Source: Acidobacteriota bacterium
Lineage (GTDB): Bacteria > Acidobacteriota > Terriglobia > Acidiferrales > UBA7541
DNA length: 64,000 nucleotides
Assembly (NCBI GenBank): GCA_003225295.1
Contig: QHYZ01000054.1
Span: 1-64,000 of the forward strand
Direction: 5' to 3'
Both the position numbers and the translations under genes were made by a program. Below, one piece after another: positions 1 through 64,000 of the stretch. Below the pieces are notes generated by a model that had not been told where the DNA came from, made no database searches, and saw only the letters and a program-made list of their open reading frames with translations. Position 1 is the stretch's first letter, and each line of letters opens with the position of its first letter.

Positions 1-119
1 GATCGGCTGGCGAAGCGATCACTTCGCGGCCTCTCTGTTTTACTACAGGATTTCCAGGGGCCCCAAAGGTTCCAACATCTCAACATCCTTCATCTACTCA
101 AATTCCGTGCATAGGCTAG

Positions 120-485
120 GTTCAACAACGCGTTCACGCCTCTCCAAGAGCCCTTTTTGAAATGGTGCTTGATTCAGGAAGCACGCCGGGCAGCCACCGC
201 GAAAATCAGCCGAAAATCGGTCAAATCGGCGGCATAAATCTGTTGCTCATTCCAGCCCGGATGCTGGTGCAAGCGTGGCGAGCCGCCCAGGGGAGGAAAA
301 AAGACGTATCCTTCCTGGTCCGGAAATTCAGCAAAGCTCCGGGCGCGTGGCGCGTGGACCTCGTGCATGCCGGCATCCCAAAGTACGACCACCAAGTTGC
401 GCGCCAAGGGTGGGTGAAGTATTACTGGAAACCGTTCGAAGAATTATCTAGCAGGAAAAGCGTGGGGACGGCCCGCTATTGCTAA
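120..485 (+). pseudogene. Decayed SRPBCC/AHSA1-type START-domain gene
   Basis: The translated frame resembles the AHSA1/YndB lipid-binding fold: a SPRALFEMVLDS start-like helix, then INLLLIPARMLVQAWRA, and a C-terminal GWVKYYWKPFEEL. Similarity begins before the first ATG (162), back to a TAG at 117-119, and no start codon lies in that upstream stretch. The glycine-rich strand usually found between KIG and the NLLLIP strand is missing, so about a dozen residues appear deleted. At roughly 120 codons against about 140-150 for the family, with no start and an internal loss, I read it as a pseudogene. The stop overlaps the end of convergent thiS by a few bases. Confidence 0.55.
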
Positions 486-694
486 CCGCCGCCGACGAAT
501 TGCACGATTTCATAGCGGTCTCCGGCTTGGACTTTCGTTTCGGCCCACTTCGCCCGCGGCAATATTTCCAGGTTTCGTTCGACGGCCACGCGTCCCCGGT
601 CGAGTCCCAACTCGCGAAGCAAGTCCGTCACGGTGGCCTCGGGCCTTGACGCGCGATCTTCTCCGTTCACCACAATTGAAAGCGTTGTCGGCAT
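482..694 (-). CDS. thiS: Sulfur carrier protein ThiS
   Basis: This 70-residue ubiquitin-fold protein ends in VGGG. ThiS carries sulfur as a C-terminal thiocarboxylate and delivers it to thiazole synthase ThiG for thiamine synthesis in the cytoplasm. Supporting features are the N-terminal SIVVNGED strand, the ATVTDLLRELGL helix, RVAVERNLEILPR and the diglycine tail at the usual length of 65-70 residues. It lies 3 bp downstream of an unknown 205-residue gene on the same strand and is probably co-transcribed with it. No thiG, thiF or thiH is in the window and no TPP riboswitch is visible upstream. A related MoaD-like carrier is possible, but length and motifs favour ThiS. Confidence 0.85.
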   Translation of the reverse strand: MPTTLSIVVNGEDRASRPEATVTDLLRELGLDRGRVAVERNLEILPRAKWAETKVQAGDRYEIVQFVGGG

Positions 695-697
695 CCG

Positions 698-1315
698 TTA
701 CCTCGCCGAAGGCACGCGCGGCTTGGTGCGCAACTGAAAACGCAAATGCCCCCTGGCATTTCCGTGCGACGCTTCGATGACCAGCGCCGGCTCAGCGCCC
801 GCCAGCCGCGGCATCGCGAATTCGAGCTGCGCATGTCCGAAGGGCCCGGTTTCCGTAGAATACTCTGAAATTTCCGCCGCGCCATTCACGCGTGCCGTAA
901 CTTTGGCGCCTTGGACTGCCTGATTGGTCCGATTCCGCACGGCAACCTGCAGCAAAGCGCGCTTGCCAGTGAGCCAGGTCTTGGCGTTGATCAACTCGAG
1001 CAAGAGAGCCTTGGATGTTGGGGCGGCGGCCCGCGCAGCATCGTTTTCGTCCTGTGGCAGCGAGAGATGCAGGGCGCCCGTTCGAATCTCCTCGACCACG
1101 GTGTGGTGCTGTTCATCGAGACGCAGCTTCAGGGCTTGTTCGGTGTCGGGATTCAGAGGCAGCAGGTCAAAATAATTATTCGTACGCCGGTGCAATACGC
1201 GTCCGTGGAAATAGACAGTGGTATCGATGAGCGCGTTGGTGGTGCCGCGATCTTCCGTTTGGACGTGATACGTGGTATCCCCTGCTTTCACGTTCGAATT
1301 ATGACCGAAGAGCAT
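698..1315 (-). CDS. Unknown protein, probably cytoplasmic
   Basis: A 205-residue protein I do not recognise. It has no signal peptide or membrane segment. The N-terminal 90 residues are rich in charged and aromatic residues (for example KAGDTTYHVQTEDRG). Residues about 105-200 read like a beta-sandwich, with strands LLQVAVRNRTNQAVQGAKVTARV and a glycine/proline loop, similar in feel to carboxypeptidase-regulatory or Ig-like folds. The start is ATG at 1315 with no obvious ribosome binding site. It faces nuoA across a 106-bp divergent spacer and precedes thiS by 3 bp, so the two probably form an operon. Function cannot be assigned from sequence alone. Confidence 0.7.
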   Translation of the reverse strand: MLFGHNSNVKAGDTTYHVQTEDRGTTNALIDTTVYFHGRVLHRRTNNYFDLLPLNPDTEQALKLRLDEQHHTVVEEIRTGALHLSLPQDENDAARAAAPTSKALLLELINAKTWLTGKRALLQVAVRNRTNQAVQGAKVTARVNGAAEISEYSTETGPFGHAQLEFAMPRLAGAEPALVIEASHGNARGHLRFQLRTKPRVPSAR

Positions 1316-1421
1316 TCGCCTATTAGCCCTGACCTGCGCTTCGCATGGAGGCCGCTTCGCAGGAATCTAGCCGCCGCATTTGACCGACTGGCTGTTGAGT
1401 CGTTATTATAGCAAGTCGCCC

Positions 1422-1793
1422 ATGAGTGGTTCTGGCTTACATAGTTACGCTCCGCTTCTCTTACACCTGCTGACCGCCGCGGCGCTTGCCGGTGCGCTGA
1501 CGGCTGTTTCCGTTTTGGTAGGATGGCGGCGTCCGAGCCGGGCCAAGCAGCAACCGTACGAGTGCGGCATGGAACCCACCGGCGACGCGCGCGAGCCCTT
1601 CTCGGTCAAGTTCTACCTCGTGGCGATGGTTTTCATTCTATTCGACGTCGAAGCCATCTTCCTGTACCCCTGGGCCTACATCTTTCGCAGTTTGCGGTGG
1701 TACGGCTTTGTGGAGATGATGATCTACATTGCCATCCTGTTGGTCGGTTACCTGTATCTCTGGAAAAAAGGCGCGCTGGACTGGCACAAATAG
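1422..1793 (+). CDS. nuoA: NADH-quinone oxidoreductase subunit A (cluster 1)
   Basis: A 123-residue membrane subunit of complex I with three predicted helices. NuoA sits at the junction of the quinone site and the membrane arm. Recognition rests on YECGMEPTGDAREPFSVKF (around residue 46) and FILFDVEAIFLYPWA, both hallmark NuoA motifs, and a C-terminal GYLYLWKKGALDW. I chose ATG at 1422, which gives the family's usual length; an in-frame TTG at 1380 would add 14 residues. It heads an eleven-gene operon. nuoC follows 9 bp later, leaving no room for nuoB, which normally sits between them. Confidence 0.95.
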   Translation: MSGSGLHSYAPLLLHLLTAAALAGALTAVSVLVGWRRPSRAKQQPYECGMEPTGDAREPFSVKFYLVAMVFILFDVEAIFLYPWAYIFRSLRWYGFVEMMIYIAILLVGYLYLWKKGALDWHK

Positions 1794-1802
1794 CCAGCGC
1801 AC

Positions 1803-2342
1803 GTGGGATTCCAAATTGTGACTGAGTCTTCCCGCCAAAACACTAATGTTGTAGCCGGATGCCTGCGTTCGTGGAACCCGAAAGCGGTCGTAGATGTGCT
1901 TGAATTCCGGGGCGAAACCACGATCGTGGTGCCGCGCGAACTCCTCCGAGCCACGGCAGAACGCTGTCGCGAGGACGCCAAGCTGCAATACAACTTCCTG
2001 ACCGACGCCACCTGCGTGGACCGCTACCCCGCCGAGCCGCGATTCGAATTGAACTATCACCTGGTGGCCATTCCCCGGCGTGAAAAAGTGCGATTGCGGG
2101 TGTGGCTCGGTGGCAACGATCCGGTGGTCGATTCATTGGTACTGGTTTGGCCGGGCGCGAACTGGCTGGAGCGCGAAATCTTCGATCTCTTCGGGATCCG
2201 CTTTACGGGGCATCCCGACCTGCGGCGCATCCTGCTTCCCGATGATTGGGAGGGCCATCCCTTGCGCAGGGATTATCCCGTGGAGGGCTATCGAGACGTG
2301 CCCAACACGGGAGAACTTTTCAGGAAGAGCAGCACGCCATGA
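1803..2342 (+). CDS. nuoC: NADH-quinone oxidoreductase subunit C (cluster 1)
   Basis: A 179-residue hydrophilic subunit (30-kDa family) of the peripheral arm of complex I that packs against NuoD and NuoB. Diagnostic is the C-terminal block NWLEREIFDLFGIRFTGHP followed by LRRILLPDDWEGHPLRRDYP. It starts at GTG 1803, 9 bp after nuoA. The stop codon overlaps the nuoD ATG by 4 bp, suggesting translational coupling. NuoC is a separate protein here, not a NuoCD fusion as in E. coli. Confidence 0.95.
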   Translation: MGFQIVTESSRQNTNVVAGCLRSWNPKAVVDVLEFRGETTIVVPRELLRATAERCREDAKLQYNFLTDATCVDRYPAEPRFELNYHLVAIPRREKVRLRVWLGGNDPVVDSLVLVWPGANWLEREIFDLFGIRFTGHPDLRRILLPDDWEGHPLRRDYPVEGYRDVPNTGELFRKSSTP

Positions 2343-3535
2343 CCACCGTCGAAACTGCCGTGGGAACGGCGAAGACGATGGTCCTCAACATGGGGCCGCA
2401 GCATCCATCGACCCACGGCGTGCTACGCATCTTGCTGGAACTCGACGGCGAAACGGTGGTGAAAGCGATCCCGGATCTGGGTTATCTCCACACGGGCATC
2501 GAAAAATCTTGCGAGGACAAGACCTATTCCCAGGCCATCACGCTCACCGACCGGATGGACTATCTGAATCCGCTGGGGAACAACCTGGTGTACTGCCTGG
2601 CGGTGGAGAAGCTGCTGGGACTGGAAGTGCCTAAGCGCGCGCAATACATCCGCGTGATGATGGTCGAGCTGCAGCGAATTTCTTCTCATCTGGTGTGGCT
2701 CGGCACGCATGCGATCGACCTGGGGGCGATGTCCGTTTTTCTTTACTGCTTCCGGGAACGCGAAGAGATATTGAAGATTTTCGAATTGTTTACCGGGCAG
2801 CGGATGATGACCAGTTACATTCGAATCGGCGGGCTGGCACTAGATCCACCGGTGGGCTGGCGGCAGGCGGTTGAACGTTTCCTGAAGATGATGCCGAGCC
2901 GAGTGGACGAATACGAAACGCTGCTCACGGAAAACCGCATCTGGATCGGGCGCACGAAAGGCGTCGGGTACATCTCACCCGAGGATGCGATTGCTTTGAG
3001 CATGAGCGGGCCAACGCTGCGCGCTGCGGGCGTGGCGTACGACAACCGAAAGGCGTTTCCGTATTCGAGCTACGAGGAATTCGATTTCGACCTGCCGACG
3101 CGGACGGAATCGGATTGCTACGCGCGGTACTTGATTCGCGTAGCGGAGATGCGCGAAAGCCTGAAGATCATCCGCCAGGCGCTGGACAAGATTTCTAATG
3201 AAGGGCCGATCAAGGCCGACGCGCCAGGCATCATCCCGCCGCAGCGCGAAAAAATGAAGACGGAGATGGAAGCACTAATCTACCACTTCAAGATTTTCAC
3301 GGAAGGGTTTTCGCCGACGCCGGGGGAGGTCTTCGTTACCATCGAATCGCCGCGAGGGGAACTGGGCTGCTTTATCGCAAGCGACGGTTCGCCGAAACCG
3401 CTGCGTGTGCATTTCCGGTCGCCTTCGTACATCAATTTGCAGGCGCTTCCAAAGCTGATCGAGGGGCAGTTGATTTCGGATGTCATCGCCTGTATCGGGA
3501 CCATTGATATCGTGCTCGGAGAAGTGGACAGGTAA
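2339..3535 (+). CDS. nuoD: NADH-quinone oxidoreductase subunit D (cluster 1)
   Basis: A 398-residue 49-kDa-family subunit that builds the quinone pocket together with NuoB. The N-terminal [13 protein letters not shown] carries the quinone-site His, DRMDY supplies the region of the quinone-contacting Tyr, and the C-terminus ends [12 protein letters not shown] as is typical. I chose ATG 2339, which overlaps the nuoC stop; a longer frame back to 2246 lies inside nuoC and has no NuoD similarity. It differs clearly from its paralogue at 24528-25622, for example with an extra segment around residues 285-310. A 183-bp spacer with degenerate repeats separates it from nuoEF. Confidence 0.96.
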   Translation: MTTVETAVGTAKTMVLNMGPQHPSTHGVLRILLELDGETVVKAIPDLGYLHTGIEKSCEDKTYSQAITLTDRMDYLNPLGNNLVYCLAVEKLLGLEVPKRAQYIRVMMVELQRISSHLVWLGTHAIDLGAMSVFLYCFREREEILKIFELFTGQRMMTSYIRIGGLALDPPVGWRQAVERFLKMMPSRVDEYETLLTENRIWIGRTKGVGYISPEDAIALSMSGPTLRAAGVAYDNRKAFPYSSYEEFDFDLPTRTESDCYARYLIRVAEMRESLKIIRQALDKISNEGPIKADAPGIIPPQREKMKTEMEALIYHFKIFTEGFSPTPGEVFVTIESPRGELGCFIASDGSPKPLRVHFRSPSYINLQALPKLIEGQLISDVIACIGTIDIVLGEVDR

Positions 3536-3539
3536 GACT

Positions 3540-3704
3540 CCGGCGCCCGAAGTTGGATGTCTTGGATAGCGGCTAGGTTGGCAGGCGCCGAAGCTGAGGA
3601 TGTCGGCCGGAACTGGTTCGACGGAACTTTGTGTTGAGATCCTTCGCCTATCCTCTTTGGACAGGCTCACGATGACAGGTTGTGACACTGTCTCTAAAAT
3701 GGTG
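3540..3704. repeat. Spacer with degenerate short repeats between nuoD and nuoEF
   Basis: This is the only sizeable gap in cluster 1. Two imperfect direct copies of GGCGCC(C)GAAG...GGATGTC lie at 3542-3561 and 3584-3604. Downstream, GATCCTTCGCC with a later GATGACAG resembles remnants of a dispersed intergenic palindrome; another GATCCTTCG tract occurs near 14921 between the two nuo clusters. No coding potential or clear terminator is visible. The repeat reading is tentative. Confidence 0.3.
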
Positions 3705-3718
3705 CCCGGTCGAGGAAA

Positions 3719-5533
3719 ATGGACCTTTCGCCGCAGCTAACAGCCAAATTTGAGAAGCTGCAGACCAGCTATCCAGTGAGGCGCAGCGCACTGATCCCCA
3801 TGCTGATGTATGCGCAGGACGAGTACGGCTACGTCAGCGATGAAATGATCGCAGAGCTTGGCCGCCGGCTGGACCTGAACAACGTGCAGATAGAAGAGAC
3901 GCTAGCGTATTACTCGATGCTGCACCGGAAACCCATGGGCAAGCACCACGTACAGATTTGCACCAACGTGGCATGCATGTTAAAGGGCGGTTACGACCTG
4001 CTGGCCCGCGCTAAGAAGCGCCTGGAGATCGGGCACAAGGAAACGACGAACGACGGGGTTTTCTCCCTCGAAGAAGTGGAATGCATCGGCGCCTGCACGG
4101 GCGCGCCGGCAATGCAAGTCAACTACGATTTCTACGAAGAACTTACGCCCATCAAATTCGACCGCATCATTGCGGAACTGGATGCCGGCCGACGCCCGAC
4201 GCCGGAAGCGGTCATTTCCGGCGCGCTCCACGAGCGTCATCCGGACGAAACTCCGCTGATCAGCCGGCGGTGGGGCATGAAGGACTCGCACAAAATTGAC
4301 GTTTACCTGACGCAGGGCGGCTATCAGGCGCTGGAAAAAGCGCTCAAGGAGATGACTCCCGAGGGCGTCATCGAGGAAGTGAAAAAGTCGAATCTGCGCG
4401 GGCGCGGCGGAGCGGGATTCCCGACGGGGATGAAGTGGTCGTTCGTGCCGAAGGATTCGCCGAAGCCGAAGTATGTGATTTGCAACGCAGATGAATCCGA
4501 ACCCGGCACCTGCAAGGATCGGCCGCTAATGGAGATGGACCCGCACCAGCTCATCGAGGGCATGGTGATCGCGGGACGCGCCATTCATTCGCATCAAGGC
4601 TTCATTTATATTCGCGGCGAATACCGGTACGTGCTGGATATCGTGGACGCGGCACTTGCTGAAGCTTATGCGCGCGGGTACCTGGGGAAGAACATTCTCG
4701 GGTCGGGCTTTGATTTCGACCTGCTGGCCCATACCGGGGCGGGCGCATACGAATGCGGTGAAGAGTCCGCGCTGATGGAATCGCTGGAAGGCAAGCGTGG
4801 GTACCCGCGCATCAAACCTCCCTTCCCAGCCGTCGTGGGATTGTACGGCTGCCCAACGATTATCAATAACGTGGAAACGCTGAGCGCCGTGCCATCGATC
4901 ATCCGGGAGGGAGGCGAGGCGTACGCGAATCGCGGCACGCCGAAAAACGGCGGCACCCGGATGCTGTGCATCGCGGGACACGTCAACAGGCCAGGGATCT
5001 ACGAAGTGCCCCTGGGCATGAACATGAAAAAGTTTATCTACGATGTGGCGGGAGGAATTCCGGGAGGAAAAAAGCTAAAGGCTGTGATTCCCGGAGGAAG
5101 CTCCTGCCCGCTGCTAGCGGCTGACGAGATCGATATTCCGATGGACTACGATGCGGTGGCGAAAGCGGGGTCAATGCTGGGATCCGGCGGCATGGTGATC
5201 ATGGACGAAGACACCTGCATGGTGGACATGGCGCGCCGGATCATGCACTTTTACGCGCACGAATCCTGCGGCTGGTGCATCCCCTGCCGGGAAGGAACGT
5301 CCTGGATGCGCAAGACGCTGGAGCGGTTTCATGCCGGGATGGGCCGTCCGGAAGACATCGAGATGATCGCCGACCTGGCGAAAAACATGTTGGGTCGCAC
5401 GTTTTGCCCGCTCGGAGACGCGGCGGCGATGCCGACGATCAGCATCATGAAGAAGTGGCGCGGTGAGTTTGAAGAACATTTGAAGGGACGCTGCGCGTCC
5501 AAATCCGCGGGACTGCTGGTTGGATCGCGCTAG
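3719..5533 (+). CDS. nuoEF: NADH-quinone oxidoreductase NuoE-NuoF fusion (cluster 1)
   Basis: One 604-residue polypeptide joins the two subunits of the NADH dehydrogenase module. Residues 1-175 are NuoE, with the [2Fe-2S] N1a ligands Cys81, Cys86, Cys122 and Cys126 (CTNVAC and ECIGAC). Residues about 185-604 are NuoF: the FMN/NADH site GRGGAGFPTG at 228-237, the glycine-rich GAGAYECGEESALMESLEG at 340-358, and the [4Fe-4S] N3 ligands Cys517, 520, 523 (CGWCIPC) and Cys563. No stop or internal start separates the halves. It starts at ATG 3719 behind GAGG and is followed 6 bp later by nuoG. Only cluster 1 has this module; cluster 2 does not. Confidence 0.95.
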   Translation: MDLSPQLTAKFEKLQTSYPVRRSALIPMLMYAQDEYGYVSDEMIAELGRRLDLNNVQIEETLAYYSMLHRKPMGKHHVQICTNVACMLKGGYDLLARAKKRLEIGHKETTNDGVFSLEEVECIGACTGAPAMQVNYDFYEELTPIKFDRIIAELDAGRRPTPEAVISGALHERHPDETPLISRRWGMKDSHKIDVYLTQGGYQALEKALKEMTPEGVIEEVKKSNLRGRGGAGFPTGMKWSFVPKDSPKPKYVICNADESEPGTCKDRPLMEMDPHQLIEGMVIAGRAIHSHQGFIYIRGEYRYVLDIVDAALAEAYARGYLGKNILGSGFDFDLLAHTGAGAYECGEESALMESLEGKRGYPRIKPPFPAVVGLYGCPTIINNVETLSAVPSIIREGGEAYANRGTPKNGGTRMLCIAGHVNRPGIYEVPLGMNMKKFIYDVAGGIPGGKKLKAVIPGGSSCPLLAADEIDIPMDYDAVAKAGSMLGSGGMVIMDEDTCMVDMARRIMHFYAHESCGWCIPCREGTSWMRKTLERFHAGMGRPEDIEMIADLAKNMLGRTFCPLGDAAAMPTISIMKKWRGEFEEHLKGRCASKSAGLLVGSR

Positions 5534-5539
5534 GAATCC

Positions 5540-7783
5540 ATGGCCGAACAGAAACTAATCAAGCTGAAGATTAACGAACGCGAAGTGCAGGTGCCGCAGG
5601 GGACCTTAGTGATTGAAGCGACGCGGCGCATTGGGACGGAAGTGCCGTCGTTCTGCTACTACCCCGGGCTGTCGCTCCAGGCGGCGTGCCGCATGTGCCT
5701 GGTGGAGGTGGAAAAGGCCCCGAAGCTGCAGACCGCGTGCACGCTGGTGGCCACCGAAGGCATGATCGTTCGAACGGACACCGAGCAGGTGCGGCAGGCG
5801 CGCAAGTACATGCTGGAATTTCTGCTGACCAACCACCCGCTGGATTGCCCGGTGTGCGACAAAGGCGGCGAGTGCGAATTGCAGGACATGGTCTTCCGCT
5901 ACGGTGCGGATTCCAGCCGCTTCGTGGAAGAAAAGATTCACCGGCCGGAGGAAAAATGGTCGGAACTGGTTTATTACGACGCACCGCGCTGCATCCTGTG
6001 CTTCCGGTGCGTGCGCGTATGCGATGAAGGCATGGACGTGAAAGCGCTGGGCGTGGGGATGCGCGGCGCGAACAGCGTGATCATTCCGAATCGCGGCGAT
6101 CATCTGGAGTGCGAAGAATGCGGCATGTGCATCGACATCTGCCCGGTTGGGGCACTGACGAGCGGGACGTACCGGTATAAAACGCGGCCGTGGGAGATGT
6201 CCTACGTTTCCACGGTGTGCACGCACTGTTCGAATGGCTGCAAGACCACGCTGAGCGTGCGCAATCACGAGATTCTGCGTTCGAACAACCGAGACCTGAG
6301 CGGGATCAACAAAGATTTTCTGTGCGTGAAGGGGCGATTTGGGTTTGACTTCACGAAACACGCCGAGCGTATCCGTCAACCAATGGTTCGCAAGGGAGAC
6401 AAACTGTATCCCGTGTCGTGGGAAGAAGCCGCGCAGGCCGCGGCGACGAAGCTGAAGGCTGTCTACGACGCCAGCGAAAAAGATTCGATCGGGTTCATCG
6501 GTTCGAATCGCGCTTCAAATGAAGAGAATTACTTGTTGCAGCGGATGGCGCGCGCGACGTTTGCAACGAACAACATTGATCATCACCGGACGGTGGATTA
6601 CACGGGATTGATCACGGCGCTGGGCGAGCGTGCCGGCGATTCCCTGCTCACCATGGAGCAGTTGTATCAGTCGAAGGCGGTCTTGCTGGTAGGAAACGAT
6701 CCTACGAATCAGAACCCGCTCGCCGGGTGGCAGATCCGAAGCGGCATCCGCCATCACGGCACGAAGCTATTCATCATCAATGCCAACGAGATCAGGCTGA
6801 AGCGCAAGGCCACGCAGTTTGTGAAAGTGACGGCGGGCCAGGAGGCGGCCGCGCTGCGGTGGCTGGCGCATGAGGAAGGACAGTTCTCGCCGGCGCTCGT
6901 CGAACAATTGGTGCAACTGAAGGCCGGGCTTGAGGCGGAGAGCGATGTTGCGGTTGTTTTTGGCGCGGAAGTTTCCGGCGCGGCGATCGCACCGCTGGTG
7001 ACTTTTGGTTCCCAGCTCCCAGGTAAGACGCGATACATGGCGCTGGGCGATTACGCGAATTCGCGCGGCGCGGCGGATATGGGCGTGCTGCCGGACCGCT
7101 TGCCGGGTTACGCGTACGTGGGCAATCCCCAGGCGCACGAGTCTTTTGAGAAGTTGTGGGGCTGCGGGGCGATTCCGACGAAGCCAGGGCTGACAACGCC
7201 TCAGATGGTGGAAGCGGCGCAAGCCGGAAAGCTGAAAGCCCTGTATGTCGTGGGCGCAAATCCGCTGGCACATTTCGGCACGCTGGGATACGGGCGGGGC
7301 CAACTGGAGTTGCTGATCGTGCATGAGATGTTCCTGACAGAAACGGCCAAGGTGGCGGACATTGTCTTTCCCGCGGCTTCCGCGTACGAAAAGGACGGCA
7401 CGGTTACCAACACTTCGGGCGAAGTTCAAATGCTGCACAAGGGCGCGGAAGTGATGGGGCCGCGGGGCGACTTCGATCTGCTGAAGATCCTGTCGCATCA
7501 ACTGGAAAAGTTGGGACGGGGGAAGGCGTTTCACTACAAGACGCCAGCGGCGGTGTTTGAAGAAATTCGCACCGCGGTGAGCGGTTATAACGTGCGGCCG
7601 GCGGGGCTGCTGACGGGCGGCGCAGAACCGACGCACGTGCAGTCTGCCAGAAACGGCCACGCGCCGTACGACGTGCCGGTGGGACTCATCCGATCCGCGA
7701 AGGACACTTTGTTTACCAGCGGGACGCTCGGGCGCTTCTGCACAATGTTGGATTCCCTGCCGGAGGCCACGACCGAGCCGTGA
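5540..7783 (+). CDS. nuoG: NADH-quinone oxidoreductase subunit G (cluster 1)
   Basis: A 747-residue iron-sulfur subunit carrying electrons from NuoF toward NuoI and NuoB. Visible ligands are: N1b Cys39, 50, 53, 67; N5 His99 with Cys103, 106, 112; two ferredoxin-type motifs, Cys151/154/157/161 and Cys191/194/197/201; and Cys227, 230, 234, 262, which match the extra off-pathway cluster N7 present in only some lineages. The rest is a molybdopterin-oxidoreductase-like fold without Mo-site residues that I can identify. It begins 6 bp after nuoEF, and its TGA overlaps the GTG start of nuoH. Confidence 0.95.
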   Translation: MAEQKLIKLKINEREVQVPQGTLVIEATRRIGTEVPSFCYYPGLSLQAACRMCLVEVEKAPKLQTACTLVATEGMIVRTDTEQVRQARKYMLEFLLTNHPLDCPVCDKGGECELQDMVFRYGADSSRFVEEKIHRPEEKWSELVYYDAPRCILCFRCVRVCDEGMDVKALGVGMRGANSVIIPNRGDHLECEECGMCIDICPVGALTSGTYRYKTRPWEMSYVSTVCTHCSNGCKTTLSVRNHEILRSNNRDLSGINKDFLCVKGRFGFDFTKHAERIRQPMVRKGDKLYPVSWEEAAQAAATKLKAVYDASEKDSIGFIGSNRASNEENYLLQRMARATFATNNIDHHRTVDYTGLITALGERAGDSLLTMEQLYQSKAVLLVGNDPTNQNPLAGWQIRSGIRHHGTKLFIINANEIRLKRKATQFVKVTAGQEAAALRWLAHEEGQFSPALVEQLVQLKAGLEAESDVAVVFGAEVSGAAIAPLVTFGSQLPGKTRYMALGDYANSRGAADMGVLPDRLPGYAYVGNPQAHESFEKLWGCGAIPTKPGLTTPQMVEAAQAGKLKALYVVGANPLAHFGTLGYGRGQLELLIVHEMFLTETAKVADIVFPAASAYEKDGTVTNTSGEVQMLHKGAEVMGPRGDFDLLKILSHQLEKLGRGKAFHYKTPAAVFEEIRTAVSGYNVRPAGLLTGGAEPTHVQSARNGHAPYDVPVGLIRSAKDTLFTSGTLGRFCTMLDSLPEATTEP

Positions 7784-9012
7784 ATTCTTTCTTAAACGCG
7801 AATGCTGAGCTGGTTATCACGCTCGTCAAGATTGTGCTGTTGCTGTTCATCGTCCTGACCGTGAATGCGTATCTGACGTGGTTCGAACGGAAAGTCGTGG
7901 CGCACATGCAGTCGCGGTGGGGACCGCACCGCGTGGGCCCGCACGGATTGTTGCAGCCGCTGGCGGACGGCGTGAAATTTCTTTTCAAAGAGGACCCCAC
8001 GCCCGCCGGCGTGGACAAGTTGGTCTACTATCTTGCGCCGCTACTGGCATTGGCGCTAGCGCTGACGTCGATCGCGCTCATTCCGTTTGGGCCGGAGCCG
8101 ATCCGATTGTTCGGGCACGACATCTACTTGGGGATCGCGCCTCCCGACCTCAATATCGGGATACTCGCGCTCTTTGCGGTGACGGCGCTGGGAGTTTATG
8201 GCGTTGCGCTCGCGGGATGGGCTTCGAACAGCAAGTATCCGCTGCTCGGCGGGCTGCGCAGCTCGGCGCAGATGATCAGTTATGAGCTGGCGCTGACGAT
8301 GTCGGTGGTCGGCGTGCTGCTGATGGCGGGCAGCTTCAATTTGAAGAAAATCATTGAGGCGCAAGCGCACCATCCCGAGTGGGGAATTCTTGGTTGGAAT
8401 GTGTGGCCACAGTTTCTGGGCTTCTTTTGTTTTTTCATTGCGGCGGTCGCGGAAACAAATCGCGTGCCGTTCGATCTGCCGGAAGCGGAGTCGGAGCTGG
8501 TCGCGGGGTTCCATACGGAATACTCCAGCTTCAAGTTCGCGATGTTTTTTATCGCGGAGTACACCAGCATGATCACGGTTTCATGCCTGTGCTCGATACT
8601 GTTTTTCGGCGGATGGCTGTCTCCCTTCCCTGCTTCGTGGCTGTTCACCCATTACTTGCCGTCCGCGATTCTGATTTTGTTTGGATTGTGGGTGATTTGG
8701 GACGGAATACGATATGAGACGACTTTCGGGCGGATCATATTGCCGGGCTTGGGAGCGGCAATTACGGCGCTTGGTGCGGTTTTTGTTTTGCTGCCCAACG
8801 TAAACGAGTTTATTCAAGGGCCGTTCTGGCTGCTGTCCAAGATTTTTGTTTTTCTGTTTGTGTACGTGTGGATGCGCGGGACGCTGCCGCGTTTCCGCTA
8901 CGACCAACTGATGGCCTTCGGGTGGAAGCTGCTCCTTCCGCTGTCCATCGTGAACGTGATTGTCACCAGCTTTGTGATCCTCGCCAAGATGCAGTGGTGG
9001 GGTGCGAAATGA
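7780..9012 (+). CDS. nuoH: NADH-quinone oxidoreductase subunit H (cluster 1)
   Basis: A 410-residue membrane subunit with about eight to nine helices that links the quinone chamber to the proton channels. Signature blocks are WFERKVVAHMQSRWGPHRVG near the N-terminus, GWASNSKYPLLGGLRSSAQM, and AETNRVPFDLPEAESELVAG. It starts at GTG 7780, overlapping the nuoG TGA (GTGA). Its stop overlaps the nuoJ ATG (ATGA), so no nuoI lies in its usual position between H and J. Confidence 0.95.
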   Translation: MNSFLNANAELVITLVKIVLLLFIVLTVNAYLTWFERKVVAHMQSRWGPHRVGPHGLLQPLADGVKFLFKEDPTPAGVDKLVYYLAPLLALALALTSIALIPFGPEPIRLFGHDIYLGIAPPDLNIGILALFAVTALGVYGVALAGWASNSKYPLLGGLRSSAQMISYELALTMSVVGVLLMAGSFNLKKIIEAQAHHPEWGILGWNVWPQFLGFFCFFIAAVAETNRVPFDLPEAESELVAGFHTEYSSFKFAMFFIAEYTSMITVSCLCSILFFGGWLSPFPASWLFTHYLPSAILILFGLWVIWDGIRYETTFGRIILPGLGAAITALGAVFVLLPNVNEFIQGPFWLLSKIFVFLFVYVWMRGTLPRFRYDQLMAFGWKLLLPLSIVNVIVTSFVILAKMQWWGAK

Positions 9013-9512
9013 CGGCGTCACTTGCAGTTTTCTTCGCACTGGCAGCGCTCGCAGTGATTGGCGCGGTCAGCTTGATCGTGCAAAAGCATCCGATTCATAG
9101 TGCGCTGTCGCTGATCGTGGTCATGATTGCGCTGGCGGGCCTGTACCTGCTGTTGGGCGCGGAATTTGTAGCCGCTGTACAGATCATTGTTTATGGCGGC
9201 GCGATCATGGTGTTGTTCGTGTTTGTGATCATGCTCTTGAATGCGGGTGTGGAGGAGCACACCAGCATTTCAAAGATGGCGGGAGCGCCGGGTTTGCTAC
9301 TGGTCGTGGCGCTGGCGGGGTTCGTGGCGGCGACGATTGCGCGGTCCACGGAAAGCGTTGAGACCACGCTGCAAACCGGAGAAATTGCTTCGACGCTCGG
9401 AATTTCGAACATGATTTTCAAGGATTTCGTTTATCCGTTCGAGCTGACGTCGTTCCTGATTCTCGTGGCGGTGCTCGGAGCCACGGTGCTGGCGCAGCGG
9501 GAGAAAAGCTGA
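9009..9512 (+). CDS. nuoJ: NADH-quinone oxidoreductase subunit J (cluster 1)
   Basis: A 167-residue membrane subunit with five predicted helices. The third-helix motif IIVYGGAIMVLFVFVIMLLN, which contains the pi-bulge region involved in coupling, is conserved, and the C-terminal helix SFLILVAVLGATVLAQ is typical. The ATG at 9009 overlaps the nuoH stop by 4 bp; a longer frame from 8868 runs inside nuoH and was discarded. nuoK follows after 1 bp. Confidence 0.95.
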   Translation: MTASLAVFFALAALAVIGAVSLIVQKHPIHSALSLIVVMIALAGLYLLLGAEFVAAVQIIVYGGAIMVLFVFVIMLLNAGVEEHTSISKMAGAPGLLLVVALAGFVAATIARSTESVETTLQTGEIASTLGISNMIFKDFVYPFELTSFLILVAVLGATVLAQREKS

Positions 9513-9513
9513 G

Positions 9514-9816
9514 ATGGTGCCGACAAACTATTACGTGATCCTGAGCGCGATCCTGTTCGGTCTGGGCGTGCTGGCATTTATTTTCAAGCGCAACATCATC
9601 ACCATTTTTATGTCCATCGAGCTGATGTTGAACGCCGTCAATCTGGCGTTTGTGGCTTTCAGCCAGGCGCTGGGGAAACTCGACGGGCAGGTTTTTGTGC
9701 TGTTCGTGATTGTGGTGGCGGCGGCCGAAGCGGCCGTGGGATTGGGGATCATCATTTTGATTGCGCGCAGCCGGCAAACGCTGAACGTGGAACGCGTGGA
9801 CCTGCTGAAACTCTAA
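9514..9816 (+). CDS. nuoK: NADH-quinone oxidoreductase subunit K (cluster 1)
   Basis: A 100-residue three-helix subunit of the membrane arm, related to MrpC. The hallmark SIELMLNAVNLAFVAFS carries the conserved membrane Glu in ELML, and [16 protein letters not shown] holds the second conserved Glu. Length is exactly typical. The last base of its stop codon is the first base of the nuoL start, so translation is probably coupled. Confidence 0.96.
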   Translation: MVPTNYYVILSAILFGLGVLAFIFKRNIITIFMSIELMLNAVNLAFVAFSQALGKLDGQVFVLFVIVVAAAEAAVGLGIIILIARSRQTLNVERVDLLKL

Positions 9817-11813
9817 TGCCGAAATACCTGATGCTCGAATACCTGTGGATTGTTCCGCTGCTGCCGCTGCTAGGCTCGGCCGCGAATGGAATTTTTGGCG
9901 CGAAGTGGCCGAATAGGATTGTTGACTGGGTGGCCATCGGATCGACGGGACTATCGTTTCTCGCGGCCCTTGAAGCGGTGCGCGAGTTTTTCGATTACTT
10001 CACCGAGAATCACCATCCTTTCCAGAAAGCATTCTTCACCTGGATCGCGGCGGGCAATTTCCGCGCGGGCTTTGACTTGCAGATGGACCAGCTCACGGTG
10101 GTGATGGTGCTGGTGGTGACCGGAGTGGGCTGGCTCATTCACATTTACGCGACCGGATACATGGCGCATGAGGGCGGTTACCGCCGGTTCTTTTCCTATC
10201 TCAACCTGTTCATGTTTTTCATGCTGATCCTGGTGCTGGCGGCGAATTACGTGTTGCTCTTCGTTGGCTGGGAGGGAGTGGGCCTCTCGAGTTACTTGCT
10301 TATCGGTTTTTATTTCCTGAAGAAGTCCGCTTCGGATGCGGGGAAGAAAGCGTTCATCGTCAATCGCATCGGCGACTTTGGATTCATGCTGGGGATGTTT
10401 TTGCTGTTTAAGACGTTTGGGACTCTGGATTTCGTAGCGCTTTTCGCCAAGGCGGACCCTTGGCCCGCGGATGCGATGGGACATCTTGGGACGCTCACGA
10501 TCGCTTGCCTGCTGCTTTTCACGGGCGCGTGCGGAAAATCGGCACAGTTGCCGCTGTACGTTTGGCTGCCAGACGCGATGGAAGGACCGACGCCGGTGAG
10601 CGCGCTGATTCATGCGGCGACGATGGTGACCGCGGGCGTATATGTCGTTGCGCGCTCGCACATTCTTTTTACGCACGCGCCGACGGCGATGCTGGTCGTC
10701 GCCATCGTTGGCTGCGCGACGGCGTTCTTTGCGGCGACCATCGGCTTGGTGCAGCGGGACATAAAGAAAGTTCTCGCGTACTCCACCGTAAGCCAGTTGG
10801 GCTACATGTTTCTGGCGTGCGGCGTTGGCGCTTTCTCTGCAGGTATTTTTCACCTGATGACGCATGCATTCTTCAAGGCGCTCCTTTTCCTTGCGGCCGG
10901 CAGCGTGATTCATGCCATGGGCGGCGAGCAGGACATGAACCACATGGGTGGGCTCAGCAAGAAGATTCGCCGGACGTACGTGACCATGCTGACGGCCACG
11001 CTGGCGATTGCCGGGTTTCCGCCGTTCGCGGGGTTCTTCAGCAAAGACGCCATCCTTTTGAGCGCTTTTGAGAATGAATATGGCGGCCGCACCGTGGGGT
11101 ACGCACTGTATGGGTTCGGACTGGCCACGGCGCTGCTGACGGCGTTCTACATGTTCCGCCTGATGTTCCTGACGTTTCACGGCAAGCAGCGCTACGACGA
11201 GCATCACGTTCACGTGCATGAGTCGCCGGACAACATGCTGGCGCCGCTGATGATATTGGCCCTGCTCTCGATCGTGGGCGGCTGGCTCGCCGCGCCTGCA
11301 TTCCTGCCGGGAGGAACGGACTATTTCGCAAAATTCCTGCAGCCTGTTTACGGCGGCGCGGAAGTGGCTGCCGCGGAGGCCGGTGCGCATTCGCTGGAAC
11401 TATGGCTGGCCGGCGTGGCCGTGGTGACCGCGTTTGTAGGGGCCATGGTTGCCTACTGGCTGTATCTCAAGCGACCTGAAAAGGCAGACGGGCTTGTCAA
11501 GTCCCTGAACCCCGCTTACACAACCTTGCTGAACAAGTACTACGTGGATGAACTGTACGCTGCGGTGGTGGTCAAGCCACTGCTTTGGATTTCGACCAAG
11601 GTGCTCTGGCAAGCCGCCGATGTCGCCGGAATCGACGGAACAGTGAACGGGATTGGGGAAGGCGCGACTGCTATCGGCGACGGAGTGCGGCATACGCAGT
11701 CCGGAAACACCCGTAGCTACGCGGTATGGGTGGTCGTAGGCGCGATCGCGATCATCGCGGTCATCTTCTTCTGGCCGTTCGGCGGAAAAACCGTTATCGG
11801 AATGGTGCGTTGA
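9816..11813 (+). CDS. nuoL: NADH-quinone oxidoreductase subunit L (cluster 1)
   Basis: A 665-residue antiporter-like subunit at the distal end of the membrane arm. Typical blocks are GWEGVGLSSYLLIGFYF, KKAFIVNRIGDFGFMLG, LPDAMEGPTPVSALIHAATM, KKVLAYSTVSQLGYMFLA and HLMTHAFFKALLFLAAGSV. The C-terminal 130 residues form the lateral helix and its anchor. It starts at ATG 9816 overlapping nuoK by one base, and its TGA overlaps the nuoM ATG. Its closest relative in the window is the cluster 2 nuoL at 20135-22258. Confidence 0.96.
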   Translation: MPKYLMLEYLWIVPLLPLLGSAANGIFGAKWPNRIVDWVAIGSTGLSFLAALEAVREFFDYFTENHHPFQKAFFTWIAAGNFRAGFDLQMDQLTVVMVLVVTGVGWLIHIYATGYMAHEGGYRRFFSYLNLFMFFMLILVLAANYVLLFVGWEGVGLSSYLLIGFYFLKKSASDAGKKAFIVNRIGDFGFMLGMFLLFKTFGTLDFVALFAKADPWPADAMGHLGTLTIACLLLFTGACGKSAQLPLYVWLPDAMEGPTPVSALIHAATMVTAGVYVVARSHILFTHAPTAMLVVAIVGCATAFFAATIGLVQRDIKKVLAYSTVSQLGYMFLACGVGAFSAGIFHLMTHAFFKALLFLAAGSVIHAMGGEQDMNHMGGLSKKIRRTYVTMLTATLAIAGFPPFAGFFSKDAILLSAFENEYGGRTVGYALYGFGLATALLTAFYMFRLMFLTFHGKQRYDEHHVHVHESPDNMLAPLMILALLSIVGGWLAAPAFLPGGTDYFAKFLQPVYGGAEVAAAEAGAHSLELWLAGVAVVTAFVGAMVAYWLYLKRPEKADGLVKSLNPAYTTLLNKYYVDELYAAVVVKPLLWISTKVLWQAADVAGIDGTVNGIGEGATAIGDGVRHTQSGNTRSYAVWVVVGAIAIIAVIFFWPFGGKTVIGMVR

Positions 11814-13417
11814 TGTTGCCCGGCGGACATTTGCTTTCCGTGCTGATCTTCTTCCCTGCCGTGGGGGCGCTGGCGCTCTTGCTGCTGCGCGGTGACGATC
11901 ATAAGTTCATTCGTATCATTGCGCTGATCGTTTCCCTGGCGGAATTTCTGTTCTCGCTACTGATGATCCGAGCGGTGCCCGTCGGCGCAACCGGGTATCA
12001 CCTGGAGGAATACGCCAAGTGGATCGACCAGCCGCCGATCCATTACCACCTAGGCGTTGACGGAATCAGTTTGTTCCTGGTGATCCTGACGACGTTTCTC
12101 ACCCCGATTTCCATCCTAGCGTCGTGGCAGAGCATCGAGCACCGCGTCAAGGAATTTTTCGTGATGCTGCTGATGCTGGAGCTTGGCGTCGTGGGCGTGT
12201 TCCTCTCGCTGGACCTTTTCCTCTTCTTCCTTTTCTGGGAAGTGATGCTGATTCCCATGGCGTTCCTGATCGGTATTTGGGGACACGAGCGCCGCGTGTA
12301 CGCGGCGGTGAAGTTCGTGCTGTACACGATGGCGGGCTCAATTCTGATGCTGGTCGGAATTATTTGGCTGTATAACGCCACGGGGACGTTTGATCTGCCG
12401 ACGGTTGAGGCGCTGTTGCACACCCCTCTGTCCCAAGGCGGCCTTGAGCTTGCGCCCAGAACGGAGATGCTCCTCTTCCTGGCGTTCTTTCTGGCATTTG
12501 CGATCAAGGTGCCGCTCTTCCCGCTGCACACCTGGCTGCCGGATGCGCACGTGGAAGCGCCCACGGCTGGTTCAGTGATGCTGGCGGGCGTGCTGCTGAA
12601 AATGGGCACGTACGGAATGATCCGCTTCTGCCTGCCGCTCTTCCCGGAGGCTTCACGCCGGGCCGCGGGCTGGGTGGCCGTGCTGGCCATCATCGGGATC
12701 ATTTACGGCGCGCTGGTGGCAATGGTGCAGCCGAACCTGAAGAAGCTGGTCGCGTACTCGTCAGTCAGCCACCTGGGCTTCGTGGTGCTGGGAATTTTTG
12801 CATTTCATAACATTTCCATGCAGGGCGCGGTTTACCAGATGCTAGCGCACGGGATTTCGACGGGCGCGCTTTTCTTGCTTGTGGGCATGCTACACGACCG
12901 GCGGCACACCTTTGAAATCAGCGAGTACGGCGGTCTGGCCACGCCGATGCCGAAGCTGGCGGCATTCTTTCTGTTTGTCGCCCTGTCGTCGCTGGGCTTG
13001 CCGATGCTCAATGGTTTCGTTGGTGAATACCTGGTCCTGCTGGGCACCTATCAGCGGCACTGGGGCTGGGCTTCGTGGGCCGCGCTCGGCGTGATCCTCT
13101 CCGCCTGCTACCTGCTGTGGTCGTATCAGCGGGTGTTTTTCGGAGAAATCACGCGGGAGAAAAACCGCACGCTCCCCGACGTCTCCGCGCGCGAGAAGTG
13201 GATTCTGGCGACCATGGCGATCGTCACACTGTGGATGGGCGTGGGCTCAACGTTTATCACCGCCCGGACGGCCGCAGCCGCGCAATCCGTGATTGATGAG
13301 GTCGAACCACAGCGGCCGTATGAGGCTGCCACACCGGACAGCGCCACGCCGCAGGCGAAGCTGGATTCCTCGGGCGCGGCAAAGGCCATCTCAAGTGAAA
13401 GGCTGGGAATCCGGTAA
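11813..13417 (+). CDS. nuoM: NADH-quinone oxidoreductase subunit M (cluster 1)
   Basis: A 534-residue antiporter-like proton-pumping subunit. Motifs include YHLGVDGISLFLVILTTFL, FFLFWEVMLIPMAFLIGIWG (conserved Glu in the broken-helix region), PLHTWLPDAHVEAPTAGSVM and KKLVAYSSVSHLGFV. The ATG at 11813 overlaps the nuoL TGA; an upstream frame extension to 11726 lies inside nuoL and is not NuoM-like. The C-terminal 40 residues after the last helix are polar and poorly conserved. nuoN starts at the next base after the stop. Confidence 0.95.
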   Translation: MLPGGHLLSVLIFFPAVGALALLLLRGDDHKFIRIIALIVSLAEFLFSLLMIRAVPVGATGYHLEEYAKWIDQPPIHYHLGVDGISLFLVILTTFLTPISILASWQSIEHRVKEFFVMLLMLELGVVGVFLSLDLFLFFLFWEVMLIPMAFLIGIWGHERRVYAAVKFVLYTMAGSILMLVGIIWLYNATGTFDLPTVEALLHTPLSQGGLELAPRTEMLLFLAFFLAFAIKVPLFPLHTWLPDAHVEAPTAGSVMLAGVLLKMGTYGMIRFCLPLFPEASRRAAGWVAVLAIIGIIYGALVAMVQPNLKKLVAYSSVSHLGFVVLGIFAFHNISMQGAVYQMLAHGISTGALFLLVGMLHDRRHTFEISEYGGLATPMPKLAAFFLFVALSSLGLPMLNGFVGEYLVLLGTYQRHWGWASWAALGVILSACYLLWSYQRVFFGEITREKNRTLPDVSAREKWILATMAIVTLWMGVGSTFITARTAAAAQSVIDEVEPQRPYEAATPDSATPQAKLDSSGAAKAISSERLGIR

Positions 13418-14884
13418 ATGCTTCCCCGCGCCATCGACATTTATCGCGTGCTTCCGGAATTGGTGTGGTGCGGCTTCGGCGTGCTAGTAGTGCTGATGCA
13501 GCCGTTCGTGCGCAACCGCCATTTTTTTACGTTTCTCGCGTTGATCGGGACCCTGGCGGGAACAGCCGCATCCGTCTCCGCGGCAATGCGTGCAGGGCCG
13601 GGCTTCGACGGGCTGGTGCAGTCCGATTCGTTCAGTTTCTTCTTCCGGCTGCTGGTGGGCACTGTGGCGTTTCTGGTGGTGCTGGCGGCCGGGCCTTATC
13701 TGGAGCGAGAACGCCTTCCCTTTGCAGAGTTTTACGCGCTGCTGCTGTTTGCCACGGCGGGCATGGGTGTGCTTGCTTCGGCGCAAGAGCTGCTCACGGC
13801 GTTCATTGGCCTGGAGATGAGTTCGATCTCCAGCTACATCCTGGCGGGATACCGCCGCGATTCGCTGAAGTCCACTGAATCGGCTATGAAGTATTTCCTG
13901 CTGGGCTCGTTCGCGACGGCGTTCTTCCTTTACGGGATTGCCCTGGTGTATGGCTCGAGCGGTACGACGATGCTGACCAAGATGGGTTCCGAGGAACTTT
14001 TCCACAGCAAGCTCTTCGAGCTTGGGCTCGCCCTGATCCTGGTCGGGCTGGGCTTCAAGGTGGCTGCGGCACCGTTCCAGGTGTGGACCCCGGACGTTTA
14101 CGAAGGCGCGCCAACGCCGGTTACGGCGCTTTTTTCTGCGGGACCGAAAGCCGCTGCGTTTGCCTTGTTGCTGCGCATCTTTGCGACCGTTCCTGCCGCC
14201 ACGCACTTCTGGTTCTGGGCTTTCTGGGGGCTCGCGGCGCTTACTATGTTCGCCGGGAATCTGGGCGCGCTGGTGCAGACGAACGTCAAGCGGCTCCTGG
14301 CGTACAGTTCCATTGCGCACGCCGGCTATATTCTGGTGGCTTTTGCGGCCGTTACATCCATGGCACGCGATGGATCCGCGGAAGCAGCGCCCGCTTACGC
14401 TGCGGTACTTTTTTATCTGCTCAGCTACGCGCTCGTGAAGCTTGGAGCGTTCACCATCGTTTCGCAGCTGGGTGGAACCGGTGAAAAGAATCTGTCGCTG
14501 GACGACTACGCGGGACTCTCCGAGCGGCAGCCGTTCGTGGCGGCGGCGCTGAGCGTCTACCTGCTTTCGCTCCTTGGGCTGCCGGTTACCGCGGGTTTCT
14601 TCGGGAAGTTCTACATCTTCAAGGCGGCAGTGAACTCGCACTTGCTGTGGCTGGCGGTGTTGATGGCGGTTAACAGCGTGATCGGGGCCTACTACTACCT
14701 GCGCGTCATCGTAATGATGTACATGCGCGAGTCAAGTGCCGAGGCGAAGTCCGCAGCTCCGGTAGGATTCCCGCTTACCGTGAATTTTGTTCTGGCCTTC
14801 ACAGTGGTGGGCACGCTGTACTTCGGACTGTTTCCCAACCGGGTGCTGAACTTCATTCTCCAGCCAGCGCTTTTCGGGCGCTGA
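13418..14884 (+). CDS. nuoN: NADH-quinone oxidoreductase subunit N (cluster 1)
   Basis: A 488-residue antiporter-like subunit, the last gene of cluster 1. Characteristic blocks are FIGLEMSSISSYILAGYRR, ESAMKYFLLGSFATAFFLYG, PFQVWTPDVYEGAPTPVTA and VKRLLAYSSIAHAGYILVA. It begins directly after the nuoM stop without a spacer. A hairpin at 14991-15023 lies between it and convergent atpE. It is some 40 residues shorter than its cluster 2 counterpart, mainly in a loop near residues 175-190. Confidence 0.95.
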   Translation: MLPRAIDIYRVLPELVWCGFGVLVVLMQPFVRNRHFFTFLALIGTLAGTAASVSAAMRAGPGFDGLVQSDSFSFFFRLLVGTVAFLVVLAAGPYLERERLPFAEFYALLLFATAGMGVLASAQELLTAFIGLEMSSISSYILAGYRRDSLKSTESAMKYFLLGSFATAFFLYGIALVYGSSGTTMLTKMGSEELFHSKLFELGLALILVGLGFKVAAAPFQVWTPDVYEGAPTPVTALFSAGPKAAAFALLLRIFATVPAATHFWFWAFWGLAALTMFAGNLGALVQTNVKRLLAYSSIAHAGYILVAFAAVTSMARDGSAEAAPAYAAVLFYLLSYALVKLGAFTIVSQLGGTGEKNLSLDDYAGLSERQPFVAAALSVYLLSLLGLPVTAGFFGKFYIFKAAVNSHLLWLAVLMAVNSVIGAYYYLRVIVMMYMRESSAEAKSAAPVGFPLTVNFVLAFTVVGTLYFGLFPNRVLNFILQPALFGR

Positions 14885-14990
14885 TATCGCGTTTCCAAGA
14901 AAGAAGGGCAAACTGATCCTTCGACTCTCCCTCAGGATCAAAGTCCGCCTGTAGATTGGATGCCACCCAGGTGAATCGGACTGCACAAGA

Positions 14991-15023
14991 AAACGGCCCG
15001 GAGGCTTGCGCATCGGGCCGTTT
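14991..15023 (-). terminator. Hairpin terminator between the convergent nuo/atp operons
   Basis: A perfect 10-bp inverted repeat (AAACGGCCCG and its complement, with a 13-base loop) lies 21 bp past the atpE stop. On the minus strand the stem is followed by a short T-rich tract (TTTTCTT), as expected for an intrinsic terminator of the nuo2-atp operon. It may also stop transcription of cluster 1 from the plus side, where a weaker T tract follows. Confidence 0.75.
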
Positions 15024-15043
15024 GGAAAACCTTTTCGCTGGCC

Positions 15044-15355
15044 TTAGATCTTCACGAAGATGATCACCAGCGTGAAGAGCGCTAGCGTCTCGACGAATAC
15101 CAGACCGAGAATCATGGCCGCGCGAATTGCCGCTGCTGCTCCGGGGTTGCGGGCCATGCCTTCGCAAGCCGCTGAAGCGATCCGGCCCTGCCCCAACGCG
15201 CCGCCAAAAGCCGCCAGAGCCATACCGAAGCCCGCTGCAATGGCCATCAGGCCTTTGCCTCCGGCTGCCGCGCCTGCGGAGTCCTGCGCGAACGCGGACG
15301 GAGCAATCAACATCGCCGCCGCCAGCGCTACCAACACCATCGTCGCCTTCTTCAT
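15044..15355 (-). CDS. atpE: FO ATP synthase subunit c with N-terminal leader
   Basis: A 103-residue proteolipid that forms the rotating c-ring. It starts at ATG 15355 behind a strong AAGGAGGA site. Residues 1-23 (MKKATMVLVA... ending AFAQ) look like a signal peptide with a likely cut after AFA, unlike most bacterial c-subunits. The mature hairpin follows: helix 1 with GALGQGRIASAACEG, the polar loop ARNPGA, and helix 2 with the ion-binding Glu89 in FVETLALF. Gln56 in helix 1 and Thr90 next to Glu89 correspond to positions that bind sodium in Na-type rings. It is the last gene of the run; no atpF or F1 genes follow. Confidence 0.95.
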   Translation of the reverse strand: MKKATMVLVALAAAMLIAPSAFAQDSAGAAAGGKGLMAIAAGFGMALAAFGGALGQGRIASAACEGMARNPGAAAAIRAAMILGLVFVETLALFTLVIIFVKI

Positions 15356-15464
15356 CACGTCCTCCTTATGAATCGCCGCCAGGAGGTGGTTCCCGGACAC
15401 CGTGCAGCCGGGCTCACACTGGAACGGCTCAACAGACTTGGCCCAGGAAACGTAAGCAAAACGT

Positions 15465-16280
15465 CTAGTGTTCCTCCCCCGTCGCGATGCCCAGGTACAC
15501 TGACGGGAGCACCGTAAATATATAGGTCTGAATGATAGCGACAAAAATATGCAGACCGATAAACAGGAGAGGGATAAGGGCAGGAAAAACTGCCAGCACT
15601 ATTCCGAGAACCGGTGTCTTGTTCCATCCCCAAAGCACGGGGGCGAGGAGCAGGCTCAAAAAGATCGAGTACAGCAGATCGCTCGCAAAAATATTAGCCC
15701 ATAGACGTACCGTCAGTGAGAGCACGCGGGCGCAGGTACTGATGATCTCAACGGGAAAAATCAGCGGGGAAAGCAGCGGGACAGGCCCGGCGAAATGTTT
15801 AAGGTAGGCGATATTGCCGTGATGTCGGATTCCCTGCCAGTTGAAATAGAGAAAGGTAAGCATCGCGCAAGCCAGAGGGACACTAACCTTTGCGGTCGGC
15901 GCCGCAAAAAGCGGGAAAACGCTAAAAAGATTGGCCAACAGAATGAATACGGAAATCGAGCCAACCCAGGGCACGTGTTTCAACCCCTGGTGCCCTACGT
16001 TTTCTTCCAGCAAATCTTTAATTCCGAATCCAAGAGGGTTGGTAAGCAACAATTCCGCGATCTGTTGAAAGCCGCCAGGGTGCTCCACGGAAAGCCGCGA
16101 ACGAACGAAAAGCGCCAATAGCGTGCCAATGATCAACACCAGGAAGCCCATCACCACGTGCTCCGGGATGGGCAAGTCTGGATTTTCCGGGCTGATGTGG
16201 AGCGCCGAGAGCAGCGCCAAGGCAAATCGCCCGAAGTAGTGATTCACCAACTCCGTGAGTCCGGTAACGTGTTCAACCAT
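15465..16280 (-). CDS. atpB: FO ATP synthase subunit a
   Basis: A 271-residue membrane stator subunit providing the two ion half-channels against the c-ring. The essential Arg is visible at residue 192 in SLTVRLWANIF; the following Asn is preceded by Ala rather than the usual Gly. Five to six hydrophobic helices are predicted, and the last carries FIGLHIFVAIIQTYIFTVL, typical of subunit a. It starts 3 bp after atpI and is followed by a 109-bp spacer before atpE. It serves the same enzyme as atpE; F1 and subunit b must be encoded outside this window. Confidence 0.95.
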   Translation of the reverse strand: MVEHVTGLTELVNHYFGRFALALLSALHISPENPDLPIPEHVVMGFLVLIIGTLLALFVRSRLSVEHPGGFQQIAELLLTNPLGFGIKDLLEENVGHQGLKHVPWVGSISVFILLANLFSVFPLFAAPTAKVSVPLACAMLTFLYFNWQGIRHHGNIAYLKHFAGPVPLLSPLIFPVEIISTCARVLSLTVRLWANIFASDLLYSIFLSLLLAPVLWGWNKTPVLGIVLAVFPALIPLLFIGLHIFVAIIQTYIFTVLPSVYLGIATGEEH

Positions 16281-16283
16281 TCT

Positions 16284-16700
16284 TCAGTCCGCCGGATCGA
16301 AGATTTCGTACACACTCGCCACCACGGTTGCGGCTCCTAGGGCACACAAACCCACGACCATGCTCACCAGGGGAACTCTGAGGTATTCAAAAATAACATA
16401 CACGGCGAGGGCTATCAACCCGTAGCGAAAGAGCATGCCAAAGTAGCTGGCTATCGGAACCATGGGTTTCTCTTTTTCGGCTTGTGCGGTGGAGGCCAGC
16501 ACCAAAGCGTCCAAGCCCCGCCTGAGCCAGCGAAAATTCAGCCAGCCCAGCGCAGCACCGATCCCCAGGCCCGCACCCCACAAACGGTCGCGCAGCAGCG
16601 CCACCAATAGACCTGCGAGCAATCCAATCAGGAGGGTTAGCCAAGAAATGCGCCGTTCGGTCATCGCAGCGGGCGGAGAATCAGCTGCGTTTGACGCCAT
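16284..16700 (-). CDS. atpI: ATP synthase subunit I (AtpI-like membrane protein)
   Basis: A 138-residue protein with four predicted membrane segments (about residues 18-35, 40-58, 83-103 and 108-130). Position and topology match the ATP synthase I family, non-structural proteins that assist c-ring assembly or Mg uptake. I chose ATG 16700, which overlaps the end of atpZ by 20 bp; an ATG 12 codons further in is an alternative. A frame extending to 16925 is an antisense-like extension over atpZ and was rejected. Assignment rests on topology and the directly adjacent atpB (3 bp). Confidence 0.75.
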   Translation of the reverse strand: MASNAADSPPAAMTERRISWLTLLIGLLAGLLVALLRDRLWGAGLGIGAALGWLNFRWLRRGLDALVLASTAQAEKEKPMVPIASYFGMLFRYGLIALAVYVIFEYLRVPLVSMVVGLCALGAATVVASVYEIFDPAD

Positions 16701-16956
16701 CGCCGCTTCCCGCAAGCCGCCGGAGAACGTCGCGCACACCGGCATAAAAACCAAGGCCGCCAAGCACGAGCAAGAAGACCGGCTTGGTATGGAGCCAGTG
16801 GTCGAGAAAATAACCGAAAAGCCCGCCCACGACAACGGCCGCCACGAGCACGAAGGGCAATTCCATGGCGATGGCAGCCTGGTTGGAGACGTCTTTGGCT
16901 TTCTCCACCACCGTCGAAGGTGCATCGGAATTTTCGGGCTTATTGTCCGAAGGCAT
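16681..16956 (-). CDS. atpZ: AtpZ/AtpI-family FO-associated protein
   Basis: A 91-residue protein with a charged N-terminus of about 30 residues and two transmembrane helices (around 34-51 and 57-72). The motif GGLFGYFLDHWLHTKPVFLL followed by LGGLGFYAGVRDVLRR is typical of AtpZ, also called gene 1 or AtpQ, found at the start of many atp operons. It probably acts in ion supply or assembly of FO. It starts at ATG 16956, overlapping the last 17 bp of nuoN2, so FO expression is physically coupled to the complex I operon. Confidence 0.8.
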   Translation of the reverse strand: MPSDNKPENSDAPSTVVEKAKDVSNQAAIAMELPFVLVAAVVVGGLFGYFLDHWLHTKPVFLLVLGGLGFYAGVRDVLRRLAGSGDGVKRS

Positions 16957-18535
16957 ATTGCGCGAGCCGCGTGAACGGCTCAGGATACAACCCCGCGGCG
17001 AGCGTGACAAACACGGCGACGCCGAGGGCCACGGCCTGCGCGCTGGTCATCGATGGACGCGGCGCGGCGCCGGGCTGCTTGAGCCAGGCGTGTACGACGA
17101 TACGGAAGTAATAGTACAGCGCGGGGACGATATAAAGCACGGCAAAGACCGCGAGCACTGGATGGTGCGTTTCGATCAGCGAAAGGAAAATGAAATACTT
17201 GCCCATGAAGCCGGCCGTGGGCGGTATGCCGGCAAGCGAAAGCATGAAGATCAGGAGCAGCAATGCAGCGGCGGGGCTGCGCTGGTACAAGCCGTTCAGG
17301 TCGTCAAGTTCCTCGCCGATGAGCCCTTTCTGGCGAAGAACGATGATGACCGCAAATGCTCCGGCGGTCATGAACACGTACGCAAACAGGTAGTATGAGA
17401 TTCCGGTCAAAGCGGTACCGTTTCCGGCAACGAGACCAAGCAGGATGTAGCCCACGTGCGAAATCGAGGAGTAGGCCAGCAGGCGTTTCAGGTTGGTCTG
17501 TGTCAACGCGGCCAGGTTTCCCCATGTGAGCGACGCGACCGCGATGCCCGCGACGAGAGGCATCCAGGTCTCCTGCGATGCCGCGAACACGGTGACGAAC
17601 AGCCGCAGCAGCAGCGCGAAGCTTGCCGTCTTGGACGCCACGCTAACATAGGCGGTGATGGGCGTTGGGGCTCCCTCGTAGACGTCCGGCGCCCACTGGT
17701 GAAAGGGCACAGCCGCAACCTTGAAAAACAATCCGACCGCTACCAAAACGAATGCGGCAGCGGCAAGAACGGTCAACTGATTCAGCAAAGACGGTTCCAG
17801 ATGCAAAGCAGCCGGGTACCGCGTCACAAGAAGTTGGCGCATCTGACCGCCAATTGCACCGGATTGACGGCTCAGCTCAATGGCCCTGGCCAGCCCAAAA
17901 CGCGGATCAAATGCAGCTCTAATATTTCGGACATCGGTCGATCCACTCAAACCGTAAATCAAGGAAAAGCCGTAGGCCAGGATTCCAGAGCTGAACGCGC
18001 CGAGCAGCACATACTTTAGCGCGGCTTCATTCGAACGCTTTTCGCGACGCAAGAAACCAGTCAGTACGTAAAAGCTGAGCGCCATGGTTTCAAGGCCGAG
18101 GAACATGACAATCAGGTCAATGCCGGAGGCCATGAACATCATTCCCACGCAGGCAAACAGCAGAAGTGCGTAATATTCGCCCTCTTGTTCCTCTTCGATC
18201 TGCAGGTATTTCACGGACAGCAGAATGACGAGCGCGGTAGCGGCCAGAAAAAGCGCGGCGAAAAAAATAAAGAACGGATCGACCACTACAGAGTCATGGA
18301 ATCCAAGAAGGTCGCCCCTTGCCACGATCGCTCCGCGGAGCCTGAAGACGGTGAAACCGCTGAAAATGGTTCCTGCCAGGGCGAGCCCGGCATTCCAGTA
18401 TTTATCCTTCTGTTCAATCCAGAAATCGATCAGCAGGATTCCCAGTCCGAAGAGGACAAGTTCCATCTCTGGAAGGATGGCGGCGCCATCACCCTGGAGA
18501 TAGCTAAGAATCCCGTTGATAAATGGGATGTTCAT
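16940..18535 (-). CDS. nuoN: NADH-quinone oxidoreductase subunit N (cluster 2)
   Basis: A 531-residue antiporter-like membrane subunit, last nuo gene of cluster 2. Motifs include MFLGLETMALSFYVLTGF, EAALKYVLLGAFSSGILAYG, PFHQWAPDVYEGAPTPITAY and LKRLLAYSSISHVGYILLG. A loop around residues 215-250 makes it longer than the cluster 1 copy. nuoM2 lies 9 bp upstream, and its last 17 bp overlap the start of atpZ. Confidence 0.95.
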   Translation of the reverse strand: MNIPFINGILSYLQGDGAAILPEMELVLFGLGILLIDFWIEQKDKYWNAGLALAGTIFSGFTVFRLRGAIVARGDLLGFHDSVVVDPFFIFFAALFLAATALVILLSVKYLQIEEEQEGEYYALLLFACVGMMFMASGIDLIVMFLGLETMALSFYVLTGFLRREKRSNEAALKYVLLGAFSSGILAYGFSLIYGLSGSTDVRNIRAAFDPRFGLARAIELSRQSGAIGGQMRQLLVTRYPAALHLEPSLLNQLTVLAAAAFVLVAVGLFFKVAAVPFHQWAPDVYEGAPTPITAYVSVASKTASFALLLRLFVTVFAASQETWMPLVAGIAVASLTWGNLAALTQTNLKRLLAYSSISHVGYILLGLVAGNGTALTGISYYLFAYVFMTAGAFAVIIVLRQKGLIGEELDDLNGLYQRSPAAALLLLIFMLSLAGIPPTAGFMGKYFIFLSLIETHHPVLAVFAVLYIVPALYYYFRIVVHAWLKQPGAAPRPSMTSAQAVALGVAVFVTLAAGLYPEPFTRLAQYAFGQ

Positions 18536-18544
18536 TCGCGCGGG

Positions 18545-20122
18545 TTATTTCGTCTCCGCCGCAGCGGCGTGGAATTCCGCCGGAGGCAATTTTGCGCGTT
18601 GCACTTGATAGAAGTTGGGGTTCACCTGCTCGACAATTTTCTGCACCGGCTTTTCAATGAAGGCGAAGAACGGCTTCGGATAGATGCCGATCCAGAACGC
18701 CAGAATCACGAGCGGCACGAGCGTGGCATATTCGCGCAGGTTCAAGTCCGGCAAGTCTTCGTTGGCAAACTGCGTAACCGGGCCGAACATCACTCGCTGG
18801 TAGAGCCACAGCAGGTACGCCGCGCCCAGTACGACGCCCAGCGAGCCCCAGGCGGCCCAGGCCTTGCTCACCTGAAAAGCGCCCTGCAAGATGGTGAACT
18901 CTCCGATGAAGCCGTTCAACAGGGGCATGCCCAGCGAACTTAGGCTGACGATCAGATAGATCGCGGCGAAACTCGGCATGGGTGTCGCCAGGCCGCCGAA
19001 CTCCGAAATCATGCGCGTGTGGCGACGTTCATAGAGCACGCCCACAATCAAAAAGAGTGCCCCGGTGGAGATGCCATGGTTGATCTGCTGGAGCACGCTG
19101 CCCGCCAGGCCGTTTGGCGTGAGCGCGAATATCCCCAGCGTGCAGAAGCCCAGATGGCTGACCGAGCTATAAGCAATCAGGCGCTTCATATCCTTTTGCA
19201 TGAGGCAAACGAGCGCACCATAAATGATGCCAATCAAGGAGAGTACGATGACGATGTGAATGATTCGCGCGCGCATGGCGGCATCCGCAGGCAGCAACGG
19301 GAGGGAGAAACGGATGAAACCGTATGTACCCATCTTCAGGAGAACGCCAGCAAGGATGACGGAGCCGGCCGTGGGCGCTTCCGTGTGCGCATCGGGGAGC
19401 CAAGTGTGGAACGGGAACATGGGCACTTTGATGGCAAACGCGAAGAAGAAACCCCAGAAGAGCCACACCTTCAGTGCATCGGAGAAGTGCTGCGCGGCGG
19501 CGAGCAACGTCGGGACATCGAAGGTGCGTGTCCCGTTCGCGGACACCGGCGCATAGAAGTACAGCGCCAGGATGGCCAGCAGCATGACCACCGATCCGGC
19601 CAAGGTGTACAGGAAGAACTTGATGGCCGCGTAGAGGCGCCGGTCGCTACCCCAAACGCCGATCAGGAAGTACATGGGGACGAGCATCACTTCCCAGAAC
19701 ACGTAGAACAGGAAGAAATCGAGAGAAACGAAAACTCCAATCATCCCGGTCTGCAGCAGCAGAAGCAGAATGTAATATTCCTTGGTACGCAGGTGAATCG
19801 CGCTCCAGGAAGAGAGAATAGCGATCATCCCGAGAAACGTCGTGAGCATGACGAGCAGCAGGCTGATGCCGTCGATGCCGAGATGGTATTTCGCGCCAAT
19901 CGAGGGGATCCAATCGGCGGCTTCCTCAAAGGTGAAGCCGCCCCATTCCGGCTTAAACCAGCGAAGCAGCGGAAGCGAAACCAGGAAGCCGAGCACGCCA
20001 AATACGTTTCCGGCGATCTTGTGCGCGTTCTCCCTCTCGCGAGGAATGAACAACAGAAGCAAGGCGCCCACGAGCGGCGTAAATAAAACCACGCTCAAGA
20101 TGTGATGTGCAAGAAAGTCCAT
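18545..20122 (-). CDS. nuoM: NADH-quinone oxidoreductase subunit M (cluster 2)
   Basis: A 525-residue proton-pumping subunit. It shares with the cluster 1 copy the blocks YHLGIDGISLLLVMLTTFLG, FFLFYVFWEVMLVPMYFLIG, FPFHTWLPDAHTEAPTAGSV and MKRLIAYSSVSHLGFCTLG. It ends in a polar tail rich in Ala. It lies 12 bp from nuoL2 and 9 bp from nuoN2 on the minus strand, inside a continuous operon. Confidence 0.95.
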   Translation of the reverse strand: MDFLAHHILSVVLFTPLVGALLLLFIPRERENAHKIAGNVFGVLGFLVSLPLLRWFKPEWGGFTFEEAADWIPSIGAKYHLGIDGISLLLVMLTTFLGMIAILSSWSAIHLRTKEYYILLLLLQTGMIGVFVSLDFFLFYVFWEVMLVPMYFLIGVWGSDRRLYAAIKFFLYTLAGSVVMLLAILALYFYAPVSANGTRTFDVPTLLAAAQHFSDALKVWLFWGFFFAFAIKVPMFPFHTWLPDAHTEAPTAGSVILAGVLLKMGTYGFIRFSLPLLPADAAMRARIIHIVIVLSLIGIIYGALVCLMQKDMKRLIAYSSVSHLGFCTLGIFALTPNGLAGSVLQQINHGISTGALFLIVGVLYERRHTRMISEFGGLATPMPSFAAIYLIVSLSSLGMPLLNGFIGEFTILQGAFQVSKAWAAWGSLGVVLGAAYLLWLYQRVMFGPVTQFANEDLPDLNLREYATLVPLVILAFWIGIYPKPFFAFIEKPVQKIVEQVNPNFYQVQRAKLPPAEFHAAAAETK

Positions 20123-20134
20123 TCTGATTGCCTC

Positions 20135-22258
20135 TCAGCGCACGCTGCGCAGCAATACCTGCACATGGTGCCCGTAATACGCCAGAAGAACGACCAGTCC
20201 CACCAAAATCAGCATTGCGTAACTGGAAAACATTCCGGTTTGCAGGAGCCGCACCGGGTAACTGAGAAGCTGCATGAGCTTTGCACTGAAATTCAGCAGC
20301 CCGTCGATGATCCACTTGTCCCACCACATCGACAGAGTTGAGCCGGAGCGCGCCAGCCAGCCCGCGCCGTTTACCCCCACACCGTCGATGACGTTGGCAT
20401 CGAAGCGCCCGAGGAGATTACCGAGGTCTTTCGTGCGCTCCACGATCGCCGCATCATAGATTTCATCCACATAATACTTGTGAAGGAGCAATTGGTAGAG
20501 TTTCGGCCATTTCCCGGCGGCCAATTCCGGAGCGATTCTCTTGGTCCGGTAGAAGTGGTACGCCAACCAGATTCCCGCGCCGGCAATGGAGAGGGACGCC
20601 AGCATCAGGATGTATTCGACGGCCAGCTCGTGCTGGCCGATCTTCTCCGCTCCCGTCTCGGCCGCAACGCCCGACAATACGGGTTCGAGGAACTTCTGGA
20701 ATCGGGCGTCTCCCCCCAGCGACAGGGGCCAGCCAATCCAGCCGCCGATGAGCGATAGTCCGGCGAGCATCATGAGCGGAATCGTCATCGTCGGCGGTGA
20801 TTCGTGGATGTGTTTTTCAACCTGCTCGTCCGCACGCGAATAACCGAAGAAGGCAAGGAACAGCAGCCGAAACATGTAGAACGCGGTCATCCCCGCGGTG
20901 ACAAAACCAACGAGCCACAACGCGGGGTTCTTTTCAAAAGCATGCCCAAGAATCTCGTCTTTGCTAAAAAATCCGGCAAGCGGAAAGATTCCGGCAATCG
21001 CCAGCGTCGCGACCGCAAACGTCTTTGCGGTGATGGGAATCTTGCTCCACAAGCCGCCCATCTTTTGCAAATCCTGTTCCCCGGACATGGCGTGAATCAC
21101 ACTGCCCGCGCCGAGGAACAATAGGGCCTTAAAGAAGGCGTGGGTCATCAGGTGAAAGACTCCCGCCGCAAAAGCGCCCACGCCCAGAGCCAGAAACATG
21201 TATCCAAGCTGGCTGATCGTGGAATAGGCGAGCACCTTCTTGATGTCGTTCTGGACTAAGGCCATGGAGGCCGCAAATATCGCCGTGACCACGCCGACGA
21301 CCGCGACCACTTTCATCGCGAAGGGCGCGAGTTGGTAGATAGCATTCATGCGAGCGACCATGTATACGCCCGCGGTCACCATGGTGGCCGCGTGGATCAG
21401 CGCGCTCACCGGCGTCGGGCCTTCCATAGCGTCCGGGAGCCAAACGTACAGGGGAATCTGCGCGGATTTCCCCACCGCTCCGACAAACAACAAAAGAGCG
21501 ATGCTGGTCAGAACCGGCGCGCCATAGGCCAATGCGTGTGTGTCCACCGCGGCCTTCAACGCCTGCAGAATTCCTGCCGCCCCTTCCGCGTCCGGCAAAC
21601 CCTGCGAGGTAAACCGGATGGTGCCTAGCGTTACCGCGGTCAGGAGAATCCCCAGGATAAAGCCGGCATCCCCGATGCGGTTCACGATGAAGGCCTTTTT
21701 CCCCGCATCGGAAGCCGACTTCTTCAAAAAATAGAAGCCAATCAACAAGTAGCTGCATAGGCCGACGCCTTCCCAGCCCACGAACATAAGCAGCATGTTG
21801 CTCGCCAGGACCAACGTCAGCATGGCAAACATAAAGAGATTCATGTAGCCAAAGAAGCGGTAGTACCCGCCTTCGTGCGCCATATACCCGACGGAGTAAA
21901 CGTGAATCAGGAACCCGACACCGGTGACAACCAAAACCATGACGCAGGAAAGTGGATCGAGAAGGAATCCCCAATCGGCCACAAACGGTATTGCCTGTCC
22001 ACCGGTCATCTGCATCGGCCCGGGCGTCAGCCATTCGAACAGGATTTGTTGGGCGACACGATGCTCCGGCTCCGTGGCCAGCAGTTGAAGGACCGCGCCG
22101 ACAGCATAGATGAAAGACAAGCCCACGCTACCGACGCAGAGCATGCTGACGCCGATTTTCGGGAGCCGCCTGCCAAAAAAAAGCATCAGCGCCGCTGTCG
22201 CCAGCGGAAACAGCGGGATAAGCCAGAGATGATCGAGAAAGTAGCCCGTGGGCGTCAT
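20135..22258 (-). CDS. nuoL: NADH-quinone oxidoreductase subunit L (cluster 2)
   Basis: A 707-residue distal antiporter-like subunit with GWEGVGLCSYLLIGFYFLKK, KAFIVNRIGDAGFILG, PDAMEGPTPVSALIHAATM and KKVLAYSTISQLGYMFLALG. It is about 40 residues longer than the cluster 1 NuoL, mostly in the C-terminal lateral-helix region (residues about 560-690). It sits 32 bp downstream of nuoK2. Presence of full-size L, M and N shows that cluster 2 encodes a complete pumping arm. Confidence 0.95.
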   Translation of the reverse strand: MTPTGYFLDHLWLIPLFPLATAALMLFFGRRLPKIGVSMLCVGSVGLSFIYAVGAVLQLLATEPEHRVAQQILFEWLTPGPMQMTGGQAIPFVADWGFLLDPLSCVMVLVVTGVGFLIHVYSVGYMAHEGGYYRFFGYMNLFMFAMLTLVLASNMLLMFVGWEGVGLCSYLLIGFYFLKKSASDAGKKAFIVNRIGDAGFILGILLTAVTLGTIRFTSQGLPDAEGAAGILQALKAAVDTHALAYGAPVLTSIALLLFVGAVGKSAQIPLYVWLPDAMEGPTPVSALIHAATMVTAGVYMVARMNAIYQLAPFAMKVVAVVGVVTAIFAASMALVQNDIKKVLAYSTISQLGYMFLALGVGAFAAGVFHLMTHAFFKALLFLGAGSVIHAMSGEQDLQKMGGLWSKIPITAKTFAVATLAIAGIFPLAGFFSKDEILGHAFEKNPALWLVGFVTAGMTAFYMFRLLFLAFFGYSRADEQVEKHIHESPPTMTIPLMMLAGLSLIGGWIGWPLSLGGDARFQKFLEPVLSGVAAETGAEKIGQHELAVEYILMLASLSIAGAGIWLAYHFYRTKRIAPELAAGKWPKLYQLLLHKYYVDEIYDAAIVERTKDLGNLLGRFDANVIDGVGVNGAGWLARSGSTLSMWWDKWIIDGLLNFSAKLMQLLSYPVRLLQTGMFSSYAMLILVGLVVLLAYYGHHVQVLLRSVR

Positions 22259-22290
22259 GCCGGTTTCATTTCTTCTTTTCTGTCGTCACG

Positions 22291-22593
22291 CTACCACTTC
22301 AGCAAATCCATTTCGTCCGCCAACACCGTTTCGCGGTTACGGAAAAACGCGATGATGATTCCGAGCCCCACGGCAGCCTCCGCAGCCGCATCAGCAATGA
22401 TGAACAGCGCAAAGACCTGCCCGGCCACATCACCGTACAAACGGGAAAATGCCACCAGGTTGATGTTCACGGCATTCAGAATCAGCTCGATGGACATGAG
22501 CACAACGATGACGTTGCGTCTGGTGACCACACCGAGCACGCCGATGATGAAGAGCGCGAGACTCAGGAACAGGTAATGTCCTATCGGAAGCAT
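22291..22593 (-). CDS. nuoK: NADH-quinone oxidoreductase subunit K (cluster 2)
   Basis: A 100-residue three-helix subunit with [20 protein letters not shown] and [20 protein letters not shown], which carry the two conserved membrane glutamates. Length equals the cluster 1 copy but the sequence is clearly diverged, so the two clusters are old paralogues or separately acquired. It starts 7 bp after nuoJ2. Confidence 0.96.
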
Positions 22594-22600
22594 CGCTGGG

Positions 22601-23119
22601 TTACGTCCTTTTCTTGGCCATTACCACGGCGCCAATCATGGCCACCAGCAACAGGACTGACGCAATTTCAAATGGCAGTAGATACGAGCCGAACAAGCTT
22701 TTTGCCACCTCTTCGGAATTGGCCGGCAAATGCTCCGCGGCCGCCGCCGTCAACACCGGCAACCCCTGCCCGGGCATTTTTCTGGAAGACCAGAACATCA
22801 GGCCGACCTGGCCAGCCAAGGCCAGCGCGACGAGGAGCGCCACCCACTTCTGACGCGCGAACTGGATCTGCTGCAGCGCCACGTCCAAATTGACCAGCAT
22901 GATCACGAAAATGAAGAGCACCATGATCCCGCCGACGTAGAGAATGATCTGGACGATAAACAAAAACTCCGCGCGCAACTGCAGGAAAATCCCCGCGGTC
23001 GCCAGCAGCGCGGTGATCAGAAAGATGGCGCTGTGAACGACATTCCGCCGCGTTACCATGAGCACCGCGCTCGCCACGGCGACGCCGGCAAAGAAATAAA
23101 AGAGGATCTTATCCAACAT
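22601..23119 (-). CDS. nuoJ: NADH-quinone oxidoreductase subunit J (cluster 2)
   Basis: A 172-residue membrane subunit with [20 protein letters not shown] in the third helix and a C-terminal helix ending MAKKRT. I chose ATG 23119, which overlaps the nuoH2 end by 11 bp; a frame extending to 23266 lies inside nuoH2 and is not NuoJ-like. As in cluster 1, H and J touch directly, so nuoI is absent. Confidence 0.95.
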
Positions 23120-24482
23120 AAAAATCCGAAGTGGCGGTTTGATCCTGCCGCGCGTCGTGTCCCTTCTCGATAGCCAGAATAAAAAACGCGGCCAGCAGCG
23201 CAAGAATGGCAGCGGGGGTTGTAACCAGAAGCAGTCCCCAGCCTTGCAAGTGAAAGTATGCTCCAACGATCAAGGCCACGCCAACCAACAACACGTTGAT
23301 GATGGACAAAGGGATCAGGAAATGCCACCCCAGGCGCATCAACTGGTCAAACCGGTACCGCGGCAGGGTGAATCGCAGCCACATAAACAAATAGATGTAC
23401 ACGCTTACCTTGAAAATAAACCAGAAGCCGCCGTGAATGCCTGCATAAAACGGCGCTACCGCTTCCCGAACTGACGGCTTGATTATCGGCAAAACGACCG
23501 GCACGGCGAGCACCAGCGCAGTCACAAAACAGAGACCCGCCACTGCCAGCATAAACAACTGCTGCACGCGCGTCGGCTGCTTTGGTACGCGCAACATACA
23601 GTACGCGGCGATCGCCATGATCAAGACCGGCGGCGCAAAATCCAGAAAATTCAGCCAGGGAACGCTGGCGAAGGGCCTGAGCCAGCCTCCCAGAAACAAG
23701 GTTGTTGCCACGGAAGCTACCACGATCATGTTCGTGTATTCCGCCAGAAAATAGAGCGACCAGCGAAATCCGCTGAACTCCGTCATGTACCCGGCGACGA
23801 GCTCGGACTCGGCTTCTGGCAAATCGAACGGCGCCCGGTTGGTCTCCGCAATGGAGGCGACAAGATAGGTAAAAAAGGCCACCGGCGCCAGGAGCACGAA
23901 CCAGATGCCCTCTTTGCTCTGTGCCTCAACGATCGATTTGATGTTGAGCGTGCCCGTAAGTAAGAGCGCGCTCACCAAGGCCATCCCCGCCGCAGTCTCG
24001 TAACTCACCAGCTGCGCCGAACTGCGCAGCGCTCCCATCAGCGAATAATGGCTGTTGGAGGCCCAGCCTCCCAGCACGATGCCGAAAATACCCATTGCGC
24101 TGATACCCACAACGAAGAGAATCCCAATGTTAATGTCCTGCGCAATCTGAAATGCCGGTCCGATCGCCAAGCCGGCCAGCGAAAGCAGCGCCGCGCCAAC
24201 CGAAAGTACTGGCGCGAGCCAGAAGACCAGCTTGTCGGCGTTGTCCGGGATGATATCTTCTTTGATGAGCAGTTTCACTGCGTCGGCGATCGGCTGCAGC
24301 AAGCCATGCGGCCCCACGCGCATGGGCCCGAGACGCGCTTGCATGTCCGCCATAATTTTGCGTTCCACCAACACGATGTAGCCGGCGATCAGCGGCAGAA
24401 TCGCGACGACGGCCACTCCGCAAAGCAGCGGTGCCCAGTACAACCTCAAGAACTCATTGGTTGCCTGGAGTGCGTTCATCAT
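23109..24482 (-). CDS. nuoH: NADH-quinone oxidoreductase subunit H (cluster 2)
   Basis: A 457-residue quinone-chamber membrane subunit. Signatures are LVERKIMADMQARLGPMRVG, GWASNSHYSLMGALRSSAQL and AETNRAPFDLPEAESELVAG. It carries about 45 extra C-terminal residues relative to the cluster 1 copy, including an additional hydrophobic helix (LLLVTTPAAILALLAAFFIL) and a polar tail. It lies 45 bp after nuoD2 and overlaps nuoJ2 by 11 bp. Confidence 0.95.
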   Translation of the reverse strand: MMNALQATNEFLRLYWAPLLCGVAVVAILPLIAGYIVLVERKIMADMQARLGPMRVGPHGLLQPIADAVKLLIKEDIIPDNADKLVFWLAPVLSVGAALLSLAGLAIGPAFQIAQDINIGILFVVGISAMGIFGIVLGGWASNSHYSLMGALRSSAQLVSYETAAGMALVSALLLTGTLNIKSIVEAQSKEGIWFVLLAPVAFFTYLVASIAETNRAPFDLPEAESELVAGYMTEFSGFRWSLYFLAEYTNMIVVASVATTLFLGGWLRPFASVPWLNFLDFAPPVLIMAIAAYCMLRVPKQPTRVQQLFMLAVAGLCFVTALVLAVPVVLPIIKPSVREAVAPFYAGIHGGFWFIFKVSVYIYLFMWLRFTLPRYRFDQLMRLGWHFLIPLSIINVLLVGVALIVGAYFHLQGWGLLLVTTPAAILALLAAFFILAIEKGHDARQDQTATSDFYVG

Positions 24483-24527
24483 CGGTCCCTATCTCCAGCC
24501 ACATTACCGGTGGTTCTTTTTCGGACC

Positions 24528-25622
24528 TTACCGGTCTACTTCTCCCAGCACAATGTCAATCGTGCCGATGATGGCCACCACGTCGGCCACCAGGTGTCCC
24601 CGCACCATGCGGTCGAACGCCTGCAAATTGATGAAGGAAGGCGGCCGGATGTGCACACGATACGGCTGCACCGTGCCGTCGCTCACGATGTAATAGCCGA
24701 TTTCACCTTTGGGCGCTTCAATTGCGTGATAGACCTCACCCGGCGGCGGCTTCAGCACCTTCCCCACTTTCCCCATAATCGGCCCGCTGGGAATATTCTC
24801 GATGGCCTGCAGGCAGATCAGTCGCGATTGCCGCATCTCCTCCATGCGGACCAGATAGCGATCGTACGTGTCTCCAGTCGTCCCGACAGGAATCTCGAAT
24901 TTGTATTGATCGTAGGCCGCGTAAGGCATGGCCTTGCGGATGTCCCATTTCACACCGCTAGCTCGGAGCACCGGCCCGGTCACACCAAAGGCGATGGCAT
25001 CTGCCGCGGTCAGAATCCCAACACCCTTGGTACGCCCGATCCAGATGCGGTTTTGCGTGAGCAAAGTTTCGTATTCAACGATGCGCGATTCAAAATCCTT
25101 GCAAAACCGTTCAACATCCTTCTCGAGAGTGTCATAGGCCTCGTATTGCAGCCCGCCGATGCGGAACGCATGCGTGGTCAAGCGCGCCCCGCAGTACTTT
25201 TCAAAAATCTTCAAGATTTCTTCGCGCTCGCGGAAGCAATAGAAGAGCGGAGTAAGTGCACCAATGTCCAAAGCATGAGTGCCGAGCCACAGGAGGTGGC
25301 TGGCGATCCTCTGCAGCTCCGTCAGAATCGTTCGAATCACGCGCGCGCGCGGTGGAGCTTCTACAACCAGCAGTTTTTCCACTGCCTCGCAATATCCCAG
25401 GCCGCTGCTGACAGCCGCGACATAGTCCATGCGGTCGACGTAAGGAGCAAATTGCTGATACGTGCGGTTCTCTGCGATTTTCTCAACGCCCCGGTGCAAA
25501 TATCCGATGATGCACTCCGAGCCGATGACACGCTCTCCATCGAGCTTCAGCTTGACGCGCAACACGCCGTGCGTGGACGGATGCTGCGGCCCCATGTTGA
25601 TGACCAGCTCATCCGCGCCCAA
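24528..25622 (-). CDS. nuoD: NADH-quinone oxidoreductase subunit D (cluster 2)
   Basis: A 364-residue 49-kDa-family subunit of the quinone site: [35 protein letters not shown] and a C-terminal [12 protein letters not shown]. The listed start is TTG 25622, which has no ribosome binding site. The frame stays open upstream and reads [20 protein letters not shown], which looks like a genuine NuoD N-terminus. A CTG at 25658 preceded by AAAGGGAAG is therefore a likely true start (376 residues). It lacks the roughly 35-residue insertion seen in the cluster 1 NuoD. The neighbours are nuoC2 upstream and nuoH2 45 bp downstream. Confidence 0.95.
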
Positions 25623-25688
25623 TAGCGTCTTGCGATCGTTGGTGGTATCGATACTCAGGGTCGTCTTCCCTTTACCGCTAAGACCGCC

Positions 25689-26360
25689 TCACTGACCGCT
25701 CTCAATTCCCAGGTTTTCCCGTACCCAGGCCGCATCCTGTTGCAAGATGTCATAGTCTTTTCGCAGCGGATAGCCTTGCCACTCGTCCGGTAACAGAATG
25801 CGTTTCAGATCCGGGTGTCCGGAAAAAACAATTCCGAACATGTCAAACACTTCGCGTTCCTGCCAATTCGCCGTGGGCCAAACGCCAACCACGCTCGGCA
25901 CTTCTTCAGCGTCCGCCGCCAACACCTTCACCCTCAGCCGCTCGTTCTTCGCGAAGGAGTAGACATTGAGAACCACCTCAAACCGCTTGTCACGCTTTGG
26001 CCAATCCACCGCCGTCAAGTCAGAGAGCATGTCGAATTTTTCATCGTCGCGCAGGTGCAGCGCGATTTCCATCAACCGGGCGCGCTCCACGACCAGAATG
26101 GCCTGCTTGCGGTCCTCCATCGCTTGGAGAAGCGCCGCACCGAACTTGGCACGAAATCGCGTGACGAATTCGTTGTCAAGCGGAGTCTGCAGCACCACCG
26201 GCGGTTTGGGAGCGGCCGGAGCCGGCGGTTTCCGAGGAGCAGCGGGCTCGCTCGCGTCCGCAGGCTTGCCAGAGGGAGTCGACACCGGGGGCGTACTGCT
26301 GGCGGGCTTATCGCCCGTGGGGACGTGAGGCGGTTTAGGTTCTTTAGACTCGTCAGCCAT
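25689..26360 (-). CDS. nuoC: NADH-quinone oxidoreductase subunit C with Pro/Ala-rich N-terminus (cluster 2)
   Basis: A 223-residue 30-kDa-family subunit. Its C-terminal two thirds are standard NuoC, with [21 protein letters not shown] and [19 protein letters not shown]. The first 55 or so residues are a low-complexity linker dominated by Pro, Ala, Ser and Lys, absent from the cluster 1 copy. I chose ATG 26360 (MADESK); an ATG six codons upstream is possible. A 168-bp spacer, where nuoB would be expected, separates it from nuoA2 and shows no NuoB similarity. Confidence 0.93.
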
Positions 26361-26528
26361 GGACCCAGGGTGCTGCAAGCTGCGATGAACAGCTACGCTT
26401 CACAATCTCGAACAGCGGAGCAGCCGAGAATTCAAACGTGGCGTTTCTAACACACGCTGCAAACCCAGTCAATCAGAACAACCTGCGAACGGGATGATGA
26501 GAATTGGGGAGAAGAAGAGAATCAAGGC

Positions 26529-26906
26529 TCAAGCCCACTCCAGAGCACCCTTTTTGTACAGCCACAAATATCCGACGAGCAGGATTCCGAGGAACAGTAC
26601 CATCGAAACCAAAGCAAACAGCCCCTGGTGCGCCGCCACCCATCCTTTGTACAAAATCGCCCAGGGAATAAGAAACATCGTTTCCACGTCGAAAATCACA
26701 AACAGCATGGCCACAATAAAAAACCGCACCGAATACCGTCCGCGGGCATCGCTTTCCGGAGGGATCCCGCACTCATAGGGCTTGAGCTTCGCGCCAAACG
26801 ACGTGGATGCGGGCCGAATGAACTTTGCCAGCACCAGTGTTACCGCGGGAAACGCCATCACCAAGGCCGCGTAAATCAACACCGGAATGTACGCGCTCTG
26901 CATCAC
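26529..26906 (-). CDS. nuoA: NADH-quinone oxidoreductase subunit A (cluster 2)
   Basis: A 125-residue three-helix subunit, first gene of cluster 2. It has LKPYECGIPPESDARGRYSV, FFIVAMLFVIFDVETMFLIP and a terminal LYKKGALEW. A second ATG directly follows the first. proC ends 46 bp upstream on the same strand, so the operon promoter may lie within or before proC. No clear promoter is visible in the 46-bp gap. Confidence 0.95.
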   Translation of the reverse strand: MMQSAYIPVLIYAALVMAFPAVTLVLAKFIRPASTSFGAKLKPYECGIPPESDARGRYSVRFFIVAMLFVIFDVETMFLIPWAILYKGWVAAHQGLFALVSMVLFLGILLVGYLWLYKKGALEWA

Positions 26907-26952
26907 TTCCTCACACGCAGCATCCTACCACCGATGTCAATCCCGAGCCTGC

Positions 26953-27780
26953 TTACTTCTCGAACAGCAGCTCCCCGGCACGGCTGGTAGCCTTCACCAC
27001 CGCCTTGATGAGTGTCACGCGGAGCTTGCCTTCTTCCAATTCCATAATTCCATCTATGGTGCATCCTGCGGGCGTCGTCACGGCGTCCTTCAGCAGCGCG
27101 GGGTGATCGCCCGTTTCCAGAACCACACTCGCCGCGCCTTTCATAGTCTGCGCCGCGAGCAGCGTCGCAATATCCCGGGGGAGACCCACTTTGACGCCAG
27201 CTTCCGCGAGCGACTCGAGAATGATGTAGGCAAACGCCGGGCCACTCGCCGAGAGCCCGGTCACTGCGTCCATATTCTTTTCGTCAACCACCACCGTCCG
27301 CCCGACGGCGTCGAACATGGCGCGCGCCATCTCCAGGTGCTCCGCCCCGGCGTGTGCCCCGGGGCAAATCCCCGTCATTCCGCATCCCACGGCCGAAGGG
27401 GTATTGGGCATCGCGCGCACCACGGGCACCTTGCCCCCCAGACGCTGCTCGATGTAGCTCGTGGGCACGGATGCGGCAACGGAAATGACCAACGTCTTCT
27501 CATTCAGCTCCGGCGCAATCTCCTTCAACACCTCGCCCACCACTTGCGGCTTCACGCCCAGGAGCACGATGTCCGCGTCGCGCACCGCCTTGCGGTTTTC
27601 GGTTGTCGCGGACACACCCAGCGTCTTCGCCAGCGCCGAGGCCTTTTCCTCGTGCTTCACCGTCGCGGTAACGCGCTTCGGCGAGAAGAGTTCCTGTTTA
27701 AGGTAAGCTCGCAGCAATATCCCGCCGAGTTTTCCGGTGCCCAGAACAGCCAGTTTCTTGTCCGATAGTTTCTGCGCCAT
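26953..27780 (-). CDS. proC: Pyrroline-5-carboxylate reductase
   Basis: A 275-residue cytoplasmic enzyme reducing pyrroline-5-carboxylate to proline with NAD(P)H. It has the Rossmann motif KLAVLGTGKLGGILLRAYLK at the N-terminus, VVRAMPNTPSAVGCG in the middle and the C-terminal signature LSASGPAFAYIILESLAEAG with TTPAGCTIDGI. I chose ATG 27780 (MAQKLSDKK); a TTG ten codons upstream is the alternative. It lies 46 bp before nuoA2 on the same strand, but no metabolic link is obvious. Confidence 0.93.
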   Translation of the reverse strand: MAQKLSDKKLAVLGTGKLGGILLRAYLKQELFSPKRVTATVKHEEKASALAKTLGVSATTENRKAVRDADIVLLGVKPQVVGEVLKEIAPELNEKTLVISVAASVPTSYIEQRLGGKVPVVRAMPNTPSAVGCGMTGICPGAHAGAEHLEMARAMFDAVGRTVVVDEKNMDAVTGLSASGPAFAYIILESLAEAGVKVGLPRDIATLLAAQTMKGAASVVLETGDHPALLKDAVTTPAGCTIDGIMELEEGKLRVTLIKAVVKATSRAGELLFEK

Positions 27781-28295
27781 GATGCAAACATTCTTGACTC
27801 GATTCGGCAATCGGTCAACCGAAGAATCTCAAATGCCGCGTCCTCGCACGGTTACTCCGGCGGGCATCGTTAACTGGCGCATCATTTCAAACTTCCCTTT
27901 TAACCTCTTCTCGCCGCGACGGTACTGAGCCTGCTCAATGGACAGAGTCCGATTCCAGGCGAACCGCTGGCAGCAGCATACTGACGCATCAGCCTTTTCC
28001 TGAGCCCCGGTGGGCTGAAGCCAGTTGTCCGTCAAGCCCGTCAAAACGCTACACGAGCTCTTGCACGCCTAGGTGGACGGCGAAAACGTCCTGCGCACCG
28101 AGCACACCATCACCTTGCCGGCCTCACCATCATCCGGCTGCACTACAAAGTGCCCCCGGCACCTGCCCGCACCAGCAACACCGTTCAAGCCTCCGCCCTG
28201 TCGACCTTGGGGCAGGCTCTTTGAACTTTCGCTAAACGGATTGCTGAACGAGGGCGCGCCTGTTGCGCAGTTTTTTCTTCATGTGGGTTTTTCCC
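27781..28295. other. Intergenic region without recognisable gene
   Basis: About 515 bp between doxX and proC, both on the minus strand. The small open frames here have no family resemblance and no ribosome binding sites. A GC-rich hairpin-prone stretch (GAGCCCCGG...GGGCTGAAG) lies near 28001-28020 and may be a degenerate repeat or the leader of proC. I see no tRNA or terminator with a T tract. Confidence 0.5.
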
Positions 28296-28715
28296 TCAGG
28301 TCACCCTCGGACTACGGAGAGGGAGGAGGGCGCGAAGCCGGTCTTCGCGCAAGAAGAGCCCTCCCCAAATCACCGCGGCGACGTAGGTGGGGAAGAGCAC
28401 GTGCGAGATCAACGGATCGCCGACGCGCGCGTGGGTAGCAACGGCACCGCCGAGATAACCGGTCAGAAGGATGGCCCCCAGAACGGAGGTTTGAGGAATC
28501 ACATACAGGGCGACGCAGACCAGGAGGAGGATGCCGATCGGCACAACGAGGTCCGGCGGATATCCGAGATTGGTGAAAGCCTCTACGACAGGACGAATCT
28601 TGATCAATTTGATGATCGCATCGAAGAGCAGAAACAACACCGGCAGCCCGCTAAGTATCCGTCCAGCCCATACCCGCTTCTTCGATGCGCGTTCAGTTTG
28701 CGTGTCCGAGGGCAT
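28296..28715 (-). CDS. DoxX-family membrane protein
   Basis: A 139-residue protein with four predicted membrane helices (around residues 16-35, 54-72, 77-97, 102-120). The region GRILSGLPVLFLLFDAIIKL, GYPPDLVVPIGILLLVCVAL and LGAILLTGYLGGAVATHARVGDP matches DoxX-like proteins, whose role is linked to quinone or redox stress but is not well defined. I chose ATG 28715, preceded by AGGAGG. It lies 92 bp downstream of the MoaD-like gene, probably in one operon with the propeller gene. DoxX genes are often controlled by HxlR regulators, and a decayed one lies at the head of this locus. Confidence 0.8.
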   Translation of the reverse strand: MPSDTQTERASKKRVWAGRILSGLPVLFLLFDAIIKLIKIRPVVEAFTNLGYPPDLVVPIGILLLVCVALYVIPQTSVLGAILLTGYLGGAVATHARVGDPLISHVLFPTYVAAVIWGGLFLREDRLRALLPLRSPRVT

Positions 28716-28807
28716 GAGTTTTTCCTCCTGGCCTTTACTCCTATGAAAAACAACAGACATGTGAAATCGTTTCACGGATGCAGGAAAGGCGCCGCAGTGC
28801 TGAAACA

Positions 28808-29104
28808 CTAGCCGCCAGCGATGGCCCCGATGATGAGAAGGGGTTCTGCACCCGATGCGACCGCCTCGGGCAGCGGCGCATCGGGCGGCTCAAGGGAATA
28901 ATCTTCCTCGCAAGCGAAGAACCTCAAGAACGGACGACGTTCCTGCGTGACATGATCGCGGATCGTGCCGCGCAACATCGGATACTGCGCCTCGAGGGCG
29001 TCGAGCACCGACCGCTGCGTGACCGGACCTTTCACGTCGATTTGCACTTCGGCGCTGACGCGCGCCAGTGCGCGCAAGTGTCCGGGAAGCACGACGCGGA
29101 TCAT
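28808..29104 (-). CDS. MoaD/ThiS-like ubiquitin-fold protein
   Basis: A 98-residue protein ending in IGAIAGG, the diglycine tail of sulfur carriers and prokaryotic ubiquitin-like proteins. The fold reads [16 protein letters not shown], then [20 protein letters not shown] and a central [14 protein letters not shown], as in MoaD-family members. The ATG at 29104 overlaps the stop of the BNR-propeller gene (ATGA), so the two are translationally coupled. The partner is not a Moco or thiamine gene, so a specialised sulfur transfer or conjugation role is possible. It is longer than typical MoaD (about 80 residues). Confidence 0.8.
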
Positions 29105-30285
29105 GGCAGCGTCTGGACCTCCACCGAAAGCACACCCGGAAGGTGTTGTACGATGGGGGTCCAACTGTCTCCGGCATCTGCCGATGCATACACCTGCCCG
29201 CCGGTGGTGCCGAAATACACGCCACACTTATCGAGGGAGTCGACGGCCATGGCATCGCGCAACACGTTTACGTAACAGTTGTCTTGCGGCAGACCTTTGG
29301 TAAGCGCTTCCCACTCGTTTCCGCCCGTGCGACTGCGGTACACGCGCAGCTTGCCATCGGGCGGGAAGTGCTCCCCGTCGCTTTTGATGGGGACCACGTA
29401 GATGGTCTCCGGCTCGTGCGCGTGTACGTCGATCACGAACCCGAAGTCGGTGGGCAAGTTTCCGCTGACCTCGTGCCAAGAGTCGCCGGCGTTGTCGCTG
29501 CGCATGACGTCCCAGTGCTTCTGCATAAAGAGCACGTTCGGGCGCGAGCGGTGCATGGCGACGTGGTGAACGCAGTGGCCGATCTCGGCATTCGGGTCGG
29601 GGATGTATTGCGAATGCAGTCCCTTGTTGATGGGCCGCCAGGTCTTGCCGCCGTCGTCGGTGCGGAAGGCGCCCGCGGCCGAGATGGCGATGTAGATCCT
29701 TTGGGGATTGCTCGGATCCAAAATGACGGTGTGGAGGCACATGCCACCGGCGCCTGGCTGCCACTTGGGCCCTGTGCCATGACCGCGCAGCCCGGCGAGT
29801 TCTTGCCAGTTCTGCCCGCCATCGGTCGAGCGGAATAAGCCGGCGTCTTCTACTCCGGCGTAGACGGTGTCCGGATTGGTAGGCGATGGTTCGAGATGCC
29901 AGACGCGCTTGAACTCCCACGGATGCTGGGTGCCGTCGTACCACTGATGAGTGGTGAGCGGTTTGCCGGTTCCCGAGGAAGTGTCGTACACGAACTTGTT
30001 GCTCTCGCCTTTCGGCATTCCTTCTGGCGTGGTCCGTTCGCCCGGCGGGGTCCCCGGCTGTGTCCAAGTTTTGCCGCCGTCATCGGACCGCTGCATGATC
30101 TGCCCGAACCAGCCGCTGCATTGCGACGCATACAGCCGATGGGGATCGACGGGCGAGCCCTTGAGGTGGTAAATCTCCCAGCCCGCAAAATGCGGGCCAC
30201 TTACATCCCAACGTTGACGCTTTCCGTCCGACGTCAGGACGAACGCGCCCTTGCGTGTGCCAACCAGTACTCGTACTCCGCTCAT
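29101..30285 (-). CDS. BNR/WD40-like beta-propeller protein
   Basis: A 394-residue protein without signal peptide. Five clear Asp-box motifs (S-x-D-x-G-x-x-W) sit at residues 67-74, 153-160, 209-216, 263-270 and 368-375, plus a degenerate one at 318-325, indicating a six-bladed propeller of the sialidase/BNR type. No sialidase catalytic arginine triad is evident, so enzymatic activity is not claimed. The N-terminus begins [18 protein letters not shown], usual for this family. It is the first gene of the propeller-MoaD-DoxX operon and is divergent from the hxlR remnant. Confidence 0.85.
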
Positions 30286-30348
30286 AACTTACTCCTTCTA
30301 AGCTCGACTAAGGATCGCCTGCGCAAACCAAAGCAGTGTGCCCATCTT

Positions 30349-30365
30349 ACTTGTTAAATGCAAGT
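30349..30365. promoter_or_regulatory. Inverted repeat in the propeller/hxlR divergent promoter region
   Basis: The 17-bp sequence ACTTG-TTAAATG-CAAGT lies between the two divergent genes, 63 bp from the propeller start and 23 bp before the hxlR remnant. A TATACT box follows at 30371-30376. HxlR proteins bind such short palindromes next to their own gene, so this is a plausible operator. Confidence 0.4.
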
Positions 30366-30387
30366 GAAAATATACTACTGTGGGGTC

Positions 30388-30667
30388 ATGCGCAAGAAGA
30401 AGGCCAGTCCCAAGCGGCGGTCGAGATGTCCGCTGAACGCTTGCGTGGAGATTTTGGGCCATCCCTGGTCGTTGCCGATTATCCGCGACATGATGCTCCG
30501 GGGACTCCGAACCTGCAAGGAATTCCTGGAAAGGATCGCAACGAATATTTTTGGCCGATCGTCTGCGGAAATTCAAAGCTCATGGAATCACCACCACCGA
30601 GCGAGATGGATCGGTGGAGCGAAAGCTGATCTGCTGGCTGGCGTGCGCCTGGCGGCCGCGAAAGTAG
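30388..30667 (+). pseudogene. Frameshifted HxlR-family transcriptional regulator
   Basis: The start reads like a normal HxlR winged helix: RSRCPLNACVEILGHPWSLP, then IIRDMMLRGLRTCKEFLE and RIATNI. At a run of five T (30548-30552) the frame breaks. Dropping one T restores LADRLRKFKAHGITTTERDG followed by SVERKL in the next frame, exactly the recognition-helix and wing part of the family. That frame then ends early at 30667, so a second lesion or truncation probably exists. It may be a true pseudogene or a homopolymer error. Neighbouring DoxX and propeller genes are typical HxlR targets. Confidence 0.75.
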
Positions 30668-30696
30668 TGCTGGGGCGAGCAGACGACATACTGTAA

Positions 30697-30712
30697 TTAA
30701 CCTACAGGTTAA
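30697..30712. promoter_or_regulatory. Perfect 16-bp palindrome downstream of the hxlR remnant
   Basis: TTAACCT-AC-AGGTTAA is a perfect inverted repeat just past the end of the regulator remnant. It has no T tract and low GC, so it does not look like a terminator and resembles a dimeric regulator's operator. No intact gene starts directly after it on the plus strand; the next 160 bp hold no recognisable gene. Confidence 0.4.
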
Positions 30713-30873
30713 ATACGCCAACGAGTGGTGCTGTGTCAAGCGCCGGCGATGAGTTTTCCCCGAAGTAGCCGCGGCGAGATTCCCGGCCGCCCGGCGTGTG
30801 GTCCTCCAGTCGAAGACCATCGGCAAACGGAAGAATTGGTGTCCTCCGAAGTGGCCTTGTCCGGCAAACGCCA

Positions 30874-31350
30874 CTAGTCGTGCCGCGCCCCGTGCAGAAC
30901 TTTCACCGCGTGGGGCAGCAGGTGCGCCACCGCTTGCAGCGATTCGACCGCCCCTTTGGGGCTTCCCGGCAGATTGAGAATGAGCGTCTTGGTTCGCACG
31001 GCAGCCGTAGCTCGCGACAGCACGGCCGTCGGCGTGTGCTCCAAGCCCTTGCGGCGCATCTCTTCGGATAGTCCGGGCACCATCCGATCGGCCACTGCCT
31101 GGGTTGCCTCCGGCGTGTTATCTCGCGGTCCGAGCCCCGTGCCGCCCGTGGTCAAGAGGAGGTCCACGCGGCCGGAATCCGCCACGGCGCGCAGCTGTTC
31201 GCGGATATTTGCTGGATCGTCCGAAACGCGCAACGACGAGGTGATTTCCCAGCCCAGCCCGCGGCAAAACGCGACAACGGCGGGGCCGGACAAGTCCTCA
31301 CGCTCGCCCTTTGTCACGGAGTCACTGATCGTTAGGACCGATATGCGCAT
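30874..31350 (-). CDS. moaB: Molybdopterin adenylyltransferase-type MoaB/MogA protein
   Basis: A 158-residue cytoplasmic protein of molybdenum cofactor synthesis, which adenylylates molybdopterin before metal insertion. Motifs are RISVLTISDSVTKGEREDLS, LLLTTGGTGLGPRDNTPEAT and LILNLPGSPKGAVESL. I chose ATG 31350, which matches family length; a GTG-type extension to 31407 overlaps the upstream response regulator gene. It is the last gene of a moeA-moaC-regulator-moaB run on the minus strand, 22 bp after the regulator. Confidence 0.92.
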   Translation of the reverse strand: MRISVLTISDSVTKGEREDLSGPAVVAFCRGLGWEITSSLRVSDDPANIREQLRAVADSGRVDLLLTTGGTGLGPRDNTPEATQAVADRMVPGLSEEMRRKGLEHTPTAVLSRATAAVRTKTLILNLPGSPKGAVESLQAVAHLLPHAVKVLHGARHD

Positions 31351-31372
31351 CAGGAAGGTTTCTTCAGGAGAC

Positions 31373-32131
31373 TCACGACGTCTGGACCGTATCGCGATTG
31401 GCCTCATCCATCAGCCGCATTGCTTCCATCAACAGGCCCGTTGTGTTGCGTGTTGTGGTCGTGCGCGTCGAGGCGTTCGCGGCGTTGAAATCGATTTCGA
31501 ATTCTCCTTCCGTCCACAACACAACTTTGTAAACGGCGTCATCCCCTTCTACCGAGCCGATCTTCGCGTCGCGGCACTGCCCACTTGCAAAATACAGTTC
31601 GCCCTGCGCGCTGCCTTGCTGCACCACCAACCGGCACGACTTTTGACCCATCTCCAGCGACTGCATCAGATCGATCATGCTCATCTCTTCCAGCCGACCC
31701 TGAATGACACCCGGCCGTGACGCTTTCTTCTGGAGTTTTTCAAGGTGCAAGCGATCGACCACCTTTTTCGTGATGCGTACCAGATCTTTGATCAAAAATG
31801 GTTTGGGGATGAAATCCTCTACGCCGTCTACCAGCGGCCTCAGACGCTCCTCGATGTCCGGGCGGCTGGCCATGAACAAAAATGGAATGTGCCGCGTCGA
31901 CTCGCGTGCACGCAGTTTTTCAAAGAGTTGCCGGCCGTCCAGGCCGGGCATCTTGTAATCGCAGAGAATGACATCGGGGGGTGCGTCGACGACCTTCAGG
32001 AGCGCGTCTGCGCCGTCCGTGGAAATCTCCACTTCGCAGAACGGTTCAAGCCCCTTCACGGTCAACTCGCGCACGAGCGGGTTGTCATCCACCAGGAGCA
32101 GCTTGACCGTTTTGTGCCCCGCCGTGCTCAT
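31373..32131 (-). CDS. Response regulator with REC and DUF4388 (PATAN) domains
   Basis: A 252-residue protein. Residues 8-125 form a receiver domain with acidic Asp15/16, phospho-acceptor Asp58 (ILCDYKMPG) and Lys110 (FIPKPF). The usual Thr/Ser after strand 4 is replaced by Met (FLFMAS), so signalling may be altered. Residues about 140-250 match DUF4388, starting QGRLEEMSMIDLMQSLEMG, a domain used for protein interaction rather than DNA binding. Its ATG overlaps the moaC stop (ATGA), placing it inside the Moco operon. No cognate kinase is nearby. Confidence 0.9.
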   Translation of the reverse strand: MSTAGHKTVKLLLVDDNPLVRELTVKGLEPFCEVEISTDGADALLKVVDAPPDVILCDYKMPGLDGRQLFEKLRARESTRHIPFLFMASRPDIEERLRPLVDGVEDFIPKPFLIKDLVRITKKVVDRLHLEKLQKKASRPGVIQGRLEEMSMIDLMQSLEMGQKSCRLVVQQGSAQGELYFASGQCRDAKIGSVEGDDAVYKVVLWTEGEFEIDFNAANASTRTTTTRNTTGLLMEAMRLMDEANRDTVQTS

Positions 32132-32622
32132 CCCGTCCGCCTCTCGGCAGCCTTCCCCCGACGGAAGTCCCCGCTCTTCCCGCCGGTCTTCTCGGTGAGA
32201 ACGATGTTCGTGATTTCCATCCCTTTATCGAGGGCTTTGCACATGTCGTAGACTGTGAGGGCCGCGGCGGTAACAGCGACCAGGGCTTCCATCTCCACGC
32301 CCGTCTGGGCGGCCGTGGTCACTGTGGATCGTACTTCCACGCCATTCTGGCACAGCCGTGCGGTCACATCAATGTGCGTCAACGGCAATGGATGACAAAG
32401 AGGTATCCACTCCGCGGTCTTCTTGGCCGCCGCGATTCCCGCGATCCTCGCCACTTCCAGCGGATTCCCTTTCGGATTCTTCAGCCTCCGGACCGCGCTC
32501 ACCACGCGTGGCTTCATCCTCACAAAACCTCGCGCCGCCGCCGTTCGTGTGGTCACCGCTTTCTCCGAAACGTCCACCATCCGCACTTCGCCTTTGGGTG
32601 TGTAATGGGACAGCTTGGCCAT
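32128..32622 (-). CDS. moaC: Cyclic pyranopterin monophosphate synthase MoaC
   Basis: A 164-residue enzyme acting with MoaA in the first step of molybdenum cofactor synthesis. Signatures: RMVDVSEKAVTTRTAAARG, KKTAEWIPLCHPLPLTHID, and QTGVEMEALVAVTAAALTVYDMCK, with Lys and Asp active residues in the last block (KALDKGMEI). It starts at ATG 32622, 10 bp after moeA, and overlaps the response regulator gene by 4 bp. No moaA or moaE is present in the window. Confidence 0.96.
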   Translation of the reverse strand: MAKLSHYTPKGEVRMVDVSEKAVTTRTAAARGFVRMKPRVVSAVRRLKNPKGNPLEVARIAGIAAAKKTAEWIPLCHPLPLTHIDVTARLCQNGVEVRSTVTTAAQTGVEMEALVAVTAAALTVYDMCKALDKGMEITNIVLTEKTGGKSGDFRRGKAAERRTG

Positions 32623-32632
32623 GTTCGTGAGC

Positions 32633-33844
32633 CTATACTAGGTCCTTCCTCAGTAGCACGGAAACGGTCTCGCCGATGTCGATCTTTTCTCGGTCTGCGG
32701 GCACCACCAGGAAGCAATTGGCCCTCGACAGCGCCGCGATATCGCCCGACCCTTGCCACCTTAGCGCCTTCACTTCCGGCGCCCGCTCTCGCCACTCCAC
32801 GCGCGCGGGCAGAAAATGCGTCAGCCCGGGCCTTTCCCTCAAAGCTTCCGCAAGCCGTGCCTCGACCAACGGCAACGCGCGGGCCTCCGCACCGCTCAAT
32901 AAGTCAATCGCGGGCGCCACAAACAGTTCGAATGTCACCATCGTTGAGACAGGATTCCCTGGTAAGCCGAACACCGCTTTGCCCTGGCACATTCCGAACA
33001 CGGCCGGCCTCCCCGGCCGGATGGCCACCGCATCGAAGAAGAATTCCGCTCCCATGGCTTTGAGCACGCTTTCAACGAGATCGTACTTTCCCATCGAAAC
33101 GCCGCCCGACAGAACCAGCGCATCTTCTTTGAGTCCGCGCTCGATTTTCTCTCCCAAATCTTCGATTCGGTCCGCCGCATTCCCCAGGACAACGGGCTGG
33201 CCGCCCGCAATGCGAACCTGCGCAGCAAGCGAGACGCTATTGCTGTTTCGAATCTGAAACTCTCCCGGTGATTCGTCGATCAAGACTACTTCGTCCCCGG
33301 TTGAAAGGATGGCCACGCGTGGCCGCTGCGCGCATTCGAGGCGCACGCCGCCGACTTGTGCCGCCAGCGCCAGTTCCGCGTATCCGAGGCGCATGCCCGG
33401 CGTCAAAATGGACTGCCCTGCTGCCGCTTCACTTCCCCTTGGTACGATGTTCTGCCCGAGCTCGACAACTCGTTCGAATCGCACGAGATCGCCTTCGCGA
33501 GTTGTGTGTTCAATCATCACGACCGCGTCCGCGCCTGCCGGAACCGCGGCGCCAGTCATGATTTGCAGGCAGGTTCCCGCGGCCAGGGCTTCCCTCACCG
33601 TGTCGCCGGCTTTGATTTCTCCCACACACTTCAGTTGTGCGCCTGGCCCGGCCTCTTTCGAACGAAGCGCGTACCCATCGCGTGTCGAGCGGTCAAATGG
33701 CGGATATTCGCGGTCCGTCCGAACTTCCTGTGCGAGCACCAACCCCAGCGCATCCCACACGCTCACAACCGCAGTTGCGCGCGGTCCTTTCTTCTTTCCA
33801 ATTTCTTCAATGAGTCGGTTCCGAGCTTGCTCGTAGCTGAGCAT
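32633..33844 (-). CDS. moeA: Molybdopterin molybdenumtransferase MoeA
   Basis: A 403-residue enzyme that inserts molybdate into adenylylated molybdopterin. The order is: N-terminal YPPFDRSTRDGYALRSKEA, LQIMTGAAVPAGADAVVMIE, then the MogA-like domain with VAILSTGDEVVLIDE, LVLSGGVSMGKYDLVE and VFGLPGNPVSTMVTFELFV, and a short C-terminal domain. It starts at ATG 33844, 72 bp after purA on the same strand, and heads the moeA-moaC-regulator-moaB operon. Confidence 0.95.
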   Translation of the reverse strand: MLSYEQARNRLIEEIGKKKGPRATAVVSVWDALGLVLAQEVRTDREYPPFDRSTRDGYALRSKEAGPGAQLKCVGEIKAGDTVREALAAGTCLQIMTGAAVPAGADAVVMIEHTTREGDLVRFERVVELGQNIVPRGSEAAAGQSILTPGMRLGYAELALAAQVGGVRLECAQRPRVAILSTGDEVVLIDESPGEFQIRNSNSVSLAAQVRIAGGQPVVLGNAADRIEDLGEKIERGLKEDALVLSGGVSMGKYDLVESVLKAMGAEFFFDAVAIRPGRPAVFGMCQGKAVFGLPGNPVSTMVTFELFVAPAIDLLSGAEARALPLVEARLAEALRERPGLTHFLPARVEWRERAPEVKALRWQGSGDIAALSRANCFLVVPADREKIDIGETVSVLLRKDLV

Positions 33845-33916
33845 GAGGGAGGTCTTGTGGCGTCGCGTTTCAGGCGTCCTTTGGCTTCGCTCTGGTCTCT
33901 CTAGTTCAGCATCCCT

Positions 33917-35104
33917 TCACAGCCACCGCGCTAACAGCGTTCCCGCCGGCACAATCGTCGCGTCGCGCTCGGGTCCAGTCGAAATCATTCCAATCTCCAC
34001 TTGTAGAAAATCGGAAATAAAGCGCAGATAGTCGACCGCAGCTCTTGGGAGCTTGGCCCCATCTTTCAGGCCGTAGGTTGTTTCATTCCACCCTGGCAGC
34101 GTCTTGTATTCTGGCATGACGTGCTCGTATTCTTCCGCGAGAGCCGGCATTTCGTCGAGCGGCGTCCCTTTGTACTTGTACCCCACGCACACTTGGATTT
34201 CCCGCTTAGTATCAAAAACATCCAGTTTCGTGATTACCATCGAATCGACCCCATTGATCATCTTCGCGTATCGCAAGACCTGCAAGTCCAGCCAGCCGCA
34301 ACGCCGCGGCCGCCCCGTCACCGCGCCAAATTCTTTTCCGCGTTCGCGCACTTCTTTGGCATCGAGATCGGGCATCTCCGTCGGAAATGGTCCGCCACCC
34401 ACTCTGGTTGTGTAGGCTTTCGAAATTCCGAGTACGTGCTTGATTTTCGTCGGCGGCACGCCTACGCCCGTCGCCGCACCCCCGGAGGTGGCGCTGGAAG
34501 ACGTTACATACGGATACGTTCCATGGTCGATGTCCAACATGGTCCCCTGCGCGCCTTCGAACAACACGGACTTCCCCGCGTCCAGCGCGCGGTTCAACAG
34601 CTCCGCCGTATCGCAAATGTACTCGCGAATCCGTTCGCCCAGCTTCAAGGTTTCGTCCACTTCATGCGAAAAGTCGATGTCCGCGCCGTACGCGCCTTTC
34701 GCCAGCCGGTTCTTCTCCGCGACCACCTGGGCCGCCTTCTTTCGAAACACCTCCGGGGCCTTGTCTAGCTCCCGGTGATACGGGAAAATCAGATGCGCGC
34801 GATTACTAACATGCAGGCGTCCCTTCACGTCTATCCCGGCCTTGGAGAGTGTCGCAATTTCCGCCACCAGCGCCGCCGGATCCACCACCGTGCCCGTTCC
34901 GATCACCGCTTGCCGCTTCGGCCGAAGAATACCGCACGGAATCAGCTGCAGCACATAGCGGTCCTTGCCGATGATGACTGTGTGCCCCGCGTTGTGGCCG
35001 CCCGCGACACGCGCGATGTAGTCAAACGATCCCGCAAGGTAGTCGACCACCTTGCCTTTGCCTTCGTCGCCCCATTGCGCGCCCACCACCACTACCGATT
35101 TCAT
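33917..35104 (-). CDS. purA: Adenylosuccinate synthetase with internal in-frame deletion
   Basis: A 395-residue PurA, which joins IMP and Asp using GTP in AMP synthesis. Present are GAQWGDEGKGK with catalytic Asp13, GGHNAGHTV with His41, EGAQGTMLDIDHGTYPYVT, and TRVGGGPFPTE. Missing is the family segment with the second signature (GIGPAYEDK type), expected after residue 115: HRELDKA runs straight into PEVFRKKAAQVVAEKN. Total length is about 35 short of the usual 430. The lost part carries IMP-contacting residues, so activity is doubtful. I chose ATG 35104 behind AGGAGAAGG. It could be a real lesion or an assembly collapse. Confidence 0.9.
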   Translation of the reverse strand: MKSVVVVGAQWGDEGKGKVVDYLAGSFDYIARVAGGHNAGHTVIIGKDRYVLQLIPCGILRPKRQAVIGTGTVVDPAALVAEIATLSKAGIDVKGRLHVSNRAHLIFPYHRELDKAPEVFRKKAAQVVAEKNRLAKGAYGADIDFSHEVDETLKLGERIREYICDTAELLNRALDAGKSVLFEGAQGTMLDIDHGTYPYVTSSSATSGGAATGVGVPPTKIKHVLGISKAYTTRVGGGPFPTEMPDLDAKEVRERGKEFGAVTGRPRRCGWLDLQVLRYAKMINGVDSMVITKLDVFDTKREIQVCVGYKYKGTPLDEMPALAEEYEHVMPEYKTLPGWNETTYGLKDGAKLPRAAVDYLRFISDFLQVEIGMISTGPERDATIVPAGTLLARWL

Positions 35105-35405
35105 GCAATCCTTCTCCTCGACCACACTTCAGCGGCCCAACTTGTACTGCGCCTTTACTGCTTTGGAAAGCACCAAGAAACGGCAGGTTTTATCGTAAGC
35201 TGGCCTCGCCCTCAACGCAAGCAAGCGCAATTCCGACCTTGGACGGTACGCTGGTTCTCGGCACCGCCGCCAAACGATCAAGCCAATCAGAGAGGCCAGG
35301 CTGCAGGTGGGCATTAGGGAGAACAGAAGAGTTCCCTGCCGGAGCGCAAGATCGTAGCGCAATCTTTAAGGCGGGCCATCGAGTTGATCCCTCAACCTTA
35401 GGGAA
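35105..35405. other. Intergenic region upstream of purA
   Basis: About 300 bp between the tag stop and the purA start. Both genes run on the minus strand, so this is the probable purA leader and promoter region. I see no convincing small gene, tRNA or riboswitch-like structure, and no terminator hairpin with a T tract after tag. Confidence 0.4.
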
Positions 35406-36002
35406 TCATCGGGAATTCCACTTCTTAAGCTCCGCAAAACGAAAACAGGAGAATAGGTGATCGTTGACCATGCCAGTGGCTTGCATGAGTGCGTAACAAA
35501 TGGTTGATCCCACAAACCGAAAACCCCGCTCCTGGAGGTCTTTGCTGAGGGCGTCGGATTCAAGTGTTTTTGCGGGGACGCGCTTATGGGTTTTCCAGGC
35601 GTTTTGCTTCGGCTGACCGCCGACGAACCGCCAGATGTAAGCGTCAAAGGTGCCGAACTCTTTCTGGACCTCAAGGAAGGCGCGGGCGTTGCCGACGGTG
35701 GCGTGGATTTTAAGGCGGTTGCGGACGATTCCGGCGTCGCGGAGCAGTTCGCGGACCTTCTCCTTGTCGTAGCGGGCGACTTTAGTGGGATCAAATCCGT
35801 CAAACACTTCGCGGTACCGCGCGCGTTTCCTCAAGATCGTGTCCCAGCTCAAGCCCGCTTGCGCACCTTCGAGGGTCAGGAACTCGAACCATTTCTGCTC
35901 GTCGTGCACGGGCACGCCCCATTCCTCATCGTGATAGGGAATATTCAGCTCCTTCTTCGCCCAGTCACAACGGACTCTGTTGATTTGCTGGCTTCCGGTC
36001 AT
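35406..36002 (-). CDS. tag: DNA-3-methyladenine glycosylase I
   Basis: A 198-residue base-excision repair enzyme removing 3-methyladenine. The zinc ligands are visible as Cys in RVRCDW, His in IPYHDEEWG, and the C-terminal His and Cys in NDHLFSC. The active-site block is FEFLTLEGAQAGLSWDTILR, and FVGSTICYALMQATGMVNDH is typical near the end. I chose ATG 36002; a longer frame to 36494 lies antisense-like over the upstream gene's end and was rejected. A second, unrelated alkyladenine glycosylase (mpg) lies at 62536. Confidence 0.95.
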   Translation of the reverse strand: MTGSQQINRVRCDWAKKELNIPYHDEEWGVPVHDEQKWFEFLTLEGAQAGLSWDTILRKRARYREVFDGFDPTKVARYDKEKVRELLRDAGIVRNRLKIHATVGNARAFLEVQKEFGTFDAYIWRFVGGQPKQNAWKTHKRVPAKTLESDALSKDLQERGFRFVGSTICYALMQATGMVNDHLFSCFRFAELKKWNSR

Positions 36003-36033
36003 GGACTTGGTGGTCTCACTCCTGCGGCAATCT

Positions 36034-37791
36034 TCACGTCTTCCCGGGGGCCGCGATAAGCCACGGCTGCTGCCAGATAAAATGATGCGTCCCGGGAATT
36101 TGACGCCAGCCGTCGGTAGGATTCGCGGCATCTGCATTCCTGGTAACGACGGCTCTCGCTCCAACGGAGGAAAACAGCGCGAGCACCTGCTGGCGGCGCG
36201 CAGCATCGGCAGCAACGAAGCGCACTTGTTCGATGTCCGGGATCTCCACGATGATCCGCACGCCCGCGAGATGCGCCCAGTATGCGTCCAGTCCGGTGCC
36301 GATATACCCGACGTCCGTTCCTGGTGGAATACCCATAGCGTGAAGCTGTTGAGCGACCACCCACGGCTCATAAGGCCTGTTGCGTATCGCAGCATATAGA
36401 TCGCGCCCCACCGCCCACGCCACGGTGAGCGCGGTAGCGAGCTTGACCGCCAGATGGAAGCGTCTGAGCAATTGCGGGTCAGCCCCCATGACAATCCTCA
36501 TTCTCGCTAGCATCCAGAGCATCAACATCAGCGCGAACGGCGCGACATAGCGAAACTCGACGAGCACGAGCGAGTACATAACCAGCGCGGCGACCGAAGG
36601 CAAAACCACCAGCCCCGCTCCGGAAGCAAACTTTCCCCATGTGAGTGCTTTTCTCCTGGCAACACACACCGCCAGCAACACCACCCAAAGTGCGCCGCTC
36701 TTCGAGAATATCTTCAAATACATATTTGACGCGCGGAACAGGGCCCCGGACTGGGCCCTGATTGAAAAATGCGGGCGAGCGCCGTCATACCAGTACGAGG
36801 GGTCGTACCAAGGCGGATACGAGCCTTGTACGGGAGAAATAAACTCATAAGCAGCCGGGTCGGAAAAGATTTTCCGCGTGGGATGAAGGGGAGTGCCAGT
36901 TCCGGGAGGGCCCCCTTGCCAATGCACGGATCTCGTCGCGCGATTGACAAATTCGGCGTAGTTTATGCGTCCAGCGTCACCAAACGTCGGCCGTCCCTTC
37001 ATTGCCGATAGCGATAGAATCAGTGGCAGCGCGAAGCCGGCATATACGGCAGCCGCCAACAGCACGCGGAGAGCCGCGGCGCGGAAACAGGCGCCAGCCA
37101 TGCGGCTGAGCCAGAAAGCACTGAACAGAAAAACGAAGGACAAGGGAAACATCGCCCCTTTCGCCAGGTAGCCGAGACCAAGCAATGCGCCAAGCCCCGC
37201 AAAAACGAGCCAGTCGCCGGGGTCGCGCCTGATGCGAAACAACAGCGTCGTGGCGAGATAGACCAGCACGGCAACGCACAAGTCCGGTGTTACCCACACG
37301 GGGCCCAGCCAAAAGTAGCTAGCCCAAAGGAAAAAGACGTATCCCCAGATCCACACGGCTCGCGGGGGGACCGCCAATGACTTCTCGGGCGATTCGCGGG
37401 CAGTTTGCCGCTGCAGAATCAATTCCTTCAAAAACATTTCAAAAGAGGCCAGGCTCGCGACATACACCGCAAAATTCAGGAGATGCGCAGCCGTAAATTC
37501 CCACTGCACCTGCGGATGTAAGTACCGAAAGACGAGACTGAGAAGAAAAGGATAGAGTGGACTCCAGTAGGCGTTGACCACCTGGTGCAAGCCAGAGCGG
37601 GCAGTAGCCCAGGCGATTTCGATATACGAAATGCTATCGGGGGACACTTCATTGCGACGCGCCCATACGTTCAACAGACCCAAAACCAGGGCCACACACC
37701 AGAAGAAGAATCGAGGGTTGGAGTTGGGCGGCGCGCCCGCCGGAGAGAGTGAACCCTGCGGTTCCGCGCGCAAGCGTCGCAGATGATGCAC
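36034..37791 (-). CDS. Polytopic membrane protein, glycosyltransferase 39/ArnT-like
   Basis: A 585-residue inner-membrane protein with about ten predicted helices. The first extracytoplasmic loop carries VSPDSISYIEIAWA and VNAYWSPLYPFLLSLVF, the pattern seen in lipid-linked sugar transferases of the GT-C/PMT class, where acidic residues sit in the first loop. A C-terminal soluble part (about 480-585) follows the last helix. Donor and acceptor cannot be predicted. It lies 31 bp upstream of tag. The family call rests on topology and loop pattern. Confidence 0.55.
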   Translation of the reverse strand: MHHLRRLRAEPQGSLSPAGAPPNSNPRFFFWCVALVLGLLNVWARRNEVSPDSISYIEIAWATARSGLHQVVNAYWSPLYPFLLSLVFRYLHPQVQWEFTAAHLLNFAVYVASLASFEMFLKELILQRQTARESPEKSLAVPPRAVWIWGYVFFLWASYFWLGPVWVTPDLCVAVLVYLATTLLFRIRRDPGDWLVFAGLGALLGLGYLAKGAMFPLSFVFLFSAFWLSRMAGACFRAAALRVLLAAAVYAGFALPLILSLSAMKGRPTFGDAGRINYAEFVNRATRSVHWQGGPPGTGTPLHPTRKIFSDPAAYEFISPVQGSYPPWYDPSYWYDGARPHFSIRAQSGALFRASNMYLKIFSKSGALWVVLLAVCVARRKALTWGKFASGAGLVVLPSVAALVMYSLVLVEFRYVAPFALMLMLWMLARMRIVMGADPQLLRRFHLAVKLATALTVAWAVGRDLYAAIRNRPYEPWVVAQQLHAMGIPPGTDVGYIGTGLDAYWAHLAGVRIIVEIPDIEQVRFVAADAARRQQVLALFSSVGARAVVTRNADAANPTDGWRQIPGTHHFIWQQPWLIAAPGKT

Positions 37792-37880
37792 TCTTCCTCC
37801 GCCGCAAGAAAGTCACCCGTAGCCGACCGAGATTATGTCAGCACTCTTGCCCGCAGCGCTAGCGTAACCAACTAAAAATA

Positions 37881-37910
37881 GGGGCGCCCCGATCGAATCA
37901 GGGGCGCCCC
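37881..37910 (-). terminator. Terminator after trxA
   Basis: Two copies of the self-complementary 10-mer GGGGCGCCCC flank a 10-base loop, giving a very stable stem 17 bp past the trxA stop. On the minus strand the stem is followed by TATTTTTAG, a short T tract, consistent with intrinsic termination. Confidence 0.75.
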
Positions 37911-37926
37911 GCGATGGCCTTCGAAT

Positions 37927-38265
37927 TTAAGCGATGTGACGCTCCAGCGCCTTGGTGATCTGCTCCTTCGGCACTGCTCCCACGATCTGTTCGACGACCT
38001 GTCCGTTCTTAAACAGCAGCAATGTAGGAATACCCTGTACGCGATAGCGGCCTGCCGAATTCATGGCTTCATCAACGTTCAACTTCATCACTTTGAGCTT
38101 GCCTGCATAGTCGTGCGCGATTTCAGCCACCGTCGGTGCGAGCATGTGGCATGGACGGCACCATTCCGCCCAGAAGTCCACCATCACCGGCTGCGAATTG
38201 CTGGCCGTCAACACCTCGGCTTCGAAATTTCCGTCATCCGCTGTTTGAATCGTATTGTCAGCCAT
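37927..38265 (-). CDS. trxA: Thioredoxin with WCRPC active site
   Basis: A 112-residue cytoplasmic thiol-disulfide reductant. The active site is FWAEWCRPCH (Cys36 and Cys39), with Arg replacing the canonical Gly of WCGPC; this may shift the redox potential. The buried Asp is in VMVDFWAEW and the cis-Pro loop is QGIPTLLLFKNG. The length is normal. It lies 63 bp downstream of glgA on the minus strand and is followed by a strong terminator. Confidence 0.95.
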   Translation of the reverse strand: MADNTIQTADDGNFEAEVLTASNSQPVMVDFWAEWCRPCHMLAPTVAEIAHDYAGKLKVMKLNVDEAMNSAGRYRVQGIPTLLLFKNGQVVEQIVGAVPKEQITKALERHIA

Positions 38266-38328
38266 ATCCTTTGTCCTCAGCGGCTTGCCCGCCTCAAGCG
38301 GGCCGCCGCCTATCTCTCCTCAATCCGC

Positions 38329-39903
38329 TCAATTAGATGTTCCCGCAGGCTTTTGGTTTCGCGTGGCTTGCCCCGCCCCGCGGCCCGTTTGTCCCGATCC
38401 CGTAGCGGCCCTTCCTGAACTCTGCGCAGGCCACGATACTCCCCGAGCGGCTTGACCTGAGCCTCGAAGGGCTCGCACGGCCTCGTACAGCTTCGCATAC
38501 TCGACCGCAGCCGTCTTCCACGAAAAGTCCTTGCCCATCCCGTTCAACTGGATGCGCTTCCAGATCCGCTCATCCATGTAATGATGCAGCGCCTGCCGAA
38601 TCGCAGACAAGAGCGCCTCGCCGGTATACTCCTTGAACTTGAACCCGGTTCCCGTGCCGTGCTCCACATCGAACGGCTCGATACTGTCGTCCAGCCCGCC
38701 GGTTGCTCTCACAATCGGCACCGTACCATACTTCAGGCTGTACATCTGATTCAACCCCGAGGGTTCGTAGCGCGAAGGCATGAGGAACAGATCGGCTCCG
38801 GCCTCGACTTTGTGCGCCAGCAGGTTGTCGTAAGCGATCTTCACGCCCACCCGGCCCGGATACGCCGCCGCCAAAGCCCGGAACAAGTCTTCGTACTTGC
38901 GCTCGCCCGATCCCAGCACCACCAGCACCAGGTCTTCGCGCATCAACTCGTGTGCCTTTTCCGCAATCAGATCGAAGCCCTTTTGATCCGCAAAGCGCGA
39001 CACGATTCCGATCAGCGGCCGGCTCAAGTGCTCCGGGGACAATCCAAACACTTTCAGCAGATCCTGCTTGCACACCTGCTTCCCGCTCAAATCTTTTGCC
39101 GAATAAGTGACGGCGATCAGCCTGTCCTTCTCGGGGTTCCACGCCGTGTAATCCACGCCGTTTAATATTCCCACCAGCCGGTCCGCGCGGCTTCGCACAA
39201 CGCCGTCCAGTCCGTGTCCGTATTCCGGCGTCTGGATCTCCTGAGCGTACTTCCTGCTCACAGTCGTCAAATAATCCGAATAAACCAGTCCACCCTTCAG
39301 CAGGTTCACATTTCCAAAGAACTCCAGACCACCGGGATGAAATACACTGGGGGGAATTCCCACGCGCTCCAGCACGTCCTTGGTGAACTGTCCGTGATAA
39401 CCCATGTTGTGAATGGAGAAGACTACGGGAACATCTTTCATCAGTGGATCATCGCCGTAGGACGTTCGCAGCAACACCGGCACCAACGCCGTTTGCCAGT
39501 CATGGCAATGAATCACATCCGCCGGCCAGACATGCTTTGCCACCTCAATCGCCGCGCGGCAGAACTCGGCATACCGCTCCGCGTTGTCCGGATATTCCCC
39601 GATGCTGCTACCATACAATCCATCGCGGTCGAAATACTCCGGATCATCCACAAAATAGTAACGAACACCATTCAGCTGCGCGCCATCGGCAATCGCTGGA
39701 AAACGCAACCGCGTCCCCCCCATCGGAATCGTCAGGCTCGGCATCAACACCGCCGTGGCCTTCGTCCCGCGGTAGCGCGGCAACACCACCGCTACCTCGT
39801 GGCCCCCGGCCACGAGCGCCTTCGGCAGCGCTTCCACCACGTCCGCTAGGCCGCCGGTCTTTGAAAACGGCAGCCCCTCCGATGCCACAAACAGAATTTT
39901 CAT
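38329..39903 (-). CDS. glgA: Glycogen synthase
   Basis: A 524-residue GT5 enzyme that extends alpha-1,4-glucan from ADP-glucose. Markers are MKILFVASEGLPFSKTGGL (the KTGGL nucleotide-sugar loop), DVIHCHDWQTALVPV, VFSIHNMGYHGQF, IGIVSRFADQKGFDL and the C-terminal LMPSRYEPSGLNQMYSLKYG. The last 40 residues are a low-complexity tail of Gly, Ser, Gln, Arg and Ala that is not part of the enzyme fold. It probably forms a transcription unit with trxA. Confidence 0.95.
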   Translation of the reverse strand: MKILFVASEGLPFSKTGGLADVVEALPKALVAGGHEVAVVLPRYRGTKATAVLMPSLTIPMGGTRLRFPAIADGAQLNGVRYYFVDDPEYFDRDGLYGSSIGEYPDNAERYAEFCRAAIEVAKHVWPADVIHCHDWQTALVPVLLRTSYGDDPLMKDVPVVFSIHNMGYHGQFTKDVLERVGIPPSVFHPGGLEFFGNVNLLKGGLVYSDYLTTVSRKYAQEIQTPEYGHGLDGVVRSRADRLVGILNGVDYTAWNPEKDRLIAVTYSAKDLSGKQVCKQDLLKVFGLSPEHLSRPLIGIVSRFADQKGFDLIAEKAHELMREDLVLVVLGSGERKYEDLFRALAAAYPGRVGVKIAYDNLLAHKVEAGADLFLMPSRYEPSGLNQMYSLKYGTVPIVRATGGLDDSIEPFDVEHGTGTGFKFKEYTGEALLSAIRQALHHYMDERIWKRIQLNGMGKDFSWKTAAVEYAKLYEAVRALRGSGQAARGVSWPAQSSGRAATGSGQTGRGAGQATRNQKPAGTSN

Positions 39904-40007
39904 GAATCGCTCATCACCCCTTGCGCATCTATTTTACGCTACTGCGCCGATATCGGCTCGTCAAGAAACTAGTGCAACTCGGCAGTACCCCGAAAATCGC
40001 TAGACCC

Positions 40008-40160
40008 TCATTTGGCGACAGGTTCCAGCGGAATCGTTTCAAAGTACTTGGGCACAATCACCTTGCTCTTTGGCGAAGCCGCGTCCCAGCCAAGGCAATA
40101 ACAGCAACCGCGGATCTCGGCATCGGGATGATCCTCCTCCAGGCTGGATTCGATCTGCAA
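40008..40160 (-). CDS. Candidate small protein, or in-frame tail of the MFS gene
   Basis: A 50-residue frame with coding-like codon use follows the MFS stop codon (TAA, 40173-40175) in the same reading frame. It reads LQIESSLEEDHPDAEI, then a Cys cluster CCYC followed by LGWDAASPKSKVIVPKYF, and ends at TGA 40008. The first possible start is TTG 40160, behind GGAAGAAGAG. It is either an independent small Cys-rich protein or the original C-terminal tail of the transporter cut off by a nonsense change; read-through would add about 53 residues. I recognise no family. Confidence 0.4.
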   Translation of the reverse strand: MQIESSLEEDHPDAEIRGCCYCLGWDAASPKSKVIVPKYFETIPLEPVAK

Positions 40161-40172
40161 CTCTTCTTCCGG

Positions 40173-41426
40173 TTAGACGCGCTTGGTGTTTCGTCGATCC
40201 GAGACCGCGTAAATGGCGGCGGCTCCGAACAAGCCCGCCGCGGCCATGATTTTCCAAGCCAATTCATAACTGTGCTGCGAATCGAAGATTCTTCCTGCCA
40301 TCCATGGCGCTCCCCACTGACCAAGGGAATAACCCATGATGATCAGTGCCAAGAGTTTGCCAAGCGAGGCGGTCCCGAAGCATTCCGCCGTGACGAGCGG
40401 AATCAGCATATAGTCTGCGCCCATGGAGAAGCCGAAAATCAATGCGAAGGTCCAAACCGCAACGGGCCGACGGGCCATGCCGAGGAACAGGAGCGATGCG
40501 CTGAGCAATGCGTAGAACAGCGCCATGGTGTTCTTTTTTCGAAAACGGTCTGCCAGATAGCCCACTACTACCCGGCCGCCGAGACTGGACGCCAACAGAG
40601 CTGTCGAGAATCGAGTAGCCGTGGTCACCGAGTAGCCCTGATCTTTCAGAAAAAGAATGAAATGTTGAATCACCGAGCCGATAGCGCCCATCACGAGCGT
40701 GGACCCCGCCAGGATGAGCCAGAAATTGGCCGAGCGAATCGCAGCTCCGACTCCGCTTGCGGGAGAAACCGTGGCGCTATTCCTCTCTTCGGTCAGGCCA
40801 ACGCTTTCCGCCCCGTCTGGCAGCAGACCCATTTCGCCCGGAGTGGAGCGCGTAATCCAGATCCCCACCGGAAAGAGCACGAGCAGAATGAGCAAGCCCA
40901 CAATCTCCAGGGCATGGCGCCAACCGAAGTTGCGCATCAAAAAATGAACCAGCAGAGGGGAAATGACTCCGCCCAGCCCTAACCCGAGATACGCGTAACC
41001 CATCGCCCGGCCGCGGCGCATATGGAACCAGTGGGCAACGAGGACTTGATTGGCGATGGGCCCCGCGAGCACATATCCGAGCACCTCCATGATGCAAAAT
41101 AGTTCGTAATGCCAAAGTCTGGTCATGGACCCCATGAGCAGCAGAGAAATGCCGACGAGGCCCGCTCCTGACAGAATGACCCCGCGCGCTCCTATCCGGT
41201 CGATCACCGCTCCGGCCAGCAAGCCAAACGGCAGGCCCGCCACAAGAAACCCGAGGAGGAAGCCTTGGGTGACTTGAGCGCGCAGGAACCCCAGAGACTC
41301 CACAAATGCTGGGTAAAAAACGGGAAACCCGTAAAAGATGATTCCGACGGCGAAGAAAAGATTCAGGAACGCAGCCACAACAATCCACCACCCGTAAAAG
41401 ATGCGCGTTGATCGATGGTTCGTCAT
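40173..41426 (-). CDS. MFS transporter, monocarboxylate/oxalate-formate type
   Basis: A 417-residue transporter with twelve predicted helices. It opens RIFYGWWIVVAAFLNLFFAV, the typical start of OFA/monocarboxylate-type MFS proteins, and has LAGAVIDRIGARGVILSGAG in the loop between helices 2 and 3 and a matching GYLADRFRKKNTM in the second half. The substrate is unknown; small organic acids are likely. The frame continues beyond the stop as described for the next downstream feature. The GNAT gene ends 82 bp upstream. Confidence 0.85.
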   Translation of the reverse strand: MTNHRSTRIFYGWWIVVAAFLNLFFAVGIIFYGFPVFYPAFVESLGFLRAQVTQGFLLGFLVAGLPFGLLAGAVIDRIGARGVILSGAGLVGISLLLMGSMTRLWHYELFCIMEVLGYVLAGPIANQVLVAHWFHMRRGRAMGYAYLGLGLGGVISPLLVHFLMRNFGWRHALEIVGLLILLVLFPVGIWITRSTPGEMGLLPDGAESVGLTEERNSATVSPASGVGAAIRSANFWLILAGSTLVMGAIGSVIQHFILFLKDQGYSVTTATRFSTALLASSLGGRVVVGYLADRFRKKNTMALFYALLSASLLFLGMARRPVAVWTFALIFGFSMGADYMLIPLVTAECFGTASLGKLLALIIMGYSLGQWGAPWMAGRIFDSQHSYELAWKIMAAAGLFGAAAIYAVSDRRNTKRV

Positions 41427-41507
41427 GAAAGCCCCGTGTCTTCCCGAGAGCAGGATTTTACGTTCGGGAGAGAAGAAGTGAACTATCCGTCCAGCGCCCC
41501 AACACTC

Positions 41508-42365
41508 TCAGCCGAACTCCGGGCCTAGAATTGCACAAAGAAGTTCCGATCGTCCCGGATGGTCATTCGATCCCCGGTACATTCGGGTGAGCGAGCGGGA
41601 GAAACAGAATCCGAAGGACCTTAGCAGGTCGCCAGCGATAGCGTTTGATTTCAAGTAATCCACGGTCTGAACCCCACGCGAGGAGTGGGCCACGAATCTT
41701 TCGAGAAGCTGACAAGCTCCGGTTGCATCTTTCGCCATCCAAGGACCGAGATGATCCGCGAAAGATCCGCGCCGCCCGAATGCATAACCCTCGATCCGTC
41801 CATCGTTCCCAACCTCGGCGGTGAACTCAGGCGCATCCTCGTGGAGGGACTTAAGCAAGAAACCTCGGTCTGCGCCAAAAACCTCTTGATCCGCCTTGCA
41901 GATGGATTCCAAGAGTTCCGGGGATAGCGGCACGGCCGCGCCGAAACCGTACACTTTCGCCGCTTCGGAGGGGGGCCTACGCAGAGTCCATCGTTCAATC
42001 TCATATTCGCACACGAATTCCAGCTTTTCGTAGAGCGGCTTTCCCTGCGGCGTCGCGTCGAGCTTGATGGCAGGAATTTTCAGCCCGTCAAGATATTCGA
42101 TGGCCCTTTTAAGAAGCTGGGTTCCGATGCCTCGGCCGCGGTATTGCGGGTCAACCAATACCATTCCGACCCACGCAAATCGATTTTCAAACGAGATAGT
42201 CGTTGCCGTGCCGCACACCCGCTCATCTTCCTCCGCGACAAAGCAACCTTCCGGGCTGGCTTCCAGAAACCGTTTCCAGTCTGCCGCGGTCTGATTCCAA
42301 CCGGCGATCTCCTTCAGCCGCAATCCAGCCGGGATGTCCGCCATGGTCATAGTGCGCAAGGGCAT
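41508..42365 (-). CDS. GNAT acetyltransferase with second GNAT-like domain
   Basis: A 285-residue protein. Residues 5-140 form a GNAT fold with the acetyl-CoA loop VLVDPQYRGRGIGTQLLKRA. Residues about 150-280 form a second domain resembling the Acetyltransf_18/YitH-type C-terminal half, with ending KSNAIAGDLLRSFGF. The substrate is unknown. I chose ATG 42365 (MPLRTMTMADIPAG); the open frame extends to 43298 but there it is antisense to the epimerase gene. The gene starts 165 bp from the divergent epimerase start. Confidence 0.85.
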   Translation of the reverse strand: MPLRTMTMADIPAGLRLKEIAGWNQTAADWKRFLEASPEGCFVAEEDERVCGTATTISFENRFAWVGMVLVDPQYRGRGIGTQLLKRAIEYLDGLKIPAIKLDATPQGKPLYEKLEFVCEYEIERWTLRRPPSEAAKVYGFGAAVPLSPELLESICKADQEVFGADRGFLLKSLHEDAPEFTAEVGNDGRIEGYAFGRRGSFADHLGPWMAKDATGACQLLERFVAHSSRGVQTVDYLKSNAIAGDLLRSFGFCFSRSLTRMYRGSNDHPGRSELLCAILGPEFG

Positions 42366-42530
42366 AGCTGCCGAATTCCTCAGGGAGATTGTAAACCCAT
42401 TCGAATGGCCTCCTGAGGAATCTGGACCGCAGAGAAAAGTCAGAAACAGAGAAGACAAAGCCGGAAGACGATGCCTGGGCGCTTCGAGTACAATCCCATT
42501 CTCACCGTCATCACTCGGCGGCTTATGCGA

Positions 42531-43592
42531 ATGAACCCACAGCGACGAACGGCAAGATCGCGCCAGAGGACCTCCGTCCGCAGTATCGAGGAACTCGATG
42601 AACTTCTGAGCGAGCCTACGGAGGCTGCCACTGACACCCTGGGTGCCCTGGATGGCGACATTGTCATCTTGGGCGTGGGCGGGAAAATGGGGCCGACCCT
42701 GGCCCGCATGGCGAAACGGGCATCGGAGATCGCGGGAGTTTCGCGGCGGGTGATCGGCGTCTCCCGATTCTCCTCCCCCAGGTTGGAATCGCAGTTGCAA
42801 GCACAAGGCGTAGAGACGGTGCGCGGTGACTTGCTGGACCCGAAATCGCTCTCCGCGCTCCCGGATGCCGCCAACATTGTCTTTATGGCCGGCATGAAGT
42901 TCGGGACGACCGGGCAAGAATCGCAGACCTGGGCCATGAACAGTTTCTTGCCCGGCCTGGTGAGCGAAAGATATCGCCACAGCAGAATTGCGGCGTTCTC
43001 CACCGGTAATGTTTACGGGCTCTCGCCAGTTTCTCTTGGCGGGTCCGGGGAACAGGACGCGCTGAATCCCGCCGGTGAATATGCCATGAGTTGTCTCGGC
43101 CGCGAGCGCATCTTCGAACACTTCAGCCGAAGGAACGAAACCAGGATGTCGATACTCCGGCTGAATTACGCCACCGAACTCCGCTACGGCGTGCTCGTGG
43201 ACATTGCGCAGCGCGTGTACGCCGGACAGCCAGTCCCGCTTTCCATGGGCTATTTGAACGCCATCTGGCAGGGAGACGCCTGTGGCATGAGCCTGCAAGC
43301 TCTTGGCAGCGCGTCGGTGCCTCCGTTCGTGATCAACCTTGCCGGACCAGAGTTGTTAAGTGTGCGTCGCGTTGCCGAGCAATTTGGTGAATGCTGGCAT
43401 AAGCCGGTTCGCTTTGAAGGACAGGAATCGGCCGACGCTCTCTTGAGCAATGCGAAAAAATCGTACGAGCTCTTCGGCCGTCCCCGCGTCGACGCCGAGC
43501 AGATGATCACCTGGATCGCGGACTGGGTTAGCCGTGGCGGTGCCACGTTGGCGAGACCCACACATTTTGAGGAACGTGCCGGACGCTTTTAG
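42531..43592 (+). CDS. NAD-dependent epimerase/dehydratase
   Basis: A 353-residue extended-SDR protein. The Rossmann motif IVILGVGGKMGPTLARMAKR follows about 45 residues of polar N-terminus. The catalytic Tyr is probably in GEYAMSCLGRERIFEHFS, where the usual YxxxK Lys is Cys, so classical epimerase chemistry is uncertain. The start is ATG 42531 or ATG 42525 two codons upstream. A DHDPS-family gene begins 37 bp after the stop, suggesting a sugar-acid catabolic pair. Confidence 0.8.
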   Translation: MNPQRRTARSRQRTSVRSIEELDELLSEPTEAATDTLGALDGDIVILGVGGKMGPTLARMAKRASEIAGVSRRVIGVSRFSSPRLESQLQAQGVETVRGDLLDPKSLSALPDAANIVFMAGMKFGTTGQESQTWAMNSFLPGLVSERYRHSRIAAFSTGNVYGLSPVSLGGSGEQDALNPAGEYAMSCLGRERIFEHFSRRNETRMSILRLNYATELRYGVLVDIAQRVYAGQPVPLSMGYLNAIWQGDACGMSLQALGSASVPPFVINLAGPELLSVRRVAEQFGECWHKPVRFEGQESADALLSNAKKSYELFGRPRVDAEQMITWIADWVSRGGATLARPTHFEERAGRF

Positions 43593-43628
43593 GACGAGCG
43601 GCCAGTAGGAGAGGCCAGAGCGTTAGTG

Positions 43629-44696
43629 ATGGCAAAAGAACTGGATCCAAGGATTCGGCAAGTCTTGGCGCGAGGTACGGTGATTCCCGCGCATCCTTTG
43701 GCACTCACCGCAGACCGGCGGCTCGACGAGCGGCACCAAAGAGCTCTCACGCGTTACTACGTCGCCGCTGGCGCAGGCGGCCTGGCGGTGGGGGTTCACA
43801 CCACGCAGTTTGCCATCAGAGACTCGCGCATCGGGCTCTTCGCGCCGGTCTTACAATTGGCGCGGGAAGAAATGGACCGCGCCGATCGCGGCCGCGCAGA
43901 GCCGTTAATCCGCATCGGAGGCATCTGCGGACAAACAGCGCAAGCCGTCGCGGAAGCGGAGTTGCTCACGAACTTTGGGTACAGTGCCGGCCTGTTGAGC
44001 TTGGCGGCCATGAAAGATGCGGAGGATTCGGCGCTCCTAGCCCACTGCCGAAAAATAGCGGAAGTCATACCGCTGATCGGTTTTTACCTGCAGCCCGTCG
44101 TGGGCGGCCGGGTACTCTCTTATAGATTCTGGCGCGAGTTCGCCGAGATTGAAAATGTTGTGGCCATTAAGATTGCGCCTTTCAACCGCTACCAAACCCA
44201 GGATGTCATCCGCGCCGTGGCCGAATCCGGGCGAGACATCGTGCTATACACCGGAAATGATGACCATATCGCTCTGGATCTCGTCAGCCCCTATGTTTTC
44301 CAGGTCCACGGACGCGCGCAGGAATACCGCATTGTAGGAGGCCTTTTGGGCCACTGGGCGGTATGGACTCGCCGCGCCGTCGGTCTCTTAGAGGAATGCC
44401 ATGCCGTCGTGTCCGGAACAGGAAGCGTTCCCAAGAACCTGCTCCAAAGGAGCGTCGAAATTACCGATGCCAATGCGGCCTTTTTCGACGTGTCGCACCA
44501 CTTCGCCGGCTGCATCGCCGGCCTGCATGAGGTCCTGCGGCGACAAGGCCTGCTTGAAGGAATCTGGTGCTTGAATCCCCAGGAAACCCTAAGCCCCGGC
44601 CAGCAAGAAGAGATCGATCGTGTCTACGCCGCGTATCCCCATCTAAACGACGATGCTTTCGTCCTCGAAGGCCGTGACCACTGGCTGAAGCCCTGA
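43629..44696 (+). CDS. Dihydrodipicolinate synthase-family aldolase
   Basis: A 355-residue TIM-barrel protein of the DapA/NAL superfamily. The Schiff-base Lys is probably in NVVAIKIAPFNRYQT, and GLAVGVHTTQF takes the place of the substrate-loop region. It is longer than DapA (about 290) and lacks the classic GTTGE motif, so it is unlikely to be the lysine-pathway enzyme; a 2-keto-3-deoxy-sugar-type lyase or dehydratase is more likely. ATG 43629 follows an in-frame GTG at 43626. It is co-oriented with the epimerase. Confidence 0.8.
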   Translation: MAKELDPRIRQVLARGTVIPAHPLALTADRRLDERHQRALTRYYVAAGAGGLAVGVHTTQFAIRDSRIGLFAPVLQLAREEMDRADRGRAEPLIRIGGICGQTAQAVAEAELLTNFGYSAGLLSLAAMKDAEDSALLAHCRKIAEVIPLIGFYLQPVVGGRVLSYRFWREFAEIENVVAIKIAPFNRYQTQDVIRAVAESGRDIVLYTGNDDHIALDLVSPYVFQVHGRAQEYRIVGGLLGHWAVWTRRAVGLLEECHAVVSGTGSVPKNLLQRSVEITDANAAFFDVSHHFAGCIAGLHEVLRRQGLLEGIWCLNPQETLSPGQQEEIDRVYAAYPHLNDDAFVLEGRDHWLKP

Positions 44697-44970
44697 TTGC
44701 GCTTTCCGCCAACTCGGCCGCACGTGCTGACCACGGCAACGGCCAACCGGCAGTCGACGACTCGAAATCTTCTGTCCTGGGATAACGATCGCGAATAGCC
44801 GCAATCGAGCTTACCGCCGGCCACATGGGGTTCCAAGATAACTCCCAGCGTGGGGCGGCTTCCCATATTCCCCATCCTCCACTTTGCGTTTCTGTCCGGT
44901 TTCGCGCTGCCCATGTTCGCTCGCGCGGACACGAGTCACTCATCACCTCCCCTGCTACACTGATCCTCCC

Positions 44971-45786
44971 ATGGCTCGTCAACGCCTCGGCCAACACTTC
45001 CTCGCCGATCTCCACTGGCGCGAAGAGATCGCTCGCGCCATCCGCGTTTCGCGTCATTCTACCGTTCCGCTCCCGCGCGACGATCAACATTGCTGGATCG
45101 AAATCGGTTCTGGTCATGGTGAGATGACCCAACACCTCCTCGCCGCTGGCGCTCCCGTTCACGCCATCGAAATCGACCCCATGTTCATCGCGGGCCTTCG
45201 CCACCTGGCGCAAGAATTCTCTAATCTCACGGTCATCCCCGGCGACATTCTCGAAGCCGACCTCGCGGCCATCGCTTCCGGCGGCCGCATCCGCCTCTAC
45301 GGCAATCTTCCTTACTACATCACCTCGCCGATCCTTCATCACCTCTTCACGTTTGCCGATTTCATCGACGAAATACACGTCGTCATTCAGACCGAAGTCG
45401 CTCTACGCCTCGCTGCGCGACCGGGTACACGTGATTACGGCTACCTTTCCGTCGTCACCCAGTTCTACGCGCGTCCCGAATTTGTCTTCGAAATTCCTCG
45501 GGAAGCATTCGCGCCGCCACCGGAAGTCACCTCGGCCCTCGTCACCCTCCGCCTGCCCGGCGAACGCGCAAAGCTGTCCCTCAGCGACGTATCTGGTTTC
45601 CTGAATTTTGTGAAATTGTGTTTCTCGAAGAAACGCAAGACGCTGGTCAATAATCTGCGGTCTCTTGCCAAACCCGATCGTGTCCGCGAAGCGCTCGCCA
45701 CGCTAAACCTGCGTCCCGACTCTCGCGCCGAACAGCTCCCCGTCGCCCAACTCGCCGCGATTCATTCTCTGCTGGCTGGTTCGTGA
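44971..45786 (+). CDS. rsmA: 16S rRNA dimethyladenosine transferase
   Basis: A 271-residue methyltransferase (RsmA/KsgA) that dimethylates two adjacent adenosines near the 3' end of 16S rRNA. It begins ARQRLGQHFLADLHWREEI, has the SAM motif WIEIGSGHGEMTQHL, and the catalytic block LYGNLPYYITSPILHHLF. I chose ATG 44971; a longer frame to 44884 adds an unrelated Cys-rich stretch. The 275 bp upstream hold no gene. It converges with the glycerophosphodiesterase gene. Confidence 0.96.
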   Translation: MARQRLGQHFLADLHWREEIARAIRVSRHSTVPLPRDDQHCWIEIGSGHGEMTQHLLAAGAPVHAIEIDPMFIAGLRHLAQEFSNLTVIPGDILEADLAAIASGGRIRLYGNLPYYITSPILHHLFTFADFIDEIHVVIQTEVALRLAARPGTRDYGYLSVVTQFYARPEFVFEIPREAFAPPPEVTSALVTLRLPGERAKLSLSDVSGFLNFVKLCFSKKRKTLVNNLRSLAKPDRVREALATLNLRPDSRAEQLPVAQLAAIHSLLAGS

Positions 45787-45845
45787 TGGACCTTCGATGG
45801 TCCTTCATCTCTTGGATGGAACTTCGCGACTTGGGTGTCTCGCTA

Positions 45846-46577
45846 TCAGGGGATGCTCTCGGCTTCTTTTCTCACCGCCGCCACCAAGCGGTCCGGATAA
45901 TCGCTCATGATTCCGTCTACTCCCGCTGCGGCGAGCAGCCGCATGTGCGCGGGATGATTCACCGTCCAGCACACCACCTGCAGATCTTTCCTGCGGGCTT
46001 CGGCAATCAGCGCCGGCGTCACCAGATCTCCCCGCACGGCCAGCTGCCGCGCGCCGATGGCGACGGCCTTCTCCAGTGGATTTTCGATCTGTCCGTCGTA
46101 CAGCAGCCCGGTCATCAGCGTCGGCTCGATTTTCCGCAAACTCAGTACGATCGCGGCGTCAAAAGAAATCACCACCGCCCGCGGTATCTCTCCCGATTCG
46201 CGCAGCGCGCCAATCAACGCGTGTTCCCCGCCCCAGGATCCGCCCGGCTTGATCTCCAAATAAAACACCACATCATGTTTCTTGGAAAACGCTAGGATTT
46301 CGTCCAGTGTGGGGATGCGTTCTCCGGCGAACTCACTCCCGAACCACGACCCGGCATCCAGCCGCCGCAGCTCCGTGAGCGTCATATCATGCACTGTCCC
46401 CTGCCCGTTGGTCGTTCGATTCACCGTCGCATCGTGAATGGCAACCAAACGCGCATCGCGTGAAAGCTGCAAATCCGTCTCGATGAAATTGGCTCCCAGG
46501 GCAACAGCTTTCTTGAACGCCGCCATGGTATTTTCCGGCGCGTTCCCCGATGCTCCGCGATGCGCAATGACCAGCAT
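45846..46577 (-). CDS. ugpQ: Glycerophosphodiester phosphodiesterase
   Basis: A 243-residue cytoplasmic-type GDPD, hydrolysing glycerophosphodiesters to glycerol-3-phosphate and an alcohol. Motifs: LVIAHRGASGNAPENTMAAF with the catalytic His, NFIETDLQLSRDARLVAIHD with metal ligands Glu and Asp and the second His, and FYLEIKPGG. The C-terminal block is VCWTVNHPAHMRLLAAAGVD. I chose ATG 46577, with GGAG nine bases upstream; a GTG five codons earlier is possible. No signal peptide is seen, which favours UgpQ over the periplasmic GlpQ. Confidence 0.92.
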   Translation of the reverse strand: MLVIAHRGASGNAPENTMAAFKKAVALGANFIETDLQLSRDARLVAIHDATVNRTTNGQGTVHDMTLTELRRLDAGSWFGSEFAGERIPTLDEILAFSKKHDVVFYLEIKPGGSWGGEHALIGALRESGEIPRAVVISFDAAIVLSLRKIEPTLMTGLLYDGQIENPLEKAVAIGARQLAVRGDLVTPALIAEARRKDLQVVCWTVNHPAHMRLLAAAGVDGIMSDYPDRLVAAVRKEAESIP

Positions 46578-46784
46578 CAAGCTATTCTCCACGCCTCAAA
46601 CCACGTCCGCTCAACACTGTTACTCTCACAAAGTCTCCCTTTCCGAAAACAATCCCACACTCCTTGCGGCCAATGTAGAGAGTATGCTAGCACCTGACCC
46701 TGGCACCGAACCGTGCACCCATTTGGCTTGCATCTTGAATCTAACTGGTGCAAGAACCATAGAACTTCTGTCCGGGAGGCCATC

Positions 46785-47351
46785 ATGAGAAAGAAACTCT
46801 GTGCCCTGCTTGTAGCCGCGCTGCTTGCCACGCCGATGGTAGCGTTGCCCTATTCCGCCGCCGCTCGGCCGCAGAATGAAAAAAAACAACGCAGCGAATC
46901 AAAGTATCGGGAAAAACTACACAAGGAAGTCCGTCACCAGCTGGTCATGCTGCCGTGGTATTCCGTGTTCGACAATCTCGCGTATCAGGTGGACGGCGAC
47001 AAGGTCACTCTATCCGGCCAGGTGACCCGGCCGGTCTTGAAATCCGACGCCGAGGCTGCGGTGAAGAGCATCGAGGGAGTCGCCTCGGTCGTGAACAACA
47101 TTGAGGTCCTTCCACTCTCGCCAATGGATGACCAGCTCCGTCGTGCCTTGTACCGCGCCATTTATGGGGACGCCGGGCTCTCGCGTTACTCCATTCAGGC
47201 CGTGCCTTCCATTCATATCATCGTGAAGAATGGCAACGTTACGCTGGAAGGGGTTGTCGACAACGAGGCTGACAAGAATCTCGCCGGCCTGCGAGCTAAT
47301 CAAGTTCCCAACGTTTTCTGTGTCAGGAACAATTTGGTCGTCGCGGGCTAG
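46785..47351 (+). CDS. Secreted protein with two BON domains
   Basis: A 188-residue protein. It has a signal peptide (RKKLCALLVAALLATPMVAL, cut near SAAARP), then a Lys/Glu-rich linker and two BON domains: about residues 60-110 (VDGDKVTLSGQVTRPVLKSD) and 120-185 (VKNGNVTLEGVVDNEADKN). BON domains bind membranes or lipids, as in OsmY, often in envelope stress. The start ATG 46785 follows GGGAGG. It converges on the iclR-type gene with a 34-bp gap. Confidence 0.88.
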   Translation: MRKKLCALLVAALLATPMVALPYSAAARPQNEKKQRSESKYREKLHKEVRHQLVMLPWYSVFDNLAYQVDGDKVTLSGQVTRPVLKSDAEAAVKSIEGVASVVNNIEVLPLSPMDDQLRRALYRAIYGDAGLSRYSIQAVPSIHIIVKNGNVTLEGVVDNEADKNLAGLRANQVPNVFCVRNNLVVAG

Positions 47352-47385
47352 GCCAAGGTATACTTCGCGCGCACCGGGCCACTCG

Positions 47386-48186
47386 CTAGGCGGCTCCTGG
47401 TACTCCGGCTTTGTATAGTTGCCGCGATATCCGCCGCGCTGTTTCCTTCAATGCCTCGATGATCCGCGGCATATTGGTCTGATCCGTTTGCGTCAGCGTC
47501 CCACTGGCGCCAAGCGCTGCCGTTACATTTCCCAGGGTGTCGAAGATGGGCACTCCCAGGCACCGCGCACCCAAACTGTTTTCCTCGTCATCCACCGCGT
47601 AACCCGACTGCTTCACGTGCTCCAGGTCGGCGAGCAGTTTTGGCAGGCTGGTGAGGGTCTCCGGCGTTCTCTTCTTCAGACCGTGCTGCTTGGCGATGGC
47701 CTCCACGTCATGCTTCGGCAGCCAGGCCAGCAAGCATTTCCCGACGCTCGTGGAATGCAGAAACATCCGCCTCCCCACCCACGTGTTCACCTTGAAAAAT
47801 CCGGGCGCCTCTACCTTCTCGATATAAACCGCTTCGCTCTGGTCCAAGACCGCCAGGTGCACGGTCAGGTGAATTCGCTCCACCAGCGACCTCATAAACG
47901 GCAGCGCCACATCTGCGATGTCCAGGTTGGCTTGGGCATCTCCACCGAGACTCAATATTTTCAAGCCCAGCCGATACCTCCCGGTTTCCGCTTCACGCCG
48001 CAAGTAGCTGCGTTTTTCTAGAGTCCTCAGGATGTAACTCGCGGAGCTCTTCGGTATCCCGAGCTTGCGGCTGATCTCCGCGTTGGTCAGCCCCTCGCGC
48101 CTTTGCGCGGCTGCTTCCAGAATACTCAGTGCCCGCTCCACCGCTGTGGCCGGACTGGTCTCCGTGGCCGCCATGGCCGCCCCCAT
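47386..48186 (-). CDS. IclR-family transcriptional regulator
   Basis: A 266-residue regulator. Residues 15-75 form the winged helix (ALSILEAAAQRREGLTNAEI then SRKLGIPKSSASYILRTLEK). Residues 85-255 form the effector domain, with LTVHLAVLDQSEAVYIEKVE and FLHSTSVGKCLLAWLP typical of IclR. It is divergent from malate synthase across 160 bp that contain an 18-bp palindrome, mirroring the classic IclR control of the glyoxylate bypass. An in-frame ATG four codons in is an alternative start. Confidence 0.92.
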   Translation of the reverse strand: MGAAMAATETSPATAVERALSILEAAAQRREGLTNAEISRKLGIPKSSASYILRTLEKRSYLRREAETGRYRLGLKILSLGGDAQANLDIADVALPFMRSLVERIHLTVHLAVLDQSEAVYIEKVEAPGFFKVNTWVGRRMFLHSTSVGKCLLAWLPKHDVEAIAKQHGLKKRTPETLTSLPKLLADLEHVKQSGYAVDDEENSLGARCLGVPIFDTLGNVTAALGASGTLTQTDQTNMPRIIEALKETARRISRQLYKAGVPGAA

Positions 48187-48218
48187 AAAAAATAGTTATC
48201 GCCCAAGTATAGAATAAT

Positions 48219-48236
48219 TGTTCAGCATACTGAACA
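48219..48236. promoter_or_regulatory. Palindromic operator candidate between iclR and malate synthase
   Basis: TGTTCAG-CATA-CTGAACA is an 18-bp inverted repeat 32 bp upstream of the regulator start and about 110 bp upstream of the malate synthase start. IclR dimers bind palindromes of this size in the divergent spacer, so it is the best candidate for autoregulation and control of aceB. An AT-rich stretch just before it (AAGTATAGAATAA) may hold a -10 element. Confidence 0.55.
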
Positions 48237-48346
48237 CCATCTTGTGGCTGCGGCGATGCTCCTGTAGAAGGAAGGGGGATGGTGCCCTGCTAGTTCGGCA
48301 ACCCGCTTCCGTTCGAATTTCGTACTGGAAAGGACTGACCTACAGC

Positions 48347-49960
48347 ATGGCTACTACCGCTAGCAGCAAGCCAAATCCGGGGCTCGCTCCCTGGCCCTTT
48401 TCAAATCGCGTCGTGGCGGTCAATTCCGCTCCACCGGAGTTCGACGCTGCTCGCGATCTCCCTGCGGGCTTTGTCGAATTTCTTGCGCCGCTACACGCCG
48501 CGCTCACACTGCGGCAGCGCGCGTTGATCGCCCGCCGCGATTACGCCCTGGGCGAGGCCCACGGCGGCAAGGTTCCCGATTTCCTGCCGCCCGCCGTGGC
48601 GACAACAAATTCGTGGCGCATTGAGCTTCCCGCCTGGTGCGCGGATCAGCGGAACCAGATGACCGGGCCCGCCGATGACGCCGATCTTGTCGTGAAAATG
48701 CTGAATTCCGGCGCTCCCGGGGTGATGCTCGATCTGGAGGACTCCATCGCCAACGCCTGGGAGCACCATTCGCAAGGCATCAAGAATATTCTCGAAGCGC
48801 TCGCCGGCGGTCTCACCTACTTCGACCGCAAGCGCAACAAAGCCGTGGGCATCCATCCTAGCGCCACGGTAATTTTCACGCGGCCCCGTGGCTTGCACTT
48901 ACACCAGGCTGGCATTCTGCCCGGGGAATTGCTTCCGGCTTCGCTCTTCGACGTCGCCATGGTCGCGTATCAGGTGGACTTCAGCGCGCTGAAGCATCCT
49001 CTTTGTATTTACATTCCCAAGTCCGAATCCGCCGACGAGGCTCTCTGGTGGCGCGATCTTTTCCAGATCATTGCCCGCCTCAAGGGCCTGCCAACGAACG
49101 CCATCAAGTGCATGGCGCTGGTCGAATCGCATCCGCTCGCTTTCCAGATGGAAGAATTTGCTTGGAATCTTCGTGACCACATCGTGGGACTCAATCTCGG
49201 CCGCTGGGACTATATGGCCAGCTTGATCCATTTCAATCTCGAAAATCCCGAGTGGGTACTTCCCGATCGCAACACCATTCCGCATAATGTTGCGTTCTTC
49301 CAGAATTTGCGCAATCTGCTGCCGGAGATTTGCCACAAACACGGGATGCTCGCGATCGGTGGCATGACCGCACTCTTCCCCAGCCGCGAAGACCCGGAGC
49401 TGAACGCTCGCGCGTTGAAGGCCCTCGCGGAAGACAAGAAGAACGAAGCCAACTCGCTGATGGACGGCGCCTGGACCGGGCATCCCGATCAAAACGAAAT
49501 TGCGGTGAGCCAGTTCCCTGCCCCCAACCAGCTTCAGGCGCGGCCGGCGAACGCCGGCACACATCCCGATCTTCGCCCGATTCCCACGGGGGTTGGCAAA
49601 CGCACGCTAGCCGGAACGCGCGCCGCAGTTCGGACCGTCATTCGCTACCGCCACGGCGTGCTCAACGGCAAGGGTGCGAGTCTCCTTGATGGCTACATGG
49701 AAGATCTCGCCACCGACCGCATCTACCGGTTGATGATCGCCCAGCGCATGAAGCATTCCGACAAAGTGGAAGTCCTCGATGAGGGAGGCGCGCCGGTTCG
49801 TCACACGCCGGAACTCATCCGCGATCTTTTTGACCAAGAACTCGGACGGCTGTTGCGAGAGAACGCGAAAAGCAATGACCCCGAGCTGGCGACCACCCTC
49901 CGCGAAGCCCGCGGCATCAGCGAAGAAATGATCCGCCGCGCGGAGTTCAATCCTGCGTGA
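48347..49960 (+). CDS. aceB: Malate synthase (AceB type)
   Basis: A 537-residue enzyme condensing glyoxylate and acetyl-CoA to malate in the glyoxylate bypass. Family marks: SGAPGVMLDLEDSIANAWEH, GLHLHQAGIL, LCIYIPKSESADEALWWRDL, the active-site GLNLGRWDYMASLI, and the C-terminal catalytic Asp region LLDGYMEDLATDRIYR. Length matches E. coli AceB (533). I chose ATG 48347; the longer frame to 48218 covers the promoter and operator. No isocitrate lyase is next to it. Control by the divergent IclR gene is inferred. Confidence 0.9.
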   Translation: MATTASSKPNPGLAPWPFSNRVVAVNSAPPEFDAARDLPAGFVEFLAPLHAALTLRQRALIARRDYALGEAHGGKVPDFLPPAVATTNSWRIELPAWCADQRNQMTGPADDADLVVKMLNSGAPGVMLDLEDSIANAWEHHSQGIKNILEALAGGLTYFDRKRNKAVGIHPSATVIFTRPRGLHLHQAGILPGELLPASLFDVAMVAYQVDFSALKHPLCIYIPKSESADEALWWRDLFQIIARLKGLPTNAIKCMALVESHPLAFQMEEFAWNLRDHIVGLNLGRWDYMASLIHFNLENPEWVLPDRNTIPHNVAFFQNLRNLLPEICHKHGMLAIGGMTALFPSREDPELNARALKALAEDKKNEANSLMDGAWTGHPDQNEIAVSQFPAPNQLQARPANAGTHPDLRPIPTGVGKRTLAGTRAAVRTVIRYRHGVLNGKGASLLDGYMEDLATDRIYRLMIAQRMKHSDKVEVLDEGGAPVRHTPELIRDLFDQELGRLLRENAKSNDPELATTLREARGISEEMIRRAEFNPA

Positions 49961-49976
49961 GGAACGGTTTAGAGTG

Positions 49977-50015
49977 GCACAGCTCAGGCTGTGCTCGGAG
50001 GAAAGAGTCTTTCCT
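49977..50015. repeat. Tandem hairpins (REP-like) after malate synthase
   Basis: Two adjacent perfect stems lie 17 bp past the malate synthase stop: GCACAGC-TCAG-GCTGTGC (49977-49994) and AGGAAAG-AGT-CTTTCCT (49999-50015). No T tract follows, so the pair looks more like a dispersed palindromic (REP/BIME-type) element than an intrinsic terminator, though it could slow or stop transcription. I see no second copy in the window. Confidence 0.55.
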
Positions 50016-50098
50016 GCCCCCAGTTGTTTTTGTCGCCTTGACCACCAACACAATCCAACCCGCTAGGTCCCTCGCGCGCGAACCACAACCAAGAACAG

Positions 50099-50124
50099 TG
50101 TTCGGACATATTGTTCGGACATAT
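50099..50124. repeat. Exact tandem duplication of a 13-mer before the VOC-PP2C gene
   Basis: TGTTCGGACATAT occurs twice head to tail, ending one base before the proposed ATG at 50126. The duplication covers the place where a ribosome binding site would sit, and none is present. It may be a regulator's direct-repeat site, a leaderless promoter (the CATATAAT stretch resembles a -10 box) or a recent slippage event. Confidence 0.6.
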
Positions 50125-50125
50125 A

Positions 50126-51439
50126 ATGACGCCGATGGGCAGCTCTCCCTCATCCTATGGGACGGACGGGGCCGCGTTTCGGGCGAGTCGACCGGACCTA
50201 TACCTTCGCCTGCATTGCGTTAACATTTTCGTGCGCGATCAAGATCGAAGTCTGCGTTTCTACCTCGATCAGCTAGGCTTCCATCTGGCCTTTGATACCA
50301 GGCTTCAATCCGGTGACCGCTGGGTGGCCGTCGCCCCTCCGGATGGGTCCGCGATCCTTTCGCTTGTTGTTCCCAAGCCCAATTCTCGTGAGTACAATCT
50401 CATCGGCCGCTCCACGCAAGTTGTCTTTGTCACAGAAGATGTCGCTGCCAAGTTTCAGGAATGGTCCAAGCGCGGGGTGCGTTTTCAGCTTGCGCCTCGG
50501 CTGAAGCGCATCAAATATGAGCGCCCCGAGCAAGCCCCTGCTTCAACGCCATCATCGATGCTGCTCGGAGAGCAGGAACCCATTTGGGGTGGAGTGTTCG
50601 CACGCTTCAGAGATGTCGACGGGAATTCCTTTTCGCTAGTGAGCTTCGACGAGATGACCCAGGCTGTCGAAGCGCAGCGCCGCGCGACGACCGAGAAGCT
50701 GGAATCGGAGCGCCGCGCCGCCCAGGAACTGGAAATTGCCAAGCAGGTGCAGGCCAGGCTCTTCCCGCAAACACTGCCGCCGCTGAAAACGCTGGAATAT
50801 GCGGGTACTTGCATCCAGGCGCACAAGGTTGGCGGTGACTATTACGACTACCTTGATCTAGGGCAAGGGCGGCTCGGTCTGGTGATCGGCGACATCTCGG
50901 GAAAAGGAATCGCCGCCGCTCTCTTGATGGCCAATCTGCAGGCGAATCTCCGCAGCCAGTGCGCCATCGCGTTGGATCAGCCGCAACGGCTGTTGCGCTC
51001 GGTAAACCGGCTATTTTGTGAGAATACGCCTGACGGCGCCTTTGCCACACTCTTCTTTGCCGAATACGACGACAACGTGGGCCGCTTGCGCTACGCGAAT
51101 TGCGGGCATCTCTCCGCCCTGCTCCTCCGGGGCGATAACACCCTGGAACGGTTGGATTCTACGGCCACGGTCTTGGGAATCTTCAAAGAGTGGGATTGCT
51201 CGATCGGGGAGTGCCAGCTTCACCCCGGCGACACGCTCGCACTGTACACCGATGGCATAACCGAGTCGTACAATTGTGCAGAAGAGGAATTCGGGGAAAG
51301 CCGCCTGATCGAAGCATTGAGGCGACACCGAGAACTGCCTTCACCGGCCCTGCTTGCCTCGATCGTTGCTGACGTGCAGCGGTTCAGCCCTCACGAGCAG
51401 CACGACGACATCACTCTAATTATCGCAAAATGCGGGTGA
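50126..51439 (+). CDS. Fusion of a VOC (glyoxalase-fold) domain and a PP2C/SpoIIE phosphatase
   Basis: A 437-residue protein. Residues about 28-175 are a VOC domain (LHCVNIFVRDQDRSLRFYLD, ending FRDVDGNSFSLVSFDE). A helical linker rich in Glu, Arg and Ala spans about 178-215 (ending KQVQARLFPQTLPP). Residues 215-437 are a SpoIIE-type PP2C phosphatase with metal-binding GGDYYDY, GDISGKG, LYTDGITE and HDDITL. Such phosphatases usually act on anti-anti-sigma factors; a VOC domain as sensor is unusual. The start could also be TTG 50111. It stands alone, with no STAS or kinase partner adjacent. Confidence 0.88.
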   Translation: MTPMGSSPSSYGTDGAAFRASRPDLYLRLHCVNIFVRDQDRSLRFYLDQLGFHLAFDTRLQSGDRWVAVAPPDGSAILSLVVPKPNSREYNLIGRSTQVVFVTEDVAAKFQEWSKRGVRFQLAPRLKRIKYERPEQAPASTPSSMLLGEQEPIWGGVFARFRDVDGNSFSLVSFDEMTQAVEAQRRATTEKLESERRAAQELEIAKQVQARLFPQTLPPLKTLEYAGTCIQAHKVGGDYYDYLDLGQGRLGLVIGDISGKGIAAALLMANLQANLRSQCAIALDQPQRLLRSVNRLFCENTPDGAFATLFFAEYDDNVGRLRYANCGHLSALLLRGDNTLERLDSTATVLGIFKEWDCSIGECQLHPGDTLALYTDGITESYNCAEEEFGESRLIEALRRHRELPSPALLASIVADVQRFSPHEQHDDITLIIAKCG

Positions 51440-51528
51440 AACCAAGACTTAACCCCGCGTGCGGATTCCAGCGAGTTTGGCAGCACCAATCCGGCCTGGC
51501 CTTAGAAGCAGCACACCCGCGATAGGAA

Positions 51529-52734
51529 TCAGGAAGAAACGCTGGGCCACGACTGCCCGTCGGGATAAGACCGGCGCCTTGGGAGCGCCGGAGCAAAGCC
51601 AGTGGTGGTGGAATTCTTCATTACGGCTTGAAAAGCCTCCTGGAAGGCCTCCATCTCCGGCTGCGTGCCGACGGTGATGCGCACGTGCGTCGGCCAAACG
51701 GGCCAGGCTCGCCCGATATACACATTTCGCGCCGCCATCCGGTCGATCACTTCTTTCGCCGGCCGCTGGGCATCCAGCATGAAACAGTTGGACTCCGAAG
51801 GGACGTAGGAATAGCCCTGGCGCGCAAGCCAAGCAAATGTTTTTTGCCGGATGGAAGCATTCAACTGTTTGCGCTCGGAGACGAGATGCTCATGCTTCAG
51901 ACTCGCGGTTGCGGCCGCCACTGCGGTGATCGGCATGGCGCTCCAGCCTCCGAAGGTCTCCAGTTTGGCGAGCAAGTCGGGGCGCCCGATGGCCATTCCA
52001 CAGCGAATCCCGGCCATGCCGTAAATCTTCGAAAACGTTCGCAACACGATCACGTCCTGATCGGCCTTCACCAGGTCGAGTGCAGAAACGCCGTCCGAAA
52101 AATGGAGGTAGGCCTCGTCCACGAGCACCACCGAACCCTTTGGTTTCGCGGCCAATAACTGTTCGATGCCGGAATGCGGCGTCATCGTTCCTGTGGGATT
52201 GTTCGGCGTACACACATAGAAAAGCCCGGCGTCCGGCGCCGCCGCTAGCATCGCCTTGATATCGTGCGAATACGTTTTGGTCAGCGGCGTCTTGGCGATG
52301 CGGGCTCCGGAGATTTTCGCCGCGCGCATTCCGGCTTCGTAGCCGGGATCCGCGGTGACGTAGCTCCTGGCCGGCGAAGTGAACGCCAGCACCGAGAAAT
52401 GCAGCGGTTCGCTCGAGCCCGGAAAGACGCGCAGGTATTCCGGTTTCAGGCCTTCCATCTCCGTGAATGTTTTGACGAGTTCTTCCTTTAACCAGTAGGA
52501 ATATCGCCCGCCCTGCGGTGCCATATCCACGATTGCCTTCCTCGCGGCGTCGCACGGCCCCAGGGGATTTTCATTCGCGTCTATCACCACCGCTCCAGGA
52601 TGAAAAACATTGCGATCTTCCGCCGCGAGAGATGCCTCGGTAGCGATACGGAAAGCTGCCGCTGCGGTAGCCGCAGCCGACAACTGGAGAAACGCCCTCC
52701 GCGAACCTCTTGAAAGCATCTCGTTCGTCTTCAT
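51529..52734 (-). CDS. Tat-signal class I/II aminotransferase, HisC-like
   Basis: A 401-residue PLP enzyme. The N-terminus carries a twin-arginine signal (SRRAFLQ at residues 11-17, followed by an Ala-rich hydrophobic stretch), so export is likely, which is rare for this fold. The catalytic domain follows HisC: VIDANENPLGP, YVCTPNNPTGT, VLVDEAYLHF and the PLP Lys236 in RTFSKIYGMAGIRCG. The substrate is unknown. There are no histidine genes nearby, so it is not a pathway hisC by context. A Ser/Pro/Arg-rich tail ends the protein. Confidence 0.88.
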   Translation of the reverse strand: MKTNEMLSRGSRRAFLQLSAAATAAAAFRIATEASLAAEDRNVFHPGAVVIDANENPLGPCDAARKAIVDMAPQGGRYSYWLKEELVKTFTEMEGLKPEYLRVFPGSSEPLHFSVLAFTSPARSYVTADPGYEAGMRAAKISGARIAKTPLTKTYSHDIKAMLAAAPDAGLFYVCTPNNPTGTMTPHSGIEQLLAAKPKGSVVLVDEAYLHFSDGVSALDLVKADQDVIVLRTFSKIYGMAGIRCGMAIGRPDLLAKLETFGGWSAMPITAVAAATASLKHEHLVSERKQLNASIRQKTFAWLARQGYSYVPSESNCFMLDAQRPAKEVIDRMAARNVYIGRAWPVWPTHVRITVGTQPEMEAFQEAFQAVMKNSTTTGFAPALPRRRSYPDGQSWPSVSS

Positions 52735-52973
52735 CCGGCCCTCCTGAAACCGCGAATCTTTCTATGCAAACGACCACCCAGCCTGCGCCTCACTATAACA
52801 CCGAATCGGGGGATCATCTAAGCGGCAGTCGCATCAGTCACCGACCGGACCCTCCTCTGGATTTTGGCCGGCCCTGGCGGTCTAATTTGACGGCGAAGAT
52901 CGGATAGATTCCCACGGGCGCTTTGCTCCAAACTTTCCATTTCGAGCGCGCATCGTGAATCTTGGGAGGCCGC

Positions 52974-53717
52974 ATGGCTCAAGCAGCAGGGAATACTCCC
53001 GCTACCCTCGCCATCGCCCAGCGAGTCGAGGCGCTGGACTGGAACAACGCCGAGCAGGCTCTTTCCGAGCGCGGCTGTGCGGTTACCGCTCCCATTCTCT
53101 CGCCTGCGGAATGCGACTCTCTCGCCGCGCTGTTCAACGATCGAAGCCGTTTTCGCAGCCACATCGTCATGGAGCGCTATCGCTTTGGCATCGGCGACTA
53201 CAAGTACTTCGCCAACCCGCTCCCAGAAATAATCACTAGTCTCCGGACCAGCATCTATCCCCACCTCGCCGAAGTCGCCAATCACTGGGCGGAGGTTAGT
53301 GGTGAAAATACCCCTCCTTATCCTCGCGAACACCCAGCGTTCTTGAAAATTTGCCACCAAGCCGGGCAGACCAAGCCAACCCCGCTTATGCTCCGCTACG
53401 AGGCCGGTGGCTTCAACTGTCTTCATCAGGATCTCTATGGCGACGTCAGTTTTCCCCTGCAACTGGTTTTCCTGCTCGGCCAGCAAGGACGCGATTGGGA
53501 AGGCGGAGAATTCGTCCTCGTCGAGCAGCAACCCCGCGCGCAGTCCAAGCCGCAGGTGGTCCTTGCCGATCAAGGACAGGCCATTATCTTCGCCACGCGT
53601 TACCGGCCCGTGAAGGGTTCGCGTGGCTACTATCGCGCCAATCTACGGCACGGCGTCAGCCGGGTACATCGCGGTGTGCGCTGCACCCTGGGCATCATCT
53701 TCCACGACGCCATGTAG
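52974..53717 (+). CDS. 2-oxoglutarate/Fe(II)-dependent oxygenase
   Basis: A 247-residue double-stranded beta-helix protein. The iron triad is visible as His151 and Asp153 (CLHQDLYG) and His226 (RHGVSRVHRGVR), and Arg236 probably binds 2-oxoglutarate. This matches the prolyl-hydroxylase-like group. The substrate may be a protein residue or an amino acid; context does not decide. I chose ATG 52974 with TTGGGAGG upstream, rather than ATG 52962. The ADOP permease follows 172 bp later in the same direction. Confidence 0.88.
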   Translation: MAQAAGNTPATLAIAQRVEALDWNNAEQALSERGCAVTAPILSPAECDSLAALFNDRSRFRSHIVMERYRFGIGDYKYFANPLPEIITSLRTSIYPHLAEVANHWAEVSGENTPPYPREHPAFLKICHQAGQTKPTPLMLRYEAGGFNCLHQDLYGDVSFPLQLVFLLGQQGRDWEGGEFVLVEQQPRAQSKPQVVLADQGQAIIFATRYRPVKGSRGYYRANLRHGVSRVHRGVRCTLGIIFHDAM

Positions 53718-53889
53718 CAGCGAGACCATTCGCCTGTCCGAATTCGCACTCCCGGTCCCAATTCCGGGCACCGGCATCTTCGATCTTGCCTGGCGTGCCC
53801 GCTTAAGTCGTTCTCGTTCAGCAACGTAGCTGATCGGCGGATGGTCAGCGAGTTGCGCATTTAGCTCATTTGCAGTGGGAGGTCTGACG

Positions 53890-56349
53890 ATGGATACACT
53901 CACGCAAAACTTGCGCTATGCCGTGCGCACGCTTTGGAATAGCCCGGGCTTCACACTGGTTGTTGTGCTGACGCTGGCTCTCGGCATCGGTGCCAATACC
54001 GCCATTTTTTCAGTGGTGTATTCGGCCCTCCTACATCCACTGCCTTATCGCGATCCCGACAAGCTGTTTCATCTCGGCGAGTCACGCAATCAATATGACG
54101 ACCGCACGGCCGGTGCGCAAGCGTCTTACCCGGACTATCTGGATTGGAAGCGCACGGCAAAAAGCATCGAATCCTTAGCAGCGTACAGCGGCGACGCCTT
54201 CACACTTACGGCCAATGGCGAGCCCAAGAACACTTTCGCCGCGCAGGTTACTCCCAGCTTTTTCTCCACTCTCGGCGTTAAGCCCGCTCTCGGACGTGAT
54301 TTCCTGGACGCCGAAATGCAGTCCGATGGTCCACACGTAACGATCCTCACGGATGCCTTCTGGCGCACCGAGTTTGGCGCTGATCCGAACATCATCGGGC
54401 GTATCGTCCACCTGGGCGGCAAGCCCGTCACCATCGTCGGCGTTCTTCCGCGCGACTTTGAATTTGCGCCCGCCAGATCCGCGCCGCTGTGGGTTCCCAT
54501 TCACCAGAGCGGAGATCCCCTCGCGCGCCGCAGTCTCCGATGGCTTAGTGTTTTCGGCCGGCTCGCTCCGGGCGTCTCCCCCGATCAGGCCCGTGCGGAA
54601 ATGCAGAGCATCAACGCACAGCTTGCCAGCGAATATCCAAAGGAAAACAGCTCCACGTTCTTTGTCATGGAGAGTCTCAGGGAACAAATCGTGGGCAAGG
54701 TTCGGCCCATCCTACTTATACTTCTAGCAGCTGTGGGATTCATCCTTCTGATCGCCTGCGCCAACGTCGCCAACCTGGTTATGACTCGTTCCATCGGCCG
54801 GCGCAAGGAATTTGCCGTGCGTTCGGCTCTCGGCGCGAGCCGGGCCAGCCTGCTGTCCCAGCTGCTGACGGAAAGCCTGTTGCTGTCCTCTATCGGCGCG
54901 GCCGTTGGGCTTCTTGGCGCTCAGTGGGGCGTGAATTCGCTCCTCGCTGCCATCCCCGAATCTCAGTTACAGTCCATGCCTTATTTCCGTGACGCGGCAA
55001 TGAACCTCCCGGTCCTTCTCTTTCTTGGCGGCGTCACCGTGTTGACCGGAATTGTCTTCGGGCTGGCTCCCGCTCTGGACGCAACGCGTGCGCCTCTGAA
55101 CGATGTCTTGAAGGATGAGTCGCGGGGTGGCACGAGCGCAGGTCATGCTCGCCTGCGCAACACCCTGGTCATTGCCGAAATCTCAATTTCTCTCGTCCTG
55201 CTGGTCAGCGCCGGACTCCTCCTGAAGAGCTTGCACATCCTTCTGGGACAAGACCCGGGCTTCAACTTCCACAACGTTTTGACGTTTTCCGTGAATTTGC
55301 CGGACTCTTCCTATCCCAGCGACAAGACCCCTCCCTACTACAGTGCGGCCGCCGTGCGCTTCGACCACGAATTCATGCAGCGGCTGCGTTCTTTGCCGGG
55401 CGTCCTGGATGTGGGTCAAACCTCGGGAATTCCCGCCAGTGGCGGCAGCGGCACGATCCGATTCGTTGTCGAAGGCCGCCCCACCGCCACGGGACAAGAA
55501 GACGAATGCCAAATCATCTCCGTCAGCACGGGCTATTTTTCTTCCTTGAAAATTCCTCTCTCTGACGGGCGCTTCTTTAGCGCCAGGGATGTCCAGGGCG
55601 CGCCAGACGTGGTGGTGGTCAGCCATGCGTTCACCAACACCTATTTCCCTGGGGAAAACGCCATCGGGAAGCGCATCCGTTTCACTTACAGCGCGCAGAA
55701 TCCTTTTCTTCAAATCGTCGGCGTGGCTGGGGACACCGCGTCCATCGATCTCGCCGCGCCACCGCCTCCCATCATCTACACACCCAACGATCAGGGGCCT
55801 TCAACGTTTCTGAGCTACGTGGTGCGGACGGCAGGCGAGCCTGGCGCGTTCATCGGAGCCGCCCGCACGGCCTTGCAGGAAATGGATCCTCAGCTCCCGT
55901 TGATCCAACCGCAATCGCTGGAACAAATAGCCAATCAATCTCCCTCGGTTTTCCTCCGCCGGTATCCTTCTTATCTGATTGGCAGTCTTGCTGCGCTGGC
56001 CTTGGTTCTCGCGGTCGTGGGTTTGTACGGGTTGATTTCACATCTGGTGCTGCAGCGCACTCGGGAGATCGGCATCCGCGTGGCGTTGGGCGCGCAGCGT
56101 CACGACGTCATGAGAATGGTTCTTCGCCGGGGCATCCGCGCAACTGTCGCCGGCGTGGGCATCGGGGTACTCGCCGGCCTCGCGCTCACGCGCCTCTTGA
56201 GGAGCTTGCTTTACGGTGTCACTCCGGGCGACTGGCTTACGTTCTTGAGCGTCGCTGTTCTGTTGCTCGTCGTGGCGCTGGCCGCTTGCTCCATCCCCGC
56301 TCGCCGCGCCACGCGGGTCGATCCCATCGTGGCACTGCGATATGAGTAA
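53890..56349 (+). CDS. ADOP-type MacB-like ABC permease
   Basis: An 819-residue permease with two FtsX/MacB-type modules. It opens LTQNLRYAVRTLWNSPGFTL then VVVLTLALGIGANTAIFSVV, the standard ADOP start. A periplasmic MacB_PCD domain follows (about 60-240), three helices near 275-400 (with RRKEFAVRSALGASRASLL), a second periplasmic domain (about 450-650), and a final helix trio with RTREIGIRVALGAQRHDVM and ending RVDPIVALRYE. No ATPase partner is adjacent; these are called orphan permeases and are expanded in Acidobacteria. The start has GGAGG upstream. Confidence 0.95.
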   Translation: MDTLTQNLRYAVRTLWNSPGFTLVVVLTLALGIGANTAIFSVVYSALLHPLPYRDPDKLFHLGESRNQYDDRTAGAQASYPDYLDWKRTAKSIESLAAYSGDAFTLTANGEPKNTFAAQVTPSFFSTLGVKPALGRDFLDAEMQSDGPHVTILTDAFWRTEFGADPNIIGRIVHLGGKPVTIVGVLPRDFEFAPARSAPLWVPIHQSGDPLARRSLRWLSVFGRLAPGVSPDQARAEMQSINAQLASEYPKENSSTFFVMESLREQIVGKVRPILLILLAAVGFILLIACANVANLVMTRSIGRRKEFAVRSALGASRASLLSQLLTESLLLSSIGAAVGLLGAQWGVNSLLAAIPESQLQSMPYFRDAAMNLPVLLFLGGVTVLTGIVFGLAPALDATRAPLNDVLKDESRGGTSAGHARLRNTLVIAEISISLVLLVSAGLLLKSLHILLGQDPGFNFHNVLTFSVNLPDSSYPSDKTPPYYSAAAVRFDHEFMQRLRSLPGVLDVGQTSGIPASGGSGTIRFVVEGRPTATGQEDECQIISVSTGYFSSLKIPLSDGRFFSARDVQGAPDVVVVSHAFTNTYFPGENAIGKRIRFTYSAQNPFLQIVGVAGDTASIDLAAPPPPIIYTPNDQGPSTFLSYVVRTAGEPGAFIGAARTALQEMDPQLPLIQPQSLEQIANQSPSVFLRRYPSYLIGSLAALALVLAVVGLYGLISHLVLQRTREIGIRVALGAQRHDVMRMVLRRGIRATVAGVGIGVLAGLALTRLLRSLLYGVTPGDWLTFLSVAVLLLVVALAACSIPARRATRVDPIVALRYE

Positions 56350-56484
56350 ATCATGGTCCCCAGAGAGGACCACCATGGATAGAGTCCGCGTCTCGGTCTT
56401 GCCGAATCAAACACTGCGGCTCTTGTGTCTTGGTGCGCAAATGGTTCCTTGAGGAGGGGCTGACCAGTCGACCACAACGGTGAG

Positions 56485-57879
56485 CTACTCGTGGCCACCG
56501 CCGAGTTCGCGCACGATCGAGCCCACAAAGGATCTTGCGTCTCCGAAAAGCATGAGCGTCCTGCTGAGGTAGTAGAGTGGATTGTCGATTCCCGCAAAAC
56601 CTGCCGCCATACTGCGCTTGATCACCATAACCGTGCGAGCCTTATCCACATCGAGAATCGGCATGCCAAAAATCGGGCTGGCAGCGTCGGTACGTGCTGC
56701 CGGATTGGTGACGTCATTCGCACCAATGACCAGAGCGACATCGGTTTGCGGAAAATCTCCGTTGATTTCTTCCATGTCCAGAAGCTTGTCGTAAGGAATG
56801 TCCGCTTCTGCCAGCAACACATTCATGTGCCCCGGCATGCGGCCGGCGACGGGATGAATTCCGAATTTCACATCCACGCCGCGCTTGGTCAGCGCGTCGT
56901 ACAATTCGCGCACTTTGTGTTGTGCTTGCGCCACGGCCATTCCGTACCCCGGTACGATGACCACCTTGTTTGCCGCCGCAAGAATCGCCGCTGCCTCCTC
57001 GGGTGTCGCGCTGCGCACCGGCCGCGCCTCTTGCTGGCCCGCGGCCGCTGTATGCTCCTGACCAAAAGCGCCAAAGAGGACATTTGAAAATGAGCGGTTC
57101 ATTGCTTTCGACATGTTCACGGAAAGAATCAAGCCCGAGGCTCCGTCCAGCGCGCCCGCAATAATCAACAGCTTGCTGTCCAGTACGAAACCCATCGCCG
57201 CTGCCGAAAGCCCCGCATAGGAATTCAACAGCGATATCACCGTGGGCATATCGGCGCCGCCTATCGGAATGATCATCATCACGCCGAACAACAAAGGGAT
57301 GCCGACGATCAGCGGGAAAAACTGCGCCTTTTCCGGGTGCGCCACCAGCATACCCGCGACAGCTATGGCCACACCCAGGAGCCCCAGGTTGACGATGTTC
57401 TGTCCCTTGTATGTGATGGGCCGCTGCGGCAAGATTTCCTGCAGTTTTCCTGCGGCCATCAAGCTGCCGGTGAACGTCAGCGACCCGAGGATGACCTCCA
57501 GCGAGAGGACGCCCATCATGAAGCGCGGCACATCCGGCGTACGCAAATAAAACTCCGCCGTACCGACCAGCGTCACGCACAGCGCGCCAAACGCGTGGCT
57601 CAGCGCCGTCCGCTGCGGCACGGCAGTCATCGCCACTTCGCCGAGCGGCACGCCGATAATCGTTCCGAGGACCAGCGCGATCAGAATCCACTTGTATTCA
57701 ACGATGCCGTGATGCAATAGAGTTCCGACAATGGCCAGCAACATACCCAGTTCGCCGGCGAACACCCCGCGCCTCGCCGTCGTCGGTGAACTCAGCCACT
57801 TGAGAGACAGAATGAAGAGCGCGGTGGCAATCAGGTAGGCGATCTCGATGATCTGTTCCGTGCCGGTCAGGTTGGTCAT
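56485..57879 (-). CDS. pntB: NAD(P) transhydrogenase subunit beta
   Basis: A 464-residue subunit of the proton-translocating transhydrogenase. Residues 1-265 hold the membrane domain II helices, and residues about 290-464 hold the NADP-binding domain III, with VVIVPGYGMAVAQAQHKVRE, FGIHPVAGRMPGHMNVLLAE and IGANDVTNPAARTDAASPI. It balances NADH and NADPH pools using the ion gradient made by the respiratory complexes. Its GTG/ATG start overlaps the pntAB stop by 4 bp. It converges with the ADOP gene. Confidence 0.96.
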   Translation of the reverse strand: MTNLTGTEQIIEIAYLIATALFILSLKWLSSPTTARRGVFAGELGMLLAIVGTLLHHGIVEYKWILIALVLGTIIGVPLGEVAMTAVPQRTALSHAFGALCVTLVGTAEFYLRTPDVPRFMMGVLSLEVILGSLTFTGSLMAAGKLQEILPQRPITYKGQNIVNLGLLGVAIAVAGMLVAHPEKAQFFPLIVGIPLLFGVMMIIPIGGADMPTVISLLNSYAGLSAAAMGFVLDSKLLIIAGALDGASGLILSVNMSKAMNRSFSNVLFGAFGQEHTAAAGQQEARPVRSATPEEAAAILAAANKVVIVPGYGMAVAQAQHKVRELYDALTKRGVDVKFGIHPVAGRMPGHMNVLLAEADIPYDKLLDMEEINGDFPQTDVALVIGANDVTNPAARTDAASPIFGMPILDVDKARTVMVIKRSMAAGFAGIDNPLYYLSRTLMLFGDARSFVGSIVRELGGGHE

Positions 57880-58181
57880 GGTTTCTTCGGCCCGCTGGCT
57901 TTGAACATTCTGAGCATCCGGTCGGTTATCAGGAATCCACCGACGATGTTGCTCGTGGCCGCAACGATCGCGATCGTTCCCAAAACCTTCGCAAGCATCG
58001 CCCCGTGCGCATGGTGCTCACCGGCAAGAATGATGGCGCCCACAACGGCGATGGCATCGAGCGCGTTCGTCAACGACATCAAGGGCGTATGCAGCAGGGG
58101 CGAAACACGCCGTATGACTTCAAATCCGATAAATGCGGCCAGCATGAAGACGTAAAGGCTGGTGAGCAGATCCAGCTTCAT
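57876..58181 (-). CDS. pntAB: NAD(P) transhydrogenase subunit alpha, membrane part
   Basis: A 101-residue membrane protein with three helices, corresponding to the C-terminal part of E. coli PntA. Features: LYVFMLAAFIGFEVIRRVSP, LMSLTNALDAIAVVGAIILA and GTIAIVAATSNIVGGFLITD. It is a separate gene, as in the three-subunit form (alpha-1, alpha-2, beta). It overlaps both pntAA and pntB by 4 bp, so the operon is tightly coupled. Confidence 0.95.
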   Translation of the reverse strand: MKLDLLTSLYVFMLAAFIGFEVIRRVSPLLHTPLMSLTNALDAIAVVGAIILAGEHHAHGAMLAKVLGTIAIVAATSNIVGGFLITDRMLRMFKASGPKKP

Positions 58182-59368
58182 GACTTGGTCACCCCCTTCG
58201 ATTCACCCGGCAAGGCGGGGAGCGAAAAAAACTCTCTGATCCGCGGATTGACGACTTCCCCGTCCTGGGTCAGCATGGTTTCGCGAACGATTTCATCATC
58301 CGTATTTAGTTGCAGCTTCCCGTCTTTCACCAGGTGCAGCAGAAAGGCGCTCACATTTCGCGCGTACATCTGGCTGGCGTGATACGGCACCGTGCTGGCC
58401 AGATTGAACCATCCGATAATGGTCACTCCGTATTCGACGACGATCTCTCCCGGGCGAGTGAGCTCACAATTGCCTCCGCGCTCGCCGGCCAAATCGACGA
58501 TCACCGAGCCTGGCGCCATGCTCGCTACCATTTCTTTGGTCACCAGAATCGGAGGCTTCTTCCCTGGAATAACCGCCGCGCTGATCACCACGTCGCTCTC
58601 TACTACAACTTTTCCCAGCAATTCCCGCTGGCGCTTGTAAAAAGCTTCGTCCTGCGCCCGCGCATAGCCGCGCGCATCCTCGGCATCCTTGGCCTCGAGC
58701 GGAAGTTCAACAAATCTTCCGCCCAGGCTCTGTACTTGCTCCTTTGCGGCAGGACGCAGGTCGTAAGCCGAAGCCACGGCGCCTAGTCGTCGCGCCGTGG
58801 CGATCGCCTGCAAACCCGCAACACCGGCTCCAATCACAAAAACGCGGCCCGGAGTAATTGTCCCCGCGGCCGTTGTGAGCATTGGAAAAATGCGGGGCGA
58901 AGTATCCGCCGCAAGCACGACCGCCTTGTAGCCGCAAATTGTGGCCATCGATGAAAGCACGTCCATGCTCTGGGCGCGCGTCGTCCGCGGCATCAACTCC
59001 ACCGAAAACGAAGTCACTCCCTTGGCGGCGATTTCCCGAATGGTCGCGATGGAGCCCAGTGGCCTCAGGAATCCAATAAGCACCTGCCCGCTGCGGAAAA
59101 GGGGAACGTCGGCCTTGCCGGTCCGGTCGTTCGATCCGTAGCATAGAACTTGCACAACGATGTCCGCGGCGCGAAACACTTCGGCGCGGTCGGAGACAAT
59201 CTTTGCGCCTTTTGCGGCATAGTCTGCGTCTGGATAGCCGGCGCTGGCGCCGGCTCCGGCCTCCACCACCACTTGCAAACCCGTCTTGGTTAAATTGGGA
59301 ACGGCCGCGGGCACCAGCGCCACGCGCCGCTCTCCCGGAAAGCTCTCGCGGGGCACACCTACAATCAT
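58178..59368 (-). CDS. pntAA: NAD(P) transhydrogenase subunit alpha, NAD-binding part
   Basis: A 396-residue soluble domain I that binds NAD(H). It starts IVGVPRESFPGERRVALVPA, shows the Rossmann motif VFVIGAGVAGLQAIATARRL, the RQD-loop-like segment RGYARAQDEAFYKRQRELL and GSVIVDLAGERGGNCELT, all characteristic. I chose ATG 59368, at the family's normal start; a GTG 16 codons upstream is less likely. It is the first gene of pntAA-pntAB-pntB. Confidence 0.95.
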   Translation of the reverse strand: MIVGVPRESFPGERRVALVPAAVPNLTKTGLQVVVEAGAGASAGYPDADYAAKGAKIVSDRAEVFRAADIVVQVLCYGSNDRTGKADVPLFRSGQVLIGFLRPLGSIATIREIAAKGVTSFSVELMPRTTRAQSMDVLSSMATICGYKAVVLAADTSPRIFPMLTTAAGTITPGRVFVIGAGVAGLQAIATARRLGAVASAYDLRPAAKEQVQSLGGRFVELPLEAKDAEDARGYARAQDEAFYKRQRELLGKVVVESDVVISAAVIPGKKPPILVTKEMVASMAPGSVIVDLAGERGGNCELTRPGEIVVEYGVTIIGWFNLASTVPYHASQMYARNVSAFLLHLVKDGKLQLNTDDEIVRETMLTQDGEVVNPRIREFFSLPALPGESKGVTKS

Positions 59369-59600
59369 GAAGGTTCCTCCGATGCTAAAAACCAGAACTG
59401 CTGTCGGGAGTTGCACTCGGTCGAGGCAATCAACTGAATCAATTTCAAGAAAAGGCCAACCCTCCGCTGGGCCAAACGCTCCAAATCATACACTCATGGG
59501 AGCTGGTTCTGTTAGATCACATCATGGTCCGAATCGCGAGTCGGTCTTACTGCCAGGCTGCTATGCTCTTGAGTCCCTGTGGCCTAATTACACATAGACG
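59369..59600. other. Promoter region of the pnt operon
   Basis: The stretch upstream of pntAA up to the terminator at 59601. It must hold the pnt promoter, but I see no convincing -35/-10 pair or palindrome, and no gene. Confidence 0.35.
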
Positions 59601-59637
59601 AAAAAAAGAGGGACCGCTCCGAGGTCCCTCTTTTTTT
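59601..59637. terminator. Strong terminator after the small secreted protein gene
   Basis: A perfect 15-bp stem (A-tract, GAGGGACC, loop GCTCCGA, GGTCCCTC, T-tract of seven) has flanking A and T runs on both strands, so it can work in either direction. It lies 33 bp past the stop of the minus-strand gene at 59670, its likely target. Confidence 0.9.
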
Positions 59638-59669
59638 CTGTCTGCGAACTCCGGGAAGAAATGCCCAGG

Positions 59670-60074
59670 TCAGTTGCTCCCTTGCGTCTTATCGGAAGGG
59701 GTGGCCGTTCGAGCGGTCGCTTCTCCAATGGACAGCTGATACTTCTTGCCAGCAAAGAAAACTCCCGTCAGCGCCTTGTTACCAGCCTGGTCGATGTTGG
59801 TGGAGTACCCACTCACGGCCTCGGCTTTTTTTAGCGGAAGAACCTGCGCCGGCACCTTGGCTACCGTGTCCTTGCCGTCGGAAATGCTGACTTCAACATT
59901 CGACCCGCTTCCCGCCCATTGCACTTGGTACTCGCCGGCCGGGAGCTGCTTGCCAGCGACAGTGACGGTCTCGTCGACATGGAGCGTACCCTTGTTGGAA
60001 TTACCGGCGATGGCGTGGGCTGCAAGCAACAGTGAGAATGTCAGCAGTCCTGCGGTGAATTTGGTCTTTCTCAT
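59670..60074 (-). CDS. Small secreted protein of unknown function
   Basis: A 134-residue protein. It has a clear signal peptide (KFTAGLLTFSLLLAAHAIAG, cleavage near AIA-GN). The mature 110 residues are predicted to be beta-rich: VDETVTVAGKQLPAGEYQVQ and GSNVEVSISDGKDTVAKVPA. The composition resembles small envelope or periplasmic beta-sandwich proteins common in Acidobacteria, but I cannot name a family. It is monocistronic, followed by a strong terminator. Confidence 0.8.
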   Translation of the reverse strand: MRKTKFTAGLLTFSLLLAAHAIAGNSNKGTLHVDETVTVAGKQLPAGEYQVQWAGSGSNVEVSISDGKDTVAKVPAQVLPLKKAEAVSGYSTNIDQAGNKALTGVFFAGKKYQLSIGEATARTATPSDKTQGSN

Positions 60075-60194
60075 GGAGTCTATTTTCCTTTTGTCCTCGC
60101 CTTGCGGAAGCGAATCAAGAGCATTATTCCCGCTGAGGAGAGCATGATTTGACTACTTCCATGTGATAAGGAAACGCGCCTCCAGGTTGCATCT

Positions 60195-60431
60195 TCAGCA
60201 ACAAAAGAATTGCACGAATGCATTGAAAAATCGATTTAGCCAACGGCACATGCTCCATAGCTGGCCGTATAGTTCATTGGGAATAGTGATGTCGAGGACG
60301 AATATTTCTGCTGCTCGCCGATCCGCTTGCAGTTCAAAGAACCTGGCCTCCAAATAATCTGTTCGGGGGTCATGCTCTTTCTGGCTCATCTTCATTTTCA
60401 GCGTTTTCTCTTCCACGGTATACTTTCTCAT
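60195..60431 (-). CDS. Candidate small protein divergent from the DUF1684 gene
   Basis: A 78-residue frame from ATG 60431 that overlaps the divergent DUF1684 start by two bases (CATG). It reads charged and helical (EEKTLKMKMSQKEHDPRTDY then LEARFFELQADRRAAEIFVL) and ends in an aromatic Cys-rich tail (FNAFVQFFCC). Codon use is plausible but less GC-rich than neighbours. There is no good ribosome binding site and the frame also stays open further upstream inside the DUF1684 gene, so it may be spurious. The rest of the 60075-60430 gap holds nothing else I recognise. Confidence 0.3.
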   Translation of the reverse strand: MRKYTVEEKTLKMKMSQKEHDPRTDYLEARFFELQADRRAAEIFVLDITIPNELYGQLWSMCRWLNRFFNAFVQFFCC

Positions 60432-61359
60432 GCCCTTCAGGAATCGTTTGGCCTGCCTGGCTTTCATCGCCCTGCTGTTCGCGCTGCTCCCGCCGACGGC
60501 GGCCTCGCAAGATACTCCCTGGCAAAAAGACAACGCAGCCTGGCGCGAGGCACATAAAGTAGAGCTCCTCAAGCCGGACGGCTGGCTTTCTCTCGCCGGC
60601 CTGGAATGGCTCCAGCCCGGAGACAACTCCGTCGGCTCCGCTCCTGATAACAAAATCCATCTCGCTTCCGGACCCGCTCGCCTCGCCGTCCTGCGACTCG
60701 ACGGCGAAACCGTCACGCTGAATCCTCCCGAGGGTGGATTCCCTCCGGACCTCCTCGTCGCCGGGACTCCTGCGAAACCGCAAACTCTGCGGACCGAGGC
60801 GAACAAAGATAAAGTTTCTCCCCATCTCACCATCGGTACTCTGAACTTGTACGTGATTCGGCGGGAAGCCCGTTTCGCTCTGCGCACCAAGGATTCTCAC
60901 TCTCCCGCCCTCATCGGCTTCCACGGGCTAAAGTGGTATGCGCCCAAGGCTCGGTATCGGGTGACCGCCAAATGGATTCCTTATTCGCCGCAAAAGACGA
61001 TCACTCTCGCCACCCTCGTCGGCACCAGCTACGATCAGCCCGTTCCCGGCGCCGCGGAATTCACTCTTGGAGGAAAAACTTTTCGGTTGGAGCCTGTCCT
61101 TGAAGATCCTGCCGTTGCAAAACTTTTCTTTATACTTCGCGACACGACCAGCGCCACGACCACTTACGGTGCCTGCCGATTTCTCTATACTGGCTCCCCC
61201 ACCAACGGCCTCGATAAGCCCGGCGAGCTAGTGCTCGATTTCAATCGCCTGGAAAATCCTCCGTGCGCCTACACTCCTTACTCGACCTGCCCACTCCCGC
61301 CGCCCGGCAACCGCCTTCCTATCCCTCTGCCGGTCGGCGAGCAGCGCTATCACGATTGA
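60430..61359 (+). CDS. Secreted DUF1684-family protein
   Basis: A 309-residue protein. The signal peptide spans LACLAFIALLFALLPPTAAS. The mature part matches DUF1684: DTPWQKDNAAWREAHKVELL, then LKPDGWLSLAGLEWLQPGDN, RFALRTKDSHSPALIGFHGL, and the C-terminal LVLDFNRLENPPCAYTPYST with CPLPPPGNRLPIPLPVGE. The function of the family is unknown. A TATACT box lies 7 bp before the ATG and no ribosome binding site is seen, so a leaderless transcript is possible. Confidence 0.88.
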   Translation: MPFRNRLACLAFIALLFALLPPTAASQDTPWQKDNAAWREAHKVELLKPDGWLSLAGLEWLQPGDNSVGSAPDNKIHLASGPARLAVLRLDGETVTLNPPEGGFPPDLLVAGTPAKPQTLRTEANKDKVSPHLTIGTLNLYVIRREARFALRTKDSHSPALIGFHGLKWYAPKARYRVTAKWIPYSPQKTITLATLVGTSYDQPVPGAAEFTLGGKTFRLEPVLEDPAVAKLFFILRDTTSATTTYGACRFLYTGSPTNGLDKPGELVLDFNRLENPPCAYTPYSTCPLPPPGNRLPIPLPVGEQRYHD

Positions 61360-61466
61360 TCCTCGGCTCTCTTCTCGTTGTGCTCGGTGAACTCCGTGTC
61401 GAAGCCCTCTCGCTTTCATTTTGAAATTGCATGCCGACTATCGGAGAATAGAGGTGTCATTCGAAA

Positions 61467-61913
61467 ATGGATTCTCCAAGCTCAAATTTATATCCCGCGA
61501 ACAACGATTCCCCCGCCCGCAAGAAGCTGCTTTCCCTTCGCCTCGCTCTTCTGCGCCTCCACAAGACTCTTCTCAACATGGAGCGCCGCGAGTACGAGCG
61601 CGAGCACGGCCATGTCAACACCGGCGAGCTCTTCCGCCTCGTAATCGACCATTCGCAGTTCGCCTGGCTGCACAACCTCTCCGAATTCGTCGTGCGCATC
61701 GACGAAACTCTGGCTGCCAAGGAGCCCATCACCCCGGAACACACCAGCGGGACCATCTCTCTCGCTAGGAAAATGTTCGTTCCCACGGAATCCGGGGACG
61801 CCTTCCAGAAGAAATACTTCGACGCCATCCAGCGCGACCCCGCTGTGGTCATCGATCACGCCGAACTCGCCCGCCTCTTCAACAACGAGCCTCCCGACTC
61901 CTCCACCCCGTAG
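61467..61913 (+). CDS. Conserved-looking unknown protein
   Basis: A 148-residue soluble protein I do not recognise. It is mostly helical: KKLLSLRLALLRLHKTLLNM, EREHGHVNTGELFRLVIDHS, and WLHNLSEFVVRIDETLAAKE with central His residues (GHVN, DHSQF, WLHN). This could suit a small metal- or heme-handling bundle, but that is speculation. It starts at ATG 61467 and is followed 47 bp later by yjdI in the same direction, so they probably share a transcript. Confidence 0.75.
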   Translation: MDSPSSNLYPANNDSPARKKLLSLRLALLRLHKTLLNMERREYEREHGHVNTGELFRLVIDHSQFAWLHNLSEFVVRIDETLAAKEPITPEHTSGTISLARKMFVPTESGDAFQKKYFDAIQRDPAVVIDHAELARLFNNEPPDSSTP

Positions 61914-61960
61914 TTTTGGTGAATTCCCTGATAGACTTTCCCGGTCAGCAGGAGGTCCTC

Positions 61961-62200
61961 TTGAGCGCACCCGAGAAAACCTATACGAACGGCGAAATCA
62001 CCGTCATTTGGAAACCCGGCGTCTGCATTCACTCCGGGAAGTGCGTGCAGGGCCTCGGCCCAGTCTTCAACGTCAACGCTCGCCCGTGGATCAATATGCA
62101 AGGCTCTGGAAGCGATAGCATTGTCAAACAGGTCGAGCAGTGCCCCTCCGGCGCGCTCGGTTATGTTCGGAATGAAAAAACCAGCAAGGCCTCAGGGTGA
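61961..62200 (+). CDS. yjdI: YjdI-type iron-sulfur (mono-cluster) protein
   Basis: A 79-residue protein with Cys22, Cys28 and Cys61 in VCIHSGKCVQGLGPVF and VEQCPSGALGYV, the YjdI pattern thought to bind one iron-sulfur cluster. I chose TTG 61961 because AGGAGG lies five bases before it; the open frame extends to 61916 without a ribosome binding site. The partner acetyltransferase gene yjdJ follows 3 bp later, as in E. coli. Confidence 0.85.
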   Translation: MSAPEKTYTNGEITVIWKPGVCIHSGKCVQGLGPVFNVNARPWINMQGSGSDSIVKQVEQCPSGALGYVRNEKTSKASG

Positions 62201-62203
62201 TCC

Positions 62204-62524
62204 GTGGACGTGAATCTCAACGATGTAACCGTCACCCACAACGAAAATGCTCAACGCTTCGAAGTCAGCGTTGACGGCCTTTGCGCCTTTATCACTTATA
62301 GCCGCTTTCCCGGCCGTATCGTTTATACCCACACCGAAGTGCCGAAGCCACTCGAAGGCCAGGGCCTGGCTGCCAAACTCGCGCGCGCGGCGCTCGATTT
62401 CGCCCGCGTCAATGGTCTCCGGGTTGTCCCGCTCTGTCCCTACGTCTCCAGATTCATTCGCAAGCACCCTGAATACCAGGATCTGGTTTCTTCCGGCGGC
62501 CTCCAAAAACTGCTCTCCCGCTGA
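62204..62524 (+). CDS. yjdJ: YjdJ-type GNAT acetyltransferase
   Basis: A 106-residue compact GNAT-like protein with VYTHTEVPKPLEGQGLAAKL (acetyl-CoA loop) and ARAALDFARVNGLRVVPLCP, ending in YVSRFIRKHPEYQDLV, the characteristic pattern of the YjdJ group. It starts at GTG 62204, 3 bp after yjdI. The YjdI-YjdJ pair is conserved in many bacteria but its substrate is not known. Confidence 0.88.
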   Translation: MDVNLNDVTVTHNENAQRFEVSVDGLCAFITYSRFPGRIVYTHTEVPKPLEGQGLAAKLARAALDFARVNGLRVVPLCPYVSRFIRKHPEYQDLVSSGGLQKLLSR

Positions 62525-62535
62525 GTCGAGATCCC

Positions 62536-63213
62536 ATGTCCTCGTCGCGCGCGGCTGTGAAATGCTCATCGGCGAAATTCACGATTCGCCGTCTCCGCCG
62601 CCGAGACCTTCCCTCCGACACTGTCAATCTCGCTCGCTACCTTATCGGAAGAGTCGTCGTCCATAATCTCCCTGCGGGTCGCCTCAGCGGCCGCATCGTG
62701 GAAACGGAAGCCTATCCGCCGGGCGATCCTGCCGGACATCACTTCCGCGGGCCTACTCCGCGTATTCGCTCGATGTATCTCGCCCCTGGCCACGCCTACA
62801 TTTTTTTCAATTATGGCGCGCACTTCATGCTCAACGTCGTGAGCGAGCCCGCCGGAACCGCTGCCGCGATCCTCATCCGCGGCATCGAACCGCTAGAAGG
62901 CATCGAGCTCATGCAGCGCCACCGCAAGACCACTCTACTTCTCGATCTCACCCGCGGGCCCGGACGCCTCGCCGCCGCCTTCCAAATCGATCGCCGCCAC
63001 GATGGCCTGGACCTTTGTGGCCCTGGCCCGCTCTGGCTGGGCGAAACCAGTCATCCGATTGGCTCCATCGAAAGCACGGTCCGCATCGGTATTACTCGTG
63101 CCGCCGATCGACCCCTTCGCTTTTACGAGCGTGGCAATCCCTTCGTCAGCGGCCCCAAGAGCCTCCTCCTCCCCGGCACGACCAGCAAGACATCGTCGTC
63201 CCGATCAAAGTGA
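62536..63213 (+). CDS. mpg: Alkyladenine DNA glycosylase (MPG family)
   Basis: A 225-residue repair enzyme removing 3-methyladenine and other damaged purines. Motifs: LARYLIGRVVV, the catalytic Glu in GRIVETEAYPPGDPAGHHFR, then GPTPRIRSMYLAPGHAYIFF with NYGAHFMLNVVSEPAG, and a C-terminal ITRAADRPLRFYERGNPFVS. The usual TxRN is TPRI here. It is 11 bp after yjdJ, probably in the same operon. It complements tag at 35406. Confidence 0.93.
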   Translation: MSSSRAAVKCSSAKFTIRRLRRRDLPSDTVNLARYLIGRVVVHNLPAGRLSGRIVETEAYPPGDPAGHHFRGPTPRIRSMYLAPGHAYIFFNYGAHFMLNVVSEPAGTAAAILIRGIEPLEGIELMQRHRKTTLLLDLTRGPGRLAAAFQIDRRHDGLDLCGPGPLWLGETSHPIGSIESTVRIGITRAADRPLRFYERGNPFVSGPKSLLLPGTTSKTSSSRSK

Positions 63214-63844
63214 GCCGAGCCCGAAAATGCGCTCGCGTCCCATCGTCGCGTTCCTCGCACTTCCATTGTCGGTGCGTGCTGCCGTCTGATTCTTTCTTGT
63301 TCGGTGTGCTTATTTGGGCTTCCCTAGTTTCCGCTCGCCGTGCCAGATGGCTTTCTACAACCTCATCCGAACTTACGGGCGGATCGGTTTTGTGAGACAT
63401 CCATCCATTCCCGAGGCCCACCATTTCTCCCGCCCTTCATCTCTCGACGCGAGTCATCGGTGACGGCAACTCAATCGGCCGTCATTTCTTTGGCTATCAA
63501 TGTTTTCTTGTTTTGGGACTGTTGACAGAAATTCGGTATTTGCTAATCCATGGAAAATATAATAAACGGGAACAACAAGCTTTTCGCGGAGCGTTCTACC
63601 TCGACGCGTTATTCGCCTGAGCGGTGCTGCCTCGTTTGGCCAGCGAGTGATCCAGGAGACGCAACTGGGAGCTCGGCTACACTCGCTCGGAACGGCTCTT
63701 GTGGTTCTCCATCGTCAGGAAACTCGAAATACCGGCAGAGAAATGCGGGCAGAGATAAAGAGCATCCGGGAGCAGCGCCCCAGAACTCGGCTCACTTCAC
63801 GTTTCCCGCAATTTGCTCAGTCGCCGCTTGCTTCCGCAAGCCGG
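63214..63844. other. Intergenic region without recognisable gene
   Basis: About 630 bp between mpg and the partial gene at the right edge. Short frames on both strands have no family resemblance. A plus-strand frame stays open from 63566 to the window end but reads as low-complexity Ser/Arg-rich sequence, antisense to the more protein-like minus frame. No tRNA, terminator with a T tract or repeat was found. Confidence 0.45.
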
Positions 63845-64000
63845 TCACACACCGATCGAAGATTTTCGTACCATGTCTCTCCTGAAGCTGATGATGACCT
63901 GCTCGGCGGTTCGCCCTGCGATCTTCACACCGGAATGGACGATGTCGCCCCAGGTATGCACGCGCTTCCCATTTCTCGGTTGCTCTTCGAAGCTGACCCA
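63845..64000 (-). CDS. C-terminal end of an unidentified protein (partial)
   Basis: From the window edge the minus frame reads 51 residues before TGA at 63845-63847: WVSFEEQPRNGKRVHTWGDI, then VHSGVKIAGRTAEQVIISFR and a basic end RRDMVRKSSIGV. Composition and codon use look coding. The start lies beyond the window, so the product cannot be named. Confidence 0.4.
   Translation of the reverse strand, partial: WVSFEEQPRNGKRVHTWGDIVHSGVKIAGRTAEQVIISFRRDMVRKSSIGV

Follow-up and report, generated by a model that had tools for sequence, protein, structure and literature searches.

A conserved VOC-SpoIIE phosphatase family of soil Acidobacteria with a predicted small-molecule input domain and a leaderless promoter pattern

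A gene in the window (the whole 64,000-nucleotide stretch of DNA analysed here) encodes a protein in which a VOC (glyoxalase-fold) domain is joined by a predicted helical linker to a SpoIIE/PP2C phosphatase domain. Judged from sequence, VOC-SpoIIE proteins of this kind are a conserved protein family of soil Acidobacteria. The family is apparently undescribed: the phosphatase and the VOC fold are each already known, and the new element is their fusion as a conserved family, which was not found in our literature search. We infer, with a probability of roughly 0.6, that the protein is a partner-switching PPM phosphatase (RsbU/RssB type) controlled by a ligand, and this inference extends to its ligand binding, dimerization, direction of switching and STAS substrate. 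The gene and the parts of its product are as follows.

50135..51439, + strand: VOC-SpoIIE gene, 434 amino acids, ATG start, stop codon included
50204..50641, + strand: VOC (glyoxalase-fold) domain, residues 24-169 (Pfam match to residues 26-121)
50516..50587, + strand: low-confidence loop within the VOC domain, residues 128-151, absent from several relatives
50648..50761, + strand: linker predicted to be helical, residues 172-209, gap-free in 27 relatives
50864..51430, + strand: SpoIIE/PP2C phosphatase domain, residues 244-432 (Pfam match)

The fusion of a VOC domain to a PP2C/SpoIIE phosphatase, which was the core of the original prediction, was confirmed by Pfam searches with the protein from the window. 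Both matches lie in one open reading frame and exceed their cut-offs (PF00903, VOC, 42.8 bits versus 20.6; PF07228, SpoIIE, 171.6 bits versus 25), and both domains were also matched at E 0.01 or better in all 27 aligned relatives. The helical linker expected between the two domains was recovered as the predicted helix of residues 172-209. The view that VOC is an unusual sensor module for a stress-type phosphatase is supported as well; the sensors listed for such phosphatases in the excerpt of PMC12143880 are PAS, response-receiver, GAF and HAMP domains.

A search with a full-length structure model, which is weak (mean pLDDT 65), assigned a PP2C fold to the protein, with the best Foldseek match to Rv1364c (3ke6, E 1.7e-14) followed by SiaA, RssB and SpoIIE. 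The acidic metal-site motifs of SpoIIE/PPM phosphatases are GGD, DxxGKG, DG and DD. Among 12 columns tested around these motifs, 11 are invariant in all 27 sequences (residues 234-236, 253, 256-258, 373-374 and 424-425) and only residue 254 varies. The linker and the phosphatase domain can be aligned to Pseudomonas aeruginosa RssB (3eq2), and the linker is gap-free in 27 of 27 relatives. Its heptad positions are only partly hydrophobic and several are polar, with the best register scoring 0.41. Polar residues at heptad positions are reported for many such phosphatase linkers in the excerpt of PMC12143880, where the crossing linker of RssB is also compared with that of RsbU. The same excerpt describes the RsbU switch as the ordering of the linker into a crossed coiled coil that dimerizes the phosphatase, and proposes this linker-ordering switch for diverse sensors.

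The substrates of these phosphatases are STAS anti-anti-sigma factors (PMC11418112, excerpt). The host genome contains nine STAS matches and 13 HATPase_c_2 (RsbW-like) matches, seven of them above the cut-off; these counts are unspecific, as HATPase_c_2 was matched in 12 and STAS in 10 of 14 control genomes. VOC-SpoIIE resembles the RsbU/RssB-type partner-switching PPM (SpoIIE) phosphatases in its catalytic columns, in its RssB-alignable helical linker and in the presence of STAS and RsbW-like genes in the genome, but differs in having VOC as its N-terminal sensor instead of the PAS, receiver, GAF or HAMP domains named in the excerpt of PMC12143880. The features of the linker, the STAS and HATPase_c_2 genes, and the published work on RsbU and STAS proteins together point to a dimeric, ligand-controlled phosphatase that would act in trans. 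In the mechanism we propose, the VOC domain, with a glyoxalase fold akin to the drug- or flavin-binding type and no canonical metal site, would bind a small, probably aromatic, molecule. Occupancy of this domain may then alter the order or the crossing of the helical linkers in the dimer, and the change in the linkers would switch the SpoIIE domain, which would dephosphorylate, in trans, a STAS anti-anti-sigma factor whose gene lies elsewhere in the genome.

The VOC domain has the paired beta-alpha-beta-beta-beta fold of its superfamily in addition to the Pfam VOC match. A profile search of PDB sequences placed 5uhj (E 4e-21) and 5umq (E 6e-21) on top, and the VOC model was matched best by 5uhj (Z 18.2), TnmS1 (Z 18.1) and 4hc5 (Z 18.0), with further matches to TnmS2 (Z 17.0), UcmS2 (Z 16.8), TnmS3 with riboflavin (Z 16.1) and TnmS3 with tiancimycin (Z 15.6). 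Comparisons with bleomycin-binding proteins and glyoxalases yielded Z-scores of about 12 to 13 (GloA2, Z 12.3; E. coli glyoxalase I, Z 11.9). One of the VOC-only models reached a mean pLDDT of 75.8, and the other four gave values of 48 to 57. Because the profile search, which uses sequence only, gives the same top matches, the kinship result is independent of the structure model. The closest kin of the domain in both fold and sequence are therefore antibiotic-binding VOC proteins of the TnmS type. TnmS1, TnmS2, TnmS3 and UcmS2 are the nearest VOC proteins by profile and by fold (Z of about 16 to 18, 28 to 36 percent identity); however, they are free-standing small proteins of enediyne producers and other bacteria (PMC9854587, excerpt), whereas the VOC domain of VOC-SpoIIE heads a phosphatase.

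Since the nearest solved folds are VOC proteins that bind antibiotics or flavin, small-molecule binding is, by analogy, the likely role of the domain. This agrees with the small-metabolite half of what had been suggested for it, and the fold kinship to antibiotic-binding proteins does not tell what the domain binds. The metal-binding half fared worse. Metal-dependent VOC enzymes of the glyoxalase I type use H/E/H/E metal ligands, and another VOC protein of the host genome (L112), placed in a profile alignment, carries H, E and H in the first, second and third of these positions; its fourth, judged by eye, is E. The equivalent positions in VOC-SpoIIE are C28, S76, Q95 and S167, in columns that vary across the 27 sequences. 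With all four ligand positions lost and variable, metal binding is unlikely on sequence grounds. A metal-dependent sensor or enzyme could still be argued for on the basis that the superfamily is that of glyoxalase I and that 19 of the 27 sequences carry Q or H at one ligand position, but at the other three positions H, E, D and Q are absent, save for one H at 167, and the solved proteins nearest to the domain have been described as binders of antibiotics, not as metal enzymes. We regard such a role as very improbable. Some more weight is due to the proposal that VOC is a purely structural, ligand-free dimerization module that sets the geometry of the phosphatase, with control exerted by another protein or through gene expression. 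This proposal accommodates the missing metal site and the finding that the VOC columns without variation are mostly occupied by glycine, proline, aspartate or hydrophobic residues, which could be structural, and it has a precedent in the N-terminal dimerization domain of RsbU, which is worked by a partner protein (PMC12143880, excerpt). We nevertheless consider it doubtful, given that the closest solved folds belong to ligand-binding proteins and that a GAF-like region takes the place of VOC in two phosphatases related to this one (L101 and, with a score below the cut-off, L004), suggesting the exchange of one sensor for another. The ligand-controlled phosphatase remains our preferred reading.

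Sensors on partner-switching phosphatases decide what triggers the bacterial general stress response, and the VOC-SpoIIE protein is a testable candidate chemical sensor. A more specific version of our reading, which we offer tentatively and would not expect to hold in every part, is that a VOC fold of the antibiotic-sequestering type has been turned into a signalling receptor for an aromatic natural product or a flavin-like compound in the soil, and that its signal passes through a coiled-coil PPM phosphatase to release an alternative sigma factor. If this were true, the Acidobacteriota would gain a cytosolic chemical-threat input to partner switching, and a VOC input that is conserved in a large phylum of soil bacteria, with a fold close to that of antibiotic binders, would add a new kind of chemical sensor.

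Matches at E 1e-100 or better were found in 29 of the 36 genomes of the genus, host included, and in one of these 29 the contig ends partway through the VOC domain. The host itself carries two further VOC-bearing paralogues (contigs C224 and C157). Of 297 genomes spread over the phylum, 18 gave matches at E 1e-70 or better, and in nine of these, one being the host, VOC was matched at the same locus as well; five candidates were scored per genome, and paralogues are thus undercounted. When 84,980 species were scanned for six exact peptide patterns, 42 relatives were returned, among which those matched over both domains bear Acidobacteriota titles. A tblastn search of plasmids returned four places covering more than 80 percent of the query, all from Azospirillum, and the protein at one of them (657 amino acids) has no obvious VOC region by eye. 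VOC-SpoIIE was thus not found outside the Acidobacteriota by the six-pattern scan and the plasmid search, which are a poor test of its presence there. At one locus (L061:2963-4088), the VOC and SpoIIE parts lie in different frames; either the gene is broken or the sequence is misassembled there.

Of the 53 VOC-bearing sequences in a tree of 99 phosphatase domains, 52 fall into one group with support of 100/100. The remaining one (L108) lies outside this main group, near L004, L101 and L107. A single VOC clade is not rejected (p-AU 0.497), and a single origin is not established by the tree. The phosphatase domains of GAF-SpoIIE proteins of Acidobacteriota (L101, with a GAF domain above the Pfam cut-off, and more weakly L004, with one below it) group close to the VOC-SpoIIE clade, but these proteins have a GAF-like region and no VOC domain. 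It seems, therefore, that a shared phosphatase has swapped its sensor.

Among 19 loci compared, no conserved operon partner was found, each neighbour family being common to at most three loci. No conserved neighbourhood with a STAS gene came to light at these loci, and none of the shared neighbour families listed includes the genes directly adjacent to VOC-SpoIIE in the window. In the nearest relative (L036), two downstream neighbours are 97 percent identical to those in the window, the contig breaks inside the VOC-SpoIIE gene, and a search of the genome for the upstream region of the window gave no match. The best reading of the sequence data is that VOC-SpoIIE is a stand-alone, leaderless gene. 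Just upstream of it, an IclR-type regulator (- strand) lies divergent to malate synthase (+ strand) at 47386-49960, a neighbourhood not found at the other loci compared. On the downstream side, the window encodes a PLP-dependent aminotransferase (51529-52734, - strand) that scores above the NF006580 cut-off, is close to the pyoverdine protein PtaA and has an N-terminus that is twin-arginine-like by eye, as well as a member of the oxygenase family PF09859 (52962-53717, + strand), which is annotated by Pfam as acting on damaged DNA.

The start of the gene was assigned by anchoring relatives on their protein sequences and then reading the DNA upstream. This region of the window has the following features.

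50099..50111, no strand assigned: first copy of the 13-mer TGTTCGGACATAT, extra relative to orthologues and opposite an exact 13-nucleotide gap in L080
50112..50124, no strand assigned: second copy of TGTTCGGACATAT, which ends in the first three bases of the -10 box; single-copy equivalents lie upstream of TATAAT in relatives
50122..50127, + strand: -10 box TATAAT of the leaderless promoter, 7 nucleotides before the start codon, arranged as in 44 of 52 distinct loci

TATAAT stands 6-9 nucleotides before an ATG or GTG in 44 of 52 distinct VOC-containing loci, with a spacing of 7 nucleotides in 31, 8 in eight, 6 in four and 9 in one, and with ATG as the start codon in 42 and GTG in two. For this count, seven sequences were removed as copies with identical last 120 residues (L009, L017, L063, L064, L071, L073 and L092), and two cut by contig ends (L036 and L090) were left out. 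The genome of L073 differs from that of L069, and L073 likewise has TATAAT before its ATG. The eight loci that lack the pattern are L003, L025, L061 and L094-L098; L003 has AATAAT at a similar place before the gene, and L061, with its broken frame, has TATAAT before an ATG. A TATAAT 6-9 nucleotides before the start is the mark of a leaderless gene, and most of the orthologues carry it. By this comparison, the start of the VOC-SpoIIE gene is ATG 50135, behind the TATAAT box. The mechanical open reading frame start at TTG 50111 and the ATG at 50126 were both rejected, because the start codon of the orthologues is the one that follows TATAAT.

The promoters of the aligned relatives share no conserved -35 element, since every column from -50 to -9 before the TATAAT box carries 0.25 bits or less. 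The eight bases directly before the box are modestly conserved (TTCSGACT-like). A simple sigma-70 promoter scan did not report the box at 50122-50127 because it has no matching -35 hexamer upstream. According to the excerpt of PMC3160421, Acidobacteria are among the groups with leaderless genes that carry a TA-like signal. VOC-SpoIIE is the same in kind as these leaderless genes, with TATAAT 6-9 nucleotides before the start codon, and keeps the pattern across the entire gene family. In the whole host genome, TATAAT-N6-8-ATG occurs 39 times versus 21 in a reversed control and 22 at a spacing of N16-18, and this excess of only about twofold suggests that other leaderless genes are likely, but few. 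Another possible leaderless gene, with TATAAT 7-10 nucleotides before its start, is present at L028:9532 (- strand). The leaderless promoter kept across the family both corrects the start site and accounts for the repeat without a special mechanism.

This repeat, an exact head-to-tail tandem of TGTTCGGACATAT at 50099-50124, had been noticed in the original prediction and is indeed the strongest tandem array of the window. Chance would produce about 0.001 perfect tandems of period 13 in 64 kb, and 10 Markov-simulated windows contained none, which argues that the tandem is a duplication and not a chance match. The original prediction placed it over the initiation region; with the orthologue start at ATG 50135, it falls in the promoter instead. 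A coding role was rejected on the same ground, and the repeat is, from its position, non-coding promoter DNA overlapping half of the -10 box. In an alignment with L080, a relative with visible homology in the DNA upstream of the gene, the window is longer by exactly 13 bases, equal to one repeat copy. In this lineage, the repeat seems to have arisen by a recent, local tandem duplication, one that appears to have copied the sequence just upstream of the -10 box plus half of the box and to have left the core promoter intact. Its effect on expression is probably small, to judge from this layout, and the 13-bp repeat taken alone is ordinary.

A function for the repeat in controlling expression, also proposed at the outset, found no support: nothing is conserved upstream of about -8 before the -10 box, the homologous L080 is single-copy, and no further exact copy of TGTTCGGACATAT exists anywhere in the host genome. 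A doubled operator or a switch of expression by repeat number would fit an exact repeat that lies within a promoter, overlaps the -10 box and has a core, TGTTCGGACA, that forms an imperfect palindrome by eye. Such a control element is improbable, however, because the tandem occurs in only one of the 44 TATAAT promoters read by eye, that of the window, because the seven one-mismatch matches of the 13-mer in the genome are close to the roughly 10 estimated by chance, and because there is no conserved -35 element for it to displace. A genome-wide operator was rejected in the same way, as the exact 13-mer occurs at this place only and TTCNGACNTATAAT with up to one mismatch has eight genome matches versus eight in the reversed control; one of the eight is the promoter of the paralogue on contig C224. 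We also have little reason to favour an assembly or population artefact. The draft genome is in 385 contigs, and the repeat is uncheckable in the nearest relative, where the contig breaks inside the gene and the genome has no match for the upstream region, but a 26-bp array is short enough for single reads to span, and its position fits a simple duplication of an ancestral single copy. We therefore retain the reading of a local duplication. Next in strength among the tandem arrays of the window are 2.1 copies of the 14-mer TCCACGCCGTGTAA at 39138-39166.
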